The notes under the pieces were generated by a model. It was not told where the DNA came from. It worked only from the letters and a program-made list of their open reading frames with translations, and ran no database searches. A stretch of DNA of 64,000 nucleotides from Chloroflexota bacterium (GTDB taxonomy: Bacteria > Chloroflexota > UBA11872 > VXOZ01), in contig JAPPLM010000055.1 in assembly GCA_028874195.1 (NCBI GenBank), positions 1 to 64,000 of the forward strand. Direction: 5' to 3'. Shown here one piece after another: positions 1-64,000 of this stretch. The position numbers were made by a program, and so were the translations under genes. Position 1 is the stretch's first letter. Each line of letters starts with the position of its first letter.

Positions 1-27
1 AAACCGGTCACCAGCCCTTGACAGCCA

Positions 28-291
28 AGACAGTTTCTGAGCTTGTCGAAGGGCCAACTGTGGAGTTGGGAAGACTAACTTTCGTATCTGTGCTCCCGTT
101 CATGCTTCGACGGGCTCAGCACGAACGGCGCCTTATCCATATCCGTGCGGATCTGCTTCTCCCGTTTTGCCCTGAGTGTGTCGAAGGGTGAAGTGTGACG
201 CAAACCCACTTCATTGCGCATGAGCAGTGGTGCCAGACGGGGCGGCTTGATCGCGGCTATGGGCGCTGGTTTCAAACCTGCGCTACCAGAG
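28..291. repeat. Cluster of short dispersed palindromic repeats (families A and D)
   Basis: The stretch before the first gene holds three partial copies of a repeat whose core reads cttcgacaagctcag or its complement (about 31-50, 94-128, 160-190), often bounded by cgttc/gaacg. One copy of a second repeat, with core ggtttcaaacctgcgctacc, lies at about 267-291. The same elements recur at 15.5, 15.7, 15.9, 32.8, 37.1 and 54.3 kb. Open frames across this stretch consist of repeat sequence and are not credible genes. No promoter or RNA gene is evident. Confidence 0.7.
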
Positions 292-324
292 ATACTGTTC
301 ATTGCTAGATGGGTGCTGCTTTAG

Positions 325-1665
325 TTAGACTGCTCGACCCCAGAGCGGTGGCGACGCGCTTTGTTGCTGATGCGAGCGCAAGTAATCGCAGGCGCGATTT
401 ACCATGGTCGCCACGTCGTCACCGTCCTCGAAGCTCAGCAGCCCTTCCCAATAGGTGCCCAATGGCGGCGCGGGCAGCGGTTCCGCCCGGCCGTGCTCCA
501 GCGAGAGCTGTAGCGCTGCAACCTCTTCAGGTCGGAGGTCAGTGCGAATCTCCTCCAGTCTTGCCACTGCCGCTCTACTCGCAGGCACGGCCGCCTCCTC
601 CTGCAATGCCTGCGCCAGGCCCCGCAGCGCCGTGTAGGCCGCCTCGGTATGCGTTGTGCGCGCGGCAATGCCGATGCCAAAGTGGCCTCGCACCGGCACC
701 GCGCGCGCCCTGCCCCGGGGCAGCGCCGCCGTCCGGAACCCAGAGTGAAGCAGTGCATCGTGGCTATACAACATTGCCGGCGGCGATCGCTGTCCAAGAA
801 TCAACTCAAACAGGTCTCTTAAAGGCGCCGGTGGCGAAACGCGATACTTGTGTATCAAGTCGTGCACGAATTGCAGGGCTTCCACCGCCGCCGGCTCCTG
901 CAAGCGGCACTGCAATGTGATCGGATCAACCGCCTCTGCGCCGTTCTGCCACACCGCCCACCAAGCATCATGCAAATGGGCAATCAGCCCCCAACGCGCC
1001 ACCGTGCCGTCCACCTCGCGCGTCGTCAGCCTGACGGCGCTTTCCAACAGGTCGTCCCAATCCCAGCTTGCGTCCACCGGCGGCACGCCATGCAACTTAA
1101 AGTGATCCTCGTCGTAGTAGAGCATAAGCGGGCGTGCGCCGATGGGCAGCGCGTAGAGCGCGCCGTCTCGCCGAAACTGATCGAGAACGCTGGGGAAGAA
1201 TTCTCGCTCAAGCTCGGCTCCCGCCGGGCCGCTAAAGCGGTCCAAGGGCAGCAGGAGTCCTTCCGGCCCCAGCCGCGTCGCATCGTGCGAAGCTAGGATT
1301 ACGAGGTCTGCCAGCAATGCTTCGACTGTGTCGAGCGCCGCCGTTCGGGCTTCTTCGGTTGTTATTGGCTCTACATTGTGTGGATACAACTCCTCATAGA
1401 ACTGCAACGCAAGGCTGTACCCGCCGCGCGTTGGACCGTAAGGACTCTCTCTATTTGACTCAAGCGTAGTTAGTCCCCGTCTGTACGTGTCCTCAGACCT
1501 TTCCTTCGTAAGGAGCGGATTGCCTAAGGAACCGTAAGAGGGCGCCGCTACATTCAGTGCGACCGCTTGCGGCACGCTCGGCGCATCAAGCTGAGGCTCT
1601 GCAAAGCTACATCCGGCAGCCAGCGCCGCCGTGCTTGCAAGCATTGATCTTCGTGAGAGCTTCAT
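325..1665 (-). CDS. Extracellular solute-binding lipoprotein (ABC sugar-type)
   Basis: The 446-residue product starts with a basic n-region containing a twin-arginine-like SRRSML, a short hydrophobic stretch and a lipobox ending in AAGC, with Cys19 as the predicted lipidated residue. The rest resembles family 1 (SBP_bac_1) binding proteins of ABC importers in length and composition, with Trp/Tyr-rich patches such as DASWDWDDLLE and a YDEDHFKLHGV-type segment usual in sugar binders. It would sit on the outer face of the membrane and deliver a sugar or oligosaccharide to a permease. It starts 7 bp after the hydrolase gene on the same strand, suggesting cotranscription. No permease or ATPase gene is nearby, so its transporter must be elsewhere. 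The substrate cannot be told from sequence. Confidence 0.85.
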   Translation of the reverse strand: MKLSRRSMLASTAALAAGCSFAEPQLDAPSVPQAVALNVAAPSYGSLGNPLLTKERSEDTYRRGLTTLESNRESPYGPTRGGYSLALQFYEELYPHNVEPITTEEARTAALDTVEALLADLVILASHDATRLGPEGLLLPLDRFSGPAGAELEREFFPSVLDQFRRDGALYALPIGARPLMLYYDEDHFKLHGVPPVDASWDWDDLLESAVRLTTREVDGTVARWGLIAHLHDAWWAVWQNGAEAVDPITLQCRLQEPAAVEALQFVHDLIHKYRVSPPAPLRDLFELILGQRSPPAMLYSHDALLHSGFRTAALPRGRARAVPVRGHFGIGIAARTTHTEAAYTALRGLAQALQEEAAVPASRAAVARLEEIRTDLRPEEVAALQLSLEHGRAEPLPAPPLGTYWEGLLSFEDGDDVATMVNRACDYLRSHQQQSASPPLWGRAV

Positions 1666-1672
1666 CTTGCGG

Positions 1673-3952
1673 CTAACTCTTGCGTGGCTTCCAGTTCAGA
1701 TGCCTATCTAGAAACGCAAACGTACCCGTGCTTTCGATCATGTGGCCGCCGTCGAAGTAGTAGATTTCGGCGCGTTCGGGGATCTCGAGGTCGGCGTAGC
1801 GGCGCTGGACTCGCGCGTATTCGTAGGCGCACCATTCGTCTGAGGCCACGCCGTCGCGGTGGCCGCGCTCCACCATGAACGGGCGCGGCGCCATGAGATA
1901 GGCCATTTCGGCGTAGTTGAAGGTCTGCCCCAGGTTGAACTCCTGCATCTCCCACTCATGGTTGAACATGTAGCCCGAGAAGTAGTCGGTGCTCGCGCAC
2001 TTGCGTGCCCATTCGTTGAAGTCGCCGGAGCAGATGGAAAGCGCGTACCGGGTCAGCACCGTCGGTATGCGCATGGCCGCCTTTCCGCCGTAGGAGAGGC
2101 CGTAGAAGCCGATGCGGTCGGGATCGACAAACGGCAACGAGGACAGCCAGCGGAGTTGTTGCTCGTGCTGGGCAATGGCAAAGGTGAACAGCGTCCAGCC
2201 CAAGGGATTGGCTTTGCGCTGGAGCGTGCGAAACTCGTGGTAGCCGATGTAGGGATTCTGGGGTGCGTAGGTGATATAGCCGCGTTCCGCCAGCCGCGCG
2301 GCAAAGGCATGGTACGGGCCCTCTTCCTCTTTGATCACGTCCTCAGGACGTCCTTCGAGTCCGTGCTGGCAGACCACCACCGGCCGCTGTTCGCCGGGGG
2401 CAATGTCTTTGGGCACTAGCAAGATGCCGTGGGCAAAGATGTCGGGATGCACGTCCAGCGTCAATTCGTAGCCGATCCACGCATCGCTATTGCCATACGG
2501 ACGGCTCTTGGCGTTGAACGGCAGACTGGGATCCGGGCAGCGGCCGATGAGGTCTTCCCAGAACCGCTTTCTATATGTGGCGTTGGATGCTTCCCATGCC
2601 TCCAAAGAAGACGTATCTGCCTCCGACCAGAAATCTTCACGCGTGCGCCACGCCAGTTCGAGGCGCTGTTGCACGTGGGTCACGATTTGGTTGAATTGCC
2701 GTTGCATGCGTGCGGATGGGTCGAAGCCGGTGCGGGCGTCGCGGGGAGCGCTTGCCGGTGCTTTGTCGCCTGTCTCAACACCCAAGCCATGGAGCAGCGC
2801 GGCTAGAGCCGCTGCCGATCCGGGCCCAGGATCATCTGCGTGAGGTTCCGCCAGCACAAGCCGGTCTGCGGCATCGCACGCCGCGTAGGCCAGTCGCGCG
2901 CGTGCAACTTCCGCCCGAACTTCCGCTAACGGAGCGGGTTCGATCTTTCCCGGCGCGCCAACCCGTCCGCGCACACGTTCTAAATCGAGAATGGGCGGCA
3001 GGCCGGGAATGTCAGGCGCGTTTGCAGCCTCGACAATCAAAGCGCGCGGGGCAACCATGCTGGCGAGTTCGGCATCGCCAAAGCCGCGCAGCATACGCCA
3101 GACGTTGCGATAGAGCGGCTCTTGCCACAACTGGGTGCGGTTGCGGAAATGACCGCTTACGCCCACTGCCGCGATCCGTTCGTCCAGCGCGCCGCTGTAG
3201 AGCGCCAGCAGTCCGCCCTCGCCGTAGCCAAACGCTGCCACCGGCACGTCTTCCGGCACCGGTTGCGCCGCAAAGAAACCCACGAGCGCCAAGAGCATCT
3301 GCACCTCGTAGCCGATGACGTGACGTCCCATTTCGCAGGCCATGCGGTAAACATACTCGCGGTGGGGCTGGTCGGTCATGCGAATGGCGGGATTGCCCGA
3401 CCACGTGTGCTCACGGTCGATGAGCACCGGCACCACCACTTGACACCCCATTTCCACCAAGCGCCGCGCGAACTGCTGCTCGGGTTCCAAGCCAGGAGCG
3501 AGGCCGGCGAGCATCTCCGGCGAACAGTCGGCATCGGGCACCGCAATCACGTGGGCAATGGGCGGTTGTTTGGGCCGCAGGAGCAGGCCTTCGCCTTCAA
3601 CTCCTTCCAGCACCGGCCAGCGAATGGCGTGAACGTCGTACGTTCGCGTGGCGGCGACGCGGAAGGGATCGGTGGTCGAGCACACGAATTCCAGGGCCGC
3701 AACAGGTTTGCGCTCGTCAATGACGCCGATATTGTGTGCGAATTCCTGTCGCTTTGCGGCAATGCGCGCGTCGAATGTTTCCGCGGAATCCGCTAGCGAC
3801 TGCAAAGACTCCTCCGCAACGCTATCGGCAGCGGTCAGTTCCCGATCCAAGTAGCGATGAATGCCGGCGATCATCTGCGCGGCAACGTCGCCTTCTATTG
3901 TGAGCGCGTCTGTATCGGGCAGACGGGAGTTTTCGTGATCACGTTGGCCCAT
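1673..3952 (-). CDS. Two-domain alpha/beta hydrolase (dienelactone hydrolase/acetyl xylan esterase-like)
   Basis: The 759-residue protein contains two alpha/beta-hydrolase-like halves. The C-terminal half carries a complete-looking active site: the nucleophile elbow GLSYGG near residue 620, an acidic segment GHRDGVASDEW, and a late His in FDGGHMIEST. The N-terminal half has an analogous elbow reading GYGEGG, in which the nucleophile position is Gly, so that domain is probably catalytically dead and structural. I chose the ATG at 3952 because AGAAGGA lies about 9 bases upstream; an ATG 30 bases earlier lacks a good site. The family cleaves esters of carbohydrates or lactones; the substrate is unknown. 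The next gene downstream is a sugar-binding lipoprotein, consistent with a carbohydrate-ester role. Confidence 0.85.
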   Translation of the reverse strand: MGQRDHENSRLPDTDALTIEGDVAAQMIAGIHRYLDRELTAADSVAEESLQSLADSAETFDARIAAKRQEFAHNIGVIDERKPVAALEFVCSTTDPFRVAATRTYDVHAIRWPVLEGVEGEGLLLRPKQPPIAHVIAVPDADCSPEMLAGLAPGLEPEQQFARRLVEMGCQVVVPVLIDREHTWSGNPAIRMTDQPHREYVYRMACEMGRHVIGYEVQMLLALVGFFAAQPVPEDVPVAAFGYGEGGLLALYSGALDERIAAVGVSGHFRNRTQLWQEPLYRNVWRMLRGFGDAELASMVAPRALIVEAANAPDIPGLPPILDLERVRGRVGAPGKIEPAPLAEVRAEVARARLAYAACDAADRLVLAEPHADDPGPGSAAALAALLHGLGVETGDKAPASAPRDARTGFDPSARMQRQFNQIVTHVQQRLELAWRTREDFWSEADTSSLEAWEASNATYRKRFWEDLIGRCPDPSLPFNAKSRPYGNSDAWIGYELTLDVHPDIFAHGILLVPKDIAPGEQRPVVVCQHGLEGRPEDVIKEEEGPYHAFAARLAERGYITYAPQNPYIGYHEFRTLQRKANPLGWTLFTFAIAQHEQQLRWLSSLPFVDPDRIGFYGLSYGGKAAMRIPTVLTRYALSICSGDFNEWARKCASTDYFSGYMFNHEWEMQEFNLGQTFNYAEMAYLMAPRPFMVERGHRDGVASDEWCAYEYARVQRRYADLEIPERAEIYYFDGGHMIESTGTFAFLDRHLNWKPRKS

Positions 3953-4053
3953 GGTGGCAATCCTTCTTTCACTTTCACGCATTCAGTAGCACAGTAGCGC
4001 GGTAGTACACAGCGGCGCAACTAGAGCGAGGCGTGACAGCACCCTCTAGACCT

Positions 4054-4081
4054 TTGCGCCGACGGCAGTCACGGTATACTC
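4054..4081 (+). promoter_or_regulatory. Candidate sigma70-type promoter of lhgO
   Basis: A -10 box TATACT (4076-4081) is preceded by TTTGCG (4054-4059) with a 16-base spacer. The lhgO ATG lies 47 bases downstream of the -10. The same GGTATACT core appears in the rpsB promoter at 5522-5529. Assigned by eye. Confidence 0.45.
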
Positions 4082-4128
4082 TGATGCAGCGATAGGCAGT
4101 ATGCACGACAGGAAAATCCAGGAACGGC

Positions 4129-5349
4129 ATGAGTGAAAGTTCCCCATTAGACATCGCCATAGTCGGCGGCGGCATCGTCGGGCTCTCTACCGCATGCGCA
4201 CTGGCTCAGCGTTACAATGGACTCAGCATCGCGATCTTTGAAAAAGAAGCTGACATTGCCCAGCATCAGACCGGTCACAACAGCGGAGTCATTCATTCCG
4301 GCATCTACTATCGGCCCGGCTCTCAACGCGCGCGCATGGCCGTGCAGGGGTCCGAACGCATGGTTGCCTTTTGCGAAGAGCACAGCATACCTTACGACCG
4401 CTGTGGCAAGGTGATCGTCGCCACGGAAGTAGGGCAAGTTCCCGCCTTGGTAGAGTTACTGCGGCGGGGCCAAGCCAACGGTGTGCCTGGCGTGCGCATG
4501 ATCGGGCCGGAAGAGCTAAGGGAACTGGAACCCTATGCCACCGGGATACGAGCCATCCATGTGCCAAGCGCCGGTATCGTCAACTATAGCCTCGTTGCTC
4601 AGGCCTATCGCAAGCTCCTTGAAGGTGCCGGTGGTGAGGTCCGCACAGGCGCGGAAGTGACCGCGATTGTTGAAGAGCCCAACGCGCTGCGCCTCCAGAC
4701 AACCCAGGGAGACGTTCGGAGCAAACACGTGATCACGTGCGGCGGCCTGTATGCGGACCGCGTCAGCATGGCCGCCGGGCTGAAGCCGGAGATTAAAGTC
4801 GCGCCATTCCGCGGCGAGTATTCCGAGCTCGTGCCGGAAAAGCGCTACTTGGTGCGCAATCTCATCTATCCCGTAGCTAATCCCGCCTTTCCGTTTCTTG
4901 GCGTTCATTTTACGCGCCGCATCAACGGTGCTATTGAGGTCGGTCCGAATGCCGTGCTGGCTTTCCGGCGCCAGGGCTACCGCTGGCGGGACGTAAGCGT
5001 GGGCGATACCCTGGACATCCTCGGCTACGCGGGGTTCTGGCGCATGGCGGCGCGCTACTGGCGTACCGGTCTCGGTGAAATGTACCGCTCGCTCAATAAA
5101 CGCGCGATGGTAAAGGAGTTGCAGAAGCTTGTGCCGGACGTCACCAGCCGGGACCTGGTGCGCGCGGGCGCGGGCGTGCGGGCGCAGGCGCTAGACCGGC
5201 AGGGCAAACTGGTGGAGGACTTTCACATTGTGCAGGAGCCGCGCATGATCCACGTGCTCAATGCGCCGTCACCGGCGGCGACAGCCTCGCTGAGCATAGG
5301 CTCTGCCGTGGCGGACATGGCGGAGCAATGGCTAGCGTCTCGCTCGTGA
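4129..5349 (+). CDS. lhgO: L-2-hydroxyglutarate oxidase, FAD-dependent
   Basis: The 406-residue protein begins with a Rossmann FAD-binding motif, AIVGGGIVGLSTA (residues about 9-21), followed by an acidic strand end (FEKE) for ribose binding and by HQTGHNSGVIHSGIYY, which is characteristic of L-2-hydroxyglutarate oxidase in the DAO superfamily. The length matches the family (about 400). The enzyme oxidises L-2-hydroxyglutarate to 2-oxoglutarate, passing electrons to FAD and the membrane quinone pool or oxygen. It is monocistronic as far as can be seen: the upstream hydrolase is divergent, and the downstream rpsB operon has its own promoter. A weak site AGGAACGG precedes the ATG. Other DAO-family substrates remain possible, but the HNSGVIHSG motif argues for this assignment. 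Confidence 0.9.
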   Translation: MSESSPLDIAIVGGGIVGLSTACALAQRYNGLSIAIFEKEADIAQHQTGHNSGVIHSGIYYRPGSQRARMAVQGSERMVAFCEEHSIPYDRCGKVIVATEVGQVPALVELLRRGQANGVPGVRMIGPEELRELEPYATGIRAIHVPSAGIVNYSLVAQAYRKLLEGAGGEVRTGAEVTAIVEEPNALRLQTTQGDVRSKHVITCGGLYADRVSMAAGLKPEIKVAPFRGEYSELVPEKRYLVRNLIYPVANPAFPFLGVHFTRRINGAIEVGPNAVLAFRRQGYRWRDVSVGDTLDILGYAGFWRMAARYWRTGLGEMYRSLNKRAMVKELQKLVPDVTSRDLVRAGAGVRAQALDRQGKLVEDFHIVQEPRMIHVLNAPSPAATASLSIGSAVADMAEQWLASRS

Positions 5350-5394
5350 GTGGCCAGTGGGAAGGGTGACCATGCAAACTTGCTCTGCACGTAA

Positions 5395-5409
5395 ATCGGA
5401 AATTCCGAT
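5395..5409. promoter_or_regulatory. Odd palindrome between lhgO and rpsB
   Basis: ATCGGAA and TTCCGAT form a perfect 7-base inverted repeat around a single A. It lies about 90 bases before the rpsB -35 box. It could be an operator half-site pair; no terminator-like U run follows it. Confidence 0.25.
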
Positions 5410-5499
5410 CGCCCATTAAGGGAGAGAAAAGGACGGGTGACGCCAAGGTGAGGCGGGGTCTTTGAGCTAGTTTATGTACCCATATTCGGTGCAACTGCG

Positions 5500-5529
5500 T
5501 TGCCGCCCACGCGGCGTAGACGGTATACT
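5500..5529 (+). promoter_or_regulatory. Candidate promoter of the rpsB-tsf-pyrH-frr-uppS-cdsA operon
   Basis: TTGCCG (5500-5505) and TATACT (5524-5529) are separated by 18 bases, a good match to the housekeeping consensus. Transcription would start near 5536, leaving a leader of about 110 bases before the rpsB ATG. Confidence 0.6.
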
Positions 5530-5547
5530 GTTCTAGATAGCCAACGG

Positions 5548-5616
5548 GCCTGCACGAGGAATGTACGTGCGAGGCTTGTTAATATGTGTAAAGGAGCAAC
5601 GAGCCTGATCGCTCGT
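5548..5616 (+). promoter_or_regulatory. Structured 5' leader of rpsB, possible S2 autoregulatory element
   Basis: Just after the predicted transcription start, positions 5548-5556 pair with 5566-5575 to make a 9-bp stem with one bulged G (5571) and a 9-base loop. A second perfect 6-bp hairpin lies at 5599-5616 (ACGAGC/GCTCGT, 6-base loop). Ribosomal protein S2 represses its own operon through leader RNA in several bacteria, so a similar role is plausible here. The fold was judged by eye and no homology to a named motif is claimed. Confidence 0.4.
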
Positions 5617-5648
5617 AGGCACAGGAGTGCGGAAGGGGTCGCGAACGA

Positions 5649-6449
5649 ATGGCCGTGGCGAGTCTGAAGGATTTGTTTGACGCGGGCGTGCATTTTGGGC
5701 ATCCGACCAACCGGTGGAATCCCAAGATGAAGCCTTTCATCTACATGGCGAGAAGCAAGATCCATATCATCGATCTTGAAAAGAGCGCAAGCGGACTGCA
5801 GGAAGCCTGCGACTTTGCCCGCGACCTCGCGCTGGAAAACCGGGAAGTCCTGTTTGTCGGCACCAAGAAACAGGCGCAGGAGATTGTGGAGCAAGAGGCT
5901 TCCCGTGTTGGGATGCCTTTCGTCAATCAGCGATGGCTGGGTGGCATGTTGACCAACTATGCCACCATTAGTCAGCGTCTGGCGAAGATGAAAGAAATGG
6001 AATCCGAGCAGGCGAATGACGCCTGGCAGAGTTTCTCCAAGAAGGAAGTGGGCCGACTCCAGGATCGCCTGGCGAAGCTCCAGCGCTTCCTCAACGGCAT
6101 CCGGGATATGCACCGCCTTCCTTCCGCCCTCTACGTGGTCGATACCGTCCGCGAGCACATTGCGGTTGCAGAGGCGCAAAAGCTTGGCATTCCTGTCATA
6201 GCGCTGCTAGACACGAACTGCGATCCCGATCACGTGGACTATTCCATTCCCGGCAATGACGACGCCATCAAGTCAATCCGCCTCATCACGCGACTCATTG
6301 CCGATGCCATACACAGCGGGCAGGAACTGCGCGCGGCCCAGGCCTCCGAGGCAGAGTCAGAAAGTGCGGTGGATGCAGTGGCCGCCGACCCGGATGCAGA
6401 AGCCGAAGCCGAGCCCACGGAAGAGACCGCTGAAGAAGATGCGGGTTAG
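5649..6449 (+). CDS. rpsB: 30S ribosomal protein S2
   Basis: The 266-residue product carries the hallmark S2 sequences: [20 protein letters not shown] at the start, [16 protein letters not shown], the [10 protein letters not shown] block and [20 protein letters not shown]. It has the usual core followed by an acidic tail of about 35 residues rich in Glu, Ala and Asp. S2 joins late to the small subunit and helps position the 5' region of mRNA. It is the first gene of the operon with tsf 50 bases downstream, the conserved rpsB-tsf order. A 110-base leader with two hairpins precedes it. Confidence 0.98.
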
Positions 6450-6499
6450 GCCGCTCAGTTTGAAAACGCAATTAGGTAAAGGGAGTTAGATTCCAACAA

Positions 6500-7006
6500 A
6501 TGGCAACGGTGACAATTACGGACATCAAGTCGCTGCGCGAGGAAACCGGCGCAGGGATTATGGACTGCAAGCGGGCCTTGGAAGAAGCGAACGGAGACCA
6601 TGCAGCCGCCAAGAAGCTGCTGGACGAGCAAGGACTGGCGAAGGCGGAGAAACGCGCGGACAGGAAGGCCTCCCAGGGCTTGGTGCACTCGTACATCCAC
6701 GGTGACGGTCGTGTCGGCGTCTTGGTGGAAGTGAACTGTGAAACGGACTTCGTGGCGCGCACGGAGGAATTCCAGCATCTCGTGCACGAAATCGCTTTAC
6801 ATATCGCCGGCATGAGCCCCGAGTTTGTAAGCGAAGAAGACTTGCCGGAAGACTACGAGGGCAACCCGGAAGAGACCGTATTGCTTGCGCAGCCGTTTGT
6901 GCGTGATCCGTCGCTGACCGTTGCCGACCTTGTCAAGCAATCCATTGCAAAGACCGGTGAGAATATCGTCGTGCGGCGCTTTTGCCGCTACGAACGCGGC
7001 CTTTAG
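6500..7006 (+). CDS. tsf: Elongation factor Ts, short form
   Basis: The product is 168 residues, against about 280-300 in E. coli. It has the N-terminal UBA-like domain ([22 protein letters not shown]) and the nucleotide-exchange core [14 protein letters not shown], where the TDFVA motif contacts EF-Tu. The C-terminal subdomain and dimerisation region are absent, as in the short EF-Ts proteins of Chloroflexota, Thermus and relatives. It catalyses GDP release from EF-Tu. A ribosome site AAAGGGAG precedes the ATG. The TAG stop is followed by a 73-base gap to pyrH. The brevity looks natural because the end matches the usual terminus of short forms. Confidence 0.95.
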
Positions 7007-7079
7007 AGCGTCTGAATTACACGCGAGCTCTTTCTGAACGGGCGTCGACAACCCGGCTCTGTATGAGCAAAGAGGATGT

Positions 7080-7826
7080 ATGGCAAAGCTACGCTATAAG
7101 CGCGTGCTGCTCAAGATCGGCGGCGAGGCGCTTATGGGCAAAGGGAAGGGCGAGTATGGCATAGACCTGGCAATCGCACGCGACATCGCCAAGCAGATTG
7201 CCTCCGCTCGCCGCCTAGGCGTACAGATTGGCGTTGTCATTGGCGGGGGTAATATCTGGCGGGGCGAACTGGCAGCCGACCAGGGCATGGACCGCGCCAC
7301 AGCCGACTACATGGGCATGTTGGCCACGGTCATAAACGCACTGGCTCTCCAGGATGCCGTCGCGCGGGAAGGCTTGGACGCGCGGGTGCAAACCGCAATC
7401 GAGATGCGCGAAGTCGCCGAACCGTACATCCGTGCGCGAGCGATCGACCACTTGGAACAGGACCGGGTTGTCATCTTCAGCGCGGGCACCGGGAATCCCT
7501 TCTTCACGACGGACACGGCGGGCGCGCTGCGGGCCATGGAGATCAACGCCGAAATCCTGATAAAGGCCACGAAAGTTGACGGCGCGTATGAGAGCGACCC
7601 CGTCATCAATCCGAACGCCAGAAAATTTGACTACCTTACGTACCTGGACGCACTGAACATGGGCTTGAAGGTAATGGACAGCACCGCCATCTCGCTCTGT
7701 ATGGAGAATGACCTGCCCATTGCCGTTTTCAAGCTGGAGAATGCCGGAGCGTTGGAGAGGTTGCTGCAAGGGGAGCCGGTTGGGACCCTGATAGGAGAAA
7801 GGGACGATGCTGGAGCCAATTCTTGA
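7080..7826 (+). CDS. pyrH: UMP kinase
   Basis: The 248-residue amino-acid-kinase-fold protein has the PyrH signatures: [11 protein letters not shown] near the start, [12 protein letters not shown] for phosphate binding, [17 protein letters not shown], and [20 protein letters not shown]. It phosphorylates UMP to UDP with ATP as the first committed step to UTP and CTP, in the cytosol. AAGAGGATGT lies just before the start. Its last 20 bases overlap the start of frr, a translationally coupled arrangement common to this operon. Confidence 0.97.
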
Positions 7827-8364
7827 GGACACGGAAATCACCATGGGCTTGGCAACGGAGGCGTTGCAGCGCGATATTGCCCGCATTCGCACCGGCAGAG
7901 CTTCCACGGCCCTCGTCGAGGAAATCGCCGTTGAGTACTACGGCACGGAAATGCCCTTAAATCAGGTAGCAACTATCCTTGTGCCCGAGCCGAGACTGAT
8001 CGTCATTCAGCCCTGGGACAAGCAGTCCATTCCGGCTATCGAACGAGCGATCCTTAAGTCTGAACTCGGCATTACTCCCAACAACGACGGTACCGTTATC
8101 CGCATCGCTTTGCCTCAACCCACTGCGGAACGGCGCCAAGAACTCGCAAAGATGGTGCGGCAACGCGCTGAGGAAGCCCGCGTTGCTATCCGCAATAGCC
8201 GGCGTTCTGCGCAGGACGAATTGCGCAAGCAACAAAAGAGCAGCAGTGCCTCCGAAGACGATGTTCGCCGGGCGCAGGGCGAATTGCAGAAGCTGACCGA
8301 CGCTGAAATAGAACGCGTCGATGCCATACTCGCCGAGAAAGAAGAGGAAATCCTGACCATCTAA
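7807..8364 (+). CDS. frr: Ribosome recycling factor
   Basis: At 185 residues it has the full family length. Diagnostic segments are [31 protein letters not shown], the [14 protein letters not shown] block and [21 protein letters not shown], followed by the long helical domain. With EF-G it splits the post-termination ribosome. The start is supported by AGGAGAAAGGG inside the end of pyrH, which it overlaps by 20 bases; uppS starts 3 bases after its stop. Confidence 0.97.
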
Positions 8365-8366
8365 CG

Positions 8367-9203
8367 ATGGAACCGTCGCCTGCCAGAACAGTGAAGACCG
8401 CACCGAAGGAGGCGGGGGAATTGCCCCCGCTGACCGTTACGCCCGTCCACGTCGGTATCGTGATGGATGGCAACGGCCGTTGGGCGGCGCGGCGCGGTCT
8501 GCCGCGTTTGGAGGGACATCGCGCCGGTGCCCGCTGCGTGCGTGAAGTGGCCGAGGCAGCGGTGGAATTCGGCGTCAAGGTCCTCACCCTCTATGCGTTT
8601 TCAACGGAAAACTGGGCGCGCCCTGAGGCAGAAGTTAGCGGCCTCATGACGCTGCTTGAGGAGTCGATCGAACGCGAACAGGACGCGATCATGGAAAACC
8701 AGATCCGGGTTCGCTCCATCGGGCGCCGCGATGCCGTGCCTTCCACCTTGCAGGTAGCAATCGACCAGCTTGAGGAGGCAACACGCGGCAATGACCGGCT
8801 CACGGTAAACTTCGCCTTCAACTACGGCGGACGCAGCGAAATCGTCGATGCCGTGCGGGAAATCGTCGCGGAAGGCGTGCCTGCGTCCCGCATTTCGGAA
8901 GAGACGATTGCGCGGCACCTGTACACCCGCAATCTGCCGGACCCGGACCTGGTTATACGTACCGCGGGCGAGATGCGGCTCTCCAACTTCCTGCTTTGGC
9001 AAGCCGCCTACGCCGAGTACTACGCCGCGCAGGTCTTCTGGCCGGATTTTGGGCGTGAAGAGTTCTACGCCGCGCTCGCAAACTACAGCCGCCGCGAGCG
9101 CAAATTCGGCTCACTTTCGGGGGGCGGCGACTACGCTGGAAGCGACGACTGCGCTGGAAGCGAAGACTCCTCGAGCAGCCGCAATGGCAAAGCGAAGCAA
9201 TAA
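8367..9203 (+). CDS. uppS: Isoprenyl transferase (undecaprenyl diphosphate synthase)
   Basis: The 278-residue cis-prenyltransferase shows HVGIVMDGNGRWA, with the Mg-binding Asp, GHRAGA, LTLYAFSTENWARP, and the C-terminal PDLVIRTAGEMRLSNFLLWQ followed by AEYYAAQVFWPDF. It condenses isopentenyl units to make the C55 lipid carrier for cell-wall synthesis. The usual family sequence at the active site is RTSGE or RTGGE, so the Ala in RTAGE is a mild variant. The last 30 residues are a low-complexity tail with repeated Gly/Ser/Asp. It overlaps cdsA by 20 bases. Confidence 0.96.
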   Translation: MEPSPARTVKTAPKEAGELPPLTVTPVHVGIVMDGNGRWAARRGLPRLEGHRAGARCVREVAEAAVEFGVKVLTLYAFSTENWARPEAEVSGLMTLLEESIEREQDAIMENQIRVRSIGRRDAVPSTLQVAIDQLEEATRGNDRLTVNFAFNYGGRSEIVDAVREIVAEGVPASRISEETIARHLYTRNLPDPDLVIRTAGEMRLSNFLLWQAAYAEYYAAQVFWPDFGREEFYAALANYSRRERKFGSLSGGGDYAGSDDCAGSEDSSSSRNGKAKQ

Positions 9204-10092
9204 GCGCGGCGGGACGAGCCGCGCAGCGCAACGCACGGGCTGGCAGGATCTTGCGATCCGCGCTGTTTCGGCGGTGATTTACGCCCCCCTCTTGCTGGCC
9301 CTCGCCTACTTTGGCAACCCTTGGCTCCTGATCGGCATGCTTGTATTGGGTGGGCTTGCGCTGTGGGAATACGTGAGTCTTGTGCGCGGGACAGGGCTTG
9401 CCGTGCACCGCGTCACCGCCGGTGCGCTCGCCCTTGGCTTCTTCCTGTGGCCCTACAGCTTGATATGGGCGGGCTATGCGGAGCTGGTGATACTGCCACC
9501 GCTCTTCTTTACCCTGATCGTGCTCTGCTCGCTATGGGTGCTCTTGCTGCCACGGGGCCGCGATCACGCGCAGACGTTCACCGGCTGGGGCATGGCAGTG
9601 GCGGGCGCCATGTACGTGGGCTGGCTGCTGGGCCACACCGTCGCGCTGCGTGACTACATCTACGTGCGGGGCGAACTTTGGTTGATCTTTGCTCTTGCCG
9701 TCACGTGGGCGTATGACACAGGGGCGTATCTTGTCGGCAGGAGCATCGGCAAACGCCGCATCTTCCAGCACCTAAGCGCCGGCAAGACCCTCGAAGGCAC
9801 GCTTGGCGGCGCATTCATCGCGGTCACGGTGGCAGCGCTCTACGCGCAATTCACCCCATTCCCGCTCAGCCCAATCCTGGCGGGCCTGATCGGTCTTGCC
9901 ACGGCGGTGGTTGCGCAACTTGGCGATTTGGTGGAATCGCTCCTCAAGCGCGGCGCGGACGCGAAAGAATCCGGCAGGCTTATCCCCGGCCACGGCGGAG
10001 TCTTGGATAGGATAGACAGCCTGCTCTTCACCGGGCCGTTTATGTTCTACGTGGCCCTGATATGGGCCAGCCTGCAGCTCGGGGCGCAGTAA
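9184..10092 (+). CDS. cdsA: Phosphatidate cytidylyltransferase
   Basis: A 302-residue integral membrane enzyme with about eight hydrophobic segments. The C-terminal signature reads SLLKRGADAKESGRLIPGHG then GVLDRIDS, the CTP_transf_1 pattern; the residue after Lys is Glu where most members have Asp. It makes CDP-diacylglycerol from phosphatidate and CTP for phospholipid synthesis. I start it at the ATG at 9184 because the preceding in-frame codons are merely the other frame of uppS; the basic, Arg-rich N-terminus (AKRSNKRGG) then leads into the first membrane helix. It ends 9 bases from the convergent PhyH gene. Confidence 0.93.
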   Translation: MAKRSNKRGGTSRAAQRTGWQDLAIRAVSAVIYAPLLLALAYFGNPWLLIGMLVLGGLALWEYVSLVRGTGLAVHRVTAGALALGFFLWPYSLIWAGYAELVILPPLFFTLIVLCSLWVLLLPRGRDHAQTFTGWGMAVAGAMYVGWLLGHTVALRDYIYVRGELWLIFALAVTWAYDTGAYLVGRSIGKRRIFQHLSAGKTLEGTLGGAFIAVTVAALYAQFTPFPLSPILAGLIGLATAVVAQLGDLVESLLKRGADAKESGRLIPGHGGVLDRIDSLLFTGPFMFYVALIWASLQLGAQ

Positions 10093-10101
10093 GCCCAAAC
10101 C

Positions 10102-10929
10102 CTACTCGCCGACTGCCATTTCCACCACTGGTCGGCCGTCTTCTTCCACCCACACACCGCAGGGGCCGCCGCGCTCGCTGTTGCCTAGATCGACAACGCT
10201 GCCATCCATGCGCAATACCGGATGGTAGTACTTGGAGACTTTCTCCGCACTGCCCATGATGTAGTGGCCGATGAGGGAACGGCGGAAGCGGTCAATGGTC
10301 CGATTTGGGTAGCTTCCGTGAATGAGTTGGCCGTTGAAGAAGAGCACGTCACCGGCATCCATGAGCACCGGAGCGGTCTTCACTTGATCCGGCAACTGCA
10401 CGGTGACGTCCGTAAAGCTCTGAGCGGTGTCCGCCTCCTCCGTGCACAGTTCCGGCAGGGTGTGACTGCCGGGCACCACCTGTAGACAGCCGTTGGCCTC
10501 ATCGCAGTCGTCGAGCGCAAGCCAGGCCGCCATGCAGGTGCCGGGCTGCACTTGCAGATAGAACTGGTCCTGGTGCATGGCTTGTCCACGCGCGCCGGGC
10601 GGCTTGAAGTAGATCATGCTCTGCACCGCGAACGGGTCGGCACCTAACAGTGTCGCCAATCCGTCGCGGAAGCGCGGGTCCAGCATCCACCGCAGGCTCA
10701 GGTCGTCCCAGCGGTGCATATGGATCATGCGGGGGAATTGCTTGAGAGGGTCGGCAGACGGGTCTCCGTTCGGCCTCTCCACACCGGCGGAGTCGCCCTT
10801 GTAGGTCCCGTTCTGCCGCAAGTACATGTAATGCTCGGTAAGCGCCGCTACCTCGTCCGGCGGAAACAAGCCCCGCGCAATGACATAGCCTTGCTTGTCA
10901 AAGGAATCTTTGAATGACTGATCGAACAT
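10102..10929 (-). CDS. Phytanoyl-CoA dioxygenase (PhyH) family protein
   Basis: The 275-residue protein has the Fe(II)/2-oxoglutarate dioxygenase facial triad: His and Asp in MHQDQFYL and a distal His in LIHGSYPN, followed by RFRRSLIGHYI with the Arg that binds 2-oxoglutarate. The N-terminus (FDKQGYVIARGLFPPDEVAAL) is typical of PhyH members. These enzymes hydroxylate varied small substrates, and the many paralogs in Chloroflexota have unknown substrates. The ATG at 10929 is preceded by GGAAGGGG; a GTG lies directly before it. It is convergent with cdsA and divergent from the DUF3604 gene. Confidence 0.9.
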   Translation of the reverse strand: MFDQSFKDSFDKQGYVIARGLFPPDEVAALTEHYMYLRQNGTYKGDSAGVERPNGDPSADPLKQFPRMIHMHRWDDLSLRWMLDPRFRDGLATLLGADPFAVQSMIYFKPPGARGQAMHQDQFYLQVQPGTCMAAWLALDDCDEANGCLQVVPGSHTLPELCTEEADTAQSFTDVTVQLPDQVKTAPVLMDAGDVLFFNGQLIHGSYPNRTIDRFRRSLIGHYIMGSAEKVSKYYHPVLRMDGSVVDLGNSERGGPCGVWVEEDGRPVVEMAVGE

Positions 10930-11204
10930 CACAACGCCCCTTCCGGTATCGCTATTTCGCTGTGGTGGACGCAGGTTGCCGCGTGTGGGTTACCTATGCG
11001 TGCAGACCCAAGAATGCTCCAATTCGCAGAAGTCAAAGCGGGTTCGGCATCAATCTCCAGATTGCAGTGTACACCTTTCCCGCTGGGCAGGCCATCCCTA
11101 CGTAGAGTAGCAGCATTCGCATGCAGCGTACTGCATGTCATCCAGAGACGACGTACAATGGTAGCGACGACGCTTTTGAGGAATCGGAGGGGGGACTGGA
11201 TTCG

Positions 11205-12404
11205 ATGGTACGCCAGCCGGCGGATTACCGCCTCGTATGGGGAGACCTGCACATTCACTCGTATTTCTCGTCATGCTATTGGGGCGAGGAAACGCTTCCC
11301 GATGGCTTCGACGGTTCGCCAGCCGACTGCTACCGCTACGCCCGGGACGTGGCGCATATGGATTTCGGCGCGGTGACCGATCATACGTGGTCGGGCAACG
11401 GTAGGATGCTGGTAGAGGATGAATGGTCGGAGATTCTCGATGCTAACCGCCAGTACCACGAGCCGGGCCGTTTCGTGAGTGTCCCGGCGTACGAGTGGAA
11501 CTCTCCCAAAGACCGGCAGTGGGGTCACCGCAACACCATCTTCAATCATGACGAGCCGCCGATTCTGCGCAGCGGCGCGGCGGTAACCGACCTTTCCCAG
11601 CTCTGGCAACAGTTGGAAGCGTTGCCCTACGATTCTCTTAGTATCCCCCACCACCTCGCCCGCGACGCCACGCCGTATGACTGGTCGCAGCATCACGCCC
11701 ACTGGGAGCCGGTGGTGGAGATCACCTCCCTCTGGGGCAACTACGAATACCAGGGTAATCCCCATGAATGCGACCCCAACTGGTCGCCGAGCGCCACCGG
11801 CAGCTTTTTACAAGACGGTCTGGCCGAGGCGCATCGCGTCGGCGTCATCGGCGGCGGCGACAACCACACGGGCCACGCCGGCGGTCATTACTACCACTCG
11901 GACAATCCAAAGGCGGCGAGCAACAAGCGCCTGGGCCGCCTGAGCCAATTGCGCATGAACGCCCTGGGCACGGGTATCGGCGGGCTGTATGTCAAGGAGT
12001 TTACCCGGGAGGGCATCTTCGAGGCTCTGCGCGCCCGGCGTTGTATCGCCGCTTCCGGTCGCAAGATTGGGCTGTGGACGGAGACCAATGGCCTGCCCAT
12101 GGGCGCGGAAGGCCCAATGCTGGATGGCGGCCCGCGCACCATTGCCTACTCAGTTTCGGGTAGCGAGCGCCTCAAGAGCGTCAGCTTAGTCCGCAACGGC
12201 GTGGACGTGAAGCGCTTCTACGCCGACGACTATTACCACGAAGGCACTTTGGAAGATACCGATCCGCTTGAAAGGCTGCAAAAGATTTCCCCCAGTGTCA
12301 GCAACGGCAACGGCGAGAACTGGGTCTACTATTATGTGCGCGTGGTACAGGAGGACGGACGCACGGCGTGGTCGAGTCCGGTCTGGTTTCCAGTTTCAGC
12401 GTAG
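11205..12404 (+). CDS. DUF3604/PHP-like metal-dependent protein
   Basis: The 399-residue protein opens with VWGDLHIHSYFSSCYWGEE, the metal-binding HxH of PHP-type phosphoesterases. Further probable ligands lie in FGAVTDHTWSGNG, SIPHHLARD and IGGGDNHTGHAG. The layout matches DUF3604, found widely in marine and sponge-associated bacteria and lacking a firm biochemical role. The start at 11205 follows GGAGGGGGGA about 10 bases upstream; longer frames upstream lack such a site. It has a separate, divergent promoter region from the PhyH gene. Confidence 0.8.
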   Translation: MVRQPADYRLVWGDLHIHSYFSSCYWGEETLPDGFDGSPADCYRYARDVAHMDFGAVTDHTWSGNGRMLVEDEWSEILDANRQYHEPGRFVSVPAYEWNSPKDRQWGHRNTIFNHDEPPILRSGAAVTDLSQLWQQLEALPYDSLSIPHHLARDATPYDWSQHHAHWEPVVEITSLWGNYEYQGNPHECDPNWSPSATGSFLQDGLAEAHRVGVIGGGDNHTGHAGGHYYHSDNPKAASNKRLGRLSQLRMNALGTGIGGLYVKEFTREGIFEALRARRCIAASGRKIGLWTETNGLPMGAEGPMLDGGPRTIAYSVSGSERLKSVSLVRNGVDVKRFYADDYYHEGTLEDTDPLERLQKISPSVSNGNGENWVYYYVRVVQEDGRTAWSSPVWFPVSA

Positions 12405-12504
12405 GCGCTAAACTGCTCGAGTGGATTCGATCCTAGTCGAGAGTTGCTGGCAAATCTAGCTGGAATACACAGAATCCACAGCACTCATGATGGTTCTAGC
12501 TATG

Positions 12505-12533
12505 TTGTTCTGGAGTTGAGACAGGCGTAATAT
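12505..12533 (+). promoter_or_regulatory. Candidate promoter of the restriction-modification pair
   Basis: TTGTTC (12505-12510) and TAATAT (12528-12533) are 17 bases apart. The surrounding DNA (12405-12633) is clearly more AT-rich than neighbouring operons and holds no other feature I can support. The match to consensus is partial. Confidence 0.35.
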
Positions 12534-12633
12534 AGACGAAACTCAATTGTGGAGACGCTTGCACGATGACATAGGCCTCCTAGCCGGACCGAGTGCAATT
12601 CCAAGTCTTCGTCCAAATAAAGGAAATTGCAAA

Positions 12634-13383
12634 ATGGCCGAACCTGCATTGAAACAAGAGGAGCCATTGGTCAAATCCGTGTTTTCGACATTTCGAGACA
12701 TGGAGATGCCCGAATTGGAGCTACCTCCTGATCTCAGATTCAACGACGAATTGGAGATGGAAGGGTTAGAGTTTCTTAGTCTCTTGCCCGATGGAAAGGT
12801 CCCGGTTGCATTTCTCGATCCCCAGTACCGTGGCCTGCTAGACAAGATGTCATACGGCAACGAAGGGCGGAGTAGAAGCAAAGCACGGTGTTCCCTCCCA
12901 CAAATGAGTGAGGAGACAATTGGTGCTTTTGTTCGTGGTATAGACCGTGTTCTGATGCCGAGCGGACACTTGTTCCTGTGGACGGATAAGTATCACCTCT
13001 GCACGGGAATAGATGCTTGGCGTATGGGAACACACCTCGATGTAGTCGATCTCGTCACATGGGACAAGGGTCGCATTGGCATGGGTTACCGTACAAGGAG
13101 AAGAAGTGAGTACCTGTTAGTCTTACAAAAGAAACCGCGACGTGCAAAAGGCGTGTGGAAGTCACACGACATACCCGACGTGTGGATGGAACGGGTCACA
13201 CGTCAAGGTGAGACGCATAGGAAGCCCGTCGGACTACAGGCTGCGCTCTTAGAAGCCGTTTCCAATCCGGGAGATGTAGTGATAGATCCGGCAGCCGGCA
13301 GCTTCTCCGTGCTGGAGGCGTGCCGTCTAAAGGACAGACACTTCCTGGGATGCGATATAGCGGGAAAGTATGGCACGGATTAG
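12634..13383 (+). CDS. Type II DNA methyltransferase (beta-class, N6-A or N4-C)
   Basis: The 249-residue protein has motif IV early (LDPQYRG near residue 62) and the AdoMet motif I late (DPAAGSFSVLEAC near residue 218), the permuted order of beta-class methyltransferases. Between them are YGNEG, LPQM and LFLWTDKYHL blocks. DPQY instead of DPPY is a conservative catalytic variant that leaves base specificity open. It would protect the host site from the adjoining endonuclease, whose gene overlaps its last 14 bases. I place the start at 12634, where AAAGGAA precedes an ATG; an upstream GTG-type extension has no such site. Base composition is AT-richer than neighbours, suggesting acquisition. 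Confidence 0.88.
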   Translation: MAEPALKQEEPLVKSVFSTFRDMEMPELELPPDLRFNDELEMEGLEFLSLLPDGKVPVAFLDPQYRGLLDKMSYGNEGRSRSKARCSLPQMSEETIGAFVRGIDRVLMPSGHLFLWTDKYHLCTGIDAWRMGTHLDVVDLVTWDKGRIGMGYRTRRRSEYLLVLQKKPRRAKGVWKSHDIPDVWMERVTRQGETHRKPVGLQAALLEAVSNPGDVVIDPAAGSFSVLEACRLKDRHFLGCDIAGKYGTD

Positions 13384-14053
13384 CAACTACAAAGGCAGGC
13401 GTGCTGGCGGCTATGAACGGCTCTTCGGCGATGTGGAATTAGGAATACTCATTAGCCGAATTCAAGGAGCCGTTATAGGTTCTGGTACAGAACTGGAGCG
13501 AATAATCAGAAGTAGGGTCAAACTCATAGATGACCTCGATAGGTTTTTGAAGCTGGAAATTATGCCCGCAGGCATATTCTTGGCCGATAAGCGCCAATTG
13601 AAAGCCTGCAAAACGCTGGATTTTGCTGGCTCTGAACCCGACTTTGTGCTCTTTCGTCGTCGCGATGGCCATCAGCATTGCTATGTCGTCGAATTGAAGG
13701 ACGGAGACAATTTTGACACAAAAAAGGCAGCGGCGGAACGCAGGTCAATGTCCGACTTCATTAGCATGAACGCGCAGTATGTCCCTTACACAATGTCCGC
13801 ACACATTTGTTGCTTCAATCAAGATAGCCGTGAAGAGATCGTTGTGGGCCTGAAGAGCAAGATCACATTAGAAGAAGCCATGACCGGGCGAGAGTTCTGT
13901 GAGTTGTTGGAAATTAACTACGGCGAGATTATTGAAGAGCGAAAAGCCGATCAATACCCAAATCTAAGTTACTTTGTAGAAGAGTTACTTCGCATCGATG
14001 CGGTCAAGACCCTTATCGAAGAGCGCCTTGACTCTCAAGATTCCGGTCGATAG
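13370..14053 (+). CDS. Probable type II restriction endonuclease, PD-(D/E)XK fold
   Basis: The 227-residue protein has a plausible nuclease core: PDFVLF with Asp91, then CYVVELKDGDNFDTKKA with Glu108 and Lys110, the PD...ExK pattern. An upstream Glu (residues 38-58 include LERIIRSRVKLIDD) could complete the site. It starts inside the methyltransferase gene (14-base overlap), so the two are translationally coupled as a compact M-R unit. The sequence does not let me name the recognition site or isoschizomer group. The C-terminal third is helical and charged. Low GC relative to flanks supports horizontal origin. Confidence 0.75.
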   Translation: MARISNYKGRRAGGYERLFGDVELGILISRIQGAVIGSGTELERIIRSRVKLIDDLDRFLKLEIMPAGIFLADKRQLKACKTLDFAGSEPDFVLFRRRDGHQHCYVVELKDGDNFDTKKAAAERRSMSDFISMNAQYVPYTMSAHICCFNQDSREEIVVGLKSKITLEEAMTGREFCELLEINYGEIIEERKADQYPNLSYFVEELLRIDAVKTLIEERLDSQDSGR

Positions 14054-14102
14054 CGAACCCTTCTAACTTGGGGCGTGGTCACTCCTTTGCTCGGAGGCGG
14101 AG

Positions 14103-14207
14103 AAACGGCGCAGGTTTCATTTTGATCCAAAGGCGGGGAGTTTCTCCGTGCTGGAAGCCTGTCGGCAGCGGAATCGCGTCTTCCTCGGCCGTGATATTGA
14201 AGGCTAG
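14103..14207 (+). pseudogene. 3' remnant of a second DNA methyltransferase
   Basis: Positions 14124-14207 read DPKAGSFSVLEACRQRNRVF then LGRDIEG and a stop, closely matching the motif I end of the intact methyltransferase (DPAAGSFSVLEACRLKDRHF...). The DNA differs at many codon positions, so this is a diverged paralog fragment and not a recent duplication. Upstream similarity fades within about 20 bases. The rest of 14054-14349 contains nothing else I can assign. The fragment suggests that an older R-M locus at this site was replaced or partly deleted. Confidence 0.75.
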
Positions 14208-14349
14208 TGAGACTCTGTAGGCAATGATATTCTGCGCATTGAAGCCCTCCGATCTAATGCTTGATAGGAAGTCTCACTTTGGGGGCGCATTTCGGCAATT
14301 TAATTCGGTTGAGTTGACAGCAATTCAAAGTGCATAGAGGCAAGAGACA

Positions 14350-15381
14350 ATGAGTTTAGAACCGATTCGTGTCGGCATCATCGGCGCGGGCGCAAACACG
14401 CGCGGCAAACACATCCCCGGCCTGCAGGCAATCGAGGGCGTGGAGGTCGTTAGCGTCTGCAACCGCAGCCCGGAGTCCAGCGCGCGCGCCGCGGAGGAGT
14501 TCGGCATTTCCACGACGTACGACAACTGGAATGAACTGGTCGACGCGCCGGACACCAACGCCATCGTCATCGGCACGTGGCCCTATCTTCACTGCCAGGT
14601 GACCCTGGCGGCGTTGGCCGCCGGCAAGCACGTGCTCTGCGAGGCGCGCATGGCCATGAACGCCGCCGAAGCCTGGGAGATGCACGCCGCCGCGCAAGCG
14701 AATCCGCATCTGGTTGTGCAGATCGTGCCGTCACCCATGACGCTGCGGGTAGATGCGACGCTGAAGCGCCTGCTGGCGGAAGGCTACCTGGGCGATCTGC
14801 TCGCCATCGAAGTGCGCGTGGGCGGCGACTTTCTCGATGCCGAAGCGCCCCTGCACTGGCGCCAGGATTTTGACCTGAGCGGCTTCAACATCATGAGCAT
14901 GGGTATCTGGTATGAGGCCGTTTTGCGGTGGGTGGGCGAGGCCATCCGCGTGCAGGCCATGGGTAAGATATACACGAAGATGCGGACGGACGAGACTGGC
15001 GCGCTGCGCGCCGTGCGCGTGCCTGAGCACGTGGACGTCGTGGCCGACATGGCGTGCGGCGCGCAATTGCACATGCAGGTCTCGGGCGTGACCGGCTTGG
15101 CCGGGGCGCCGGAGGCGTACCTCTTTGGCAGCGAAGGCACCCTGCGCTACTGCGAGAATGTCCTCTACGGTGGCAGGCGAGGCGATACTGCCTTGGAAGA
15201 GATTCCCATCCCTGACCATGAAGCCGGCGCCTGGCGCGTGGAAGAGGAATTCGTTAGCGCAATCCGCGGCCAGGAGAAGATCACCCACACTCCGCCCGAA
15301 ACCGGCGTGAAGTACATGGAGTTCACGGAAGCGGTCACCCGCAGCATGCAGACCGGCCAGGCGATTGCCCTGCCGCTGTAG
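14350..15381 (+). CDS. Gfo/Idh/MocA family oxidoreductase
   Basis: The 343-residue protein starts with the NAD(P)-binding motif VGIIGAGANTRGKHIPG, then has the family segment AGKHVLCEARMAMNAAEAWEM, in which the usual catalytic Lys of EKP is replaced (CEARMAM in place of CEKPxA). That loss hints at altered catalysis. The C-terminal half matches the family's alpha/beta substrate domain. Members oxidise or reduce sugars, inositols and related polyols. AGAGGCAAG precedes the ATG. It stands alone on the plus strand between the R-M remnant and a repeat cluster. Confidence 0.87.
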   Translation: MSLEPIRVGIIGAGANTRGKHIPGLQAIEGVEVVSVCNRSPESSARAAEEFGISTTYDNWNELVDAPDTNAIVIGTWPYLHCQVTLAALAAGKHVLCEARMAMNAAEAWEMHAAAQANPHLVVQIVPSPMTLRVDATLKRLLAEGYLGDLLAIEVRVGGDFLDAEAPLHWRQDFDLSGFNIMSMGIWYEAVLRWVGEAIRVQAMGKIYTKMRTDETGALRAVRVPEHVDVVADMACGAQLHMQVSGVTGLAGAPEAYLFGSEGTLRYCENVLYGGRRGDTALEEIPIPDHEAGAWRVEEEFVSAIRGQEKITHTPPETGVKYMEFTEAVTRSMQTGQAIALPL

Positions 15382-15465
15382 AGGATGTGGTAGCTTCAGC
15401 GCTGAACAGATCGCATCCGGGCCCCCGACTGGGAGCCCTTGCTCGATGGAACCGATCCGTTAGAC

Positions 15466-15930
15466 CTGAGTCTATCGAAGGGTGTACGGAACGGCTCACT
15501 CTTGGTAGCAGCATGGCGCACACACGCCGTTCGTGCTGAGCTTGTCGAAGTACGGACGGGTCGCGTTTCGCACTTCACGGCAGAGCATCCGGCGGCAACC
15601 GACCTCAATAGTAGCGCGGGGGCTTGTCCCCCGCCTCTTGGACTCATAGTGAAGTGCATCCGGGGTCAACGGCGGCCATTAGAGCGAATGGCGCTACACC
15701 TTTGGCGCCAGCAAAGCGCCTGCCCCTTCCTCGGACGCAGGTTGCAAACCTGCGCTACCGGAGTGCGGGCGTTGCTCCCATCGTGCGTAGAAAACCCCCA
15801 AGTCACCCGTAGCGCGGGGGCTTGCCCTCCGCTCCTTGCATCAAGGTGGAGAGTATTCAACGCACTGCCGTCCGTTCATCCTTCGACCCTTCGGCAAGCT
15901 CAGGACAGGCATGCTCAGGACGAACGGACG
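15466..15930. repeat. Dense cluster of dispersed palindromic repeats (families A, C, D)
   Basis: This gap between convergent genes (15382-16004) is built largely of repeats. Family A copies (cttgtcgaag/ctgag cores bounded by cgttc/gaacg) lie at about 15466-15500, 15526-15556 and 15871-15930; the last is a long imperfect palindrome. Family C copies (tagcgcgggggcttg..cccgc) lie at about 15612-15640 and 15810-15832. Family D (gcaggttgcaaacctgcgctacc) lies at 15736-15762. Open frames through the region are repeat artefacts. Confidence 0.75.
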
Positions 15931-16004
15931 GGTTGCGTCCCACACTTCTCGGTAGAGTGTACGGCGGCAGTTGATCCTAACCGTTGGCTGTGCAGCAAGA
16001 CGGC

Positions 16005-16676
16005 TCACAGTATCCCGTGGCGCTCGAAGACCGCGCGCATCTTTTCACCTGCGGCGAGTTCCGCGCGTACGGTGTTCTCGCCTTTCACCTTCTCCTCGGC
16101 CGGCTGCAACACCGCCTCGATGTGCTGGTGGGGAATGACCACCACGCCGTCGTATTCGGCAAGGATGTAGTCGCCGGGATGCACCAGCACCCCGCCGCAC
16201 GTGATGGGCACGTTGTGGGCGATAGCCTCGGCGCGGCCGGCGGCATCGGCGGCGCAGAACGCCGTGGCAAAGACCGGATACGGCTTGGCGATGATCATGC
16301 CGCTGTCGCGCACAGGGCCGTCGATGACTGCGCCGGTAGCCCCACGGGCCTGGGCGCAGGTGGAAAAGAGTTCGCCAAAGAGCGCGCACGGCGGCGCGTC
16401 ACCCAGCGTGCCGATATACACTTCCCCTGGCAGCAGGCAGTCCATGGCCTCGATCTCCATGTAGTGGTATTCCGCCTGCGAAGGAATGCGCTCCGCCGGA
16501 CGAAAGTGGATCGGATGGGCGCGCCCAACTATTCTTGCCTCCGGATAGAGCGGCCGCACGCGCGGCGCCATCACCTGGTGCCGCAAGCCGAGGGCATCGA
16601 GCGCGTCGGAGACCACGGCCACGTAAACGTGCTGCAAGCGCTCGAGATAGGGGTCGTTGGTCGAAGCGGCGGACAT
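16005..16676 (-). CDS. RraA family protein (HMG/CHA aldolase-like)
   Basis: The 223-residue protein has the RraA/4-hydroxy-4-methyl-2-oxoglutarate aldolase core: VSDALDALGLRHQVMAP, GDAPPCALFGELFSTCAQAR and GAVIDGPVRDS, where the Arg-Asp pair binds pyruvate and a divalent metal. Members either cleave 4-carboxy-4-hydroxy-2-oxoacids in aromatic degradation or modulate RNase E. The absence of a nearby RNase E gene and the catabolic surroundings favour an aldolase or decarboxylase role. AAGGAGC lies 8 bases before the ATG. Confidence 0.85.
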   Translation of the reverse strand: MSAASTNDPYLERLQHVYVAVVSDALDALGLRHQVMAPRVRPLYPEARIVGRAHPIHFRPAERIPSQAEYHYMEIEAMDCLLPGEVYIGTLGDAPPCALFGELFSTCAQARGATGAVIDGPVRDSGMIIAKPYPVFATAFCAADAAGRAEAIAHNVPITCGGVLVHPGDYILAEYDGVVVIPHQHIEAVLQPAEEKVKGENTVRAELAAGEKMRAVFERHGIL

Positions 16677-17092
16677 TGGGCGTTGCTCCTTACGGTTATG
16701 ACTGAATACGATGACTTCTGTACACCATACCCTGACAGAGTCTGATTCTTACTTGGGCTAACCTGTCCTAACTGTGATAGCGGCACCAAACACATGCTGG
16801 TAGGCCAAGTCCGAGGACATAGAGCCTTCTCGGCAATGCGGTTTTGGTCAGAATCTTGTTAGCAAGTAGCCAAGTCATGGCTGGCAAACTCAACTCTTAC
16901 CCATTGACTCCAAAGTTTGTTGGATTACATTGGATATTGAAGGATGCTCTACATCATTTCTGCTCTATCAAAGGGTATACCATGCCTAGGCGGTGATCCA
17001 CGTTAATTGCCTTTCATGAGCGAAAAGCGACATGAGCCACGTCTGCCCATCGGAAATAGCGGCGAGACAGCATTGGCAAGGAAGGGACAAAG
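16677..17092. other. Intergenic region without recognisable genes
   Basis: This 416-base divergent gap between the RraA-family gene and the CxxC-protein gene is more AT-rich than its flanks. It holds the promoters of both genes by inference, but I see no convincing boxes, RNA or repeat. Confidence 0.5.
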
Positions 17093-17635
17093 ATGCCAAA
17101 GCGGAGGCGGGTAATTCACAGGTCTGTGACCAATCATCTTATCCCCACGGAATCAAGGGGCAAGCCGGTGCAGCTTCACGTGCCCACCTATACACTGGCT
17201 GACTTTCGCCGGGCATATCCTACCGGACAGTTTCGCTGTGGAAGCTGTGGTGAATTGTGGCCGAGCCAGGAAGAGATCGACGCCACAAGAAGAAAGTTTG
17301 GCAAAGACCTGCTGAGTGCCATGGAGAGAAGGTGGGAGCCGGATACGGTCATTTCGTTTGCGCTCTCGCATGAGTATTTTCCCGATGCTTTCTATACACA
17401 GGACCCAGCTCTCACCGAGGATGAGCAAGCACTGGCAGAATGCCCGGTGCTATACACAGACGGCATCCGAGACGAGTACGTCTTGAACGACGACGGACGC
17501 TACGAGTGGCTTTACGGCTTTGTGTTCCGCGATGCGCGGTCGCCGGAGGGCGTGTATCGGGAGGTTTGGTATCCCACCGCCGTGTTCCGCGCTGCCGGAG
17601 AGATTGAAGATGGATTCCCGCTTGCGCGGGAATGA
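17093..17635 (+). CDS. Hypothetical protein with a CxxC motif
   Basis: The 180-residue protein is not recognised. It has one CGSCGELW zinc-knuckle-like pair near residue 46 and a conserved-looking block EPDTVISFALSHEYFPDAF. The last eight codons and the stop (GFPLARE) are supplied by a dispersed repeat (17611-17638), so the original C-terminus has been replaced. A frameshifted paralog follows directly downstream. GGAAGGGAC before the ATG supports the start. With only one CxxC pair, metal binding would need dimerisation or other ligands. Confidence 0.6.
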   Translation: MPKRRRVIHRSVTNHLIPTESRGKPVQLHVPTYTLADFRRAYPTGQFRCGSCGELWPSQEEIDATRRKFGKDLLSAMERRWEPDTVISFALSHEYFPDAFYTQDPALTEDEQALAECPVLYTDGIRDEYVLNDDGRYEWLYGFVFRDARSPEGVYREVWYPTAVFRAAGEIEDGFPLARE

Positions 17636-17638
17636 CGG
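17611..17638. repeat. Family B palindromic repeat overlapping a gene end
   Basis: tggattcccgcttgcgcggg followed by aatgacgg matches the family B repeat seen at 18.26, 19.45, 26.3, 26.5, 33.0 and 38.1 kb. Here it supplies the final codons and TGA stop of the upstream coding sequence. Confidence 0.75.
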
Positions 17639-17702
17639 AGTCCCCTGCGCTAGATTCATGGTAATGACGGACAGTGATCTTCGTGTTCCAAGGGAGGCAC
17701 CA

Positions 17703-18081
17703 ATGCCAAGGCATGAGATTGTCGTACAGCGCATTCCTGACGAGTTTCAGGGCAAGCCGGTGCGTCTGCCTGACCCTGCCGAATTGTCCCACTTCTACAC
17801 GAAAACGGTGGCGGACTGACTATCGCACCCCCAACTCTACGCTGCGGCACCAGTGTCCCACATGCGACCTCATGTTCGATATGAGCAGCTTGGAGCCGGT
17901 CTTCGACGCCTGGGGGCCCGACGCGGTGATTTCCGTCTCGCTCAGTTGCCACTGGGTGCCGGGTGAACCGCGTCCTGAGCCGGGCTCTATGCCCAGCTTC
18001 TTGCGTGCTAAAGCCAAGAGACGATGTGACGCAGGCGGTTCTGATGTCGATGATGGCCCCGCCAGAGAGACTGGCCCGTAA
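17703..18081 (+). pseudogene. Frameshifted paralog of the upstream CxxC protein
   Basis: The first frame encodes MPRHEIVVQRIPDEF, GKPVRLPDPAELSHFYT and ends KTVAD at a TGA (17817-17819). The next frame continues YRTPNSTLRHQCPTCDLMFD and AWGPDAVISVSLSCHW. Joined, these parallel the upstream protein (GKPVQLHVPTYTLADFRRAY, CGSCGELW, EPDTVISFALSHEYF). Removing four bases at the junction (gac-tgac-tat) restores one frame, so a 4-bp insertion, TGAC, explains the break. It could also be an assembly error. The function is unknown. Confidence 0.65.
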
Positions 18082-18168
18082 TGATAGCTAGATGCGGAGG
18101 GGCGCTCGAGGCGGCATCTTGAGCCAGGACTGTTTTTGGGTGGAAGAAAGCCTATCTGGTCTATCTCG

Positions 18169-18286
18169 GTAGCGGAGGTTTGCAACCCGCGCACGGGACG
18201 GCGGCCGATTTCAGCAAAGCACTGCTTTCATCGGCAGTTCTCGCGGAATCCAGGCCCCTGGATTCCGGCTTGCGCCGGAATGATGG
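18169..18286. repeat. Dispersed repeats (families D and B)
   Basis: A degenerate family D copy (cggaggtttgcaacccgcgc) lies at about 18172-18192, and a family B copy with core gattccggcttgcgccggaa lies at 18260-18286. The remaining bases of 18082-18361 hold nothing I can identify. Confidence 0.55.
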
Positions 18287-18361
18287 ATTCGAGGTCTCGT
18301 CAACGAGAGGGCACAAATCCTTCCGGGACTGGCCTCAATGGACTTTCGCTATGCCGGCATC

Positions 18362-19351
18362 TCATAGCGCGATTGTACGCCCCTTCCGCGCGGCTTCTCG
18401 CGCTATGAGCACGGCGCGGGTGGAGTCTATGGCATCCTGGGCCGTCGCGATGATGGGCGTTTCGCCCCGAATACGGCGCACGAGGTCTTGGCCGCTGGAG
18501 TCCGGACGGTTGCGGCCGAACTGCACGTGCGTGCGGGGTTCGTCGTGGCGCCAGTAAAGCAGGTCGCTGAAATGCAGGCTGCGCACCTCGGCAGCGCCTT
18601 CGGTCCCCGTGAGGAAGAAGCGGCAGTCCCAGGGCGTGTTGCGGGGTGTGAGCCAATCTGCCTCGATGGTAGCAACAATGCCGGAATCCAGGACGAACAT
18701 GGCGTGCGCCACGTCGTTGAAGCCCGGATACTCGTGCCAGCGGCGCTGCATGTGATGGGCGGTCACCGACTGCACGCTCGCGCCGGAATACCACCGCGCG
18801 AGGTCGATATCGTGGATCATGAGGTCAACGATGGGGCCGCCTTCTTTGCTCTCTTCCAGCATCCAGGGCTCGCGTTCGGCCAGAGCAAACTCATGGGGCC
18901 GCGTGGCGACACACCCGGCGATCTCGCCAAGATACCCTGAATCCACCAACTCCTTGAGGTGCACAAAGGGCGGGCCAAACCGCTCGGTCACCATCATCTG
19001 CAACTCGGACGTGCTGGTTTCTAGCGCCTGCTCGACCCGCGCCAGGTCATCCAATTCGATAACCATCGGTTTGTCCACGAGCACGTGGACGTTGCGCTCC
19101 AGGCACGCCAGTGTGGCGGCGGCCTTTTCGTGGTGCGCATTGCAGATAGTCGCAAGGTCGGGCCGCAGCGCGTCCAGCATCTCCTCATGGTTGGCGTAGA
19201 GCGGCACGTCGTACTGCTGGGCAACTTCGACACGCCGTTCCGGGTCGCTCTCGGCAATGCCGACAAGCTCCGTGTCACCGGCGGCGAGGATTTCCTGTAT
19301 TGATCCGGGGCCGTGGATGTGTATGCCGATGGCGGCAAAGCGTAGTCGCAT
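18362..19351 (-). CDS. Gfo/Idh/MocA family oxidoreductase
   Basis: A 329-residue protein with the N-terminal nucleotide-binding fold (LRFAAIGIHIHGPGSIQEI; the glycine motif is unusual in having GIHIHG). It carries the family motif VHVLVDKPMVIELDDLA with the catalytic Lys in DKP, then GYLGEIAGCVATRPHE and the His-containing MIHDIDLARWYSG. The start at 19351 is chosen because GGAGCA stands 5-6 bases upstream. It probably acts on a sugar or polyol with NAD(P). It is the most distal of three minus-strand dehydrogenases separated by repeat-bearing gaps. Confidence 0.87.
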   Translation of the reverse strand: MRLRFAAIGIHIHGPGSIQEILAAGDTELVGIAESDPERRVEVAQQYDVPLYANHEEMLDALRPDLATICNAHHEKAAATLACLERNVHVLVDKPMVIELDDLARVEQALETSTSELQMMVTERFGPPFVHLKELVDSGYLGEIAGCVATRPHEFALAEREPWMLEESKEGGPIVDLMIHDIDLARWYSGASVQSVTAHHMQRRWHEYPGFNDVAHAMFVLDSGIVATIEADWLTPRNTPWDCRFFLTGTEGAAEVRSLHFSDLLYWRHDEPRTHVQFGRNRPDSSGQDLVRRIRGETPIIATAQDAIDSTRAVLIAREAARKGRTIAL

Positions 19352-19396
19352 GAAATTGCTCCATGTGTTTTGAATTCGGCGCTCAACCAATCTAGA

Positions 19397-19470
19397 AGCG
19401 GGGGACAAGCCCCCGCGCTACCAAGAGAAGAGCTCTTCAATCCGTCATTCCCGCGAAAGCGGGAATCCAT
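19397..19470. repeat. Adjacent family C and family B palindromic repeats
   Basis: A family C element (agcgggggacaagcccccgc) at 19397-19421 and a family B element (cattcccgcgaaagcgggaa) at 19442-19470 lie between two dehydrogenase genes. Both can fold into strong GC hairpins and might act as transcription attenuators, but neither has a U run. Confidence 0.7.
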
Positions 19471-19581
19471 CTTCTCTTGTGGCGGGACGAATGACACCCT
19501 TCAACTTCAACCGGTGTTCCCCTTCTGATCCGAATTGAATTGCGTGGATTGCATCGAGTGCGAACGGCAAATCGGCAGCCG

Positions 19582-20664
19582 TTACATTTCCGGGGGCGTG
19601 CGCGGCCTGACCGCCCGTCCCTCCGCAATCGACTCGTAGGCTGCTTCTACCAGGTACAGCGTGCGCAGGTTGTCCGCGCCGCTGTTCATCGGCTCGCGGT
19701 CTTCTTGTATGGCGGCAAAGAGCTCGGCCATCGGCCCCACTAATGCGTCCGGTATCCACTTGCCCTGCAGATCCGGCGCAAACCACTCATCACCATATCG
19801 GTTGCTGCGATAGGAAAGCGTGTCCTCGCGGCCGTAGGGGAAGTTGTAGAAGACGCCAAGATCGCCTTTAGCGACACCTTCCGTGCCCTCAAACCGATAC
19901 GTGGCGTGGGTGTCGTCGTCCCAGATACCGGCGTGGTTGAGCAGCAGGCCGCGTGCGCCGCCGGGCCAGGCGAGCGTGATGATGGCCGAGGTCTCGCCCT
20001 TGATGCGCTCGTCGCCGGCATGAAAGCCGTCGGCGAAAAGCCACTCCGGTTCGCCCAGAATGAAGCGCACGATATCGAGAAAGTGAATGGCATCCTCGAC
20101 GATAAGTACGCGCGGACGGCCCCACAGCCACGGCCACAGCTCCCAGCTCAGCGGACCCACACGATCGATCTGCACATAGGTCAGTTCGCCCAGGTCGCCG
20201 CGCTGCTTCAGAGCGTAAACCGACCGGAATGCCTGGTCCCAGCGACCGTTCTGGTTCACCGCCAGGCGCACACCGGCATCTGCCGCTTCGCGCACCATAG
20301 ATTCCGCTTTGGCGATGTCGTAGGTGAGGGGCTTCTGGCAGAGCACGTGCTTGCCCGCGGCGATGGCGGCGTCGACGAGCGGCGGATGCGTGATCGTGGG
20401 CGTTGCGATGTCCACCACCGCAACCTCAGGCGATGCCAAGAGCGCATCCAGCGACGGAAACGCCGCGGTTTCAAAGTCCGCGGCCAACGACTCCGCCTTG
20501 GCCGCATCCTCATCATAGACACCTGCGACGCTAAAACCGGCACTGCGGTAGGCCGGCAGGTGTCCGGCGCGCGCAATGCTGCCAGCGCCAATCACGCCAA
20601 TACCGTAGTCGCGCTTGGCCGGGAGATGGGGCAGGTAGTCAAGCGGCTCCGGCGCAAGAGTCAT
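19582..20664 (-). CDS. Gfo/Idh/MocA family oxidoreductase
   Basis: The 360-residue dehydrogenase has IGVIGAGSIARAGHLPAYR at the start, AGKHVLCQKPLTYDIAKAES with the catalytic Lys, and EDAIHFLDIVRFILGEPEW in the substrate domain. Related enzymes oxidise sugars such as glucose, xylose or inositol derivatives. The ATG at 20664 has AAAGGATGAG just upstream and is preferred over a GTG seven codons earlier. It lies between two paralogs on the same strand. Confidence 0.88.
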   Translation of the reverse strand: MTLAPEPLDYLPHLPAKRDYGIGVIGAGSIARAGHLPAYRSAGFSVAGVYDEDAAKAESLAADFETAAFPSLDALLASPEVAVVDIATPTITHPPLVDAAIAAGKHVLCQKPLTYDIAKAESMVREAADAGVRLAVNQNGRWDQAFRSVYALKQRGDLGELTYVQIDRVGPLSWELWPWLWGRPRVLIVEDAIHFLDIVRFILGEPEWLFADGFHAGDERIKGETSAIITLAWPGGARGLLLNHAGIWDDDTHATYRFEGTEGVAKGDLGVFYNFPYGREDTLSYRSNRYGDEWFAPDLQGKWIPDALVGPMAELFAAIQEDREPMNSGADNLRTLYLVEAAYESIAEGRAVRPRTPPEM

Positions 20665-20800
20665 GGTCTCATCCTTTAGCTCCACCTAAAGCAGTGGGCC
20701 CCGAAAGCGAAAGCAAGCGAAAACGTGAGCCGTGGCGACAGCAATCCCATTCAGCACTATGGTAAAGGATTCCTAAATCGGCTTCACGGGGCTGACGTAT

Positions 20801-22042
20801 CTACAGCCAGTGCGCAAACGGCCAGAGGGTGGCGGAACGCGTAAACGTCGCGTCGAGCAGGGCATCCGTGTCTTCGATAGGATCATGGCCGTAGCGCCGC
20901 AGGAACTCGGCTTCGATTCGCTCTTCCAAGTCGGTTGGCTCCTTTAAGGGCAACTCGACCCACGCGTTGCCGCGGTCGGCGCTCTCCCGCACCGCCAGGC
21001 AGAGTTCGTAGTCGCGCACCCCTTCCGCGACGCCGTACTGGGGTTCTGTACCTGTCGTAATCGCTTGGTGAAAGCTGGTAAGGATGTCGGCTTTCGCCGC
21101 GTCATCTTGCGTTGCGATGCCGTAGCGCGCGTAGGGGTTTTCCCACACCACCGGCGGATCGGTGGCGACGGATAGGGACTCTAGCACTTGGCTTCCGTCT
21201 TGCTCTGTATAGTGCTCCTGAATAGGAAAAGTAGGCGACTGGCCTTCCAGGTATTGCACGAGCACGTCGCGGCTGAGGTTGCCCTTCGTCCCCTCGATCT
21301 CCCAGCCGGTGGGAAACGTGATGTGGCTCGACGGGAAGACGCGGGGCGGTTTTTCAAAGAGACACACCACGCCGTTGGCGAATTCGATTACGCCCGAGTC
21401 CCATTTGAGCGAGTTTTCCGGCTCACCGCCGTAAGCGACGTAGGGCTCGGTTGGCACCTCGCCGCAGTAGCCAAGCACGCGCTTTGCGGGAGCGTCAATC
21501 AAGGCGCGAATGCCGCTGAAGGCGTGGTACTGTCCCGTCTGGTACCAGAGCCGGGCGTGGGTGACCTCGCCAAGCAGACCGGCATCAATGATCTGGCGCT
21601 TCAGCCGCTCTCTGGGCCAGAGCCACACTTGCTCGGCCACCTCCCAGAGCACACCGTTTTCCCGGCAGGTCTCAGCAATGGCGGCGGCGTGGCGGCGCGT
21701 CAGCGCGACCGGAATCTCCGTGATGATATGGCAACCGTGGCGGGCGGCCGTGAGCGCCATGACTATGTGGGAATCTTTCGGTGTCAGGCTGAGCATAACG
21801 TCCTGCTGCTCGTTGGCAAACAATGCGCGCACGTCGGTGTACTGGCTCGGCACGCCGTATTGCGCACCGACCTGCGCCAGCACATCAGGGCTGCGGTCGC
21901 AGATTGCGGTCATTTCATAGTGGTCGGTGAGCCGCGCGATCGTTGCCAAGAAGTGCCGCGCCCGCGAGCCGGGATCCGCGCCGACGCCCAGTACGGCAAT
22001 GCGGAGTTTTCGCGTATTCTCGCTCGCAGTACCCATGCTCAC
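20801..22042 (-). CDS. Gfo/Idh/MocA family oxidoreductase
   Basis: At 413 residues it is longer than its two neighbours. The N-terminus RIAVLGVGADPGSRARHFLA forms the nucleotide-binding turn; HGCHIITEIPVALTRRHAAA occupies the EKP site but reads EIP, lacking the Lys. The substrate domain includes LGYCGEVPTEPYVAYGGE. The start (GTG at 22042, or the ATG two codons on) overlaps the stop of the upstream 309-residue gene in GTGA fashion, so the two are cotranscribed and translationally coupled. A paired role on one substrate is likely. Confidence 0.85.
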   Translation of the reverse strand: MSMGTASENTRKLRIAVLGVGADPGSRARHFLATIARLTDHYEMTAICDRSPDVLAQVGAQYGVPSQYTDVRALFANEQQDVMLSLTPKDSHIVMALTAARHGCHIITEIPVALTRRHAAAIAETCRENGVLWEVAEQVWLWPRERLKRQIIDAGLLGEVTHARLWYQTGQYHAFSGIRALIDAPAKRVLGYCGEVPTEPYVAYGGEPENSLKWDSGVIEFANGVVCLFEKPPRVFPSSHITFPTGWEIEGTKGNLSRDVLVQYLEGQSPTFPIQEHYTEQDGSQVLESLSVATDPPVVWENPYARYGIATQDDAAKADILTSFHQAITTGTEPQYGVAEGVRDYELCLAVRESADRGNAWVELPLKEPTDLEERIEAEFLRRYGHDPIEDTDALLDATFTRSATLWPFAHWL

Positions 22043-22968
22043 GCGCCGCCAGTTTCAGCCAGGAAGGCCGCGTAGTGCTCCAGCGGCTGCGAGAGGTCTT
22101 TGTCAAGTTCCGTGACCACCAGCCGCGCCCGCGCTGTGCGCAAAACTCCCGGCTCCAACGCGCCGCCGAAGAGCGACAGATAGAGCGGATTGTGCTTGTG
22201 AAAGCGGTCGCGCGCGTCTGGACTGTCGTAGCCGCTGGAAACTGCAAAGCAGTCCTCGGGGCGCGACATGAGCACGGCGGCCACGCGCTGTTGGCGGTCG
22301 GCCTGGAAGCACACCGGCAGCTTGTACCGTCGCACCGGCGAGAAGCGGGCAATGTCCCGCCAGCGACCGTCCACGCTGATGCCGACGGCGTCTTCATCGC
22401 GGGGATAGACCAGCACGCCGCCGCGAAAGATCGGGTTGACGACCACGGAGGCAAGTTCCGGCTCATCGGCAAAGCGGCCCGGTTCATCCTCAAGCTCAAA
22501 CTTGTCACGCGCTAGGTAGACGTGCGGCACGTGGACCGGATCAAAGTAGCACGCCAGCAAAGCCTCAAAGTCGCGCGCGCTCGCGTTTGGCGTGACGGTG
22601 ACGGTCATATCGATAGTGGCAGGCTCTGCGATCTCGTAGCGGATAGCCATTGCCGGATGCGCGGGATCTTGCAGTGCCCACCGCAAGGTCACGCTGCTCT
22701 CGTCAGCCTCGACGTCGCGCTCGCCCTGGCGCGGGTTGCCAAGATCGCTATCCATGCCGGTGGCCCCCGCCGGATCATGGTGCATAAACCGGTACAAGTT
22801 GAGAATGGCGTAGAGCGGATGCACGAACTCCACGCCGGTAGCCTTGTGCACGAGGTGGGTGAGGCCGTGATGCGGGAACTCATTGCCGGGACGCAAGGTG
22901 CCCTGTATCTCAGCCGTCTCAAAGGCATAGACCTTCTCTTCAGATTGGTAGTCAAGGGTGGCCATCAA
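22039..22968 (-). CDS. Hypothetical protein coupled to a Gfo/Idh/MocA enzyme
   Basis: I do not recognise this 309-residue protein. It has no signal peptide, a predominantly beta-strand pattern, and many His, Asp and Arg residues, as in NEFPHHGLTHLVHKATG and YRFMHHDPAG. The composition and the coupled dehydrogenase suggest a galactose-mutarotase-like or other sugar-binding beta sandwich, but this is inference. The start is supported by AGGAAATTC shortly before the ATG codons. A family search or structure prediction would settle the fold. Confidence 0.6.
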   Translation of the reverse strand: MMATLDYQSEEKVYAFETAEIQGTLRPGNEFPHHGLTHLVHKATGVEFVHPLYAILNLYRFMHHDPAGATGMDSDLGNPRQGERDVEADESSVTLRWALQDPAHPAMAIRYEIAEPATIDMTVTVTPNASARDFEALLACYFDPVHVPHVYLARDKFELEDEPGRFADEPELASVVVNPIFRGGVLVYPRDEDAVGISVDGRWRDIARFSPVRRYKLPVCFQADRQQRVAAVLMSRPEDCFAVSSGYDSPDARDRFHKHNPLYLSLFGGALEPGVLRTARARLVVTELDKDLSQPLEHYAAFLAETGGA

Positions 22969-23183
22969 CTAGAATTTCCTTTCGCGGTAAGAGGCGCGCG
23001 AGGATGCCCTTCTTGCAGCACAGGGTGTTTCTACGGTAGCACACTCCAGTGGCGATACCCTAAGGGCCCACGATGATTTACCCAAAGGGATGGGTAGGAA
23101 CACCCCGCAGCGCGCTCAATTGGGTCTCATGTCCCTCCAAGCGGAGTACTTTCCGGCTCATTCTGCGCGCGTCAGATGCCAAT
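22969..23183. other. Intergenic gap, no gene
   Basis: The part of the 310-base gap upstream of the 309-residue gene shows no RNA gene or repeat of the dispersed families. It presumably contains that gene's promoter, which I cannot locate by eye. Confidence 0.4.
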
Positions 23184-23216
23184 CTGAGGCTACGAGAACA
23201 AAACCCGTAGCCTCAG
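23184..23216 (-). terminator. Perfect 11-bp hairpin after the solute-binding gene
   Basis: CTGAGGCTACG and CGTAGCCTCAG form a perfect 11-bp stem with an 11-base loop, about 60 bases past the stop of the minus-strand solute-binding gene. No clear U tract follows, so it may act as a 3' RNA-stabilising hairpin or a weak terminator. Confidence 0.55.
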
Positions 23217-23278
23217 AAAGCCGCCCCTCAACCCTGCGGTCAGGGATGAGCCAAGTATGCAAAACCCGTGCTTGCGGG

Positions 23279-24754
23279 CTAAGACGTTGCGGCGTCAAAA
23301 ATTGCGTTAGTCTCCGCCGCCATATTCTTCAGCCCTTCCTCCACGCTGACAGCGCCGGAGAAGATTTGCGGATTCCATGCTCCCATGGGACCCAGCATCT
23401 CGCCCCAGGACACGACGTCGTGGGTCGGCAGGTTGGTCGTCCACTGGAACATCTCAAACGCGGCGATGCGGTTGGCGGGCCCGTCGGTAACCTCCGGATC
23501 GTAGTAGAGTTGCGCGGAGTCGTCGCGCGCCGGCCGCAGCACGTCCGCTCGCGCCAGAATGTCTTGGGAGTCCCTGGTCATCATGTTGGCGAAGACACCC
23601 CACGCCTGGTCGGGGGACTTGGAGTTGGTATTCATACACCAGCCGACGATGTTGGTCGTGCCGCCCGGATGGCCCGTGTTGGGCGAAGACGCCACGTAAC
23701 CGTAGTCCCAGGTGAAGCCGGAGCCGGGCCAGGCTTCGTTGAGAAACTTGACGTTGTTGGATGCGGCTGTCCAAAGAATAACCTGGCCGCTGCCAAAGAG
23801 CGCAAAGCGGCCGCCGCGGCCCGCCATGCCCTGACTTAAGTCAGCGATCTGCTCGCGCGTCGGCGACACGCGATGTTTCAATGCCAAGTCCACGCAAAAA
23901 TGCCACGCCTCTATCGACTCCGGTGAATCAATGACGCAGCGCAAATCGTCGTCCAGAAAGTCGCCGCCGTTGGCGCGCACATAGTTCAGCCAACCTTGCT
24001 CAAGTGCGTCGGGCGCAAACGCGCCGTAGCGCGTGACGTTGTCGCCCTCGCGCTCCGTGAGCTTGATGGCGTACTCCTGCAGCAGGTCCCAATTCCAGTC
24101 GGTGCCCAGTTCGGATGGTATGGCAAAGCCGCCCTCGTTCACGGCGTCCTCGTTGAACAGCGTGATGATGCTCGTCATCATGCCCGGCACGCCAAACATC
24201 TTCTCGCCCTTGTAGGTGTAGAAGTCGATGCCGGTCTTCCAGGCGTTGGCGGCAAAGTCCTGCGCGATGGGGTCGGCCTTGAACTGCGCGGTAATGTCGG
24301 CGGGAATCTCCTTGTTCGACCACGCGAAGTAGTTCACGCTGTTCATCAAGTAGATGTCCGGGCCCGTGCCGCCCACGAAGGCTGCCTGCAAATTGTCCCA
24401 ATAACCGGAGACTGCTTCCGCGGACACGCTGACATTGGGATTGGCTTCCGTGTAGTTCGCGCCCATCTGCTCGACAGACGCCACGGGGTCCGGCCACCAG
24501 ACCCAGACTTTGATCTCGGCGGCCTCGGCCTGGGGTTGCTCGGCGGGTTTTTCCGCTTCTGCCTCAGCCGGTGCATCATCGGCCGGCATGGCCGTGCCGG
24601 CCTGTCCGCAGGCGGCGAGCAGGACTGCGGCTAGTGCGGAGCCGCCGCCCGCCAGAATTTGGCGGCGTGACGGTTGAAGTCGAACGGAACGATCATTTGT
24701 ATCCACGATACAGCTTTCTCCTTTTTTGTAAGAGTCATCTCTGTACGGGTTCAT
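23279..24754 (-). CDS. Extracellular solute-binding lipoprotein (ABC sugar-type)
   Basis: The 491-residue protein carries a Tat-like lipoprotein signal: SRRQIL, a hydrophobic stretch and LLAACG, with Cys as the lipidation site near residue 46. A Pro/Ala/Glu linker follows. The body matches family 1 sugar-binding proteins, including IKVWVWWPDPVASVEQM and VNYFAWSNKEIPAD. The start at 24754 gives the usual short N-region before the signal; a longer frame has no support. As with the other binding protein in this window, no permease gene lies nearby. Together with the ceramidase-like and DUF2961 genes upstream it may belong to a glycan-use locus. Confidence 0.85.
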   Translation of the reverse strand: MNPYRDDSYKKGESCIVDTNDRSVRLQPSRRQILAGGGSALAAVLLAACGQAGTAMPADDAPAEAEAEKPAEQPQAEAAEIKVWVWWPDPVASVEQMGANYTEANPNVSVSAEAVSGYWDNLQAAFVGGTGPDIYLMNSVNYFAWSNKEIPADITAQFKADPIAQDFAANAWKTGIDFYTYKGEKMFGVPGMMTSIITLFNEDAVNEGGFAIPSELGTDWNWDLLQEYAIKLTEREGDNVTRYGAFAPDALEQGWLNYVRANGGDFLDDDLRCVIDSPESIEAWHFCVDLALKHRVSPTREQIADLSQGMAGRGGRFALFGSGQVILWTAASNNVKFLNEAWPGSGFTWDYGYVASSPNTGHPGGTTNIVGWCMNTNSKSPDQAWGVFANMMTRDSQDILARADVLRPARDDSAQLYYDPEVTDGPANRIAAFEMFQWTTNLPTHDVVSWGEMLGPMGAWNPQIFSGAVSVEEGLKNMAAETNAIFDAATS

Positions 24755-25014
24755 TGCGCGTTCAAGACACCACGGTACCGCACCGGATGCCTGCTCCGTG
24801 TAGGGCGATCTCCTTTCCCAAGGCGTTGCCAAGCCACGATACTGTGGTAATGGTATAGCGCAGAAGGGAGGTAGTCAACCAGTTTTAGCCGAAAGGGAGA
24901 GTATTCGCGAAATATGGCCCAGGCAGTATCTCACTGTTCACCAAGAAGACGATTGGGAGGCACAGACTACCATTAACAGAGAGCGCGTCAACCCGTTGCT
25001 AGGTTTAGGGCAAA

Positions 25015-25048
25015 CCAAAATTCGGTGGAGGCTTTACTTGCCTCCACC
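25015..25048 (-). terminator. Intrinsic terminator of the DUF2961 gene
   Basis: On the minus strand GGTGGAGGC, a 7-base loop and GCCTCCACC make a perfect 9-bp stem, followed by GAATTTTGG with a short U run. It lies about 48 bases past the stop of the DUF2961 gene. The rest of 24755-25095 has no other feature. Confidence 0.7.
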
Positions 25049-25095
25049 GCTTGCGGTCTTAGGCGGAACAATGGGACGGACTCTGCGGAGCGCGG

Positions 25096-26151
25096 TCAGG
25101 TGCGCGGCCAGCGGGCGGTGAGCGGCGGCATGGCGGGGAAGGGCGCATGCGGCGCGGTCTGGTACCAGTACGCCACCGAGGCAATGTCGTCGGTGAGGGG
25201 CTCAAACTTCTTGTTCAGCCACCAGCCGAGGGCCTGCACGGTCACTTTCAGGTCTTGTTTGAAACGAATCGGGTCCATGATGTGCCAGCGGTACATGCCG
25301 TGGAGCGGCACTTCCACCGGGTCTTGCTTATAGAGCGGGTAGCCGAGGAAGGGCGTGGAAAACGTCCGATCGCCGAAATTCCACGCGCCGCCGAAGTAGT
25401 CCTCGGTGCCCGTGCCGCAGATCGTAGGGTGGTCGGTGTCGCCGTCCATGTAGAACTTCACCTCACCCTCGCCCCACCAGCCGTTGGAGAACTGCGACCA
25501 CGCAATGAACGTGCCGACGTACTGCCCCTGTCCGGTTACGCCATCGAGGAGCACGTGCTCAGGATACTCGCGGGTGGTCATGGACCGCCGCCACTGGGCA
25601 TGGAAATATGCGGCGTTCTCCGGCACCGGCGCCAGGGCGTACGTGATCTGATAGTAGAAGCCTGGGATTGCTTCCCAATACTCGTTCTCGATGGTGATGC
25701 GCGCGCTGCGGCGAAAGGGCATGGGCCAGTAAGAGTTGAAGCCGCCGGTCGGGTTCACGGCAATAGGTAGAGAGTTCACGTCATAGCGCAGGGCGTGGCC
25801 GTTGCAGAAGAAGTCGCCCAACGGCACCTCGACGGAGGGCGTGTCTTCACCGTCCCAATAGCAGCGTAAGACCGTGCTGCGATAGGCTTGAGGACGCACG
25901 GTGAGCCAAATGTGCTGGATGGTACCGGGCCCTTCGATTTCGGCGAGGGTCGTGGTGGATTGCGGGGGTAGCTCGATCTTGGGCCGCACCTTCCAACCAG
26001 GACCGAGCAAGGAGGCCGCGCTGTTCTCGTCGGGCACCGCCTTGGCCCCGCCGCCGCGTTCGCCATTGGGATTCTCCGCCGAAATCGAGCGCGTCTCGGC
26101 ATCCGAGAGCAGCGCTATGTTGTGTAGGCCTGTTTGCAGTCCGTCGAACAT
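25096..26151 (-). CDS. DUF2961 domain protein
   Basis: The 351-residue protein fits DUF2961: ENPNGERGGGAKA near the start, IEGPGTIQHIWLTV, VEVPLGDFFCNGHA, and TICGTGTEDYFGGAWNFGDR. Members adopt a beta-jelly-roll fold related to glycoside hydrolases; some characterised relatives act on arabino- or fructofuranosides. There is no signal peptide. AGAGGATAATTAATC before the ATG supports the start. It precedes a sugar-binding lipoprotein gene, consistent with a glycan role, though the substrate is unknown. Confidence 0.85.
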   Translation of the reverse strand: MFDGLQTGLHNIALLSDAETRSISAENPNGERGGGAKAVPDENSAASLLGPGWKVRPKIELPPQSTTTLAEIEGPGTIQHIWLTVRPQAYRSTVLRCYWDGEDTPSVEVPLGDFFCNGHALRYDVNSLPIAVNPTGGFNSYWPMPFRRSARITIENEYWEAIPGFYYQITYALAPVPENAAYFHAQWRRSMTTREYPEHVLLDGVTGQGQYVGTFIAWSQFSNGWWGEGEVKFYMDGDTDHPTICGTGTEDYFGGAWNFGDRTFSTPFLGYPLYKQDPVEVPLHGMYRWHIMDPIRFKQDLKVTVQALGWWLNKKFEPLTDDIASVAYWYQTAPHAPFPAMPPLTARWPRT

Positions 26152-26277
26152 GATTAATTATCCTCTGTACACTGGTGGTCTCTTGAGTTAATGCGTTCAC
26201 CAAGACTCTAGCATGAAGAGACATGAGACTATCTGCCATTTGCGCGCGTGTGGCAGGAAACGCTCTCAACACAGATA

Positions 26278-26531
26278 GACTCCCGCTTTCGCGGGAGTGA
26301 CGACATCCGTCATTCCCGCGCACGCGGGAATCCATCTTCTCTGGAATGCAGACTCACAGTCCCAAATCGCCTCTGCAATGCTTGCATCCAAGAGCGGGGG
26401 ACAAGCCCCCGCGCTACAAAGATAAGGACCGATTTGCCCGTTATTCCCGCGCTGGGTCTGCCCCGTATTTGCTACGGGCTGGGAGGCAAACCTCCAAACG
26501 AGGATGGACTCCCGCTTTCGCGGGAGAGACG
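26278..26531. repeat. Cluster of family B and C palindromic repeats
   Basis: Two family B copies lie in inverted orientation at 26278-26300 and 26308-26336, a family C copy at 26393-26417 (agcgggggacaagcccccgc), and another family B copy at 26503-26531. A degenerate gggaggcaaacctcc palindrome sits near 26481. The 480-base gap 26152-26631 contains no credible gene. Confidence 0.7.
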
Positions 26532-26631
26532 ACAAGAACGCCCCATGTTAATGGTTGTCCACATCTTGGATGTACGGTTGCATGAGTGGCTTGTCCGCGG
26601 CGAGACATTATGAAGACAGTTGCCAAGACGA

Positions 26632-27978
26632 CTATCCATCCAACAGTTCATTAAGTAAAGCAAGCGCCGTCTTTTCCATGGCATCCGCCGTGCCGGGACC
26701 GCCGATTGCCGAGCGCGACGGCCAGGTCTCGTATGCGCCCAGCGCAAGCTGCTCGTCGGTGGCGACGTAGCCGAGGTAGTCGTTGGCAAGGCTCAAAACG
26801 AACTGGGGGGCAAACGGCGAGCCCGCCTTGACCGCAAGGCCGATTTCCACGAATATCTCGCCCGGCAGCGCGGCAAAGCCGGCCGGGCCGACGCGAAGCG
26901 CCTGGATAGTCGAGGTAAGAGTCTCCGGCATGGTGTGCAGTACCTTGATCTCGCGGGCGTAGGCCGGTGCCCAGCCCGGATAGATGGGCTGGCCGGTGAC
27001 TGCCGAAAACGGCCCCTCCGTGTAAGCATAGTGGCCGCTCAGCACTTTATCCGCAACCATCACGTCATCGTCGGTGGTCTGCTTGCGCGGGAACGAGAAG
27101 CCGCCAACCATGGCCTGCAGTTCAACGTGGTCGTGCATCTCCATTAGCTGAATCTCGGTGAGCACGTGGCCTGCGAGCACCTTTGCCATGCGCGCCGCCT
27201 GGGCGTGGCCCCGGTGGGGCCACTGCTTGAACACGTTCGTATTATTGATATTGCCTGATGCGCCATTGAAGAGCAGTCCTACCGTTTGCGGTCCGAGCAA
27301 GCACTGGATCGTGCGAAAGAAGTGCCCGAAGTAATCGGCAGAAATCTCTGCGCCGGTGTCCGTGCCGACGTAATGCAGTGCATAGTTTCCTAGTACGGCG
27401 AGCGGTTCGCCCTCGCTGCTCTCCACGTAACAGATAGTGAACTCTGGGTCCGTGGTCCCGGCGGGACGCAAGACATCGGGGTTTCCCACGCCGGGGTTGA
27501 AGTGCACCTGCCCGTTGCGCATGTGGTAACGGCGGTTGAAGATGATGCGCGGCTCCTGAACGCTAGCGAAGCCGATGCGGGCCGGCTGAAGACGCCCTGC
27601 CGCAATCTCTACAGAGTCGGCGATCTTGCGCGTAGTCCAGCTAGTGTATGCAGTCTGCTCCTCCATGAATCCGACCGTCACAGTTGCAGGCGCGGAGTGC
27701 GTGTGAGTAGACGCAATGAGCACGTGGTCCGGGGGAATACCGGCGCGCTCCGCGATGCGCGCTTTGACGGCTTCCATCATGTGGCGCGGCATCATGGTGA
27801 GGTCGCAGAGCACGAAGGCAATCCGCCGCGCGCTGTCGTCCAGCACCAACGCCTTGGCGAGCAGGTCGTCATGGACGGCATCAGCGTAAGTCACGTCGCG
27901 AAACGCGCCGCGCATGGGGATGCCCAGCCAGGGAGTGATATTCGCCGTCGCCGCGCCCGCGCGCAGTTGCTCAGCCAT
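26632..27978 (-). CDS. Neutral/alkaline ceramidase-like N-terminal domain protein
   Basis: The 448-residue protein has the neutral/alkaline non-lysosomal ceramidase N-terminal pattern: AGAATANITPWLGIPMRG, FVLCDLTMMPRHMMEAV, and the metal and active-site region LIASTHTHSAPA. NGASGNINNTNVF is another family block. True ceramidases carry a signal and a C-terminal Ig-like domain; both are missing here, so this short bacterial form may act on another amide or glycan-linked substrate in the cytosol. GAAGGAGAG precedes the ATG. It is the first minus-strand gene of the catabolic region. Confidence 0.82.
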   Translation of the reverse strand: MAEQLRAGAATANITPWLGIPMRGAFRDVTYADAVHDDLLAKALVLDDSARRIAFVLCDLTMMPRHMMEAVKARIAERAGIPPDHVLIASTHTHSAPATVTVGFMEEQTAYTSWTTRKIADSVEIAAGRLQPARIGFASVQEPRIIFNRRYHMRNGQVHFNPGVGNPDVLRPAGTTDPEFTICYVESSEGEPLAVLGNYALHYVGTDTGAEISADYFGHFFRTIQCLLGPQTVGLLFNGASGNINNTNVFKQWPHRGHAQAARMAKVLAGHVLTEIQLMEMHDHVELQAMVGGFSFPRKQTTDDDVMVADKVLSGHYAYTEGPFSAVTGQPIYPGWAPAYAREIKVLHTMPETLTSTIQALRVGPAGFAALPGEIFVEIGLAVKAGSPFAPQFVLSLANDYLGYVATDEQLALGAYETWPSRSAIGGPGTADAMEKTALALLNELLDG

Positions 27979-28158
27979 GTCGTCTCTCCTTCACCATCGC
28001 TATCAATATAGAGCACGGGGCTTTCGCGTCCCGGCGACACACGGCCTCAACCAAGGTCCATCACCTGTACCTCTGGAGCAACACATACTCGTGAGGCCAC
28101 GTATCTCGGTAAGTGACTGCCTCACGCCACGGCGCGGCGGCAGTCAGGTATGTCAGCT

Positions 28159-29109
28159 TCATCCGGCGTCCTCGTTGTCCCCCGAGGTGGCTGCGCCGTT
28201 CATAATCTCATCCAAGTACGGTTGTACTACGTCCCGCAGCTGCAACAGGTTTTCAGCAATCCAATCTCCCACGGTTTCGAGGTCTAGCTCTGGGTCGCTG
28301 AGCACTGCCTCCGTTCGCATCCCAATCCGGGAGTAGTCCTTTCCTTTCTCCCACTCGGCGCCGTTGTTCAACCTGGCATCTATTTCGGCGCGGTGTTGGG
28401 TCAGGGCATGAGGGATATGCTGGTTGTCGGCCCCATACACGGACAGGTGGGCCCACGCCTTATCCTCGCTCAACCCAGCGACGTAAAAGACTTTGGGATA
28501 TCCGGTTTGAAACGACCGCCACCTGCCCCGAAACCCGCCTCGGCTTACCGGGAGCAATTTCGACCGCCGCAGTTTCGCTACCAGCGGGCGATAAAAGTCG
28601 GCGTAGTAGGTGTTCATGGTCACTCTGGTAGAAGGGGAGGTTGCTCCCGGTTGCGATTGCGGTGGTTCGACAACTAACTGGAAGTCGGCGGCTTTGGTGT
28701 CGGCCACCCGGTATGCCTTCACCGCCACGGCGTACACCGCGATGTTGTCGCTCTCGTTGAGCCACGACAGGATGCTCCGGTGATAGTCGGTGAAGTCCTG
28801 CGCCACCCACACCAGGATGTTGGCTTCAGCGTTGGCCGCGTATCCTAAGAGGCGCAGGCAGTGGGAATCGTCGGATACGCCCAACTGGTTTTCAATCACC
28901 ACTTTGGCCTCGGTGCTGACCTGTTTTGCAATGATGTCGACTCGCCCGGCTCCAGGCAGAGTGACCTCCGGATCCACCAGTTCCAAGACAAGGTTTAGCT
29001 TGGACCCCAACAATTGAAGATGATTTGCTAGCCATGGGGTGAAGTCCTGGGCCTCGTTTGGCCATACATCCCGCAAGCTCACGGGTTCCAGTGCCATTAT
29101 TTTCGGCAT
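28159..29109 (-). CDS. DUF4268 domain protein with a PD-(D/E)XK-like N-terminal domain
   Basis: The 316-residue protein has GRVDIIAKQVSTEAKVVIEN then QLGVSDDSHCLRLLGYA, a nuclease-fold core in which the ExK is replaced by ENQ, as in many DUF4268 proteins. The C-terminal half contains the DUF4268 region (NGAEWEKGKDYSRIGMR). The family occurs in defence islands and is often orphaned; its activity is unproven. I start at 29109, where AAAGGATC lies just upstream, and not at the earlier ATG. No partner gene is adjacent. Confidence 0.75.
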   Translation of the reverse strand: MPKIMALEPVSLRDVWPNEAQDFTPWLANHLQLLGSKLNLVLELVDPEVTLPGAGRVDIIAKQVSTEAKVVIENQLGVSDDSHCLRLLGYAANAEANILVWVAQDFTDYHRSILSWLNESDNIAVYAVAVKAYRVADTKAADFQLVVEPPQSQPGATSPSTRVTMNTYYADFYRPLVAKLRRSKLLPVSRGGFRGRWRSFQTGYPKVFYVAGLSEDKAWAHLSVYGADNQHIPHALTQHRAEIDARLNNGAEWEKGKDYSRIGMRTEAVLSDPELDLETVGDWIAENLLQLRDVVQPYLDEIMNGAATSGDNEDAG

Positions 29110-29588
29110 CTTGATCCTTTCTATCCGGGTTGCCTGACGGTCGGCCCAGGTGTGCTTGATCGAAGTCAATTATACATGGGACATTCGCAGTTGAAAGTAA
29201 TCTTGTTGATGGCGCGTTGGAGCAGATACGAAATTGCTTTCAACTGCGTAATCCTAATACAAAGGATTGGATGAACCAGAGAGTTGAATTGCAGCAAGCG
29301 ATTCTAGAAAAGAGGCGTCTCCGAAGAATGTAGCTGGATGACATAGCGCAAGGGACAAATGTAACTCAGGGCCGCCGATGCCTATTGCTCCACGGGACTG
29401 CCCGACTGCTGCGGCAAAACGATAGCGGCGGGTCAACAGGTTTGGTACTCTGAAAGAGGAAGGGTCCCGCCTTGCGGCGACCAAGGATTTTGCAAGAGGA
29501 ATTCCGCAAAGGTTACCAAGTTTCGCGGCCCATTGCGAGGCGAAGATGCCTCCGAACGGCTGTGAAAGTGAAAGGGAAATTGAGAACT
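29110..29588. other. Divergent intergenic region between the DUF4268 gene and trxB
   Basis: This 479-base gap has AT-rich DNA near 29170-29260. I see no RNA gene, no dispersed repeat and no convincing reading frame; a 76-codon minus frame lacks a ribosome site and protein-like composition. Promoters of both flanking genes must lie here. Confidence 0.4.
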
Positions 29589-30563
29589 ATGGCAGTTTCA
29601 TATCACGATGTCATCGTTATTGGCGCCGGACCGGCGGGACTATGCGCCGGGCTCTACACGGCGCGGGCGCGGCTGGATACCGTCATCCTTGAAAAGATGG
29701 CCCCCGGCGGACAACTCATAAATACGTCTTTGATAGAGGATTACCCCGGTTTCGAGTCGATCGACGCCGCTGACCTCATCCAAAAGATGGTCTCGCACAC
29801 ACAGGCGTTTGGCGCGCAGATCCTCACGACTGAGGTGGCGGAAGTGTTTTCGGACGACTGGCAGAAGGTCGTACGCACGACGGATGGCGACGAGTACCGC
29901 GCCGGGGCCGTGATCATCTCCTCCGGTGGATCGCCGACCCCATTGAATATCCCGGGCGAGTTCGAGTATGCAGGCCGCGGTGTCTCATATTGCGCCGTGT
30001 GCGACGGCGCGTTCTTCCGCGACCGCGTGATAACGGTGGTGGGCGGCGGGGACTCGGCGGTGGAAGAGGGCCTTTTCCTCACCCGCTTTGCCTCCAAACT
30101 CTACCTCGTGCACCGGCGCGATAAACTGCGCGCCCAGCAGATCATCCAAGACCGCTTCATGGCCAATTCCAATACCGAGATCATCTGGGACACGGTGGCT
30201 GACGAGATCATCGGCGATGACGGCGCCGTGACCGGCATGCGCCTGCGCAACGTGAAAACGGGCGAGGAATGGGTCCACGAGACCGACGGCGTCTTCATTT
30301 TCATTGGGTTCGATCCCAACACCGACTTCATCAAGGAGCCGGTGGAGCGCGACGAAAACGGCTACCTGATCGGCGGTTTGCACATGGAGACCGATGTGCC
30401 GGGGCTCTTCATCGCGGGAGACGTGCGCACGCAATTGACGAAGCAGATTACAACGGCGGTGGGTGATGCTACCACGGCCGCCGTGGCCGCCACGCACTAC
30501 TTGGAAGACTTGTATGACAGAGTGGAGCGCCCGGAAACGGTGGCCACGGAGGTCTCTGCCTGA
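29589..30563 (+). CDS. trxB: Thioredoxin reductase
   Basis: The 324-residue flavoprotein has an FAD-binding GAGPAGLCAGLYTARA at the start, GGQLINTSLIEDYPGF, the redox-active CAVC (Cys135, Cys138) before DG, the NADPH-binding GGGDSAVEEGLFL, and the C-terminal GLFIAGDVRTQLTKQITTAV. It passes electrons from NADPH to thioredoxin in the cytosol. The ATG at 29589 is preferred because it starts directly before the FAD domain; the frame continues upstream without similarity. It is followed by clpP, with a promoter between them. Confidence 0.95.
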   Translation: MAVSYHDVIVIGAGPAGLCAGLYTARARLDTVILEKMAPGGQLINTSLIEDYPGFESIDAADLIQKMVSHTQAFGAQILTTEVAEVFSDDWQKVVRTTDGDEYRAGAVIISSGGSPTPLNIPGEFEYAGRGVSYCAVCDGAFFRDRVITVVGGGDSAVEEGLFLTRFASKLYLVHRRDKLRAQQIIQDRFMANSNTEIIWDTVADEIIGDDGAVTGMRLRNVKTGEEWVHETDGVFIFIGFDPNTDFIKEPVERDENGYLIGGLHMETDVPGLFIAGDVRTQLTKQITTAVGDATTAAVAATHYLEDLYDRVERPETVATEVSA

Positions 30564-30653
30564 GCATGGCTAGGCCTTACACAGTGGATAGTTGGACGGA
30601 TTGTTCTTATAGAAGCGTGTTCGCGCCTGTGCTTTGGGGCCGTTGCCGGCAAA

Positions 30654-30682
30654 GTGACCAAGGCGAGGATGCGGTCTATAAT
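30654..30682 (+). promoter_or_regulatory. Candidate promoter of clpP-clpX
   Basis: GTGACC (30654-30659) and a consensus TATAAT (30677-30682) are 17 bases apart, leaving a leader of about 100 bases before the clpP ATG. No CtsR-like or CIRCE-type operator is evident. Confidence 0.55.
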
Positions 30683-30791
30683 GGAACAGATCGTCTGCGG
30701 GAGCCGAATCACAAGCAAATCGGCCAAGCCATTAAGCCTATAACAACAACCCTTACACTCTAGAGTACGAGCCGACACTAAGGAGAACAGG

Positions 30792-31412
30792 ATGCTCATA
30801 CCGTACGTCATCGAGACGACGAACCGCGGCGAACGCGGCATGGATATTTTTTCCCGGCTGCTGCGGGATAGGATTATATTTTTGGGTACGCCGGTTGACG
30901 ATAACGTGGCGAACAGCATCATCGCCCAGATGCTCTTGCTTTCCAGCGAGGACAGCGATGCTGACATCGGACTGTACATCAACTCGCCCGGGGGCAGCGT
31001 GCACTCCGGTCTGGCAATCTACGACGCCATGCAGTACATCAAGAACGACGTGGCTACGTACTGCATGGGCCTTTCGGCCAGCATCGCCGCGCTATTGCTC
31101 GCCGGCGGCACGCCGGGCAAGCGGTATTCGCTGCCTAATTCGCGCATGCTGATCCATCAGCCGTGGACGCAGGCTTCTCGGCCTTTGCAGGCCAGCGATC
31201 TTGAAATCGAGGCGCGTGAAATTCTGCGCACGCGCAACCAGGTGAACTCGATCATTGCCCTGCACACTGGGCAGGATCTGGATAAGATCGAGCGTGACAG
31301 TGAGCGCGATTTCTGGATGGACGCGGAGGAAGCCAAGGAGTACGGGCTGATCGATGACGTTTTGCCGTCCGCCGTCAGGACGCCGGAAACCGACGGGGTA
31401 GCCAGCAGATAG
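30792..31412 (+). CDS. clpP: ATP-dependent Clp protease proteolytic subunit
   Basis: The 206-residue serine protease has [38 protein letters not shown], the nucleophile Ser97 in LSASIAA and His122 in MLIHQPW, plus an Asp in the late [16 protein letters not shown] region. The nucleophile segment SASIAA departs from the common AASMGA, though spacing is normal. It forms a double heptamer that degrades unfolded proteins fed by ClpX. AAGGAGAACAGG precedes the ATG. clpX follows 39 bases on, the usual pairing. Confidence 0.95.
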
Positions 31413-31451
31413 CAGTGCCTGCCAAGCGCGTGTACACGAAGGAGACCAACA

Positions 31452-32771
31452 TTGCCAAGTCGTCGTGACTCTCGGGGACAATATCGCTGCTCGTTCTGCA
31501 ATAAGGCGCAAGAGGAAGTGCGCCGGCTGATTTCCGGGCAGAACGGCGTATATATCTGTGACGAATGCGTCGAACTTTGCCGGGAGTTGATCCGTGAGGA
31601 ACAGGCGTCTTCGTCGCAGCGCAAAGGCGCCGCCGGTCCCGCGCGGCTGCTCAGCCCCAAGGAGATTCACGAGTTTCTGAACCAGTACGTGGTCGGCCAG
31701 GAGCACGCGAAGAAGGTGCTGGCGGTCGCGGTCTACAACCACTACAAGCGCGTGGCGAGCGGTGAAGACAGCGAGAACGTCGAGTTAGGCAAGAGCAATG
31801 TGCTCCTCATCGGGCCGACCGGCTGCGGCAAGACGTTGCTGGCGCGCACGCTCGCGCGCATTCTCGGGGTGCCCTTCTGCATTGCCGACGCCACGTCGCT
31901 GACGGAAGCCGGGTATGTGGGTGAAGATGTGGAGAACATCCTGCTCCGGCTCATTCAGGCGGCGGACTACGACACGGCGGCCGCGGAACGGGGCATCGTC
32001 TTCATCGATGAGATCGATAAGATCGCCCGCAAGGCGGACAATCCATCGATCACGCGCGATGTTTCCGGCGAGGGTGTGCAACAAGCGCTCCTCAAAATCA
32101 TCGAAGGCACGGTAGCCAACGTGCCGCCGCAGGGCGGACGCAAGCATCCGCACCAGGAGTTCATCCAGATCGACACTACCGACATTCTCTTCGTCTGCGG
32201 CGGGGCATTCGAGGGTCTTGAGGAAGTTATCGCGAAGCGGGTTGGCAGTAACCGTCGCGTTGGTTTTGGCGCCATGGACGCCTCGGAGCGTGCGGAAGAG
32301 GCGAAGAACCTTCTCCGCCAGATTTCGCCGGACGATCTTCTGAAGTACGGCCTGATTCCTGAGTTCGTCGGCCGCCTGCCTGTGACCGTTGCCCTGGATG
32401 CGCTGACGCACGATGAACTGATCCAGGTGCTTACCGAGCCGCGCGATGCGCCTGTCCGTCAGTATCAGCACCTCTTCGCGATTGACGACGTCGAACTCGT
32501 CTTCCAGGACGATGCTCTGGAGGAAGCGGCGCAGATGGCGCAAAACCTCACCACCGGCGCCCGCGCGTTGCAGACCATCATGGAAGAGGCCTTGCTGGAC
32601 GTAATGTACGATCTGCCGTCGCGCAATGACGTGCGTGAAGTCATCGTGACCGCCGACGTCATAGCCAAACGCGCGCAACCGATGATCGTTGCCTCTGAAG
32701 CAAAGCGTGCCGCCCCTGCCGGTGACTCTGACGCCACTTTGCTCGATGAAGACACGTCGGCTACAGCTTAG
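31452..32771 (+). CDS. clpX: ATP-dependent Clp protease ATP-binding subunit ClpX
   Basis: The 439-residue AAA+ unfoldase has the N-terminal zinc domain (CSFC and CDEC), Walker [16 protein letters not shown], Walker [12 protein letters not shown], and the substrate-gripping region with [15 protein letters not shown]. The [13 protein letters not shown] block and C-terminal small domain are complete. The start is a TTG at 31452, supported by a strong GAAGGAGACC 6-8 bases before; no ATG is available that would keep the zinc domain. It unfolds tagged proteins for ClpP, its upstream neighbour. Confidence 0.96.
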
Positions 32772-32816
32772 ACCACGTTTCAAACCACTCGTCATTGCTA
32801 TGAAAATAGCCCATTT

Positions 32817-33000
32817 ACCGTTCGCCCTGAGCATCGTCGAAGGGTGAACGGCGGAGGAAATGGGTAGCACAGCTTTCAGCATTCATCTCTCCGTTCATGC
32901 TTCGACAAGCTCAGCACGAACGGAGAGGTGTGCGTTCATTTTCATTCCCTTGTGCGGCCAAGGCAAGGCCATGGTGATTCCCGCGAAAGCGGGAATCCAT
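32817..33000. repeat. Family A and B palindromic repeats after clpX
   Basis: Two family A copies in opposite orientation lie at 32817-32852 and 32889-32926, each bounded by ccgttc/gaacgg, and a family B copy (gattcccgcgaaagcgggaa) at 32976-33000. They fill most of the 323-base convergent gap between clpX and the carbonic anhydrase gene. Confidence 0.7.
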
Positions 33001-33094
33001 CCGCTCCGTCTTAAAGTCCTCGCCGCTTGCTGAGTGACGGCGGACACTTGTCAGCTTTTCGATTCCTCGGCCGGCCTCGCGTCTCGCGGCAACG

Positions 33095-33955
33095 CTACTC
33101 TGACGCTTGACTATAGGTGATCGCTCGGCCGTTTAGCGGTTGAACGGGTCGAGCGTTGTCAGGATAGAGCGCCGCAAACCGGTCAAGCTGCGCCGGCGAA
33201 AGCTCCACTACATTCCTGAGGACGAACCAGCGGACACCCTCACTGCAGGGTGGCGTTGTCAGCGAGCCCATGTAGCTGAAGTAGGAAAGATTGGCGGGTA
33301 GCAAGTCTGCGGCATTGATAGTGGTCCCGGCGACGATCTGCTTATCATCCGCTTCCGTCGGCATGTGCACCCATACCTGTTCCAGAGCCTGGTTGTGACG
33401 GCCTGAATTTAGTAAAACCCCGACAACCGCGAGCCCTCCAGCGGCATCCTGGTGGACGAAGTGCAATTCCATATCGGCGGGCTGTCCGCTGACTGTGTGC
33501 TCGCTCAGCCGGTGAAAGTGGAACTGCACCAATGCATACTCTTTCCCACCGGCAATGAGGGTACTCCCAGACGAGTAGTTAACCTGGATGGTGTGACCGT
33601 TGTTCACGATCTCCAGAGGTACAGGCGCATAGCGAAACTCCAACTCATGCGGCCTCACTTCGGGAGCATCGTTCAGGTCGATTGGCGACTGTGACACGCC
33701 GGTCTTGCACACTGCGAACTCAGGAGCAAGGTCGCCCCAATGCGCTGGGCCGATGTCTCCGGTGTAGCCCCAAGACGCGGAGTGCGCTTGGCCTTCTTCG
33801 CCGTAACTCTTCGGCCTCTCATCGGCTGATTTGCTCATGGTGGACTCTCCTTCCCGGTCGGGCACGTGCCCACGTTTGAGAATTGCCGCGAGCGCGGTCA
33901 ACGCCGCGAGGGCGATTCCAGCGGGGATCAGTCTTATGACGGTCGACCTATTCAT
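33095..33955 (-). CDS. Alpha-type carbonic anhydrase
   Basis: The 286-residue protein has the alpha-carbonic anhydrase pattern: WGYTGDIGPAHWGDL, QSPIDLNDA, the zinc ligands in VQFHFHRLSEH and ELHFVHQD, and SLTTPPCSEGVRWFVL. The N-terminus (MNRSTVIRLIPAGIALAALT) is a signal or membrane anchor, placing the enzyme outside the cytoplasmic membrane, where it interconverts CO2 and bicarbonate. The ATG at 33955 is chosen because it starts the anchor directly; a longer frame upstream adds no family sequence. Two Cys residues (CKTG and PPCS) could form the conserved disulfide. Confidence 0.93.
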   Translation of the reverse strand: MNRSTVIRLIPAGIALAALTALAAILKRGHVPDREGESTMSKSADERPKSYGEEGQAHSASWGYTGDIGPAHWGDLAPEFAVCKTGVSQSPIDLNDAPEVRPHELEFRYAPVPLEIVNNGHTIQVNYSSGSTLIAGGKEYALVQFHFHRLSEHTVSGQPADMELHFVHQDAAGGLAVVGVLLNSGRHNQALEQVWVHMPTEADDKQIVAGTTINAADLLPANLSYFSYMGSLTTPPCSEGVRWFVLRNVVELSPAQLDRFAALYPDNARPVQPLNGRAITYSQASE

Positions 33956-34086
33956 GATCGAAACCTGGGCTGGATTTCGAATTGCGCTTGCACATTTTTC
34001 CGCGGCCGCTGTCTGAGAACACACTCCAAAGACTACGAGCAAACTTCAGTGTAGTAAGGGAGAGCAGCGCCGGTCAATGACTCGCC

Positions 34087-35349
34087 TCACAGCGGTGCGG
34101 GCGTCCTTCGCGGCGGGGCCGCTTGCTGCTCACCCTCATCCTGCTCGCGCAAATCGGGCATTACTAAGGAGATTGCCAGGACAAAAAGGAGGATTACGGC
34201 GCCCGCAATGCCCACGACTTGCGGCGCGCTCCAGCGGTCAACCAGAATGCCCATGGGAAAGCCCGCGAGCGGCATGAGCGAGAACGTCATCATGTAAATG
34301 CTCATCACCCGGCCGTAATACGCTTGGTCGGTCTGCAACATCACGAGCGTGTTGTTCAGGGACATGTAGGCGTTGGCCGCAAGTCCAACGATCCCCACCA
34401 GCACGAGGCTCAAGGGCAGCCACGTGGTGTAAGCGAAAAGCAGCAGAGACACACCAAAGAAAGCACCAAAGACGATCTGCAGCAGCTTCGCGTGCTGGCT
34501 TGCCGAGAAGTAGGCAACCAGCAGCGACCCCAGCAGACCGCCGGCGCCGGTGGCCGCGTTCAGGAATCCGAGCCAGCGGGCGTCAACGCCGAGCACGTCC
34601 GCCTGGAAGACAGGCAGGAGCATCTGGTAGGGTCGGCCCAGCAACAGCGGTATAAAGGCCAGGCTCAAGAGCAGCAGCAACGTACGCTCGGTAAACACAT
34701 AGTGGAAGCCGTCAAACATTTGCGAAGTGAACTTTTCAGCGGCCTCTTTCTTGTCCTTGTCCAAGGTCTTGGGCAGCCGCATGATGAAGAGCGCCGCCGC
34801 GGCATAGCACAATGCTGTGATATCAAAGGCTCCCGCAGTGCCCAGTCCCGGCGTGACGATCACGATCCCTGCAATCGCAGGCCCCACAATCGTCATCATG
34901 TTCCGCCCGGAGTTATTGAGCGCAATGGCGTTGCCCAGCCGCTCGCGCCCCACCAGCGCGGGAATCAGCGAGGAACGGGTGGGCATGTGGAGCGAGAACC
35001 CAATGCCTTGCAGGAAGCCGAACACGACAAGGTGCCAAATCGCGATTAGGCCCGTGTGGATGAGGATCGCCAACAGCAGCGATACCGCGAACATGAAGAG
35101 TTGCGTACTAATCAAGAGCCGCCGCTTGTCGAGACGGTCGGCCAGTACGCCGGCAATGGGCGAAAAGAAGAGCATCGGCAGACCCATCGCCACACCAACC
35201 AGTCCCAGGATGCCGGCGGACCCGCTGAGGTCATATGCCAGGTACCCGCGCGAGACAATGGCAATCTGCAAACCGCCGAACGAGACGAGCATGCTCAGCC
35301 ACATGTCGCGGTATGCCGGGACAGAAAGCGCGGCAAAGGTGCGCTCCAT
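34087..35349 (-). CDS. MFS transporter (enterobactin exporter/EntS-like)
   Basis: The 420-residue protein has about twelve hydrophobic helices, an MFS-3 type start (ALSVPAYRDMWLSMLVSFGG) and the loop-2 motif GVLADRLDKRRLL. The loop before helix 5 reads PTRSSLIPALVGRERLGNAI, typical of EntS-like effluxers. The substrate cannot be told. The start is uncertain: TTG at 35367 or ATG at 35349, neither with a strong ribosome site; I use the ATG, which gives a normal 10-residue lead. The C-terminal tail is charged and rich in Gln and Glu. Confidence 0.87.
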   Translation of the reverse strand: MERTFAALSVPAYRDMWLSMLVSFGGLQIAIVSRGYLAYDLSGSAGILGLVGVAMGLPMLFFSPIAGVLADRLDKRRLLISTQLFMFAVSLLLAILIHTGLIAIWHLVVFGFLQGIGFSLHMPTRSSLIPALVGRERLGNAIALNNSGRNMMTIVGPAIAGIVIVTPGLGTAGAFDITALCYAAAALFIMRLPKTLDKDKKEAAEKFTSQMFDGFHYVFTERTLLLLLSLAFIPLLLGRPYQMLLPVFQADVLGVDARWLGFLNAATGAGGLLGSLLVAYFSASQHAKLLQIVFGAFFGVSLLLFAYTTWLPLSLVLVGIVGLAANAYMSLNNTLVMLQTDQAYYGRVMSIYMMTFSLMPLAGFPMGILVDRWSAPQVVGIAGAVILLFVLAISLVMPDLREQDEGEQQAAPPRRTPAPL

Positions 35350-35732
35350 GAACTGCGAACCCGACAAGGATGCGGCGTCGGCAGCGGGACGTTCTTCGGA
35401 ATCCGGAGCGCCCTGTTTCTGTGTGGAATCTGTTGCTTTCAGTGCGCGAACCTTCCAATTATCCGCGCAGCAGATGGTCGAGGAGTTGCAGGAGCACTGC
35501 TAGCTCTGCGCAAGGCCTATGTATCTCATCGCTCAACCGGCTGCTGTTTTACGTGCACGTTAAGGTGCATTCTACGCTGAGGAAGTTCGCCGCGCAAACA
35601 GATGAGTTCTCACCGGAGCAATCGGCCTGCGCTTGCCTGGGAGGGAAGGCGCAAAGCACGTATTGACGATTGTGGATTCTACAAGCAAGGCTAAACCAAG
35701 GTTCAGGGTGGCAATTCGCTTGGAAAGCGCAC

Positions 35733-36905
35733 TTAGCCGGAGGTGCGATCAGTGGGCTCCCCCACCGTCTCTTCTTGAGATCGCGCGGCCTCGACCCGAA
35801 GCTCACGGGAAAGCGCCAAGAAGCGCGCGATGTCCTCTCGGCTTAGGACGCCCACCACGTCGGCGCCGTCCATCACGAGCACGTGCCGGGCAGCATGCTC
35901 CTCGAACAGGTCCATGACATGAGGCAGCGGGTCATCCGGCGCGACGGTGATTGGGGGAGACGACGCCATGGTGTCAAAGACCGTGCGCCAAGGCCAAGCG
36001 TGCTGGGGCACATGGTTTATCTCTTCAGTGGAGAGCATGCCGAGCACCTGACCGTCTTGCACGACCGGCAAAGCGCGGATTCCGTCACGCAGAAGCATCG
36101 CCAGCACGACCCGGTCTATGGTCTCGTCGGGTGCAACTACAGCGGGATTGGCGTGCATGAGGCTGGCGGCCTTCACGCCCTGCAAGGCCTCTTCCTGTTT
36201 GGCCTGGCGGCGGTTGGCTCCCGCGGCGCCATTGAGGAACCAGCCGATGAAGATTGTCCAAATCCCGATAACGAAGCTGCCTCTCAAGATGAAGAAAATG
36301 CCGAGCGCAATGAGCCCGAAAGCAAAGACCTGGCCGACAATTGTGGCGATGGTTGTCCCTTTGCGCATGCTGCCGGTGATGTACCAGACAATGGCGCGAA
36401 ATACTCTGCCGCCGTCGAGCGGAAAGCCGGGCATCAGATTGAAGATGGCGAGGCCGCTATTGATGAAGGCGAGTTGCAGGATAAGGGGTTGTGCGGGCAC
36501 GTCTCGTGGGATGAGCGCGCTCAGTAACAAGAAGACAATGGCGAGCAATAGGCTGCTCGCCGGCCCCACTACGGCAATGAGGAATTCGTCCGACGGCCGC
36601 CGCGGTTCGGACTTGAGCACCGCTGCCCCGCCGAAGACGAAGAGCGTGATGCCGTCTACCTTCAGGCCGCGGGCAAGCGCCATGAATGAGTGGGCGAATT
36701 CGTGGAATAGCACCGAACCGAAGAGCAATACGGCCGCCGCGCTGCCCGCTATCCAATAGTGGAGCTCTGACCAGCCAGGATAGCCAAATGGATATATCAA
36801 GCGCGGCAACGACCAGGCGATCAAGAAGAAGGCGAGGAACCACGTGTAGTGGAGCCGCACCGTAATGCCCGCCAGACGAAAGAGCGTCAGCGCTCCTTGG
36901 TTCAT
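35733..36905 (-). CDS. Site-2 protease family membrane metalloprotease with CBS domains
   Basis: The 390-residue protein has a membrane domain with HEFAH (His68, Glu69, His72) and, further on, NLMPGFPLDGGRVFRA, the third zinc ligand region of M50 proteases (SpoIVFB-type). About six hydrophobic segments precede two C-terminal CBS domains (LMHANPAVVAPDETIDRVVL and ASSPPITVAPDDPLPHVM), which bind adenosyl nucleotides and probably regulate activity. Such enzymes cleave membrane-embedded anti-sigma factors or transcription factors; no partner gene is adjacent. Confidence 0.92.
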   Translation of the reverse strand: MNQGALTLFRLAGITVRLHYTWFLAFFLIAWSLPRLIYPFGYPGWSELHYWIAGSAAAVLLFGSVLFHEFAHSFMALARGLKVDGITLFVFGGAAVLKSEPRRPSDEFLIAVVGPASSLLLAIVFLLLSALIPRDVPAQPLILQLAFINSGLAIFNLMPGFPLDGGRVFRAIVWYITGSMRKGTTIATIVGQVFAFGLIALGIFFILRGSFVIGIWTIFIGWFLNGAAGANRRQAKQEEALQGVKAASLMHANPAVVAPDETIDRVVLAMLLRDGIRALPVVQDGQVLGMLSTEEINHVPQHAWPWRTVFDTMASSPPITVAPDDPLPHVMDLFEEHAARHVLVMDGADVVGVLSREDIARFLALSRELRVEAARSQEETVGEPTDRTSG

Positions 36906-37042
36906 TCTCTGCCTGCCTCAATTACGCAAAATCCCTTAGTTCCACTGTACCGTATTCTTCGCGCTGCTGATGCATTGACGCAAGAGAGGTCGAAGAACGT
37001 GGAGGGGGTGCGCAACGTATGGAAGGCGGAATGGTTACTTTC

Positions 37043-37192
37043 TGGTAGCACAGGCTTGTAACCTGTGGCTACTGGAGTGTCACGGTCTGTGACGCCAAGT
37101 ATAGGATGTCAATCTGACGCGTGAATGAGTGGGTTTCCACAGCAATGCGCTTGGTGCTAAGAACGCAGGTTTCAAACCTGCGCTACCGGAGT
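37043..37192. repeat. Two family D palindromic repeats
   Basis: A variant copy with core tggtagcacaggcttgtaac lies at about 37043-37078, and a canonical copy (gcaggtttcaaacctgcgct) at 37163-37192. They occupy much of the 363-base gap 36906-37268. Confidence 0.65.
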
Positions 37193-37268
37193 CCGACTGA
37201 AATTGGGCTATGCACTACGTGGATTGGCCTATTCAAGCTCGCATGAGGCCCTAAATCCTTGCTCCCAT

Positions 37269-37868
37269 TCAGGGATCGACCGATACCGCGAGGTACCGGA
37301 AGTGTCCGCTTTTCTCCTTTGGAAAACTCCAGTAATCTTGCCAATGCATAGTGTAGCTGCTCTTTAGGCTTATTGGTGCCACGCGGCCCATTTTTGTCCC
37401 TTCGCTGGCTTTGTGCGACCACACAGATTCGCCTTGTATGATCTGTCCTTCATGAATACGGAAAGCGGCATCTCCGGCCTCATTCCATTCCTTGGTCGGA
37501 AGTCCCCAAAAGAGCGGATCGTTCGTCAATAGAACGGCGAAACCAGTCTTGGGTGAAACCTGCTCAAGCCTTTGGATGTCTTTGAGGAAGTCATACCTTC
37601 TTGTGTCTTGGGCGCTTTGCCCCTTAAGATCAAAAGTCTCATCATTCCAATTGAGTGCCAACTGGCGGGTACAGTACTTTAGTTCAATGGCAGCTTCCTC
37701 ATTCGGCAGCCAAATATCCAAGTGCATCGGATTGTGTGCTTCGGACTTGACCGGATACTCTAAGCGAACCCCGCATTCCTGCATCGTCTCGTGAATGAGC
37801 CATGCAAGAGCGTGCTGAAAGTCTGCCTCCGAGTGGAAGATTGGGCGACGCTTTGACAAGCGCGCCAT
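37269..37868 (-). CDS. Hypothetical protein, PD-(D/E)XK nuclease-like
   Basis: I do not recognise the family. The 199-residue product (211 with an earlier ATG at 37904) contains RLEYPV, then MHLDIWLPNEEAAIELKYC, an arrangement of Glu, Asp and ELK that fits a restriction-nuclease-like fold. The start RRPIFHSEADFQHALAWLIH looks like a helix preceding such a core. DNA here is AT-richer than its neighbours. It has no methyltransferase or helicase partner nearby, so it may be an orphan defence or repair nuclease, or a regulatory relative without activity. Confidence 0.6.
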   Translation of the reverse strand: MARLSKRRPIFHSEADFQHALAWLIHETMQECGVRLEYPVKSEAHNPMHLDIWLPNEEAAIELKYCTRQLALNWNDETFDLKGQSAQDTRRYDFLKDIQRLEQVSPKTGFAVLLTNDPLFWGLPTKEWNEAGDAAFRIHEGQIIQGESVWSHKASEGTKMGRVAPISLKSSYTMHWQDYWSFPKEKSGHFRYLAVSVDP

Positions 37869-38004
37869 AAGGCTATGGATATCAAGCACCGAAGCGCATC
37901 TCAAAGGCTAGAGGGTTAGAGAAGCGCACGGCGCGAATGGGGAGGCAGGGAGCAGTGCCAAGCCAGGGTTGATATTTCATGTTACGTGTATGTTGTATGT
38001 GATT

Positions 38005-38118
38005 GTCATTCCGAGCGCAAGCGAGGAATCTAAGGCATAGCGCGGGGGCATGTCCTCCGCACAAGTCTGCGCGCACGCGTCCGGAGCAGATGGATTCCCG
38101 CTTTCGCGGGAATGACGG
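38005..38118. repeat. Families E, C and B repeats in tandem
   Basis: Family E (cattccgagcgcaagcgagg) lies at 38005-38036, a family C element (tagcgcgggggcatgtcctc) at 38038-38060, and a family B element at 38091-38118. The surrounding gap 37869-38197 carries no gene. Confidence 0.65.
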
Positions 38119-38197
38119 AACCCAGCGTGCTATTTTCATGGCAATGACGGACGAGGGTGTTGACTTCTATACTCATCAATGCAAACTTCACGGGCTA

Positions 38198-38689
38198 CTA
38201 GAGTTGCTCGAGCAAGTTCGCCATCTCAATGGCGGCCATGGCAGCGTCGAAGCCTTTGTTGCCAAGCTTGGTGCCCGACCGCTCCATGGCTTGTTCGAGG
38301 GTTTCCGCCGCGATGAGGCCGTTGATAACGGGGATATCGTGGGTGAGAGCGATTTGGGCGATGCCGTTGGCCGCGCCGTCGGCAACGTGTTCGAAGTGCA
38401 CGGTTGCGCCGCGGATCACGACGCCGAGACAGATGATGGCGCTGTGGCCCCCTTGGTCGGCGAGGCGTTGGACCGTGATGGGGATTTCAAGAGAGCCGGG
38501 CACACGCACGATGTCTATTGCGTCGTCGTCAACGCCATGGCGTGTCAGACCGTCCACCGCGCCTTGGATGAGGCGATCGACGAATAGCTCGTTGAACCGC
38601 GCCGCCACGATGGCGAAGCGATGATCTCCGGCTGTGAGCGATCCTGTGATGGTGCGTGCCAACGGAGTCTTACCCCGTGTCCGTATCAA
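38198..38689 (-). CDS. ribH: 6,7-dimethyl-8-ribityllumazine synthase
   Basis: The 163-residue protein has FAIVAARFNELFVDRLIQGA, VRVPGSLEIPITVQRLAD, the active-site GVVIRGATVHFEHVADG (His in the FEHV block) and NKGFDAAMAAIEMANL. It condenses the pyrimidine intermediate with dihydroxybutanone phosphate, the penultimate step to riboflavin, and forms icosahedral or pentameric shells. The start is a TTG overlapping ribBA by 20 bases; a second TTG nine codons on is also possible. It is the last gene of the rib operon. Confidence 0.95.
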   Translation of the reverse strand: MIRTRGKTPLARTITGSLTAGDHRFAIVAARFNELFVDRLIQGAVDGLTRHGVDDDAIDIVRVPGSLEIPITVQRLADQGGHSAIICLGVVIRGATVHFEHVADGAANGIAQIALTHDIPVINGLIAAETLEQAMERSGTKLGNKGFDAAMAAIEMANLLEQL

Positions 38690-39893
38690 TAAACGTCAGA
38701 TCGTGCCCCAGTCTATCACGTTTCGTTTGCAGATAGCGGAGGTTTTCGTCGTTTGGCGGCACAGTGAGGGGCACGCGCTCCACCAACTCCAGTCCGTAGA
38801 TGCTGAGTGACGCCGCCTTGATGGGACTATTGGTGAGCAAGCGCACTTTGGAGGCGCCGAGGTCTTTCAGCACTTGGCAACCGAACCCATAATTGCGCTG
38901 GTCCGCGCCGAGGCCAAGATGGTGATTGGCTTCAACGGTATCCAATCCCTCGTCCTGCAGCTCATAGGCGCGCATTTTATTCATCAGGCCGATGCCCCGG
39001 CCTTCCTGGTTCAAGTAGAGGATTATGCCCGTGCCTTCCTCCTGCACTTTCTGCATGGCGAGGCGCAACTGCATGCCGCAATCGCAGCGCAGCGAGCCGA
39101 GCGCATCGCCCGTAGCGCACTGGGAGTGGACGCGCACGAGCACCGGCTCATCGGGCGTGATCGTGCCGGCGACGAGGGCAATTCCTTCCTGCCAGTCGGC
39201 AGTGCTCTCGTAGGCAAGCGCCGTAAACTCGCCGTATTCCGTCGGTATCCGGCTGCGGGCGACTTGCTGCGCAATCGACTCTGTGCGATAGCGGTACTCG
39301 ATGAGGTCGGCGATGCTAATTATCTTGATGCCATGTTTGGCGGCAAACTCCTCGAGTTGCGGCAGGCGCATCATCGTGCCGTCTTCATCCATGATTTCGC
39401 AAACGACCGCACCGGGATAAAGACCGGCAAGCTTCGCGAGGTCAATGCTGGCTTCCGTATGCCCGGCGCGTACGAGCACGCCGCCGTCACAGGCGCGCAA
39501 GGGAAAGGTGTGGCCCGGCATGATCAGGTCGCTGGGCGTGGTCTTTGGGTCTACCAAGGCTTTGACGGTCGTAGCGCGGTCGGAGGCGGAAATCCCACTG
39601 GCCACGCCGTGCCGAGACTCTACGGATACGGTGAACGCGGTCCCGTACATGGTGTCGTTATTCGAGACCATGAGGGGGATGCGCAGTTCGTCCAAGCGCT
39701 GGCCGGTAAGGGGTGCACAAATGAGGCCGCGCCCATGCGTGGCCATGAAGTTGATGCTGTCTGCGGTAATCTTCTCCGCGGCAATGCACAGATCGCCTTC
39801 ATTTTCGCGATTCTTGTCGTCGATGATGATGACGAACTTGCCTTGGCGATAGTCCTCGATGGCCTCTTCAATCGTTGCCAGTGGCATGCGCAT
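38670..39893 (-). CDS. ribBA: Bifunctional 3,4-dihydroxy-2-butanone 4-phosphate synthase/GTP cyclohydrolase II
   Basis: The 407-residue protein has an N-terminal RibB domain (IIDDKNRENEGDLCIAAE, ATHGRGLICAPLT, GHTFPLRACDGGVLVRAGHT) and a C-terminal RibA domain (VRVHSQCATGDALGSLRCDC with zinc-binding Cys, then GRGIGLMNKMRAYELQD). It supplies both precursors for riboflavin from ribulose 5-phosphate and GTP. AGAGAGG lies 2 bases before the first ATG and 8 before the second (39887), so the second may be the real start. It follows the small coiled-coil gene. Confidence 0.96.
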   Translation of the reverse strand: MRMPLATIEEAIEDYRQGKFVIIIDDKNRENEGDLCIAAEKITADSINFMATHGRGLICAPLTGQRLDELRIPLMVSNNDTMYGTAFTVSVESRHGVASGISASDRATTVKALVDPKTTPSDLIMPGHTFPLRACDGGVLVRAGHTEASIDLAKLAGLYPGAVVCEIMDEDGTMMRLPQLEEFAAKHGIKIISIADLIEYRYRTESIAQQVARSRIPTEYGEFTALAYESTADWQEGIALVAGTITPDEPVLVRVHSQCATGDALGSLRCDCGMQLRLAMQKVQEEGTGIILYLNQEGRGIGLMNKMRAYELQDEGLDTVEANHHLGLGADQRNYGFGCQVLKDLGASKVRLLTNSPIKAASLSIYGLELVERVPLTVPPNDENLRYLQTKRDRLGHDLTFIDTDTG

Positions 39894-40048
39894 GGCCTCT
39901 CTGCTAATTCATGCAGTGTTTGAATTGTTGCAGCGTGGTCGGATCGCTCTCGCCGCTGGTAGTCACTCTCGGTGTGAGCGCCACGTCACAGTAAGGCGTC
40001 GAAGTCGACAGCATTCAGGGCAAGCATTCTACCCTCACTCAGTGAAGC

Positions 40049-40282
40049 CTATCTCGGTAGCAGTTCCAGCATTGCGATGGTCGCCACGCCCGCTGCTACC
40101 AGGCCACCCATGCGTAGCGTCAGTTCATGCTTTAGTCGTAGCTCCAACTCTCGAAGATCGGATTTCGTTGCCAGCGCGCCATACCCTTCGCTGCCCACTT
40201 CCAACAAGGCTTTGGCTTGGCGCTCCGTGAAGCCCGCGGCAATGAGGACTTCAAACGCCTTGCGGGTGTCGAAAACTGCCAT
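40049..40282 (-). CDS. Small coiled-coil membrane protein (DUF1640/CCDC90-like)
   Basis: The 77-residue protein has FDTRKAFEVLIAAGFTERQA then KALLE, a charged helical stretch LATKSDLRELELRLKHELT and a C-terminal hydrophobic helix MGGLVAAGVATIAMLELL. The layout (helix, coiled coil, tail anchor) resembles the bacterial DUF1640/CCDC90 family, whose function is unknown. GGGAG stands about 10 bases before the ATG. It lies inside the riboflavin operon between ribE and ribBA, an unusual place. Confidence 0.7.
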   Translation of the reverse strand: MAVFDTRKAFEVLIAAGFTERQAKALLEVGSEGYGALATKSDLRELELRLKHELTLRMGGLVAAGVATIAMLELLPR

Positions 40283-40318
40283 CAGTCTTGCGCTCCCGCC
40301 TAGCTGCTCAAAGCACTG

Positions 40319-40915
40319 TTATTCCTGAGCCGGTTGCAATATGCGCTCAACGTATTTTGCAAACAGATCCACTTCCAGGTTCACGCTGGCGCAAACCGGT
40401 TTGCGCGTTAGGTTCGTGTGTTCCTGGGTATATTGTACCAGGGAGACTCCAAAAGACCGCGAATTAATGCCAAAAACCGTAAGGCTGACGCCATCTACAG
40501 CAATGGAACCCTTTTCAATGAGATAACGGAGCACCTCCGGCGGGGCGGAAAAGCGCATCTCCACCGAATCGCCTACCACGGCCTGCTCTAGGATAGTTCC
40601 GGTGCAGTCTACGTGCCCTTGCACCACGTGGCCGCTCAGACTGTCGCCCACACGCAACGCCGGTTCCAGGTTTACGATGTCGCCCTGGGTAAGGTCGCCC
40701 AAATTCGTGCGGGAAAGGGTCTCCGGGGTGAGTGAGAACATGATCGTGGGCGGAGCAAGTGCTGCCACAGTAAGACACGCGCCGTTTACGGCAACGCTCT
40801 CGCCCTCGCTGAGAGTATCAGCGAAACCCGGAGCCGCGATCTCTAATTGCGCCCCATCAGCCGTGGCCGCGACGTGGGTTACGGTCCCCAGCGCTTTGAT
40901 AATTCCGGTAAACAT
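40319..40915 (-). CDS. ribE: Riboflavin synthase alpha subunit
   Basis: The 198-residue protein is a tandem of two lumazine-binding domains. The first starts MFTGIIKALGTV and has GESVAVNGACLTV; the second has LSGHVVQGHVDCTGTIL and KGSIAVDGVSLTVFGI. The N-terminal MFTGII and both domain cores are intact. It dismutates two lumazines to riboflavin and a pyrimidine. GGGAGCC supports the start. It lies between ribD and a small membrane-protein gene. Confidence 0.96.
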   Translation of the reverse strand: MFTGIIKALGTVTHVAATADGAQLEIAAPGFADTLSEGESVAVNGACLTVAALAPPTIMFSLTPETLSRTNLGDLTQGDIVNLEPALRVGDSLSGHVVQGHVDCTGTILEQAVVGDSVEMRFSAPPEVLRYLIEKGSIAVDGVSLTVFGINSRSFGVSLVQYTQEHTNLTRKPVCASVNLEVDLFAKYVERILQPAQE

Positions 40916-40949
40916 GGTGGCTCCCTACCGCTCTTGGTTGATTACAGCG

Positions 40950-42083
40950 TTATGGGGATTCCCGGAGAGCAGGGCTCCGCAAGCGTTTTACCGTCTCAAG
41001 ATTGGCGGTCATGAGCACGTCGGAGCCGATGCGCCTGACCGACGAGAAGTGAAAGCCTCGCATTGCCGTGAGTGCTGGTTGGTGGCGGCCGGCAAGCAGG
41101 GCTGGTATATCGTCTCTGCCAACTAAGAGAGGGGCCACAAAGAGCAGGAGCTTCTGCACACGATCGGCATTCAGGAAAGCTCCTGCCAGTGTGGGGCCTC
41201 CTTCTAAGAGTACTGATCGAATTCCCTCCGCCCCGAGCTGCTGGAGAAAGGCTAGCAGGTCAACGCTCCCGTCTCTGGCCGGCAGCGACCAAACGGCCGC
41301 CCCACGGGCGCGAAGCGCTTGCAGCCGCTCTGCAGGTGCGGATTCTGAGGTGACTACCGTGGTCCGGCCGGGGAGGTCAGGTTGCAAAACGGTGGCATCC
41401 AGCGGCGTTCTGCCGCGACTATCGAGGATGAAGCGCCGGGGATGGTGTACGTCGTCTCGCGGCAACCGGGTCGTCAAGCGCGGGTCATCGGCAATGACTG
41501 TATCAGCCCCTACGACGATAGCGTCGCTGCGGTCGCGCAATTCGTGCACAAGTGTGCGTGCCGCTTTGCCGGTAAGGTACGGCATTGCGCTGTTGGCGGT
41601 CGCCACCTTGCCGTCGGCGCTCATGGCCATCTTCAGGGTAACGAACGGCAGCCCGGTCCGGATGCTGTACAGATAGGCCTCGTGACACTGCCGCGCCTGC
41701 GCTTCATTTACGCCAGTGCGCACTTGAATACCGGCTTCGCGGAGTCGTGCCGCGCCCTTGCCATTGACCTGAGGATGGGGATCGAGGACGCCGATGCGCA
41801 CGTGGCGGATACCCGCGGCAATTATGGCGTCCGTGCAGGGCGGCGTGCGACCCTGAGAGGGACAAGGCTCCAGGGTTACGAAGAGGTTGGCGCCTTTGGC
41901 GGCATCACGCGCTTGGTTGAGTGCCACAACCTCTGCATGCGCTTGGCCGGGCGGCTGCGTGGCGCCTTCACCGACAATTACCCCATCCCGCGCGACAACG
42001 GCGCCGACCGCGGGATTGGGAGACGTGCGCCCTTGTGCCTGCTTTGCCAACTCGAGAGCGCGTGTCATGAATTCAGAGGGCAT
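40950..42083 (-). CDS. ribD: Bifunctional diaminohydroxyphosphoribosylaminopyrimidine deaminase/reductase
   Basis: The 377-residue protein has the deaminase zinc site HAEVVALNQA and EPCPSQGRTPPCTDAI at the N-terminus. The reductase domain follows (VTLKMAMSADGKVATANSAM, AIVVGADTVIADDPRLTTR, LLEGGPTLAGAFL). Both domains are complete. It carries out the second and third steps of the GTP branch of riboflavin synthesis. It is the first gene of the rib operon; no FMN riboswitch is recognisable in the 78 bases upstream. Confidence 0.95.
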   Translation of the reverse strand: MPSEFMTRALELAKQAQGRTSPNPAVGAVVARDGVIVGEGATQPPGQAHAEVVALNQARDAAKGANLFVTLEPCPSQGRTPPCTDAIIAAGIRHVRIGVLDPHPQVNGKGAARLREAGIQVRTGVNEAQARQCHEAYLYSIRTGLPFVTLKMAMSADGKVATANSAMPYLTGKAARTLVHELRDRSDAIVVGADTVIADDPRLTTRLPRDDVHHPRRFILDSRGRTPLDATVLQPDLPGRTTVVTSESAPAERLQALRARGAAVWSLPARDGSVDLLAFLQQLGAEGIRSVLLEGGPTLAGAFLNADRVQKLLLFVAPLLVGRDDIPALLAGRHQPALTAMRGFHFSSVRRIGSDVLMTANLETVKRLRSPALRESP

Positions 42084-42161
42084 ATGGATAGTCTACGCGG
42101 GAAACGGGGCTGACACTAATACTTGTGCCAATTGCCGGCTTTGAGGGAGACGCGGCCTGAA

Positions 42162-43322
42162 TCACACCACGGCCATCGCGCGCAACTGGCTCACGATACC
42201 GGGCAACAGTTCCAGCACGTACTCGATCTCAGCCGGCGTATTGCGGTGGCCGACACTCAAGCGCAAGGCGCCCCGGGCGCGATGCACCGGAATTCCCATC
42301 GCCTGCAGCACATGGGATGGCTCCAGCGAAGTGGCGGAACAGGCGGATCCGGCGGAGGCGCAGATTTCTTGCATGTCGAGGTTGAGCAGTACACTCTCAC
42401 CTTCGATATTCGCGAAGGTCAGGCTGGCAATGTGCGGCAGCCGCTGCGTAGGATGGCCGGTAGGCTCTGCGATTTCGATACTCTCGCAGATGCCGCCAAG
42501 CAGGCGATCCCGCAGCGCCCGGCAGTGCGCATTGCGTTCTTCACGGTGCTCCTGAGAGAGCATGAGCGCCTTCGCCATGCCGACGGCGTAGGGGACATTT
42601 TCCGTGCCCGAACGCCGGTTGCGTTCCTGTCCGCCCCCTTGCACCAGCGGAATGAGCGGCGTCCCGCGCCGCGTGAAGAGCGCGCCGACACCCTTTGGAC
42701 CGTAGAACTTGTGGGCGGCGATTGACATAAGGTCTATGTCCAATTCCTCCACGTCGATTTCCATGCAGCCGGCGGCTTGCACGGCGTCAGTGTGCACGAC
42801 GATGTCTTCATTGCGTTCCCGCGCCACTGCGACCGCTTCTTGTAGTGGTTGGACCGTGCCAACCTCATTGTTGGCAATCATCAAGCTGAGCAGGATCGTA
42901 TCGGGGCGCACGGCCTCCCGCAGCGCGTCAAGGTCTACCACACCGTAGCTGTCTACCGGCAGGTACGTAACTTCGAAGCCTTCTCTCTCCAGTCTGTGGC
43001 ACGTATGCAGCACGGCATGGTGCTCGATCTGGCTCGTGATGATGTGCCGGCCCTCATCTTGGCGAGCGTATGCCACGCCTTTCAGGGCCAGATTGGCGCC
43101 CTCGCTGCCGCTGCCGGTGAACACAATCTCATTGGGACTGCACAGGAAGACATCCGCAATGTCTTCCCGCGCTTCTTCCAACGCCTGCTTGGCCTGGCGC
43201 GCAATGCTGTAAATGCCCGATGGGTTGCCCCATTGCTCGGTGAGATAGGGCAACATGGCGTCAAGTACGGCCGGATCAACCGGCGTGGTTGCGGCGTGGT
43301 CCAGAAAAATCATGTTGCTCAT
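42162..43322 (-). CDS. Cysteine desulfurase (NifS/IscS type)
   Basis: The 386-residue PLP enzyme starts IFLDHAATTPVDPAVLDAM. It has the PLP-binding Lys in SIAAHKFYGPKGVGALF, the His in EHHAVLHTC, and the catalytic Cys in SAGSACSATSLEPSHVL. It moves sulfur from cysteine to Fe-S scaffolds or tRNA thiolation enzymes and can also supply selenium in selenium metabolism. GAGGAGCGAG precedes the first ATG. No iscU-like gene is adjacent, so the acceptor is unclear; the presence of selD 10 kb away makes a selenium role possible but unproven. Confidence 0.93.
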   Translation of the reverse strand: MSNMIFLDHAATTPVDPAVLDAMLPYLTEQWGNPSGIYSIARQAKQALEEAREDIADVFLCSPNEIVFTGSGSEGANLALKGVAYARQDEGRHIITSQIEHHAVLHTCHRLEREGFEVTYLPVDSYGVVDLDALREAVRPDTILLSLMIANNEVGTVQPLQEAVAVARERNEDIVVHTDAVQAAGCMEIDVEELDIDLMSIAAHKFYGPKGVGALFTRRGTPLIPLVQGGGQERNRRSGTENVPYAVGMAKALMLSQEHREERNAHCRALRDRLLGGICESIEIAEPTGHPTQRLPHIASLTFANIEGESVLLNLDMQEICASAGSACSATSLEPSHVLQAMGIPVHRARGALRLSVGHRNTPAEIEYVLELLPGIVSQLRAMAVV

Positions 43323-43587
43323 GGTTCTCGCTCCTCGCGTTTGAGGAGTAATTCTCGCCTGTCAACACCCTGCGGCGTTGGCTTGCTGGCAGGAACACCG
43401 ATACGTATGGGCTGTAGGTGCGAGTATCCGCGCGTTCTACACTTCGCTATTCAAGTATAGTAGCCACGCTCTGCCGCTGCCAAGAGGGTGAGAGGCTTTT
43501 GGGAAGTGATTGCGGCCACGCGCCACGCCATGCTCAAAAGCGTCCCTACTGCAGCGTTCGCTTTGGGAGTAAGAAGTCCCTTCGGCG

Positions 43588-44391
43588 CTAGATGCCGGCA
43601 ACGTCCCGTCGCCGGAAGATAAGAAGGCCGACCAAGAGAAAGACGAGGCTGGCGCCCAGGAGCACGCCGGAATTCTGGAAGGAGAGATCTTCCTTCAGGA
43701 TTGCCAGCGGCTCGAAGTAGTTGAACGGCCCCAGGACGCGATAGTCGTAGAGGCCCTCAACGATGTCCGTTATGGCGTCGAAGAAGTAAGCGCCCACGGC
43801 AAAGACGGCCCCGATGACTCCCGCCAAACGGCGTGACGGGAGCGTGGCCGAAAGGAAGAGCGAAAAGCAATAGAAAAGGGCACCCATGCCGAAGGTGTTG
43901 AGGAGAATAACGGCGAGGCGGTCGAGCGCCAGGGTGGCTCCCTCCACGAACTGTGTGCTCACGTAGAGCGCCACGCCAATGATGATAAGTACGAAGACGA
44001 TGCTTATGAGCGTCGCAATCGCCTTGTGCAGGACCACTTGACTGCGCGAGATAGGCAGAGAAAGCAGCGTGTCCATCGTGCCGCGCTCTTCTTCGCCGCG
44101 CAGGGCACCGGTACCCTCGATAATGGCGAATATGGCGAGAATCAACGGCAAGATGATCAGGTACTGTGAAACCAGGTAGCCGTCGAACTCGGTCAATGAG
44201 AGCACGCCACCGGTGAAAGCCTTATAAGCGTCCGGCATATTCTCCATTGCTTGCTCGAGATCGGCGCCGGCCTCTGCGAAAGTGGGATAGATGGCAACAA
44301 TGAGCAACGCCAGCGCGCCAAGGCCAAGCCCGTAGGCCAAAATGGGGATGCGTTGGTCGCGCAGAGTCTTAAGCAGAAGGTTCCGCAGCAT
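43588..44391 (-). CDS. ABC-2 type transporter permease
   Basis: The 267-residue protein has six predicted membrane helices, with an ABC-2 pattern near LALFAIIEGT-like residues (LILPLILAIFAIIEGTGALR) followed by GEEERGTMDTLLSLPISRSQ, a hallmark of the family. It forms the membrane part of an exporter with the ATPase encoded upstream; the genes overlap by 23 bases. GAGAGGAAAG supports its start. The substrate (lipid, drug or peptide) is unknown. Confidence 0.9.
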   Translation of the reverse strand: MLRNLLLKTLRDQRIPILAYGLGLGALALLIVAIYPTFAEAGADLEQAMENMPDAYKAFTGGVLSLTEFDGYLVSQYLIILPLILAIFAIIEGTGALRGEEERGTMDTLLSLPISRSQVVLHKAIATLISIVFVLIIIGVALYVSTQFVEGATLALDRLAVILLNTFGMGALFYCFSLFLSATLPSRRLAGVIGAVFAVGAYFFDAITDIVEGLYDYRVLGPFNYFEPLAILKEDLSFQNSGVLLGASLVFLLVGLLIFRRRDVAGI

Positions 44392-45292
44392 CGCTTTCCT
44401 CTCGCGTGTCGTAGTACTGGAGAAAGATGTCTTCGAGGCGCCGCTCTTCGTATTCGATATCCGTGACCGTATGCTGGGCTGCTTCCTTGAGGGCTCCGGC
44501 CAGATTATCCTGCACTAGCGCCACAACAGTAGTGTCCTGCTGGGATTCTTTCTGCACACCGGTCACGGTCGTTAGGAAGTCCGCGGGCGGCGGTGCGGCA
44601 AATTCCAGACGCAGTCGTCGCACCTGCTTCTCTTGAATCGCTTCCAAGGTATCGCTCAGGATGACCGTGCCGTCGCGAATCACGCCCACACGGTCGCAGA
44701 TGCGTTCCACCTCGTCCAAGTAGTGGCTGGAGAAGAAGACCGTGCCGCCTTGCGCGCGGTATTCATCCAGTATGCCGTATAATTCCTGCTGCATGAGCGG
44801 GTCGAGACCGCTGGTGGCCTCATCGAACAATACCAAGTCAGGCCGGTGCATCAGTGCCTGCAGCACGCCGATTTTCTGCTTGTTGCCCCGCGATAGCGTG
44901 CCGATGCGACGATTGAGTTCAGCGCTTAAGCGCTCGGCCAATTCATGCACGTAGGTCATATCCGAAACGCCGCGCACGGCACCGAAGAAGCGCAGCAACT
45001 GCCGCCCCGTGAGATTGTCGTACATGCGCAATTCGCCCGGCAGGAAGCCGGTACGGGCGCGGATGGCTTTCGACTGACTGCCCACGTCCATGCCGAGAAT
45101 CGTCGCGGAGCCACGCGAAGGACGGATCAGGTCAAGCAACAAGCGAACGGTGGTGGTCTTTCCCGCGCCGTTGGGGCCGACAAAGCCATAGATTTCCCCG
45201 CGGCGCACGTCGAGATCAAGGTCCACCACGCCACGACTCTTACCGTAGAACTTGGTCAGTTGACGCGTTTCAATTGCCAGTTCTGCAGCCAA
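44369..45292 (-). CDS. ABC transporter ATP-binding protein
   Basis: The 307-residue ATPase has Walker A GPNGAGKTTTVRLL, a signature in the variant form LSRGNKQKIGVLQAL, Walker B LVLFDEATSGLDP and the switch His in FFSSHYLDEVERI. A C-terminal extension of about 90 residues is typical of drug or lipid exporter ATPases (DrrA/CcmA type). The start is TTG at 45292, with ACGAGGAC some 8 bases upstream. It is cotranscribed with the permease gene. Confidence 0.93.
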   Translation of the reverse strand: MAAELAIETRQLTKFYGKSRGVVDLDLDVRRGEIYGFVGPNGAGKTTTVRLLLDLIRPSRGSATILGMDVGSQSKAIRARTGFLPGELRMYDNLTGRQLLRFFGAVRGVSDMTYVHELAERLSAELNRRIGTLSRGNKQKIGVLQALMHRPDLVLFDEATSGLDPLMQQELYGILDEYRAQGGTVFFSSHYLDEVERICDRVGVIRDGTVILSDTLEAIQEKQVRRLRLEFAAPPPADFLTTVTGVQKESQQDTTVVALVQDNLAGALKEAAQHTVTDIEYEERRLEDIFLQYYDTREESDAAEPSA

Positions 45293-45617
45293 TTTTAGTG
45301 TCCTCGTAGTCTGCGGTCGCTGACAGTACCGGGTGCGACCGCTGATAAATAACTTCTCAAATAGAAACTATACCACTTTAGTGGACATAAGCGAAAGTTC
45401 AAGGGGTAGGCCCTTGCTGCTCAATCTCGTGTAATTGCGTGCACCCTTTGGTTTTGCAGGACAGACAGCGCCGGCAAACCGAGTGTCATTCTCAGGTGCT
45501 TCTCAGGCTGCGCGGGTAAAATGGAACGCGGCTTTACCGCAGCGGTCGCCGTATAGAGTGCCAACCTATCACTGCGGTACGTGATTTGAGAAGAAATGCT
45601 GAAGCGGAGGTTCACAC
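45293..45617. other. Divergent control region of the ABC operon and the 45.6-kb gene
   Basis: This 325-base gap contains an AT-rich core near 45340-45385 with an inverted repeat CCACT-TT-AGTGG (45373-45384), set within a loosely symmetrical TAT..ATA frame. It could bind a small regulator of the ABC exporter, such as a PadR or MarR type, but none is encoded beside it. No RNA gene is seen. Confidence 0.35.
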
Positions 45618-46466
45618 ATGGGGACAATGGATAGACGAGCATGGATCGGCTTTTCCGCGTTGGCGGCAGGCGTGCTCATTCTGCTTCTTGTGATCTTTGC
45701 CTCCGTGCGGAATGCGGGCCAGCAATTCCTCAATCTCTTCCGTGTGCAAGAAGTGCAGACCGTGCAGCTAACGCAAGAGTTCTTGGATTCCTTGCCGGAG
45801 CCGGATGCCGAGCTCATCCAGTGGGTGGAAGAGCCTCCGGACGATGTCGAGCCGCGTGAGGTTTCGCTCTCCGAAGCGGAAGAATTCCTGGGTTTCGCTT
45901 TAGTGCAGCTCACCGGATTGCCGGACAGTCTGCAGACGGACCCCGAAATCAGGGTCACTGATGAGGTCCAGGCCGCCTTCACGCTTGACTTGCCGGTAGC
46001 GCGCAACTACATCTGGGCGCTCGGCGGTGACGGGGCCATACTTCCCGACAATCTCGAAGGCGCGGTGTTTCGCGTGACCATGCCCCAAGTGGGGATGCTC
46101 TTCTATGCAGACAAGGAAAACCCCGAGCAGGGCGTTCGCTACATGCAGACCACCAGCCCGACGCTTGGGGTACCCGATGATATAGACATGAATGCCATTC
46201 GCGTGGGGCTGCTGGAGATAGAGATTCTCCCCCCGGAGCTGGCGGCTCAGTTGCGGGCAGTTGAGGACTGGGAAAGCACGCTGCTCCTGCCGTTGGTGGA
46301 GGGCATGTCTGAGGAAGTAAGTGTCGGTTCCGCTACCGGCGTACGGTTCTTCGGCCTGGATGACGATGATCGCATGCTTGTTTGGGTCGATGAGGGTCGT
46401 ATTCATGTGCTGACCACAAACATGCCTGATCTTGATCTGGCGGCGCTGGCGGAAAACGTCAAGTAG
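45618..46466 (+). CDS. Membrane-anchored hypothetical protein
   Basis: The 282-residue protein has an uncleaved N-terminal helix (WIGFSALAAGVLILLLVIFA) and an extracytoplasmic domain rich in acidic residues (EEPPDDVEPREVSL). Its late part (MLVWVDEGRIHVLTTNMP) looks like the LolA/RseB- or DUF4367-type beta sheets of envelope-sensing proteins, but similarity is weak. GGAGG lies 8 bases before the ATG. It is divergent from the ABC exporter genes, so it may sense envelope state; this is inference. Confidence 0.65.
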   Translation: MGTMDRRAWIGFSALAAGVLILLLVIFASVRNAGQQFLNLFRVQEVQTVQLTQEFLDSLPEPDAELIQWVEEPPDDVEPREVSLSEAEEFLGFALVQLTGLPDSLQTDPEIRVTDEVQAAFTLDLPVARNYIWALGGDGAILPDNLEGAVFRVTMPQVGMLFYADKENPEQGVRYMQTTSPTLGVPDDIDMNAIRVGLLEIEILPPELAAQLRAVEDWESTLLLPLVEGMSEEVSVGSATGVRFFGLDDDDRMLVWVDEGRIHVLTTNMPDLDLAALAENVK

Positions 46467-46801
46467 GTGTGGCGGCTGCCACAAGGTTAGGCCGGTTACT
46501 TTCGAGCGGACGTTGCTCCGTTTATGCGACGCCAGCCAACTCGGCATCGCGCTTGCCAGATTCTCGTCGTAGAGGCCCTCTTTTGCCCTCCACTAAATTC
46601 ACGTCTTGATTCGCGTTCCCTGTCGCCGGTTTGCAGTTTTCATCCGCCGTATAATTGCGGCGGTGAATAGCTCCTTGCGCAAGTGCTCGCAACTCCTAGA
46701 TCGGTAGGTCTTCACTTAGAACTCAGGATGCGCAACCCAAAGGCAGTGGGGTACGCTAGAGGTGATATTAAGCGGTGGGAATCTGTATCAGGGAGGTCTC
46801 T
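46467..46801. other. Intergenic region with no gene
   Basis: The 335-base gap holds CCGCCG-TATAATTG-CGGCGG (46644-46663), an inverted repeat that encloses a -10-like TATAAT (46650-46655). There is no well-spaced -35 box. It may be a promoter operator for the AIM24 gene. Nothing else is recognised. Confidence 0.35.
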
Positions 46802-47479
46802 ATGGAGTATGAAATCCTGCACCGTCCGTCGTATGCGCTGCTCAAGGTAGACATGGCGGCCGGCGAGAGCGTCAGCGCCGAGGCCGGAGCGATGGTGAGC
46901 ATGTCCAGCGGAATCGAGATCGAGACCAGTATGCGGGGCGGCCTCTTTGGCGGCTTGCGGCGCAAGTTTCTGGGCGGCGAATCGTTCTTCATTAACACAT
47001 TTAGCGCGTCACAGAGTGGCGAGGTGAATTTCGCGCCGAGCCTGCCCGGCGACATCTATGCGGTGGAGCTCAATAACGAAGTCATCTTCGCGCAATCGGG
47101 CTCATTCATCGCGTCCACGGAGGGAGTCGAGGTGGACTCTTCGTGGGGCGGCGCCAAGACGTTCTTCTCCGGTGAGGGACTCTTTCTCCTCAGAATCAGC
47201 GGCAGCGGCACCGTGTTTCTTTCGAGCTACGGCGCCATCCACGAAATCATGCTGGATGTTGGGCAGTCCTACACCGTGGACACAGGCCACATGGTCTCAT
47301 TCGCCGAGGGGGTCGGCTATGACGTGCGCCGCGTGGGCGGTTTGAAGTCCACGTTCTTCAGCGGCGAGGGCCTGGTGGTGGAATTGACCGGCCCCGGCAC
47401 TATTACTATTCAATCCCGCAGCACGGACGCGTTTCTCGCTTGGCTCATTCCGCACTTGCCCAGCGGCGACTCAGGGTAA
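46802..47479 (+). CDS. TIGR00266/AIM24 family protein
   Basis: The 225-residue protein matches the AIM24 (TIGR00266) family: YEILHRPSYALLKVDMAAGE, SAEAGAMVSMSSGIEIE, RKFLGGESFFINTF and GEGLVVELTGPGTITIQSR. The fold is a double beta-prism trimer of unknown role. GGGAGG precedes the ATG at 46802; an earlier in-frame ATG is less likely. It has no coupled neighbour. Confidence 0.9.
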   Translation: MEYEILHRPSYALLKVDMAAGESVSAEAGAMVSMSSGIEIETSMRGGLFGGLRRKFLGGESFFINTFSASQSGEVNFAPSLPGDIYAVELNNEVIFAQSGSFIASTEGVEVDSSWGGAKTFFSGEGLFLLRISGSGTVFLSSYGAIHEIMLDVGQSYTVDTGHMVSFAEGVGYDVRRVGGLKSTFFSGEGLVVELTGPGTITIQSRSTDAFLAWLIPHLPSGDSG

Positions 47480-47565
47480 GGCTCTAACACGAACCACGCA
47501 AGCCAAGACGATCTCTCGTGTGACAATTGCCGCTGCAGGATTGGGTATTCTGCACGAACGCCGGC

Positions 47566-47805
47566 TTACATGATCCGGGAGTCTGAGTGGCCCGCACGGG
47601 TTACTGGGCGCGCTTGCGATGGCAGTACCGTAGCAATGGCTCTAGTCTCGCCGTCCTGGGCCATGAATTCGACTACGAAGGCTCTCTCTTCGGGATGGAT
47701 ATGTATGATTGTGCCGACATCCCCTGCGCGCAAGTCTTCGCCTGCATCGCCGCGAACGACGGCAGTGAGGACGATTTGCTCGTGTTCCCTAAGCTCTGTG
47801 GTGAT
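47566..47805 (-). pseudogene. DUF4926 family remnant without a start codon
   Basis: Read on the minus strand, 47805 to 47566 encodes ITTELREHEQIVLTAVVRGD, then AGDVGTIIHIHPEERAFVVE and an FMAQDGETRAIATVL block, which matches DUF4926, a small family often beside toxins such as DUF6883. Family members usually begin MTTEL or similar; here the corresponding codon is ATC, and the preceding codon is a TGA stop. GGGAAG lies about 8 bases before. The gene has thus either lost its start by a single G-to-C change or uses a rare start. The opposite-strand frame here is an artefact. Confidence 0.6.
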
Positions 47806-47849
47806 TCAAACAGCTTCCCAGTGTATTTGCCTGATTAAGCAGTACCGCG

Positions 47850-47881
47850 GCTCTAGATTCCTCGCATTCGCTCGGAATGAC
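47850..47881. repeat. Family E dispersed repeat
   Basis: ctctagattcctcgcattcg followed by ctcggaatgaca matches the element at 38.0 kb in opposite orientation and loosely the one at 62.15 kb. It sits between the DUF4926 remnant and the next gene. Confidence 0.55.
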
Positions 47882-47905
47882 ATAAATGTGAACTGAGCGT
47901 CACTT

Positions 47906-48610
47906 TCAAGAAGCCTCACCGTTGTCGGAGTTCCAGGCGCGGCTGCCTTTGATGTGCAGATATTTGGCGCCGGCTTCGACCCACGCTTCGCGGTAGGCGT
48001 ACAGCGTTTTCTCGTTGTCGCCCGCGACGGACCGCACTTCCTCGGCGGTCGTGTGGAGCCACGGCACGTTTTCGGCGACTTCCTCCGGACGCTCTAAGAG
48101 AAACTGGCGCATCTCCGCCAGCTTGGTGAGGCCGCCGGGCACGTCCGGGCCAGTGATCTCCTGCATTTGCTGCGCCACGGCCATGAGCGCGTCGGCGGCT
48201 TCTTTATAGACGTCCCAGCGGCGGTGCATGCGCTCCATCATGTGCTGGATATCGTCGAGGAGGGCCGTGATGTGCTCCACGTCGGTGCCCACCCGCGCGG
48301 GCTCTTCTTCCTCGATGCGTTTGAGTTCGTCAATGCTGCCGCACACGTCGGTGTAGTGGGTCTGGCGCGCGGCGCCGCCCTCCGACATATCCGGCACGAA
48401 CTGGTTGGCCCCGGCCCAGCGCACGCGGGGCAATTCCATCATGCCGCCGTCCTCAAAGTACACGAGCGGCGGCTGGTTGTGGCCGGCCTCTTCAATGTGG
48501 GCGCGGCCCAGCGCAATCTTCTCCAGGATCTTCTCGCGGTGCGGCGAAGGCGGCAGCCAGCGTTCATCCACGTCGGCGGTCACAGTAACTCTCTCTTGCA
48601 CTTGGCTCAT
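47906..48610 (-). CDS. Hypothetical protein
   Basis: The 234-residue protein is not recognised. It lacks a signal peptide or membrane helix and contains several His/Met-rich helical stretches (VEHITALLDDIQHMMERMHR), HYTDVCGS and a Trp-rich end. GGGAGTAATCACC precedes the ATG, supporting a real gene. The helical, DinB-like pattern suggests a possible metal-binding four-helix protein, though no motif proves it. It is convergent with no coupled partner. Confidence 0.6.
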   Translation of the reverse strand: MSQVQERVTVTADVDERWLPPSPHREKILEKIALGRAHIEEAGHNQPPLVYFEDGGMMELPRVRWAGANQFVPDMSEGGAARQTHYTDVCGSIDELKRIEEEEPARVGTDVEHITALLDDIQHMMERMHRRWDVYKEAADALMAVAQQMQEITGPDVPGGLTKLAEMRQFLLERPEEVAENVPWLHTTAEEVRSVAGDNEKTLYAYREAWVEAGAKYLHIKGSRAWNSDNGEAS

Positions 48611-48709
48611 GGTGATTACTCCCTCATGGTTCGTCGTTTCACGGTCGGCGCGGAGCGCTGTGGTTTCCCCCGCGTCTCCTTTTCTGCTTCATGCCTGCTC
48701 TGCACTTAG

Positions 48710-48715
48710 TATACT
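48710..48715 (+). promoter_or_regulatory. -10 box directly before the GNAT gene, possible leaderless transcript
   Basis: TATACT ends 6 bases before the ATG at 48722. This is the spacing of a leaderless mRNA, and no ribosome site lies between. A -35 box is not clear. Confidence 0.35.
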
Positions 48716-48721
48716 ACCTTC

Positions 48722-49300
48722 ATGAACCAAGTCATTCCGGAACTCCAACCCACGCCTGAACGCCGGCCCGCGGTGCTAGTAGCCCACGACGTCACGCTAC
48801 GCGGCGGTGCGGTAGCACTGCGTCCTATGGCGGAAGGCGACTGGGACGTGCTGCTCAAGTGGAACAACGACCCCGCCGTCATGGAGCTGGCAGACGCCAA
48901 CCCATTCGAAGAGACCACGTTGGAGGACTTGCAGACCATCTATCGCTGGATCTCCACCCATGCCTACTGCTTCATTATGGAAGTAGCGGGCAAGCCCATC
49001 GGCGAGTGCTGGCTGCAGCGGATGAATTTGCAGCGCATCGTGGCGCAGTTTCCCGATCAAGACCTGCGCCGCATCGACCTCATGATCGGCGAGAAGGAGC
49101 TATGGGGTCGCGGCTACGGCACGGAGGCCATCAGGCTGCTCGTGGAATTCGGCTTTCGGCAGCAGGGGGCCGATGCCATTTTCGCGCCTGTCGCGGCAGA
49201 CAACCGCCGCTCCCAGCGCGCCTTTCAGAAGAACGGGTTTACGTGTTACGCTCGCCATCGGGAGTCCGACGGCAGCATAAACACCGATCTGGTTCTGTGA
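48722..49300 (+). CDS. GNAT family N-acetyltransferase (RimJ/RimL or AAC(6')-like)
   Basis: The 192-residue protein has VALRPMAEGDWDVLLKWNND, IGECWLQRMN, the acetyl-CoA loop GEKELWGRGYGTEAIRLLVE (R/Q-x-x-G-x-G/A type, WGRGYG) and ADNRRSQRAFQKNGF. It probably acetylates a protein N-terminus or an amine such as an aminoglycoside; it cannot be told which. The initiator lies 6 bases from a -10 box, so translation may be leaderless. Confidence 0.87.
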   Translation: MNQVIPELQPTPERRPAVLVAHDVTLRGGAVALRPMAEGDWDVLLKWNNDPAVMELADANPFEETTLEDLQTIYRWISTHAYCFIMEVAGKPIGECWLQRMNLQRIVAQFPDQDLRRIDLMIGEKELWGRGYGTEAIRLLVEFGFRQQGADAIFAPVAADNRRSQRAFQKNGFTCYARHRESDGSINTDLVL

Positions 49301-49547
49301 AGGAAGCAATTCGCACACGATGGGGTGTGAAGAGATCCTGAGTAGCCAGGTGAAGAATTAGACCCTGAGCGGAAAACTGGTCTTTGACTCCCATGGGCCT
49401 TGTCCAAAGCAGTTCAAGCTGTGTCAGTCTGAATCTCCTCTCCTCAAAATTCCAGCGAAGTGCTGATCGAATTGTCCGATGGGAGAGTATCGGAGTAATA
49501 TGGCACAGATTGAGCGTTCCTAGATCCACGAAACGAGTAGTCTTGCT

Positions 49548-50573
49548 ATGGCACGCGCGGACCTGCTAAAGCAACTGTTCAGGGCGTACCGGGACAGTGA
49601 TCGAGAGTCTTTCATGGCCGTAGCTCGTACAATTGCTGACGAGGAGCGCAAAAAGCATCATACCATCCTTGCCAAAGAGTTGCTTCGAATTCTAGATGAC
49701 GGGATAGTTGGCGCATCTCCGAAGCTTCTTGGTTCGCTTGAGCCTCCACCCAGGGACCAAGAAAAGAAGACTCCGCTGATAGAGGTCAAATACCCAGATC
49801 GCTTCTTCCAGGACTTGGTGCTAGATGTTGAGACACAAGACCTTCTCTTCAAGGTCATGCGCGAGTTTGTTGAATGGGATGTATTGGAGGAAAACGGCTT
49901 GCGGCCAAGCCACAAGCTGCTGTTCTGCGGCCCACCTGGATGTGGCAAGACAGCAACTGCTGAGACTATTGCTGGCGAATTGGGCCTCCCGCTGATCTAT
50001 GTTCGCTTCGACTCTGTGGTCTCGTCATTGCTTGGAGAAACCGCTACAAATCTAAGGAAGGTGTTTGAATTCATAGGCCGAGACACTTGGATTGTACTTT
50101 TCGATGAATTTGACGCCATTGGCCGGTCACGCGACGATATTACCGAGCACGGGGAGATTAAGCGCGTGGTAAATTCCTTCCTACAGATGCTGGACAATTT
50201 TGACGGTCGTTCACTTATTGTTGCTGCCACAAACTTTGAACAGGCGCTTGATCCAGCCCTGTGGAGAAGATTTGACGAGGTAGTAAGATTTGAGAGACCG
50301 ACGCAAGTTCAGATTGAGAGACTCATGAAAATAAGACTTCAGCCATTCTCAAACAGCAGGCTATCTATAAGGGAATACGCAAATCAACTAGAAGGTTCGA
50401 CGTTTAGTGAAGTTGATAGAATCTGTATTGAAGTGATGAAAGCATGTGCCTTAGAAGGCAGGACAAGACACCGGAAGCAGGATCTTGAGGCAGCGATTGA
50501 GAGTCATGACTTTCGAAAGCAAGCGTTGCAGAAGTCTATCCCCACTGACGCTCCAAGAGTTGCTAACGAATGA
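49548..50573 (+). CDS. ietA: AAA+ ATPase, IetA-like defence protein
   Basis: The 341-residue protein has a helical N-terminus (ADLLKQLFRAYRDSDRESF), then Walker A FCGPPGCGKTATAETIAGEL (near residue 128), Walker B VLFDEFDAIG (Asp186, Glu187), and sensor and Arg-finger segments IVAATNFEQALDPALWRRF. The classic AAA+ core is complete. It is followed 6-18 bases on by a subtilase gene. An AAA+ ATPase paired with an S8 protease is the ietAS (Gao_Iet) anti-phage architecture; the pairing is the basis of the name. The genes are AT-richer than their flanks, consistent with horizontal gain. The start ATG has no strong ribosome site. Confidence 0.82.
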   Translation: MARADLLKQLFRAYRDSDRESFMAVARTIADEERKKHHTILAKELLRILDDGIVGASPKLLGSLEPPPRDQEKKTPLIEVKYPDRFFQDLVLDVETQDLLFKVMREFVEWDVLEENGLRPSHKLLFCGPPGCGKTATAETIAGELGLPLIYVRFDSVVSSLLGETATNLRKVFEFIGRDTWIVLFDEFDAIGRSRDDITEHGEIKRVVNSFLQMLDNFDGRSLIVAATNFEQALDPALWRRFDEVVRFERPTQVQIERLMKIRLQPFSNSRLSIREYANQLEGSTFSEVDRICIEVMKACALEGRTRHRKQDLEAAIESHDFRKQALQKSIPTDAPRVANE

Positions 50574-50591
50574 ACGGAATTGGAGGCGCAT

Positions 50592-51929
50592 GTGATTGAT
50601 TTTGGCCGCTTGGAGCAATTGCCTCATGTAGTACTACAACGCGAGCCAGAGCATGGGGAAGTGAGGTCACGGCCTTCTCCAAGACCCGGTGTGAAGCCTC
50701 GCTCCAACCGAAAGCAACATGCTGTTCACATGGAAGAGCAAACTGCAAAGTCAATCACAGAGTTGGCCAGGATTAGAAGCATTCTTAGAGTTGATCCAGA
50801 TAGACTGTTGGTCTTGCGCTTAGAGACCTTTGATGAAAACCAGCGCGAAGCACTAGAGCGATTAGGTGCTAGTGTACTGGAAGAATTGAAAGACGAACTA
50901 GAAGGAAGAGCTTCATTTAAGCTGATTGTGCAATTCTCTGACAAGCAAGATCTGGAAAAGTTTCGAACTGAGTTCAGGACTTACTCCGATTCCAAAGTCG
51001 AAGAAGTTGAACTACCACCCAAAATGCGAGAGAAGTTGCTTGACGCTCTCAATAGTGTCTCGACTGTTAAAGCAACTGAGAGAATAGGGCCTCGTTTGCT
51101 GCGATTCGGAAAACCCAATCTCGAGGCATTTTTCCTGGACGTGGACATTTGGAATCCAGATTCGCAAAAGGACTATCTCGACTTACTTTCCGAGGTCCGG
51201 GACTTCGTGGAGTCACGTGGTGGGCAGATCGCGCATGACCCGCTGAGAATACCGTCAATGATTTTATTCAGGGTGCGAGCAAATCCCCAGCTGTTGGAGG
51301 ACTTGCTGCAATATGACCAAGTATCACTAGTAGACTTGCCACCGGTGCCAGATCCAGAGGACTCATTTGATCTTCTGCAGCCGATTGAGATTCCTGAAAA
51401 GCTACCCCCAGTTCCCGAAGGAGGAGGCCTAGTTTGCGTCGTGGACTCTGGAGTTGTAGCAGGACATCCCTTGCTACGAGGAGTAATCGTTGCAACAGAA
51501 GACTTCGACTCCGGTGAAGGTAGCCCGGTTGATCAAAACGGGCATGGTACTCAAGTTGCTGGTCTTGTAGTCTACGGTGAAATCGCACGGCGCATGCAGG
51601 GGAACGAATGGCTGCCTCAGGTTCGAATTTGCTCTGCCAAGGTCTTGAGAAACAGTGTCAATCCAATTGATGGGTCGAATGGAGTAGCAATCTTTCCCGA
51701 CGAAAAGCGGGTAGAATCTCAGCTAAAGCAAGCTATAGAGCACTTTCACAATGCGCATGGCTGCAGAGTATTCAATCTTTCAATTGGGCGTAGTGACGGC
51801 GTTTATTCTGGTGGCAGGCAGATGCCGTGGGCCGAGTTAATGGATCAATTGGCAAGAGACCTGGATGTCGTCATCGTTGTTTCAGCGGGAAACGTAGCGG
51901 ATCCAGAAATGCCGGAGGCCACAAGCTGA
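50592..51929 (+). CDS. ietS: S8 subtilase, IetS-like, N-terminal part up to in-frame TGA
   Basis: The 445 codons encode an N-terminal prodomain-like region and the first half of the S8 catalytic domain. The catalytic Asp285 lies in CVVDSGVVAGHPLL and His318 in QNGHGTQVAGLV; VVSAGN holds the oxyanion Asn. The frame ends at a TGA (51927-51929) with no frameshift, and the same frame continues with the remaining domain, including the catalytic Ser. I place the start at GTG 50592, with GGAGG 5 bases upstream; a TTG at 50580 is the alternative. Alone this part cannot be an active protease. It was likely one protein of about 827 residues. Confidence 0.75.
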   Translation: MIDFGRLEQLPHVVLQREPEHGEVRSRPSPRPGVKPRSNRKQHAVHMEEQTAKSITELARIRSILRVDPDRLLVLRLETFDENQREALERLGASVLEELKDELEGRASFKLIVQFSDKQDLEKFRTEFRTYSDSKVEEVELPPKMREKLLDALNSVSTVKATERIGPRLLRFGKPNLEAFFLDVDIWNPDSQKDYLDLLSEVRDFVESRGGQIAHDPLRIPSMILFRVRANPQLLEDLLQYDQVSLVDLPPVPDPEDSFDLLQPIEIPEKLPPVPEGGGLVCVVDSGVVAGHPLLRGVIVATEDFDSGEGSPVDQNGHGTQVAGLVVYGEIARRMQGNEWLPQVRICSAKVLRNSVNPIDGSNGVAIFPDEKRVESQLKQAIEHFHNAHGCRVFNLSIGRSDGVYSGGRQMPWAELMDQLARDLDVVIVVSAGNVADPEMPEATS

Positions 51930-52016
51930 AATCACTTTCAATATGAAGTAGCCCAGTCGCTAATTAGACCTAGCCATCGAGTAATAGACCCTGCCACTGC
52001 TGCTCTTTGTGTCACT

Positions 52017-53075
52017 GTGGGATCAGTCGCAAGGAGAGGTGATCCCTATATGAGGGAGTTGGGGCCGGTTCGACTAGCAGCTTCAGCAGAAGGATTTCCC
52101 TCGCCATTTACGAGGAGCGGCCCTGGTGTTGCAAGAGCTGTAAAGCCAGAACTGGTCGCACCTGGAGGAAACTTCGCAGTCACCGAAATTGCGGGCAACC
52201 CTAAGTGGATTAGAAACGATCCGAACCTGGGAGAACCAACTCTAAATTACAATTTTGCATCGGAGGGTCCTCTTCGTGCTGTCTGTGGCACTAGTTATGC
52301 TGCGGCACAGGTTTCACATATCGCGGCTCGCATGGAATCGACATTGAGAAGTCAGTTCGAAACTGTACCTAGCCAGAACCTTATCCGTGCCCTGCTGGTA
52401 AGTTCCGCAGAAGTTCAAGAAGACTCGAAGCGGCTATTTGAAGATAATCAGTCTGACCTGCTCAGCACAGTTGGCTATGGGAGACCAAGTGTAGAATTCT
52501 GCTGGTCATCACGCAATAGGGTCGTCCTGCTCGCCCAGGACGAAGTTCCGCATCGTTCGTTTCACGTTTACTCTTTGGTCGTTCCGAGCGACTTCATTAA
52601 GGAGTCGGGAGAGAGATCTATATCGGTAAGTTTGGCCTACGATCCTCCGACCAGAATAAGTAGACAAGACTATATTGCGACCTCAATGTGGCTGGAGATA
52701 TTTGGTGGCCTAACAACCGAGCAGCTAATAGAATACAAGTCCAAATATGAAGGAGATCAGGAACCCCCCACGGTGCCCAAAGGGAATCAGCTCGAGTTTT
52801 CTCCACGTAGGAATCAGATCAGCACCTCTACTATTCAAAAGAGGTCTTGGAGTTCAAACCAAGGGACAATCTTTCGAAACCGTGTGGATCCTAATGGGAA
52901 TTCTACTTTGCACGTTCTTGTTGGGTGTCGGCCACGATTTCCAGATCCTTCGGGGGAAGATACGCAAAAGTATGCTTTGGTCGTTACGCTCGAGCATGAA
53001 AACATGGGAATTAATATCTACCAGCAGATAGTAAATAGAGTGAGGACCAGGGCAAGGCTCTTGGCAAATTCATAG
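52017..53075 (+). CDS. ietS: S8 subtilase, IetS-like, C-terminal part carrying the catalytic Ser
   Basis: The 352 codons from a GTG at 52017 lie in the same frame as the preceding part, and the intervening codons 51930-52016 are also open and homologous in style (VIDPATAALCVTVGSVA spans the junction). The Ser of CGTSYAAAQVSHIAARM (52293-52295) is the third residue of the triad. Beyond it lies a long C-terminal domain as in defence subtilases. As a separate ORF it has no ribosome site, so it is probably the 3' part of an interrupted gene and not an independent protein. Confidence 0.72.
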   Translation: MGSVARRGDPYMRELGPVRLAASAEGFPSPFTRSGPGVARAVKPELVAPGGNFAVTEIAGNPKWIRNDPNLGEPTLNYNFASEGPLRAVCGTSYAAAQVSHIAARMESTLRSQFETVPSQNLIRALLVSSAEVQEDSKRLFEDNQSDLLSTVGYGRPSVEFCWSSRNRVVLLAQDEVPHRSFHVYSLVVPSDFIKESGERSISVSLAYDPPTRISRQDYIATSMWLEIFGGLTTEQLIEYKSKYEGDQEPPTVPKGNQLEFSPRRNQISTSTIQKRSWSSNQGTIFRNRVDPNGNSTLHVLVGCRPRFPDPSGEDTQKYALVVTLEHENMGINIYQQIVNRVRTRARLLANS

Positions 53076-53116
53076 GATTTTTCAAATGGACACGAATTCA
53101 GTTCTTGGTTTCCTGT

Positions 53117-54160
53117 TCACGCGAAGCAAGCCGCAATTCCGCTGCCTTCACTTACAGTGCCAACTATCCAGAGCGGCTCATTAGCGGCATTGAACGCTCC
53201 TTCCAGATTGGCTTGCTCTTGGGGTGGCACGGCTGCCAAGAGGCCGCCGCTGGTCTGAGGATCGAAGAGGAGCGCGGCAAGCGCAGGAGGAACAGCGGCA
53301 TGCAGCGTGAGCAAGCCTTCGCTCTCAAGGTGCGCGCGGTTACGATCCAGCCCGCCCGGCACCACGTCGTCCTGGGCGTAGTTTAGCGCGCCGGGGAGAA
53401 GCGGGACGGCTTCGGCATTGATTTCAAAACGGACGTTGCCGTGGCGCGCCATCTCCATGGCGTGACCGAGCAGGCCGTAGCCGGTCACGTCGGTACAGGC
53501 GTGGACGGTGAATTGTTGAAATAGACGTGCCGCACCGCCGTTGAGACGGCACATACTCGCTATCGCTTCTTCCAGGTACGCTGTGTCCACGCAATCGCGC
53601 TTGTGGGCCGTGGTGATCACCCCCGTGCCTACGGGTTTCGTCAGCACTAGCAGGTCGCCCGGCTGCGCGCCGGACTTGGTAAAGATACGATCCGGGTGCA
53701 CCTGTCCCGTCACTGCCAGGCCGTATTTGGGTTCCTCGTCCGTCACCGTGTGCCCGCCGGCAATCACCGCGCCGGCTTCGATGACCTTGTCCGCGCCGCC
53801 CTGAAAGATGCGGCCCAGGATTTCCAAGTCAAGATCGTCAGGAAAACCCGCAAGATTGAGGGCAAAGAGCGGTTCGCCGCCCATGGCGTAGACATCGCTG
53901 AGGGCATTGGCAGCAGCAATTTGGCCGTAGGCATAGGGATCGTCGACTACCGGCGGGAAGAAGTCAGCCGTGCTGATGACGGCCTGCTCGTCACTGATGC
54001 GATACACGGCGGCATCGTCAGGAGCCGTAAGACCCACGAGCAAATTGCTATTCACTTGTGATGGGAAGGCGCGCAGCACCTGCGCGAGCTCGGCGGGGCC
54101 GAGTTTCCCCGCTCACCCCGCGCAGGATGCGAGGCTGGTCAACTTTATCGGCGTAGACAC
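53117..54160 (-). CDS. selD: Selenide, water dikinase with predicted selenocysteine
   Basis: Taking an in-frame TGA (54115-54113) as selenocysteine gives a 347-residue protein, the E. coli SelD length. It begins at GTG 54160 with STPIKLTSLASCAGU then AGKLGPAELAQVLRAFP. This aligns with SelD IRLTQYSHGAGCGCK, placing Sec16 at the catalytic Cys17 position and Lys19 at the essential Lys20. The rest matches SelD: DDAAVYRIS, STADFFPPVVDDP, VIAGGHTV, TDVTGYGLLGH and FDPQTSGGLL. AGGGCGG precedes the GTG. SelD makes selenophosphate for Sec-tRNA and selenouridine. A shorter ORF starting at 54079 would lack the active site. Confidence 0.92.
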
Positions 54161-54257
54161 TTGTTCCGCCCTTGAAACTGTGAGTGTATCCCATAAGTCC
54201 GAGATTGCGGCAGTGACGATGCTTGAAAATCCTTCTTCGCCCGGGGCACACATACCG

Positions 54258-54410
54258 TTCGGCCTGAGCCTGTCGAAGGCCGGAGCGGTGCGTAACGGTT
54301 GAGATTGGAATTGGGCTCGTGGTACCGCCGTTCATGCTTCGACAAGGGCTTCGCAAGCCCACTCAGCGCGAACGGCTGGGATACTCAGCACGAACGGCTG
54401 GCAGGCTCAG
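54258..54410. repeat. Family A palindromic repeats upstream of selD
   Basis: Elements with cores cctgagcctgtcgaaggc (about 54258-54292) and gttcatgcttcgacaagg (54331-54375), then two gcacgaacggctgg/gcgcgaacggctgg half-copies up to about 54405. The 465-base gap 54161-54625 must hold the selD promoter, which I cannot place. Confidence 0.6.
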
Positions 54411-54625
54411 TACGAAGATATGGATGATTTGCCAAGAATCGGATGGGCAAACGTCATGGACACTCTCTCAGTATAGCAACTCCGGATGACTGCAAGGTCT
54501 TTGACAATTTCACGTGTTACCAGCCATCCGGTCCCTTAGGCGTTTTGCGAGAAGGAACAGGCGCAGTTGGCGCGAGCCAACTTGGGGCGTGATAGTACGT
54601 TGACACTGCAATGTGTGTGCTTCGC

Positions 54626-55474
54626 TCAAGCAAAGTCCCGCCAGGAGTATTGCGATTGAAAGCCAAGCTCGCGTTTTGCCTTGGCGTTCGTGATGCCGGA
54701 CTCCGTACCGGTCAGATGCGCGGCCATGTCGCCAATGCCCGGGTATGCAAGCGGCGCGGCTTCGGCCAGCGGCACTGAGCAAAAGGCGTCGTCGGCAACG
54801 ATGTAGTAGGCTCCCTGTACGGCGGACTCTGTCTCCAGGGCCAGGCGGAAACCTACAGCCAGGTCGCGCACGTCAGCGTAGCCCCAAAAGCCGCGACAGT
54901 AGGCGTTTATGTCCGCCTGCAGCGCCGCCACACGGTCCGGCCACGCCTCCGGCATGACCACGTGCGACGGACGAATGGAGACGGCGGGTATGCCGGTGCG
55001 GCGATGGGCCATGTCCACGGTATCCTCGCCCACGACCTTGGAAAGGGCGTAGGGGTCTTGCGGTAAGTCGGGATGATTCTCGTCAACGGGCAGATAATGA
55101 GGGTTGAAGTCCCGGTAGCGAAAACTCATGCCGAGCACGTTGATGCTGCTCGTCGCAACAATCTTCTTGAGCCCTAAGGTAGCGGCGGCTTCGCACACGT
55201 TGTAGGTGCCCATCACGTTTGTGCGGAAGACAAACGCATTGGCGTGGGTCCTGGGAGCGGGTATCGCTGAGAGATGCACGACTGCTTCTGCCGGGGCCAG
55301 GAGTTCAAAAACCGTGCCTTCGTCCTCATGGTCGCCCAGGCGATAATGCACGCCGGGCTCCGGTTCAGGCGGTTTTACGCGATCAAATGAAACGACCTCG
55401 TGCCCGTGCTGCAAGAGTTCCCTTACGACGTACCGTCCAATGCCGCCGCTGCCGCCTGTTACGACTACTTTCAT
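54626..55474 (-). CDS. NAD(P)-dependent epimerase/dehydratase (extended SDR)
   Basis: The 282-residue protein has the NAD-binding VVVTGGSGGIGRYVVREL and YxxxK motif YALSKVVGED (Tyr and Lys 4 apart), VVHLSAIPAP, and IRPSHVVMPEAWPDR. The fold is that of UDP-sugar epimerases and uronate dehydrogenases. The substrate is unknown; hexuronate dehydrogenase is one possibility. AGGAGGACAGCAAC before the ATG strongly supports the start. It is not linked to nearby sugar genes. Confidence 0.88.
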   Translation of the reverse strand: MKVVVTGGSGGIGRYVVRELLQHGHEVVSFDRVKPPEPEPGVHYRLGDHEDEGTVFELLAPAEAVVHLSAIPAPRTHANAFVFRTNVMGTYNVCEAAATLGLKKIVATSSINVLGMSFRYRDFNPHYLPVDENHPDLPQDPYALSKVVGEDTVDMAHRRTGIPAVSIRPSHVVMPEAWPDRVAALQADINAYCRGFWGYADVRDLAVGFRLALETESAVQGAYYIVADDAFCSVPLAEAAPLAYPGIGDMAAHLTGTESGITNAKAKRELGFQSQYSWRDFA

Positions 55475-55959
55475 GTTGCTGTCCTCCTATCGGGTTGGCT
55501 TAGAGTTTGTACAGACCTTACCTGGCACACGTTTCAAACTGCACAGAGCAAGGCGCAGATTGATTCCATCCTTCTAAGTCGCTATTGTAGTCGTTTCGCC
55601 GTCAAGCCGAGTATCTGCAAGCGATAGTGAAAACGGAGGATAGATCCTCCGCATGCAACCAAACTGCGTAGTATGTTTGCGGCAGTTCCCAGCCTGCCAC
55701 GGTAAAGCAGGATTCACGCATTCTGCAAGAACCAAAGTAAAGACTCGTGCTACTCTTATGAAAGAAGGTGCAAGCCGTATCCCATCCATGTAGCTGGCGG
55801 TTGACTGCCAAGTCCACGATAGTATAGCTTGGAATGCGTAAATTGGGCTCTTGGTTGTGCAAACCAAGTATTTCACTACCTGCAAGAGCCGTGGGGTAGT
55901 TGGCAGGCGTGGAAGACAAGGGTGCCCTTCTTAGATGGAGAAGAGAGAGAGGAAACGGC
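55475..55959. other. Divergent intergenic region
   Basis: This 485-base gap between the epimerase gene and the DegV gene shows no RNA gene or dispersed repeat that I can identify. A 103-codon minus frame lacks a ribosome site and has a shuffled composition. DNA is moderately AT-rich. Confidence 0.4.
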
Positions 55960-56817
55960 ATGAGTACGATTGCCATCGTCACTGATAGCACGAGCGACCT
56001 CGATCCCCAGATTGCCGCCGAGCAGCACATTACCCTAGTGCCGGCGCACGTCCGTTTTGGCGACATCGACTACAAGGACGGTGTGGACATCACGGGTGAG
56101 CAATTCTATGCAATGCTCGCGGAAGCGGAAGATTTGCCGCAGACCTCGCAACCCTCGGTAGGGGAGTTTGTCGAAGTCTACCAAGGACTTGCACAGGACC
56201 ACGAACACATCGTTTCGCTGCACGTCTCCGGCAAGCTGAGCGGCACGATGCAGTCAGCGTTGACTGCCATGCAACAGATGCAAGAGGAGTCTGATTGCAA
56301 GATTCACGTGGTCGACACGCAATCGGCTTCATTAGGTCTCGCTTACATGGCGCTAGAGGCCGCGCGGCTGGCCGGAGAGGGCGTTGAACCGGACCGCATT
56401 GTGAATCACGTCAAGTATGTAGCGGACCTCATGCACGTCGCCTTTACGCCCGAAACGCTGGAGTACCTGCGGCGCGGCGGCCGGCTCGGCGCGGCGTCGC
56501 ATCTCATAGGTTCCCTGCTGCGGATCAAGCCGGTGCTCATCCTCGAGGATGGCGCAGTTGAAGTCCTGGAGAAAGTGCGCACCCGCTCACGTGTTGTCGA
56601 ACGCATGGTGCGCTATGTGGAGAGTGTGGCAGGCTCGGAAGGTTCGCTCACACATCTGGGAGTCATGCACGCGAATGCGCCGGAGTTTGCCGGAGAGTTG
56701 CAGGAAGCGATACTTGAGCGGGTTTCAGCGGAGAAGATTATTAACGGCACATTCGGCCCGGCGATCGGTACGCATGCAGGTCCCGGCGCCGTCGGCATTA
56801 CATTTCACAAGGAGTAA
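55960..56817 (+). CDS. DegV family fatty-acid-binding protein
   Basis: The 285-residue protein has IAIVTDSTSDL at its N-terminus, the central SLHVSGKLSGTMQSAL with fatty-acid carboxylate contacts (Ser), and VHVVDTQSASLGLAYMALEA-like segments (KIHVVDTQSASLGL). The C-terminal lobe has LRRGGRLGAA. DegV/FakB proteins bind a fatty acid for phosphorylation by FakA; no fakA-like gene is present here. I start at the ATG at 55960, where AGAGAGG lies upstream; a longer frame would add an unsupported extension. It lies 9 bases before the tldD-like gene, so probably cotranscribed. Confidence 0.92.
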   Translation: MSTIAIVTDSTSDLDPQIAAEQHITLVPAHVRFGDIDYKDGVDITGEQFYAMLAEAEDLPQTSQPSVGEFVEVYQGLAQDHEHIVSLHVSGKLSGTMQSALTAMQQMQEESDCKIHVVDTQSASLGLAYMALEAARLAGEGVEPDRIVNHVKYVADLMHVAFTPETLEYLRRGGRLGAASHLIGSLLRIKPVLILEDGAVEVLEKVRTRSRVVERMVRYVESVAGSEGSLTHLGVMHANAPEFAGELQEAILERVSAEKIINGTFGPAIGTHAGPGAVGITFHKE

Positions 56818-56826
56818 TCCCCATCC

Positions 56827-58185
56827 ATGCGGGAACGCATTGAAGACGCGCTAAAGCAGCATACAGCAGACTTTGTAGAAATTCGCATCGAGGAGACAAA
56901 GTCCACCGGCATCACCTATCGCGGCAAAGACCTGGAAGAGGTGGGCACCACCACGCAGCTTGGCGGCAACGTGCGCGCGGCGGTGAACGGCGGCTGGGGC
57001 TTCGTCTCCTTCAACCGGATTGTCGATTTGCGGGAGAAGGTGTCGCAAGCGGTCAGCCAGGCCCGCCTCGTGGGCAATGAAAAGACCGAGCTTGTCGAAG
57101 TGCCGCCGGTGCAAGACGTTGTGCAGGTTTCCATGCAGCGCGATCCCTGGGAGGTCTCGCTGGCGGAGAAGAAACAGCTCATGGACTCGTATGTGGAGGA
57201 GATTTGGCGGACGCCGAAGATCCAGACCTCCACGGTGCATTACGGCGACGGCTACCGCAAGCAATACTACGGCAACTCGACGGGGACGTACATCGAGCAG
57301 GAGCGCGGGCGCGTCTTCGCCCGTTTCGGTGTTGTCGCCCGCGATAACGGAAATGTGCAACAGTCCCGGGCCGGCTTTGCCAGCAGCGAAGACTACGGCG
57401 TGGTAGAAGGCCGCCATGCGGACGTGCGGGAAGCTGCCGAGAAGGCCGTGGATATGCTGGACGCGCAACCGCCAAAGGGCGGTGAGTTCATGGTGATTCT
57501 GGACTCGACGCTGGCCGGTGTCTTTGCCCACGAGGCATTTGGGCATCTCTCGGAAGCCGACCACGTCTACGAAAATGACAAGCTGCGCGAGATCATGGTC
57601 TTGGGCCGCACCTTTGGCGGCAAGTTCCTCAACATCACCGACAGCGGCGAAGTACGCGGTCTCACCGGTTCATTCGCGTACGATGACGAAGGCGTGCCCA
57701 CGGGAAAGCAGTACCTTATCCGCGATGGTGAACTGGTGGGGCGTCTGCACTCGCGGGAGACCGCCGGCAAGATGAACGAAGCTCCCACCGGCAACGCACG
57801 TGCCCAGAGCTATAGCGTGCCGCCGCTGGTGCGCATGCGCAATACGGCCATCGAACCGGGCGAGACTCCGTTGGAAGACATGCTGGCGGAGGTGAAGGAC
57901 GGCGTCTACTGCAAGAACTGGTACGGTGGCCAGACGAGCATGGAGATGTTCACGTTTTCCTGTATGGAAGCCTATGCCATTCGGGATGGCAAACTGGCCG
58001 AGCCGTTGCGGGGGGTGAATCTCTCCGGGAACGTTTTCACAACGTTGGAGAACATCGTCGCCGTCGGCAACGACTTTGCGTGGGATCCGGCGGGCGGCAC
58101 GTGCGGCAAAGGCGGGCAGTCGGCCCCGGTGGGCGATGGCAGTCCCCACGTGCTGATTAGCAAGTGCTTGGTGGGAGGTCAGTAG
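56827..58185 (+). CDS. tldD: TldD/PmbA family metalloprotease, TldD-like subunit
   Basis: The 452-residue protein has the zinc motif HEAFGH (from residue 235) in LAGVFAHEAFGHLSEADH, plus DSTLAGV, and the C-terminal third metal ligand region MEMFTFSCMEAYAIRDG. TldD forms a heterodimer with the non-catalytic TldE/PmbA, encoded immediately downstream, and degrades unfolded peptides; in E. coli it matures microcin B17 and degrades CcdA. GGAGTAATCC lies before the start. The 4-base gap to the partner gene points to one operon. Confidence 0.94.
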   Translation: MRERIEDALKQHTADFVEIRIEETKSTGITYRGKDLEEVGTTTQLGGNVRAAVNGGWGFVSFNRIVDLREKVSQAVSQARLVGNEKTELVEVPPVQDVVQVSMQRDPWEVSLAEKKQLMDSYVEEIWRTPKIQTSTVHYGDGYRKQYYGNSTGTYIEQERGRVFARFGVVARDNGNVQQSRAGFASSEDYGVVEGRHADVREAAEKAVDMLDAQPPKGGEFMVILDSTLAGVFAHEAFGHLSEADHVYENDKLREIMVLGRTFGGKFLNITDSGEVRGLTGSFAYDDEGVPTGKQYLIRDGELVGRLHSRETAGKMNEAPTGNARAQSYSVPPLVRMRNTAIEPGETPLEDMLAEVKDGVYCKNWYGGQTSMEMFTFSCMEAYAIRDGKLAEPLRGVNLSGNVFTTLENIVAVGNDFAWDPAGGTCGKGGQSAPVGDGSPHVLISKCLVGGQ

Positions 58186-58189
58186 TCGC

Positions 58190-59512
58190 ATGGTTGAGGA
58201 ACTACTGGAAAAAGCTAAGCAGTCGGCCGAGGTGGCGGAGGCGCTCTATCACGAGTCCACGGAACTTCCCATCTCCTTTGAAGCGAACCGGATGAAGTCG
58301 ATCAATGCCCGTGAATCGAGTGGCATGGCGTTGCGTATCATCAAGGACGGACGCATCGGCCTGGGCTATTCGACCAAGTTGAGCGAGCCGGGCGACTTGG
58401 ACGCGCTCGTGGAGAGCGCGGTTGAGTCCGCGCAGTTTGGAGCGGAGGCGAAGTTTGCACTCCCAAGCACATACACGACCAACGGCGTTACCATCTTCGA
58501 TCCGGCGGTGGAGGCGCTTACGCTTGATAACCTTGTTGCTCTCGGAACAGAGGCGCTCGATCTGTTGCGCAACCACGATGAGGAATTCCTGTGCGACGTG
58601 GGCGCGTCCAAACGGGTGAGCAACGTGCGCTTGCTCAATTCCCATGGCGGTGGCACTGAGTACCGTAAGTCGGTGGTGTCGTTGGGCGCAAGCATCAATC
58701 TGACTCGGGGTGAGGACCTCTTGGATGTGTGGCACTATGCGGTTTCATGTCGCGCCGAGTTGGAACCGCAAGCCGTTGCCCAGCGCATCATTCGGCGCGT
58801 GGAAGATGCGCGGCGCCAGGGGACTGTCCGGACCAAGCACATGCCGGTGCTCTTTACACCCCAGGGGCTTGGCTCCGCACTCATGCTGCCGCTGCGGCAG
58901 GCGTTGAGTGGCAAGACCGTCTTAGAAGGCGCATCTCCCTTGAGCGATAGGCTGGGTGAGCAGGTGTTTGACGAGAAGCTGAGTATCTACGACGACGGCA
59001 CTATCGATCACGCCGTGGGTTCTTCTCCGACAGACGATGAGGGCATACCGCTGCAGCGCACGCCGCTCGTTGAGAACGGCTATGTGCGCACCTTCATCTA
59101 TGACTTGCAGACGGCAGGGTTGGCCGGGGCTGAGCCGACAGGCAACGGCGAGCGCTCGCCGAACTCGCTGCCTGCGCCCGGCTATCACAACGTGGTTGTG
59201 GCGCCCGGCAGCGGCGGGAGCCTCGATGACCTGATTGGCGATGTCGACGAGGGTATCGTGGTCGAATACGCCATGGGCGCTTCTATGGGCAATCTCTTTT
59301 CCGGCGACTTCTCCGGCAACGTGCATTTGGGCTACAAGATCGAAAACGGCAAGCTGGCCGGCCGCGTGAAAGATACGATGGTTGCGGGCAATGCCTACGC
59401 GGCGCTCAAGAACATCGCCGCCATTGGCAGCGAGCCGGAATGGGCCGGCGGCAGTTTCTACGCGCCGCCTATCCTGGTTGCGGACCTGAGCGTGAGCACG
59501 CGCGAGGGCTAG
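58190..59512 (+). CDS. pmbA: TldE/PmbA family protein
   Basis: The 440-residue protein matches the TldE subunit: LPISFEANRMKSINARESSG at the N-terminus, MALRIIKDGRIGLGYSTKL, and the late GNLFSGDFSGNVHLGYKIEN region. It lacks HExxH, as expected for the non-catalytic partner. GGGAGG ahead of the ATG at 58190 supports the start. It shapes the TldD cleft. The heterodimer's substrates in this organism are unknown; no modified-peptide cluster is nearby. Confidence 0.93.
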   Translation: MVEELLEKAKQSAEVAEALYHESTELPISFEANRMKSINARESSGMALRIIKDGRIGLGYSTKLSEPGDLDALVESAVESAQFGAEAKFALPSTYTTNGVTIFDPAVEALTLDNLVALGTEALDLLRNHDEEFLCDVGASKRVSNVRLLNSHGGGTEYRKSVVSLGASINLTRGEDLLDVWHYAVSCRAELEPQAVAQRIIRRVEDARRQGTVRTKHMPVLFTPQGLGSALMLPLRQALSGKTVLEGASPLSDRLGEQVFDEKLSIYDDGTIDHAVGSSPTDDEGIPLQRTPLVENGYVRTFIYDLQTAGLAGAEPTGNGERSPNSLPAPGYHNVVVAPGSGGSLDDLIGDVDEGIVVEYAMGASMGNLFSGDFSGNVHLGYKIENGKLAGRVKDTMVAGNAYAALKNIAAIGSEPEWAGGSFYAPPILVADLSVSTREG

Positions 59513-59591
59513 CCGCGCTTAGGCTCAGAAGTTGTCACAACGTTGAGCCGGCGCGCTTTTGCCGTGCAGACTAATCGTTTGGGAATACGCC

Positions 59592-59659
59592 GTAGCGTGG
59601 GGGGCTTGCCCCCCAATGTTGTCGCACTAAAGTAGCGCGGGGGCTTGGCCCCCGCCTCT
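59592..59659. repeat. Two family C palindromic repeats
   Basis: gtagcgtggggggcttgccc at 59592-59615 and agtagcgcgggggcttggcc at 59632-59656 both continue into cccc/ccgc ends. They lie between pmbA and the HicB-like remnant. Confidence 0.7.
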
Positions 59660-59723
59660 TTGAGCGGAAGTGAACAGCCGCCTCGTTCGTACGCTTAGCA
59701 CTGACAGATGTTGGGTTTGCGCC

Positions 59724-60051
59724 ATGATGGAATATAAAGGATATAGTGCCGCAGTGAGCTTCGATGACGACTCGGGTGTCTTTCATGGTGAAGTAGTCGA
59801 TACACGCGACGTGATCGTCTTTGAGGGCGATTCCGTAGCGCAGCTTGAGAAGGAGTTTCGGTTCTCCATTGACGATTATTTGGCTGTTTGCGCTGAGCGG
59901 GGCAGGACGCCGGACCGGACGTTTTCAGGCCGTGTCCCGCTGCGCTTGAAGCCTGAGGTTCATCGTGCAGCTACTGCGGCGGCGCGAGCGGAAGGCAAGA
60001 GTCCTCAACGCATGGCTAGCCGAAACGATTGAAAGAGCGGCATCAGGTTGA
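59724..60051 (+). pseudogene. HicB-like antitoxin with a C-terminal frameshift
   Basis: The frame from ATG 59724 encodes the HicB pattern YKGYSAAVSFDDDSGVFHGE, FEGDSVAQLEKEFRFSIDDY and SGRVPLRLKPEVHRAATAAA. After GKS it runs into PQRMASRND and stops at 60032. One base shifted, the DNA reads LNAWLAETIERAASG and stops at 60051, the usual HicB ribbon-helix-helix end (GKSLNAWLAETIERA). A single extra C near 60002 explains this. The intact C-terminal DNA-binding helix is lost unless this is an assembly error. No hicA-like toxin gene is adjacent, so it is an orphan. Confidence 0.68.
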
Positions 60052-60116
60052 GCGCGCTTGCTCTGCCTATACATTGGACAACAGGACAACGTGCGCCTAT
60101 CTAGGAGACGCAATTG

Positions 60117-60962
60117 ATGAAAATGGAATCCACTAGTGACCAACCGCGTGGCGAATTCCTCGATGGGATTTTCGGTCTCAATGAAGAAGTAGCCATCGTG
60201 GGCGGCGGCACGGGCATTCTGGGGGGTGTGATCGCCGAGTATCTGGGCAAGGCGGGCGCGAAGGTAGCGGTGCTCGGGCGCAACCAAGAACAGGGCCAGC
60301 GCCGTGTGGACACTATCGAGGCCTCCGGCGGCGAGGCGATTTTCGTGCCGTACGTCGCTACCGACGCTGATTCGGTCGCGCAGGCGCACGCGCAGGTGCG
60401 GGACGTGTTCGGCACGGTGACGGTGGCGGTGAATGCGGTCGGCGGCAATCAGCCGTCGGCGGTCGTCAACGCGGACCAAGCCTTCGAGGAACTCACGCTG
60501 GATGCTGTGCGCGAAAATCTCGACCTCAATCTCACGTCCGCGTGGCTGGCCTGCCAGGAATTCGGGCCCGCAATGCTCGCCAACGGACGGGGCAGCGTCA
60601 TCAATATCGGTTCCATGGCGGGCGGTGAACGCCCGCTCTCACGGGTGCCGGTCTATGCCATTGCCAAGTCCGGCGTGGCGACGCTGACGTACTTCCTCGC
60701 GCGTGAATGGCAGGGCGTCGTGCGGGTCAACATGATCGTTCCCGGTTTCTTCGAGACCACACAAAACCGTGGCTTGCTCCGTAACCCGGATGGCAGTCTC
60801 AGCGAACGCGGCGAGCAAATCGTCGCCCACACGCCCGTGGGCCGCTTTGGCGAACCCGATGAGGTTGGCGGCGCGGCGGTCTACCTGGCATCCAGGGCCA
60901 GCGCTTTTACAACTGGGCTTGCTTTCGTCATTGACGGCGGGTTCTCCGTGCAGTCGATCTGA
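60117..60962 (+). CDS. SDR family oxidoreductase
   Basis: The 281-residue classical SDR has the nucleotide turn VAIVGGGTGILGGVIAEYLG, NAVGGN (NNAG equivalent), the catalytic Ser in NIGSMAG, YAIAKSGV with Tyr and Lys, and PGFFETTQNR. The pattern resembles D-mannonate/fructuronate oxidoreductases, so a sugar-acid role is likely. AGGAG lies 9 bases before the ATG at 60117. It fits the catabolic theme of the window. Confidence 0.9.
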   Translation: MKMESTSDQPRGEFLDGIFGLNEEVAIVGGGTGILGGVIAEYLGKAGAKVAVLGRNQEQGQRRVDTIEASGGEAIFVPYVATDADSVAQAHAQVRDVFGTVTVAVNAVGGNQPSAVVNADQAFEELTLDAVRENLDLNLTSAWLACQEFGPAMLANGRGSVINIGSMAGGERPLSRVPVYAIAKSGVATLTYFLAREWQGVVRVNMIVPGFFETTQNRGLLRNPDGSLSERGEQIVAHTPVGRFGEPDEVGGAAVYLASRASAFTTGLAFVIDGGFSVQSI

Positions 60963-61105
60963 GATGGAGGGTCTTGCGCATGCACGTAGCACGAGGTCGG
61001 AAGAACCTGAGCATAGCGCGAACAACCATTCAACCGCTACCGGCCTCAGGCTGACAGAGCGGGGCATTCTGCCCATAACGAAGCCGCGTACATGGAGGCC
61101 GCGCA

Positions 61106-61135
61106 TTGACGGCAGTTTTCCCGCTTACATATAAT
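61106..61135 (+). promoter_or_regulatory. Strong promoter of tRNA-Leu
   Basis: TTGACG (61106-61111) and a consensus TATAAT (61130-61135) are 18 bases apart; the tRNA begins 21 bases downstream of the -10. This is the best sigma70-type match I saw in the window. Confidence 0.75.
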
Positions 61136-61156
61136 CAGAGTGTGGCAACACCGCGC

Positions 61157-61241
61157 GCCGAAGTGGCGGAATTGGAAGACGCGCTAGCTTGAGGGGCTAG
61201 TGGGCTTTACGCTCGTAAGGGTTCGAGTCCCTTCTTCGGCA
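61157..61241 (+). tRNA. tRNA-Leu (anticodon GAG)
   Basis: The 85-base gene folds as a class II tRNA. The acceptor stem is GCCGAAG (61157-61163) with CTTCGGC (61234-61240) and discriminator A61241. The anticodon stem CTAGC/GCTAG encloses TTGAGGG with GAG at 61191-61193. A long variable arm and the T loop GTTCGAGTC follow. The 3' CCA is not fully encoded (ACCT), so it must be added. It reads CUC and CUU codons. Confidence 0.96.
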
Positions 61242-61335
61242 CCTATTCGCAGTGTATTGCGACCAAGGCGTCGCCGGCACGTTCGTCGCGTCGTTCAGCC
61301 ATGAGGGCGCGGCAGCCCCGCATACCCCGGTGTAA

Positions 61336-62046
61336 CTAGAGCGCCGTATACAACAAGCGGCCGCAGCTATCGCAATAGACGATTTCCTGATTTTGCTGGG
61401 CGCGCCGCAGTTGAGTATCCGGCAGCGTGATGTGGCAGAACGTACAGCGGCCTTGGGAAACAAGCACGAGGACCCGGTCGCCAAGGCGCGCCCGCAGCGA
61501 TGCGTACTGTGTGATCAACGTACGGTCGATTTGAGCCGCAAGCGCCGTACGCTCCTCTTCCCGCGCCGGAATCTCAACCGCCAGTTCCTGCAACCGGGCG
61601 CTGTATTCTTTCTCCATAGAGGCAAAAGTGGCTTCGAGCGATTCAAGGCGGTCCCGCTGCTCGTCCCGCGCGGATTCGGCATCCTCGGCCGCCACCATGG
61701 CCTGGAGGGCGTGGTCTTCCCGCACGGAGCGTTGTTGCATGAGCTGCGCGATGTTGGCCTGCAAGGCCTCCAACTCCCGTGGACTTACCACGGTTCCGCT
61801 GTAGAGGCGCTGGGACTTTTCCTCGACTTCGGCGGTCAGGGTCGCTAATGCCAACTCGGCGTCGCGCAAGGTAGCGCTCGTCTGCTCTTGCGCCTTTTGG
61901 AGCGCTGCAAGCGTGCGGCGCGCCGCTTCGATGTCTCCGTGATCGGCGAGCGCGGTTTCAATGTGCTTGACTTCGGCGCGAAACGCGTCCAATTGAAGAT
62001 CGACCTCTTGGAGATGTTGTAAACGCCCAAAAGCGAGTGGAGGCAT
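61336..62046 (-). CDS. C4-type zinc ribbon protein with coiled coil (CT398-like)
   Basis: The 236-residue protein has a long heptad-rich helical part (residues about 5-190) with LQEVDLQLDAFRAEVKHIE, then a C-terminal zinc ribbon with CTFC and CDSC. The layout matches the zinc-ribbon family that includes Chlamydia CT398, which binds sigma54 or flagellar components in some species. The function here is unknown; a nucleic-acid or protein-binding role is likely. AGGATCGG precedes the ATG. It is convergent with the tRNA gene. Confidence 0.88.
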   Translation of the reverse strand: MPPLAFGRLQHLQEVDLQLDAFRAEVKHIETALADHGDIEAARRTLAALQKAQEQTSATLRDAELALATLTAEVEEKSQRLYSGTVVSPRELEALQANIAQLMQQRSVREDHALQAMVAAEDAESARDEQRDRLESLEATFASMEKEYSARLQELAVEIPAREEERTALAAQIDRTLITQYASLRARLGDRVLVLVSQGRCTFCHITLPDTQLRRAQQNQEIVYCDSCGRLLYTAL

Positions 62047-62606
62047 AGCGCCGATCCTGTGGAGAACAACGGCTTTCCTATTAGGGAATTAGTAGACCTA
62101 GGCTTGTAGTCTTTACAGCGCAGCGTCGAACCAGGGTTCGCGGGATCTAGAATTCGTCCATTCGAGGTTCTTCAGTCGCTGCGCTCCTCAGAATGACAGA
62201 TGGGAGCTGGCTCAGATCTAGGACGATCACGTGTCTTACCTTATGGCCACCCCAAGCCCAAAGCTACTAATTCCTTGTCATTATACAATTCTCATCCCTT
62301 CTGGAGTGTGCTATGCTCTTGTGCAGTAGGTGCGGCACGGCGGCTGCGGCGATTGATCGGCTCGAAAACCGGGTAGCCGGTCGTAACAAACGGACGGAGA
62401 GCATAGCAAGCGGGAACCGCAAACGACGAACTGCGGATTGTGGACGGGTGCGGCTGGCAGGTTGCCGCGAGCGTCGCGAGTAGACTTGTGATAATCGGAT
62501 TGTTCGCATACCATTGGAATACGAAGCCCAGGTATTGAGATAGATAACGCGCGTTACGTAGCGCAGCATGCCGGGGGGCGCTGTACTCGAGAATACAGGA
62601 GGGACC
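62047..62606. other. Divergent intergenic region with a partial family E repeat
   Basis: Between the zinc-ribbon and lipoprotein genes lie 560 bases with a degraded family E-like repeat at about 62150-62204 (core cattcgaggttcttcagtcg then ctcagaatgacag). No RNA gene or credible frame is seen. Confidence 0.45.
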
Positions 62607-63530
62607 ATGAGACGGCTGGAGATGCCATTCATTTACCGGGTTGCGATCCTAAGCTTTGTCCTGCTCATAGCGGGGGCAGCCTGCGGCGTTCAAGAATCAG
62701 ACAGTGAGCGGTTTGCTCCCACGCCTAATCCGAATGTCGTAGCCACCGCTCAGGCACGGGCCATCACTGAGGCGGAGGAATCCCGGCGTGACTTGCCGCT
62801 GCGCATGGAAATTGATGAGATGGCGGGCAACGCCGAGGTCAACGTGGCGCTGAACTCCGATAAAGGGTCCGTTTTCGTCAACGGCCGGCGCATGCCCGCG
62901 CCCACGGCGTTTGGGGGCAATACGTTCGTCGTTTGGGTTGGCGCGGAGCGCAACGGGACCATCGAATACGAGAATGGGGGAGCGTTCATTTCCGATATTT
63001 CGCGTGTCGCTACCTTGTGGACGTATACGACATTCAATGCGGTCAAGGCGCTATATGTGACCGCTGAAGAACACGCTATGGTAGAAAATCCCTCGGTTGC
63101 GATTGAAGATGCGCCTTTTCGGCTCATCCTGGCGCGACCGATGATGATGCGACCGGGAAGGGTTTTCCAATTACAGCCAACGGAGCTTACCGGTGATGTC
63201 CGTACTGTGGTGAGGGTTGGCGTAAACGGCGGCTTGTCGATTACGTTTGCCGGACTCAAGCAGCCGCGTGAGTATGGCGATAAGTTTCTTATTCTGTGGG
63301 TGCTGGATACGCTGAGCGAAGATCCGCTGACGTATAACGGCTCGTGGCTCACCGTGACGCCGAATGGCGATTCCCAGATTGTGATGACAGCCCCGCCCGA
63401 AACCAAGGGGATGCGGCAGTACAACCGCTTGCTCATTACCGCTGAGAATCTTACTGACGTGAGGGGGCCGAACGATGAACTGGTCATCTTCACGTTGGAT
63501 AACGAAACGCCGTTCTGGGAGACGATCTAA
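62607..63530 (+). CDS. Lipoprotein of unknown function
   Basis: The 307-residue protein has a lipoprotein signal with hydrophobic AILSFVLLIAGAAC; Cys25 would be lipidated. A Pro/Ala linker follows (RFAPTPNPNVVATAQARAIT). The globular part is rich in beta strands with Ile/Val/Thr patches (TFVVWVGAERNGTIEYENGG, VRVGVNGGLSITFAGL), but I do not recognise a family. AGGAGG before the ATG at 62607 gives strong support for the start. It is probably displayed outside the cell membrane. Confidence 0.75.
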   Translation: MRRLEMPFIYRVAILSFVLLIAGAACGVQESDSERFAPTPNPNVVATAQARAITEAEESRRDLPLRMEIDEMAGNAEVNVALNSDKGSVFVNGRRMPAPTAFGGNTFVVWVGAERNGTIEYENGGAFISDISRVATLWTYTTFNAVKALYVTAEEHAMVENPSVAIEDAPFRLILARPMMMRPGRVFQLQPTELTGDVRTVVRVGVNGGLSITFAGLKQPREYGDKFLILWVLDTLSEDPLTYNGSWLTVTPNGDSQIVMTAPPETKGMRQYNRLLITAENLTDVRGPNDELVIFTLDNETPFWETI

Positions 63531-63691
63531 CCTCTGCGCGGCAGCGAATGTATGCGAGTCGGGCGCAAATCTGCATGCTTCCGCGGTACCGGCGGCGTGG
63601 TGTAGATCGAGGTCTGAGAGCGTGTGCCGCCCGACTGGGGTTCCAGGAAGCGCTAGTAGCTGAGTACGCAAGTGCATCGAGGTAAGAGACC

Positions 63692-64000
63692 ATGTCAGAC
63701 CTGCCCCGCATGGTTCACGTGCGGCAAAGCTTCCCTACCGATCAGATCGAAGACCTGCCCGGTTCCATTCAGGCCGAGCTAACGCGCGTCGGCCTGGAAA
63801 ATGTCGTTCGTCCTGGCATGGAGGTCGCCATTACGGTTGGCAGCCGGGGCATTACGCGCATTCCGGAGATCATTCGCACTGTCGCCGAGGCGGTGAGCGC
63901 TGCCGGCGCCACCCCCTTCATCGTGCCGACCATGGGCAGCCACGGCGGCGCGATTGCTGAGGGACAGGCTTCTGTCCTGCGAGACTACGGCATCACCAAA
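63692..64000 (+). CDS. LarA-like protein (lactate racemase domain, DUF2088), 5' part
   Basis: The 103 codons up to the window end encode VRQSFPTDQIEDLPGSIQAE, GMEVAITVGSRGITRIPEII and PFIVPTMGSHGGAIAEGQAS, typical of the N-terminal region of LarA/DUF2088 proteins, where GSRGI and PTMGSHGG line the nucleotide-cofactor cleft. LarA uses a nickel pincer cofactor; many relatives have unknown hydroxyacid substrates. GAGGTAAGAG precedes the ATG. The gene continues beyond the window, so the nickel ligands cannot be examined. Confidence 0.87.
   Translation, partial: MSDLPRMVHVRQSFPTDQIEDLPGSIQAELTRVGLENVVRPGMEVAITVGSRGITRIPEIIRTVAEAVSAAGATPFIVPTMGSHGGAIAEGQASVLRDYGITK

What the first reader, a model, noticed from the sequence alone, without database searches (positions are those of the whole stretch)
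49548..53075. AAA+ ATPase and subtilase pair matching the ietAS defence system, with the protease split by one in-frame TGA
IetA-like and S8 subtilase genes are adjacent on AT-rich DNA. The subtilase frame is open from 50592 to 53075 except for one TGA (51927-51929). Asp285 and His318 lie before it, Ser568 after it. No frameshift is needed, and coding similarity to subtilases continues across the stop. The defence system is therefore inactivated by a point nonsense mutation, is read through, or yields a truncated non-proteolytic form.
Basis: partly seen in the sequence, partly recalled or inferred. Interest (0 to 1): 0.82.

Follow-up and report, generated by a model that had tools for sequence, protein, structure and literature searches.

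The report
Toxin-dead ietAS pair, recent nonsense codon
A known two-gene toxin-antitoxin and anti-phage module (AAA+ ATPase IetA plus subtilase IetS) was inserted next to selD in this bacterium, and its protease gene carries one recent stop codon that most likely kills it; this is an ordinary form of gene loss and not a recoded codon.

Summary
An IetA-like AAA+ gene (49548-50573) is followed by an IetS-like subtilase frame (50592-53075), open except for one TGA at 51927-51929. Profiles call the first gene IetA and both halves of the second IetS. The genome decodes UGA as selenocysteine (SelA, SelB, tRNA-Sec; the neighbouring selD is itself a selenoprotein), so recoding was tested first. It fails: the TGA lies in a variable loop, none of 66 homologs has Cys there, and no stable hairpin follows. 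The frame after the TGA shows no decay: 55% identity to the closest intact homolog, against 54% before it, and 29 of 30 conserved positions kept. The stop is therefore recent, or an assembly error. The pair sits in about 3.8 kb of AT-rich DNA missing from the same site in five congeners. Published work shows such pairs act as antitoxin and toxin, and that losing the toxin is harmless. Broken IetS beside intact IetA recurs in plasmids through other lesions. Best reading: an acquired IetAS module whose toxin was silenced by a nonsense mutation. Known family, low novelty.

The parts
49548..50573 (+). IetA-like AAA+ ATPase (341 aa), putative antitoxin/regulator, intact; Walker A GPPGCGKT at residue 128, Walker B LFDEFD at 184
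   Evidence: PADLOC IetA 2e-86; Pfam AAA 1.7e-29; 68% identical to the IetA of L078; motifs
50592..51929 (+). 5' part of the IetS-like subtilase up to the in-frame TGA: N-terminal domain, Asp285, His318, oxyanion SAGN; predicted product 445 aa without the catalytic Ser
   Evidence: PADLOC IetS 1e-57; Pfam Peptidase_S8 3.1e-16; GTG start after GGAGG
51927..51929 (+). single in-frame TGA, codon 446, in a variable stretch between SAGN and (I)DPA
   Evidence: no Cys in any of 66 homologs; downstream RNA -5.2 kcal/mol, z about -0.5
51930..53075 (+). 3' part of the IetS frame, open and undecayed: Ser568 and the C-terminal domain
   Evidence: PADLOC IetS 4.8e-49; Pfam Peptidase_S8 7.5e-13; 55% identity to L078
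49294..53131 (.). approximate extent of the inserted AT-rich segment, absent from the same site in five same-genus genomes (borders uncertain by about 10-20 bp)
53117..54115 (-). selD (flank, not part of the module): selenoprotein with in-frame TGA at 54115-54113; used as the positive control for UGA recoding
   Evidence: NCBIfam selD 4.9e-107; SCAG-U-AGKLGP, also in congeners, with strong hairpins after the TGA

Best explanation
This is a horizontally acquired IetAS-type module, a two-gene operon: AAA+ ATPase IetA upstream (antitoxin/regulator) and subtilase IetS downstream (toxin/effector protease), inserted between a GNAT gene and selD. Working form (inferred from published relatives): IetA holds the IetS protease in check; loss of the module, or a phage trigger, releases IetS, which harms the host cell. 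Here IetS carries a recent nonsense substitution at codon 446. Translation should stop after Asp285, His318 and the oxyanion Asn but before Ser568 and the C-terminal domain, giving a 445-residue fragment that cannot form the catalytic triad, so the module should be toxin-dead and antitoxin-intact. Shown here: family, insertion, single TGA, no later decay, no sign of recoding. Inferred: loss of protein activity, toxin-antitoxin behaviour of this copy, and that the TGA is real and not a base-call error.
For: IetA/IetS profiles on the gene and on both halves; one TGA in an otherwise full-length frame and no second copy in the genome. Empty site in five congeners and lower GC. No Cys at the site in 66 homologs; no hairpin after the TGA while the selD control has one. 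Downstream frame undecayed: 54.4% vs 55.3% identity to L078, 22/22 and 29/30 conserved columns kept, no rate shift against six outgroups. Published antitoxin/toxin roles of AAA-ATPase/subtilase pairs; toxin loss is tolerated (PMC6755753, PMC5006074, PMC8562856). IetS broken beside an intact IetA in six plasmid loci.
Against: Lack of decay after the stop is also what read-through or an assembly error would give. No reads, expression data or conspecific genome were available. Toxicity and defence by this distant branch are untested, and the NCBIfam equivalog cut-offs are not reached.
Confidence: 0.74

Rival explanations
1. Assembly or consensus error: the real genome has a sense codon there and a working ietAS.
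For: The frame downstream is undecayed; the genome is an 81-contig assembly; reads were not available.
Against: Neighbouring conserved genes in the stretch syntenic with a congener are unbroken, so the assembly is not generally error-prone.
Confidence: 0.15
2. The TGA is read through by a near-cognate tRNA often enough to make some functional full-length IetS.
For: Undecayed downstream frame with Ser568 kept; the site is in a loop that tolerates many residues, so any inserted residue could be accepted.
Against: No other homolog has a stop there; no structure follows the TGA; a recent stop explains the same data without a special mechanism.
Confidence: 0.06
3. The truncated 445-residue form is stable and has a non-proteolytic role, for example as a decoy that binds IetA.
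For: The whole N-terminal domain and half of the protease domain remain in frame with a good start signal.
Against: No full-length IetS exists in the genome for it to modulate; half a subtilisin fold is unlikely to be stable; no homolog has this architecture.
Confidence: 0.03
4. The TGA encodes selenocysteine.
For: The genome has SelA, SelB, tRNA-Sec and a selenoprotein SelD next door.
Against: No Cys in 66 homologs at a variable, non-catalytic site; no SECIS-like hairpin, in contrast to selD.
Confidence: 0.01

Closest known systems
IetAS of Agrobacterium plasmid pTiC58 (toxin-antitoxin; also the anti-phage system ietAS of PADLOC/NCBIfam)
   Same: AAA+ ATPase gene directly upstream of a large S8 subtilase gene; IetA and IetS profiles match over nearly full length
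   Different: Distant sequence, below the NCBIfam equivalog cut-offs; protease gene interrupted by a TGA
SgiA/SgiT of Salmonella Genomic Island 1
   Same: Same two-gene plan; shown to act as antitoxin (AAA-ATPase) and toxin (subtilase) (PMC5006074)
   Different: Intact; carried by an integrative mobilizable element; the window copy lies in a bare 3.8 kb insertion without an integrase
AAA-ATPase/subtilase pair _0132/_0133 of minimal mycoplasma
   Same: Same order of genes; deletion of the ATPase alone is lethal, deletion of the protease is not (PMC6755753)
   Different: Intact; different phylum
ietAS of an uncultured Dehalococcoidia (OX638325.1, L078)
   Same: Closest relative found: IetA 68%, IetS 55% identical, same gene order
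   Different: Intact IetS frame
Subtilases Tk-SP (3afg) and KP-43 (1wmd)
   Same: Best fold matches to the modelled read-through IetS
   Different: Stand-alone proteases, not paired with an AAA+ ATPase; TM-score on the query only 0.38-0.43

Membership tests
IetAS (ietAS / IteAS) | AAA+ ATPase of the IetA family with Walker A and B motifs | tested here: met
   PADLOC IetA 2e-86; motifs GPPGCGKT and LFDEFD
IetAS (ietAS / IteAS) | Adjacent downstream S8 subtilase of the IetS family with Asp/His/Ser | tested here: met
   Both halves match IetS; D285, H318, S568 present in the frame, though S568 lies beyond the stop
IetAS (ietAS / IteAS) | Uninterrupted IetS reading frame | tested here: not met
   TGA at codon 446: a member by descent, probably not a functional one
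IetAS (ietAS / IteAS) | NCBIfam equivalog cut-offs (IteA 510 bits, IteS 900 bits) | tested here: not met
   IteA 228 bits; IteS 44 and 57 bits on the two halves: a distant branch
IetAS (ietAS / IteAS) | Toxicity of IetS neutralised by IetA, or anti-phage protection | not testable with these tools
   Needs expression in a host
Selenoprotein (Sec-encoding UGA) | Genome encodes SelA, SelB, SelD and tRNA-Sec | tested here: met
Selenoprotein (Sec-encoding UGA) | Cys (or Sec) in homologs at the UGA position | tested here: not met
   0 of 66 homologs have Cys
Selenoprotein (Sec-encoding UGA) | SECIS-like hairpin shortly after the UGA | tested here: not met
   -5.2 kcal/mol, z -0.42 to -0.52, versus about -24 kcal/mol for selD; no Rfam match

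The most novel reading that the evidence does not exclude
The TGA is a translational brake: low-level read-through supplies just enough active IetS, so that a protease toxin is kept scarce at the level of translation in a genome already equipped to read UGA.
Probability: 0.04. Interest if true: 0.7.

Novelty: new member of a known kind. Interest (0 to 1): 0.2.

Why it matters
It shows a simple route by which a toxin-antitoxin/defence module dies after transfer: the protease toxin is lost first while its AAA+ partner stays. It also shows why an in-frame TGA in a selenocysteine-decoding genome must be tested before it is called either a pseudogene or a recoded gene. Otherwise it is ordinary gene decay.

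Tried and rejected
Selenocysteine: rejected on homology and structure. Split gene or reinitiation: the next listed start in this frame, GTG at 52017, would give a fragment with Ser only, and none of the 66 aligned homologs is split there. Frameshift: none needed. Integrase or target-site duplication at the borders: no repeat pairs the two ends and only two genes lie in the segment. Rfam elements near the TGA: none. A single-protein scan of genome contigs found nothing because its peptide patterns were too specific; the alignment-based scan worked. Excess of IetS loss over IetA loss: suggestive but not countable without bias, since the plasmid loci were fetched because they looked broken; among the genome and viral loci L125 and L126 have broken IetS only, L123 has a possible IetA break in a low-coverage contig, and L124 is degraded in both.

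Full report
OBSERVATION. The window holds an AAA+ ATPase ORF at 49548-50573 and, 18 bp downstream, a subtilase frame from the GTG at 50592 to 53075. That frame has one stop inside it, the TGA at 51927-51929 (codon 446). PADLOC names the first gene IetA (2e-86) and each half of the second IetS (1e-57 and 5e-49), with the halves meeting at neighbouring model positions. A whole-genome six-frame search sees one IetS match over 11-785 of 795 positions with '1 TGA' inside, and no second copy. The NCBIfam equivalog cut-offs are not reached, so this is a distant branch of the family.

ACQUISITION. GC drops from about 60% to 48-50% over the pair. In five genomes of the same genus the flanking GNAT and selD genes are next to each other without ietAS. 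Alignments to their junctions stop at 49293-49305 and resume at 53119-53139. The insertion appears to have replaced the last residues of both neighbours: GNAT now ends ..NTDLVL, where congeners continue for about a dozen residues. No integrase and no flanking repeat was found.

IS THE TGA RECODED? This had to be asked, because the organism has the machinery to decode UGA as selenocysteine: SelB, SelA and tRNA-Sec are all over their cut-offs. The neighbouring selD carries an in-frame TGA (54115-54113, minus strand) in the motif SCAG-U-AGKLGP; the same TGA was read in four of five congeners (L047, L048, L049, L051; the motif search did not hit L050), with strong hairpins after it. The IetS TGA fails the tests that selD passes. 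Sixty-six homologs from genomes, plasmids and viral contigs have Thr, Arg, Val, Ile, Leu, Gln, Ala, Pro, other residues or gaps there, never Cys. The column lies in a variable stretch between the oxyanion-hole motif SAGN and the (I)DPA motif; in a confident model (mean pLDDT 87.6) residue 446 opens a helix after that strand. The RNA after the TGA folds no better than shuffled sequence, and no Rfam family matches. Selenocysteine is rejected.

HOW OLD IS THE STOP? The closest homolog, L078 from an uncultured Dehalococcoidia chromosome, is intact and 55% identical overall. Identity is 54.4% before and 55.3% after the TGA; 22 of 22 and 29 of 30 strongly conserved columns are kept (the exception is P572, Ala here); against six outgroups the window branch is not clearly faster downstream. 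No second stop or frameshift exists. So the substitution is recent, or is an assembly error, or the downstream part is still used. Conserved genes in the part of the window that is syntenic with a congener are unbroken, so the assembly is not generally poor, but one wrong base cannot be excluded without reads.

HOW IT WORKS. Relatives of this pair have been tested by others. SgiA/SgiT of Salmonella Genomic Island 1 behave as antitoxin and toxin and are compared there with IetA/IetS of pTiC58 (PMC5006074). In a minimal mycoplasma, deletion of the ATPase gene alone is lethal, while deletion of the protease gene or of both is not (PMC6755753), and the related protease was toxic in heterologous hosts (PMC8562856). 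IetAS is also listed as an anti-phage system whose mechanism is described as unknown (PMC9958689, PMC11878078). I infer that the acquired module worked by IetA restraining the IetS protease, and that a stop before Ser568 disarms it: a 445-residue fragment has no catalytic serine and lacks the rest of the subtilase fold and the C-terminal domain. Loss of the toxin first is the route the published genetics allows. It recurs: in plasmids of Pseudomonas aeruginosa (IS30 insertion in one, a one-base break in another), Bradyrhizobium quebecense (deletion of about 0.16 kb), Agrobacterium salinitolerans (one-base break) and Rhizobium (two), IetS is interrupted beside an intact IetA ORF. Those plasmids were fetched because they looked broken, so this shows recurrence and not a rate; one-base breaks may be sequencing errors.

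VERDICT. A known kind of module, distant in sequence, horizontally acquired, with a toxin gene silenced by a single nonsense codon. Interest is low.

Noticed in passing
window 53117-54115 (minus strand): selD is itself a selenoprotein gene: an in-frame TGA (54115-54113) in SCAG-U-AGKLGP, shared with congeners; ordinary ORF calling starts it too late, at 54079.
   Followed up: yes
window 49280-49305 and 53117-53139: The ietAS insertion seems to have replaced the C-terminal tails of both neighbours (GNAT and SelD) compared with five congeners.
   Followed up: partly
L185, L186, L187, L188, L189, L190 (plasmid loci): IetS is interrupted by different lesions (IS30, deletion, frame breaks) beside an intact IetA in six plasmids.
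   Followed up: partly
window residue 572 of the IetS frame (about 52305-52307): The Pro that normally follows GTSxAA in subtilases is Ala here (GTSYAAAQV), the only lost position among 52 strongly conserved columns.
   Followed up: no
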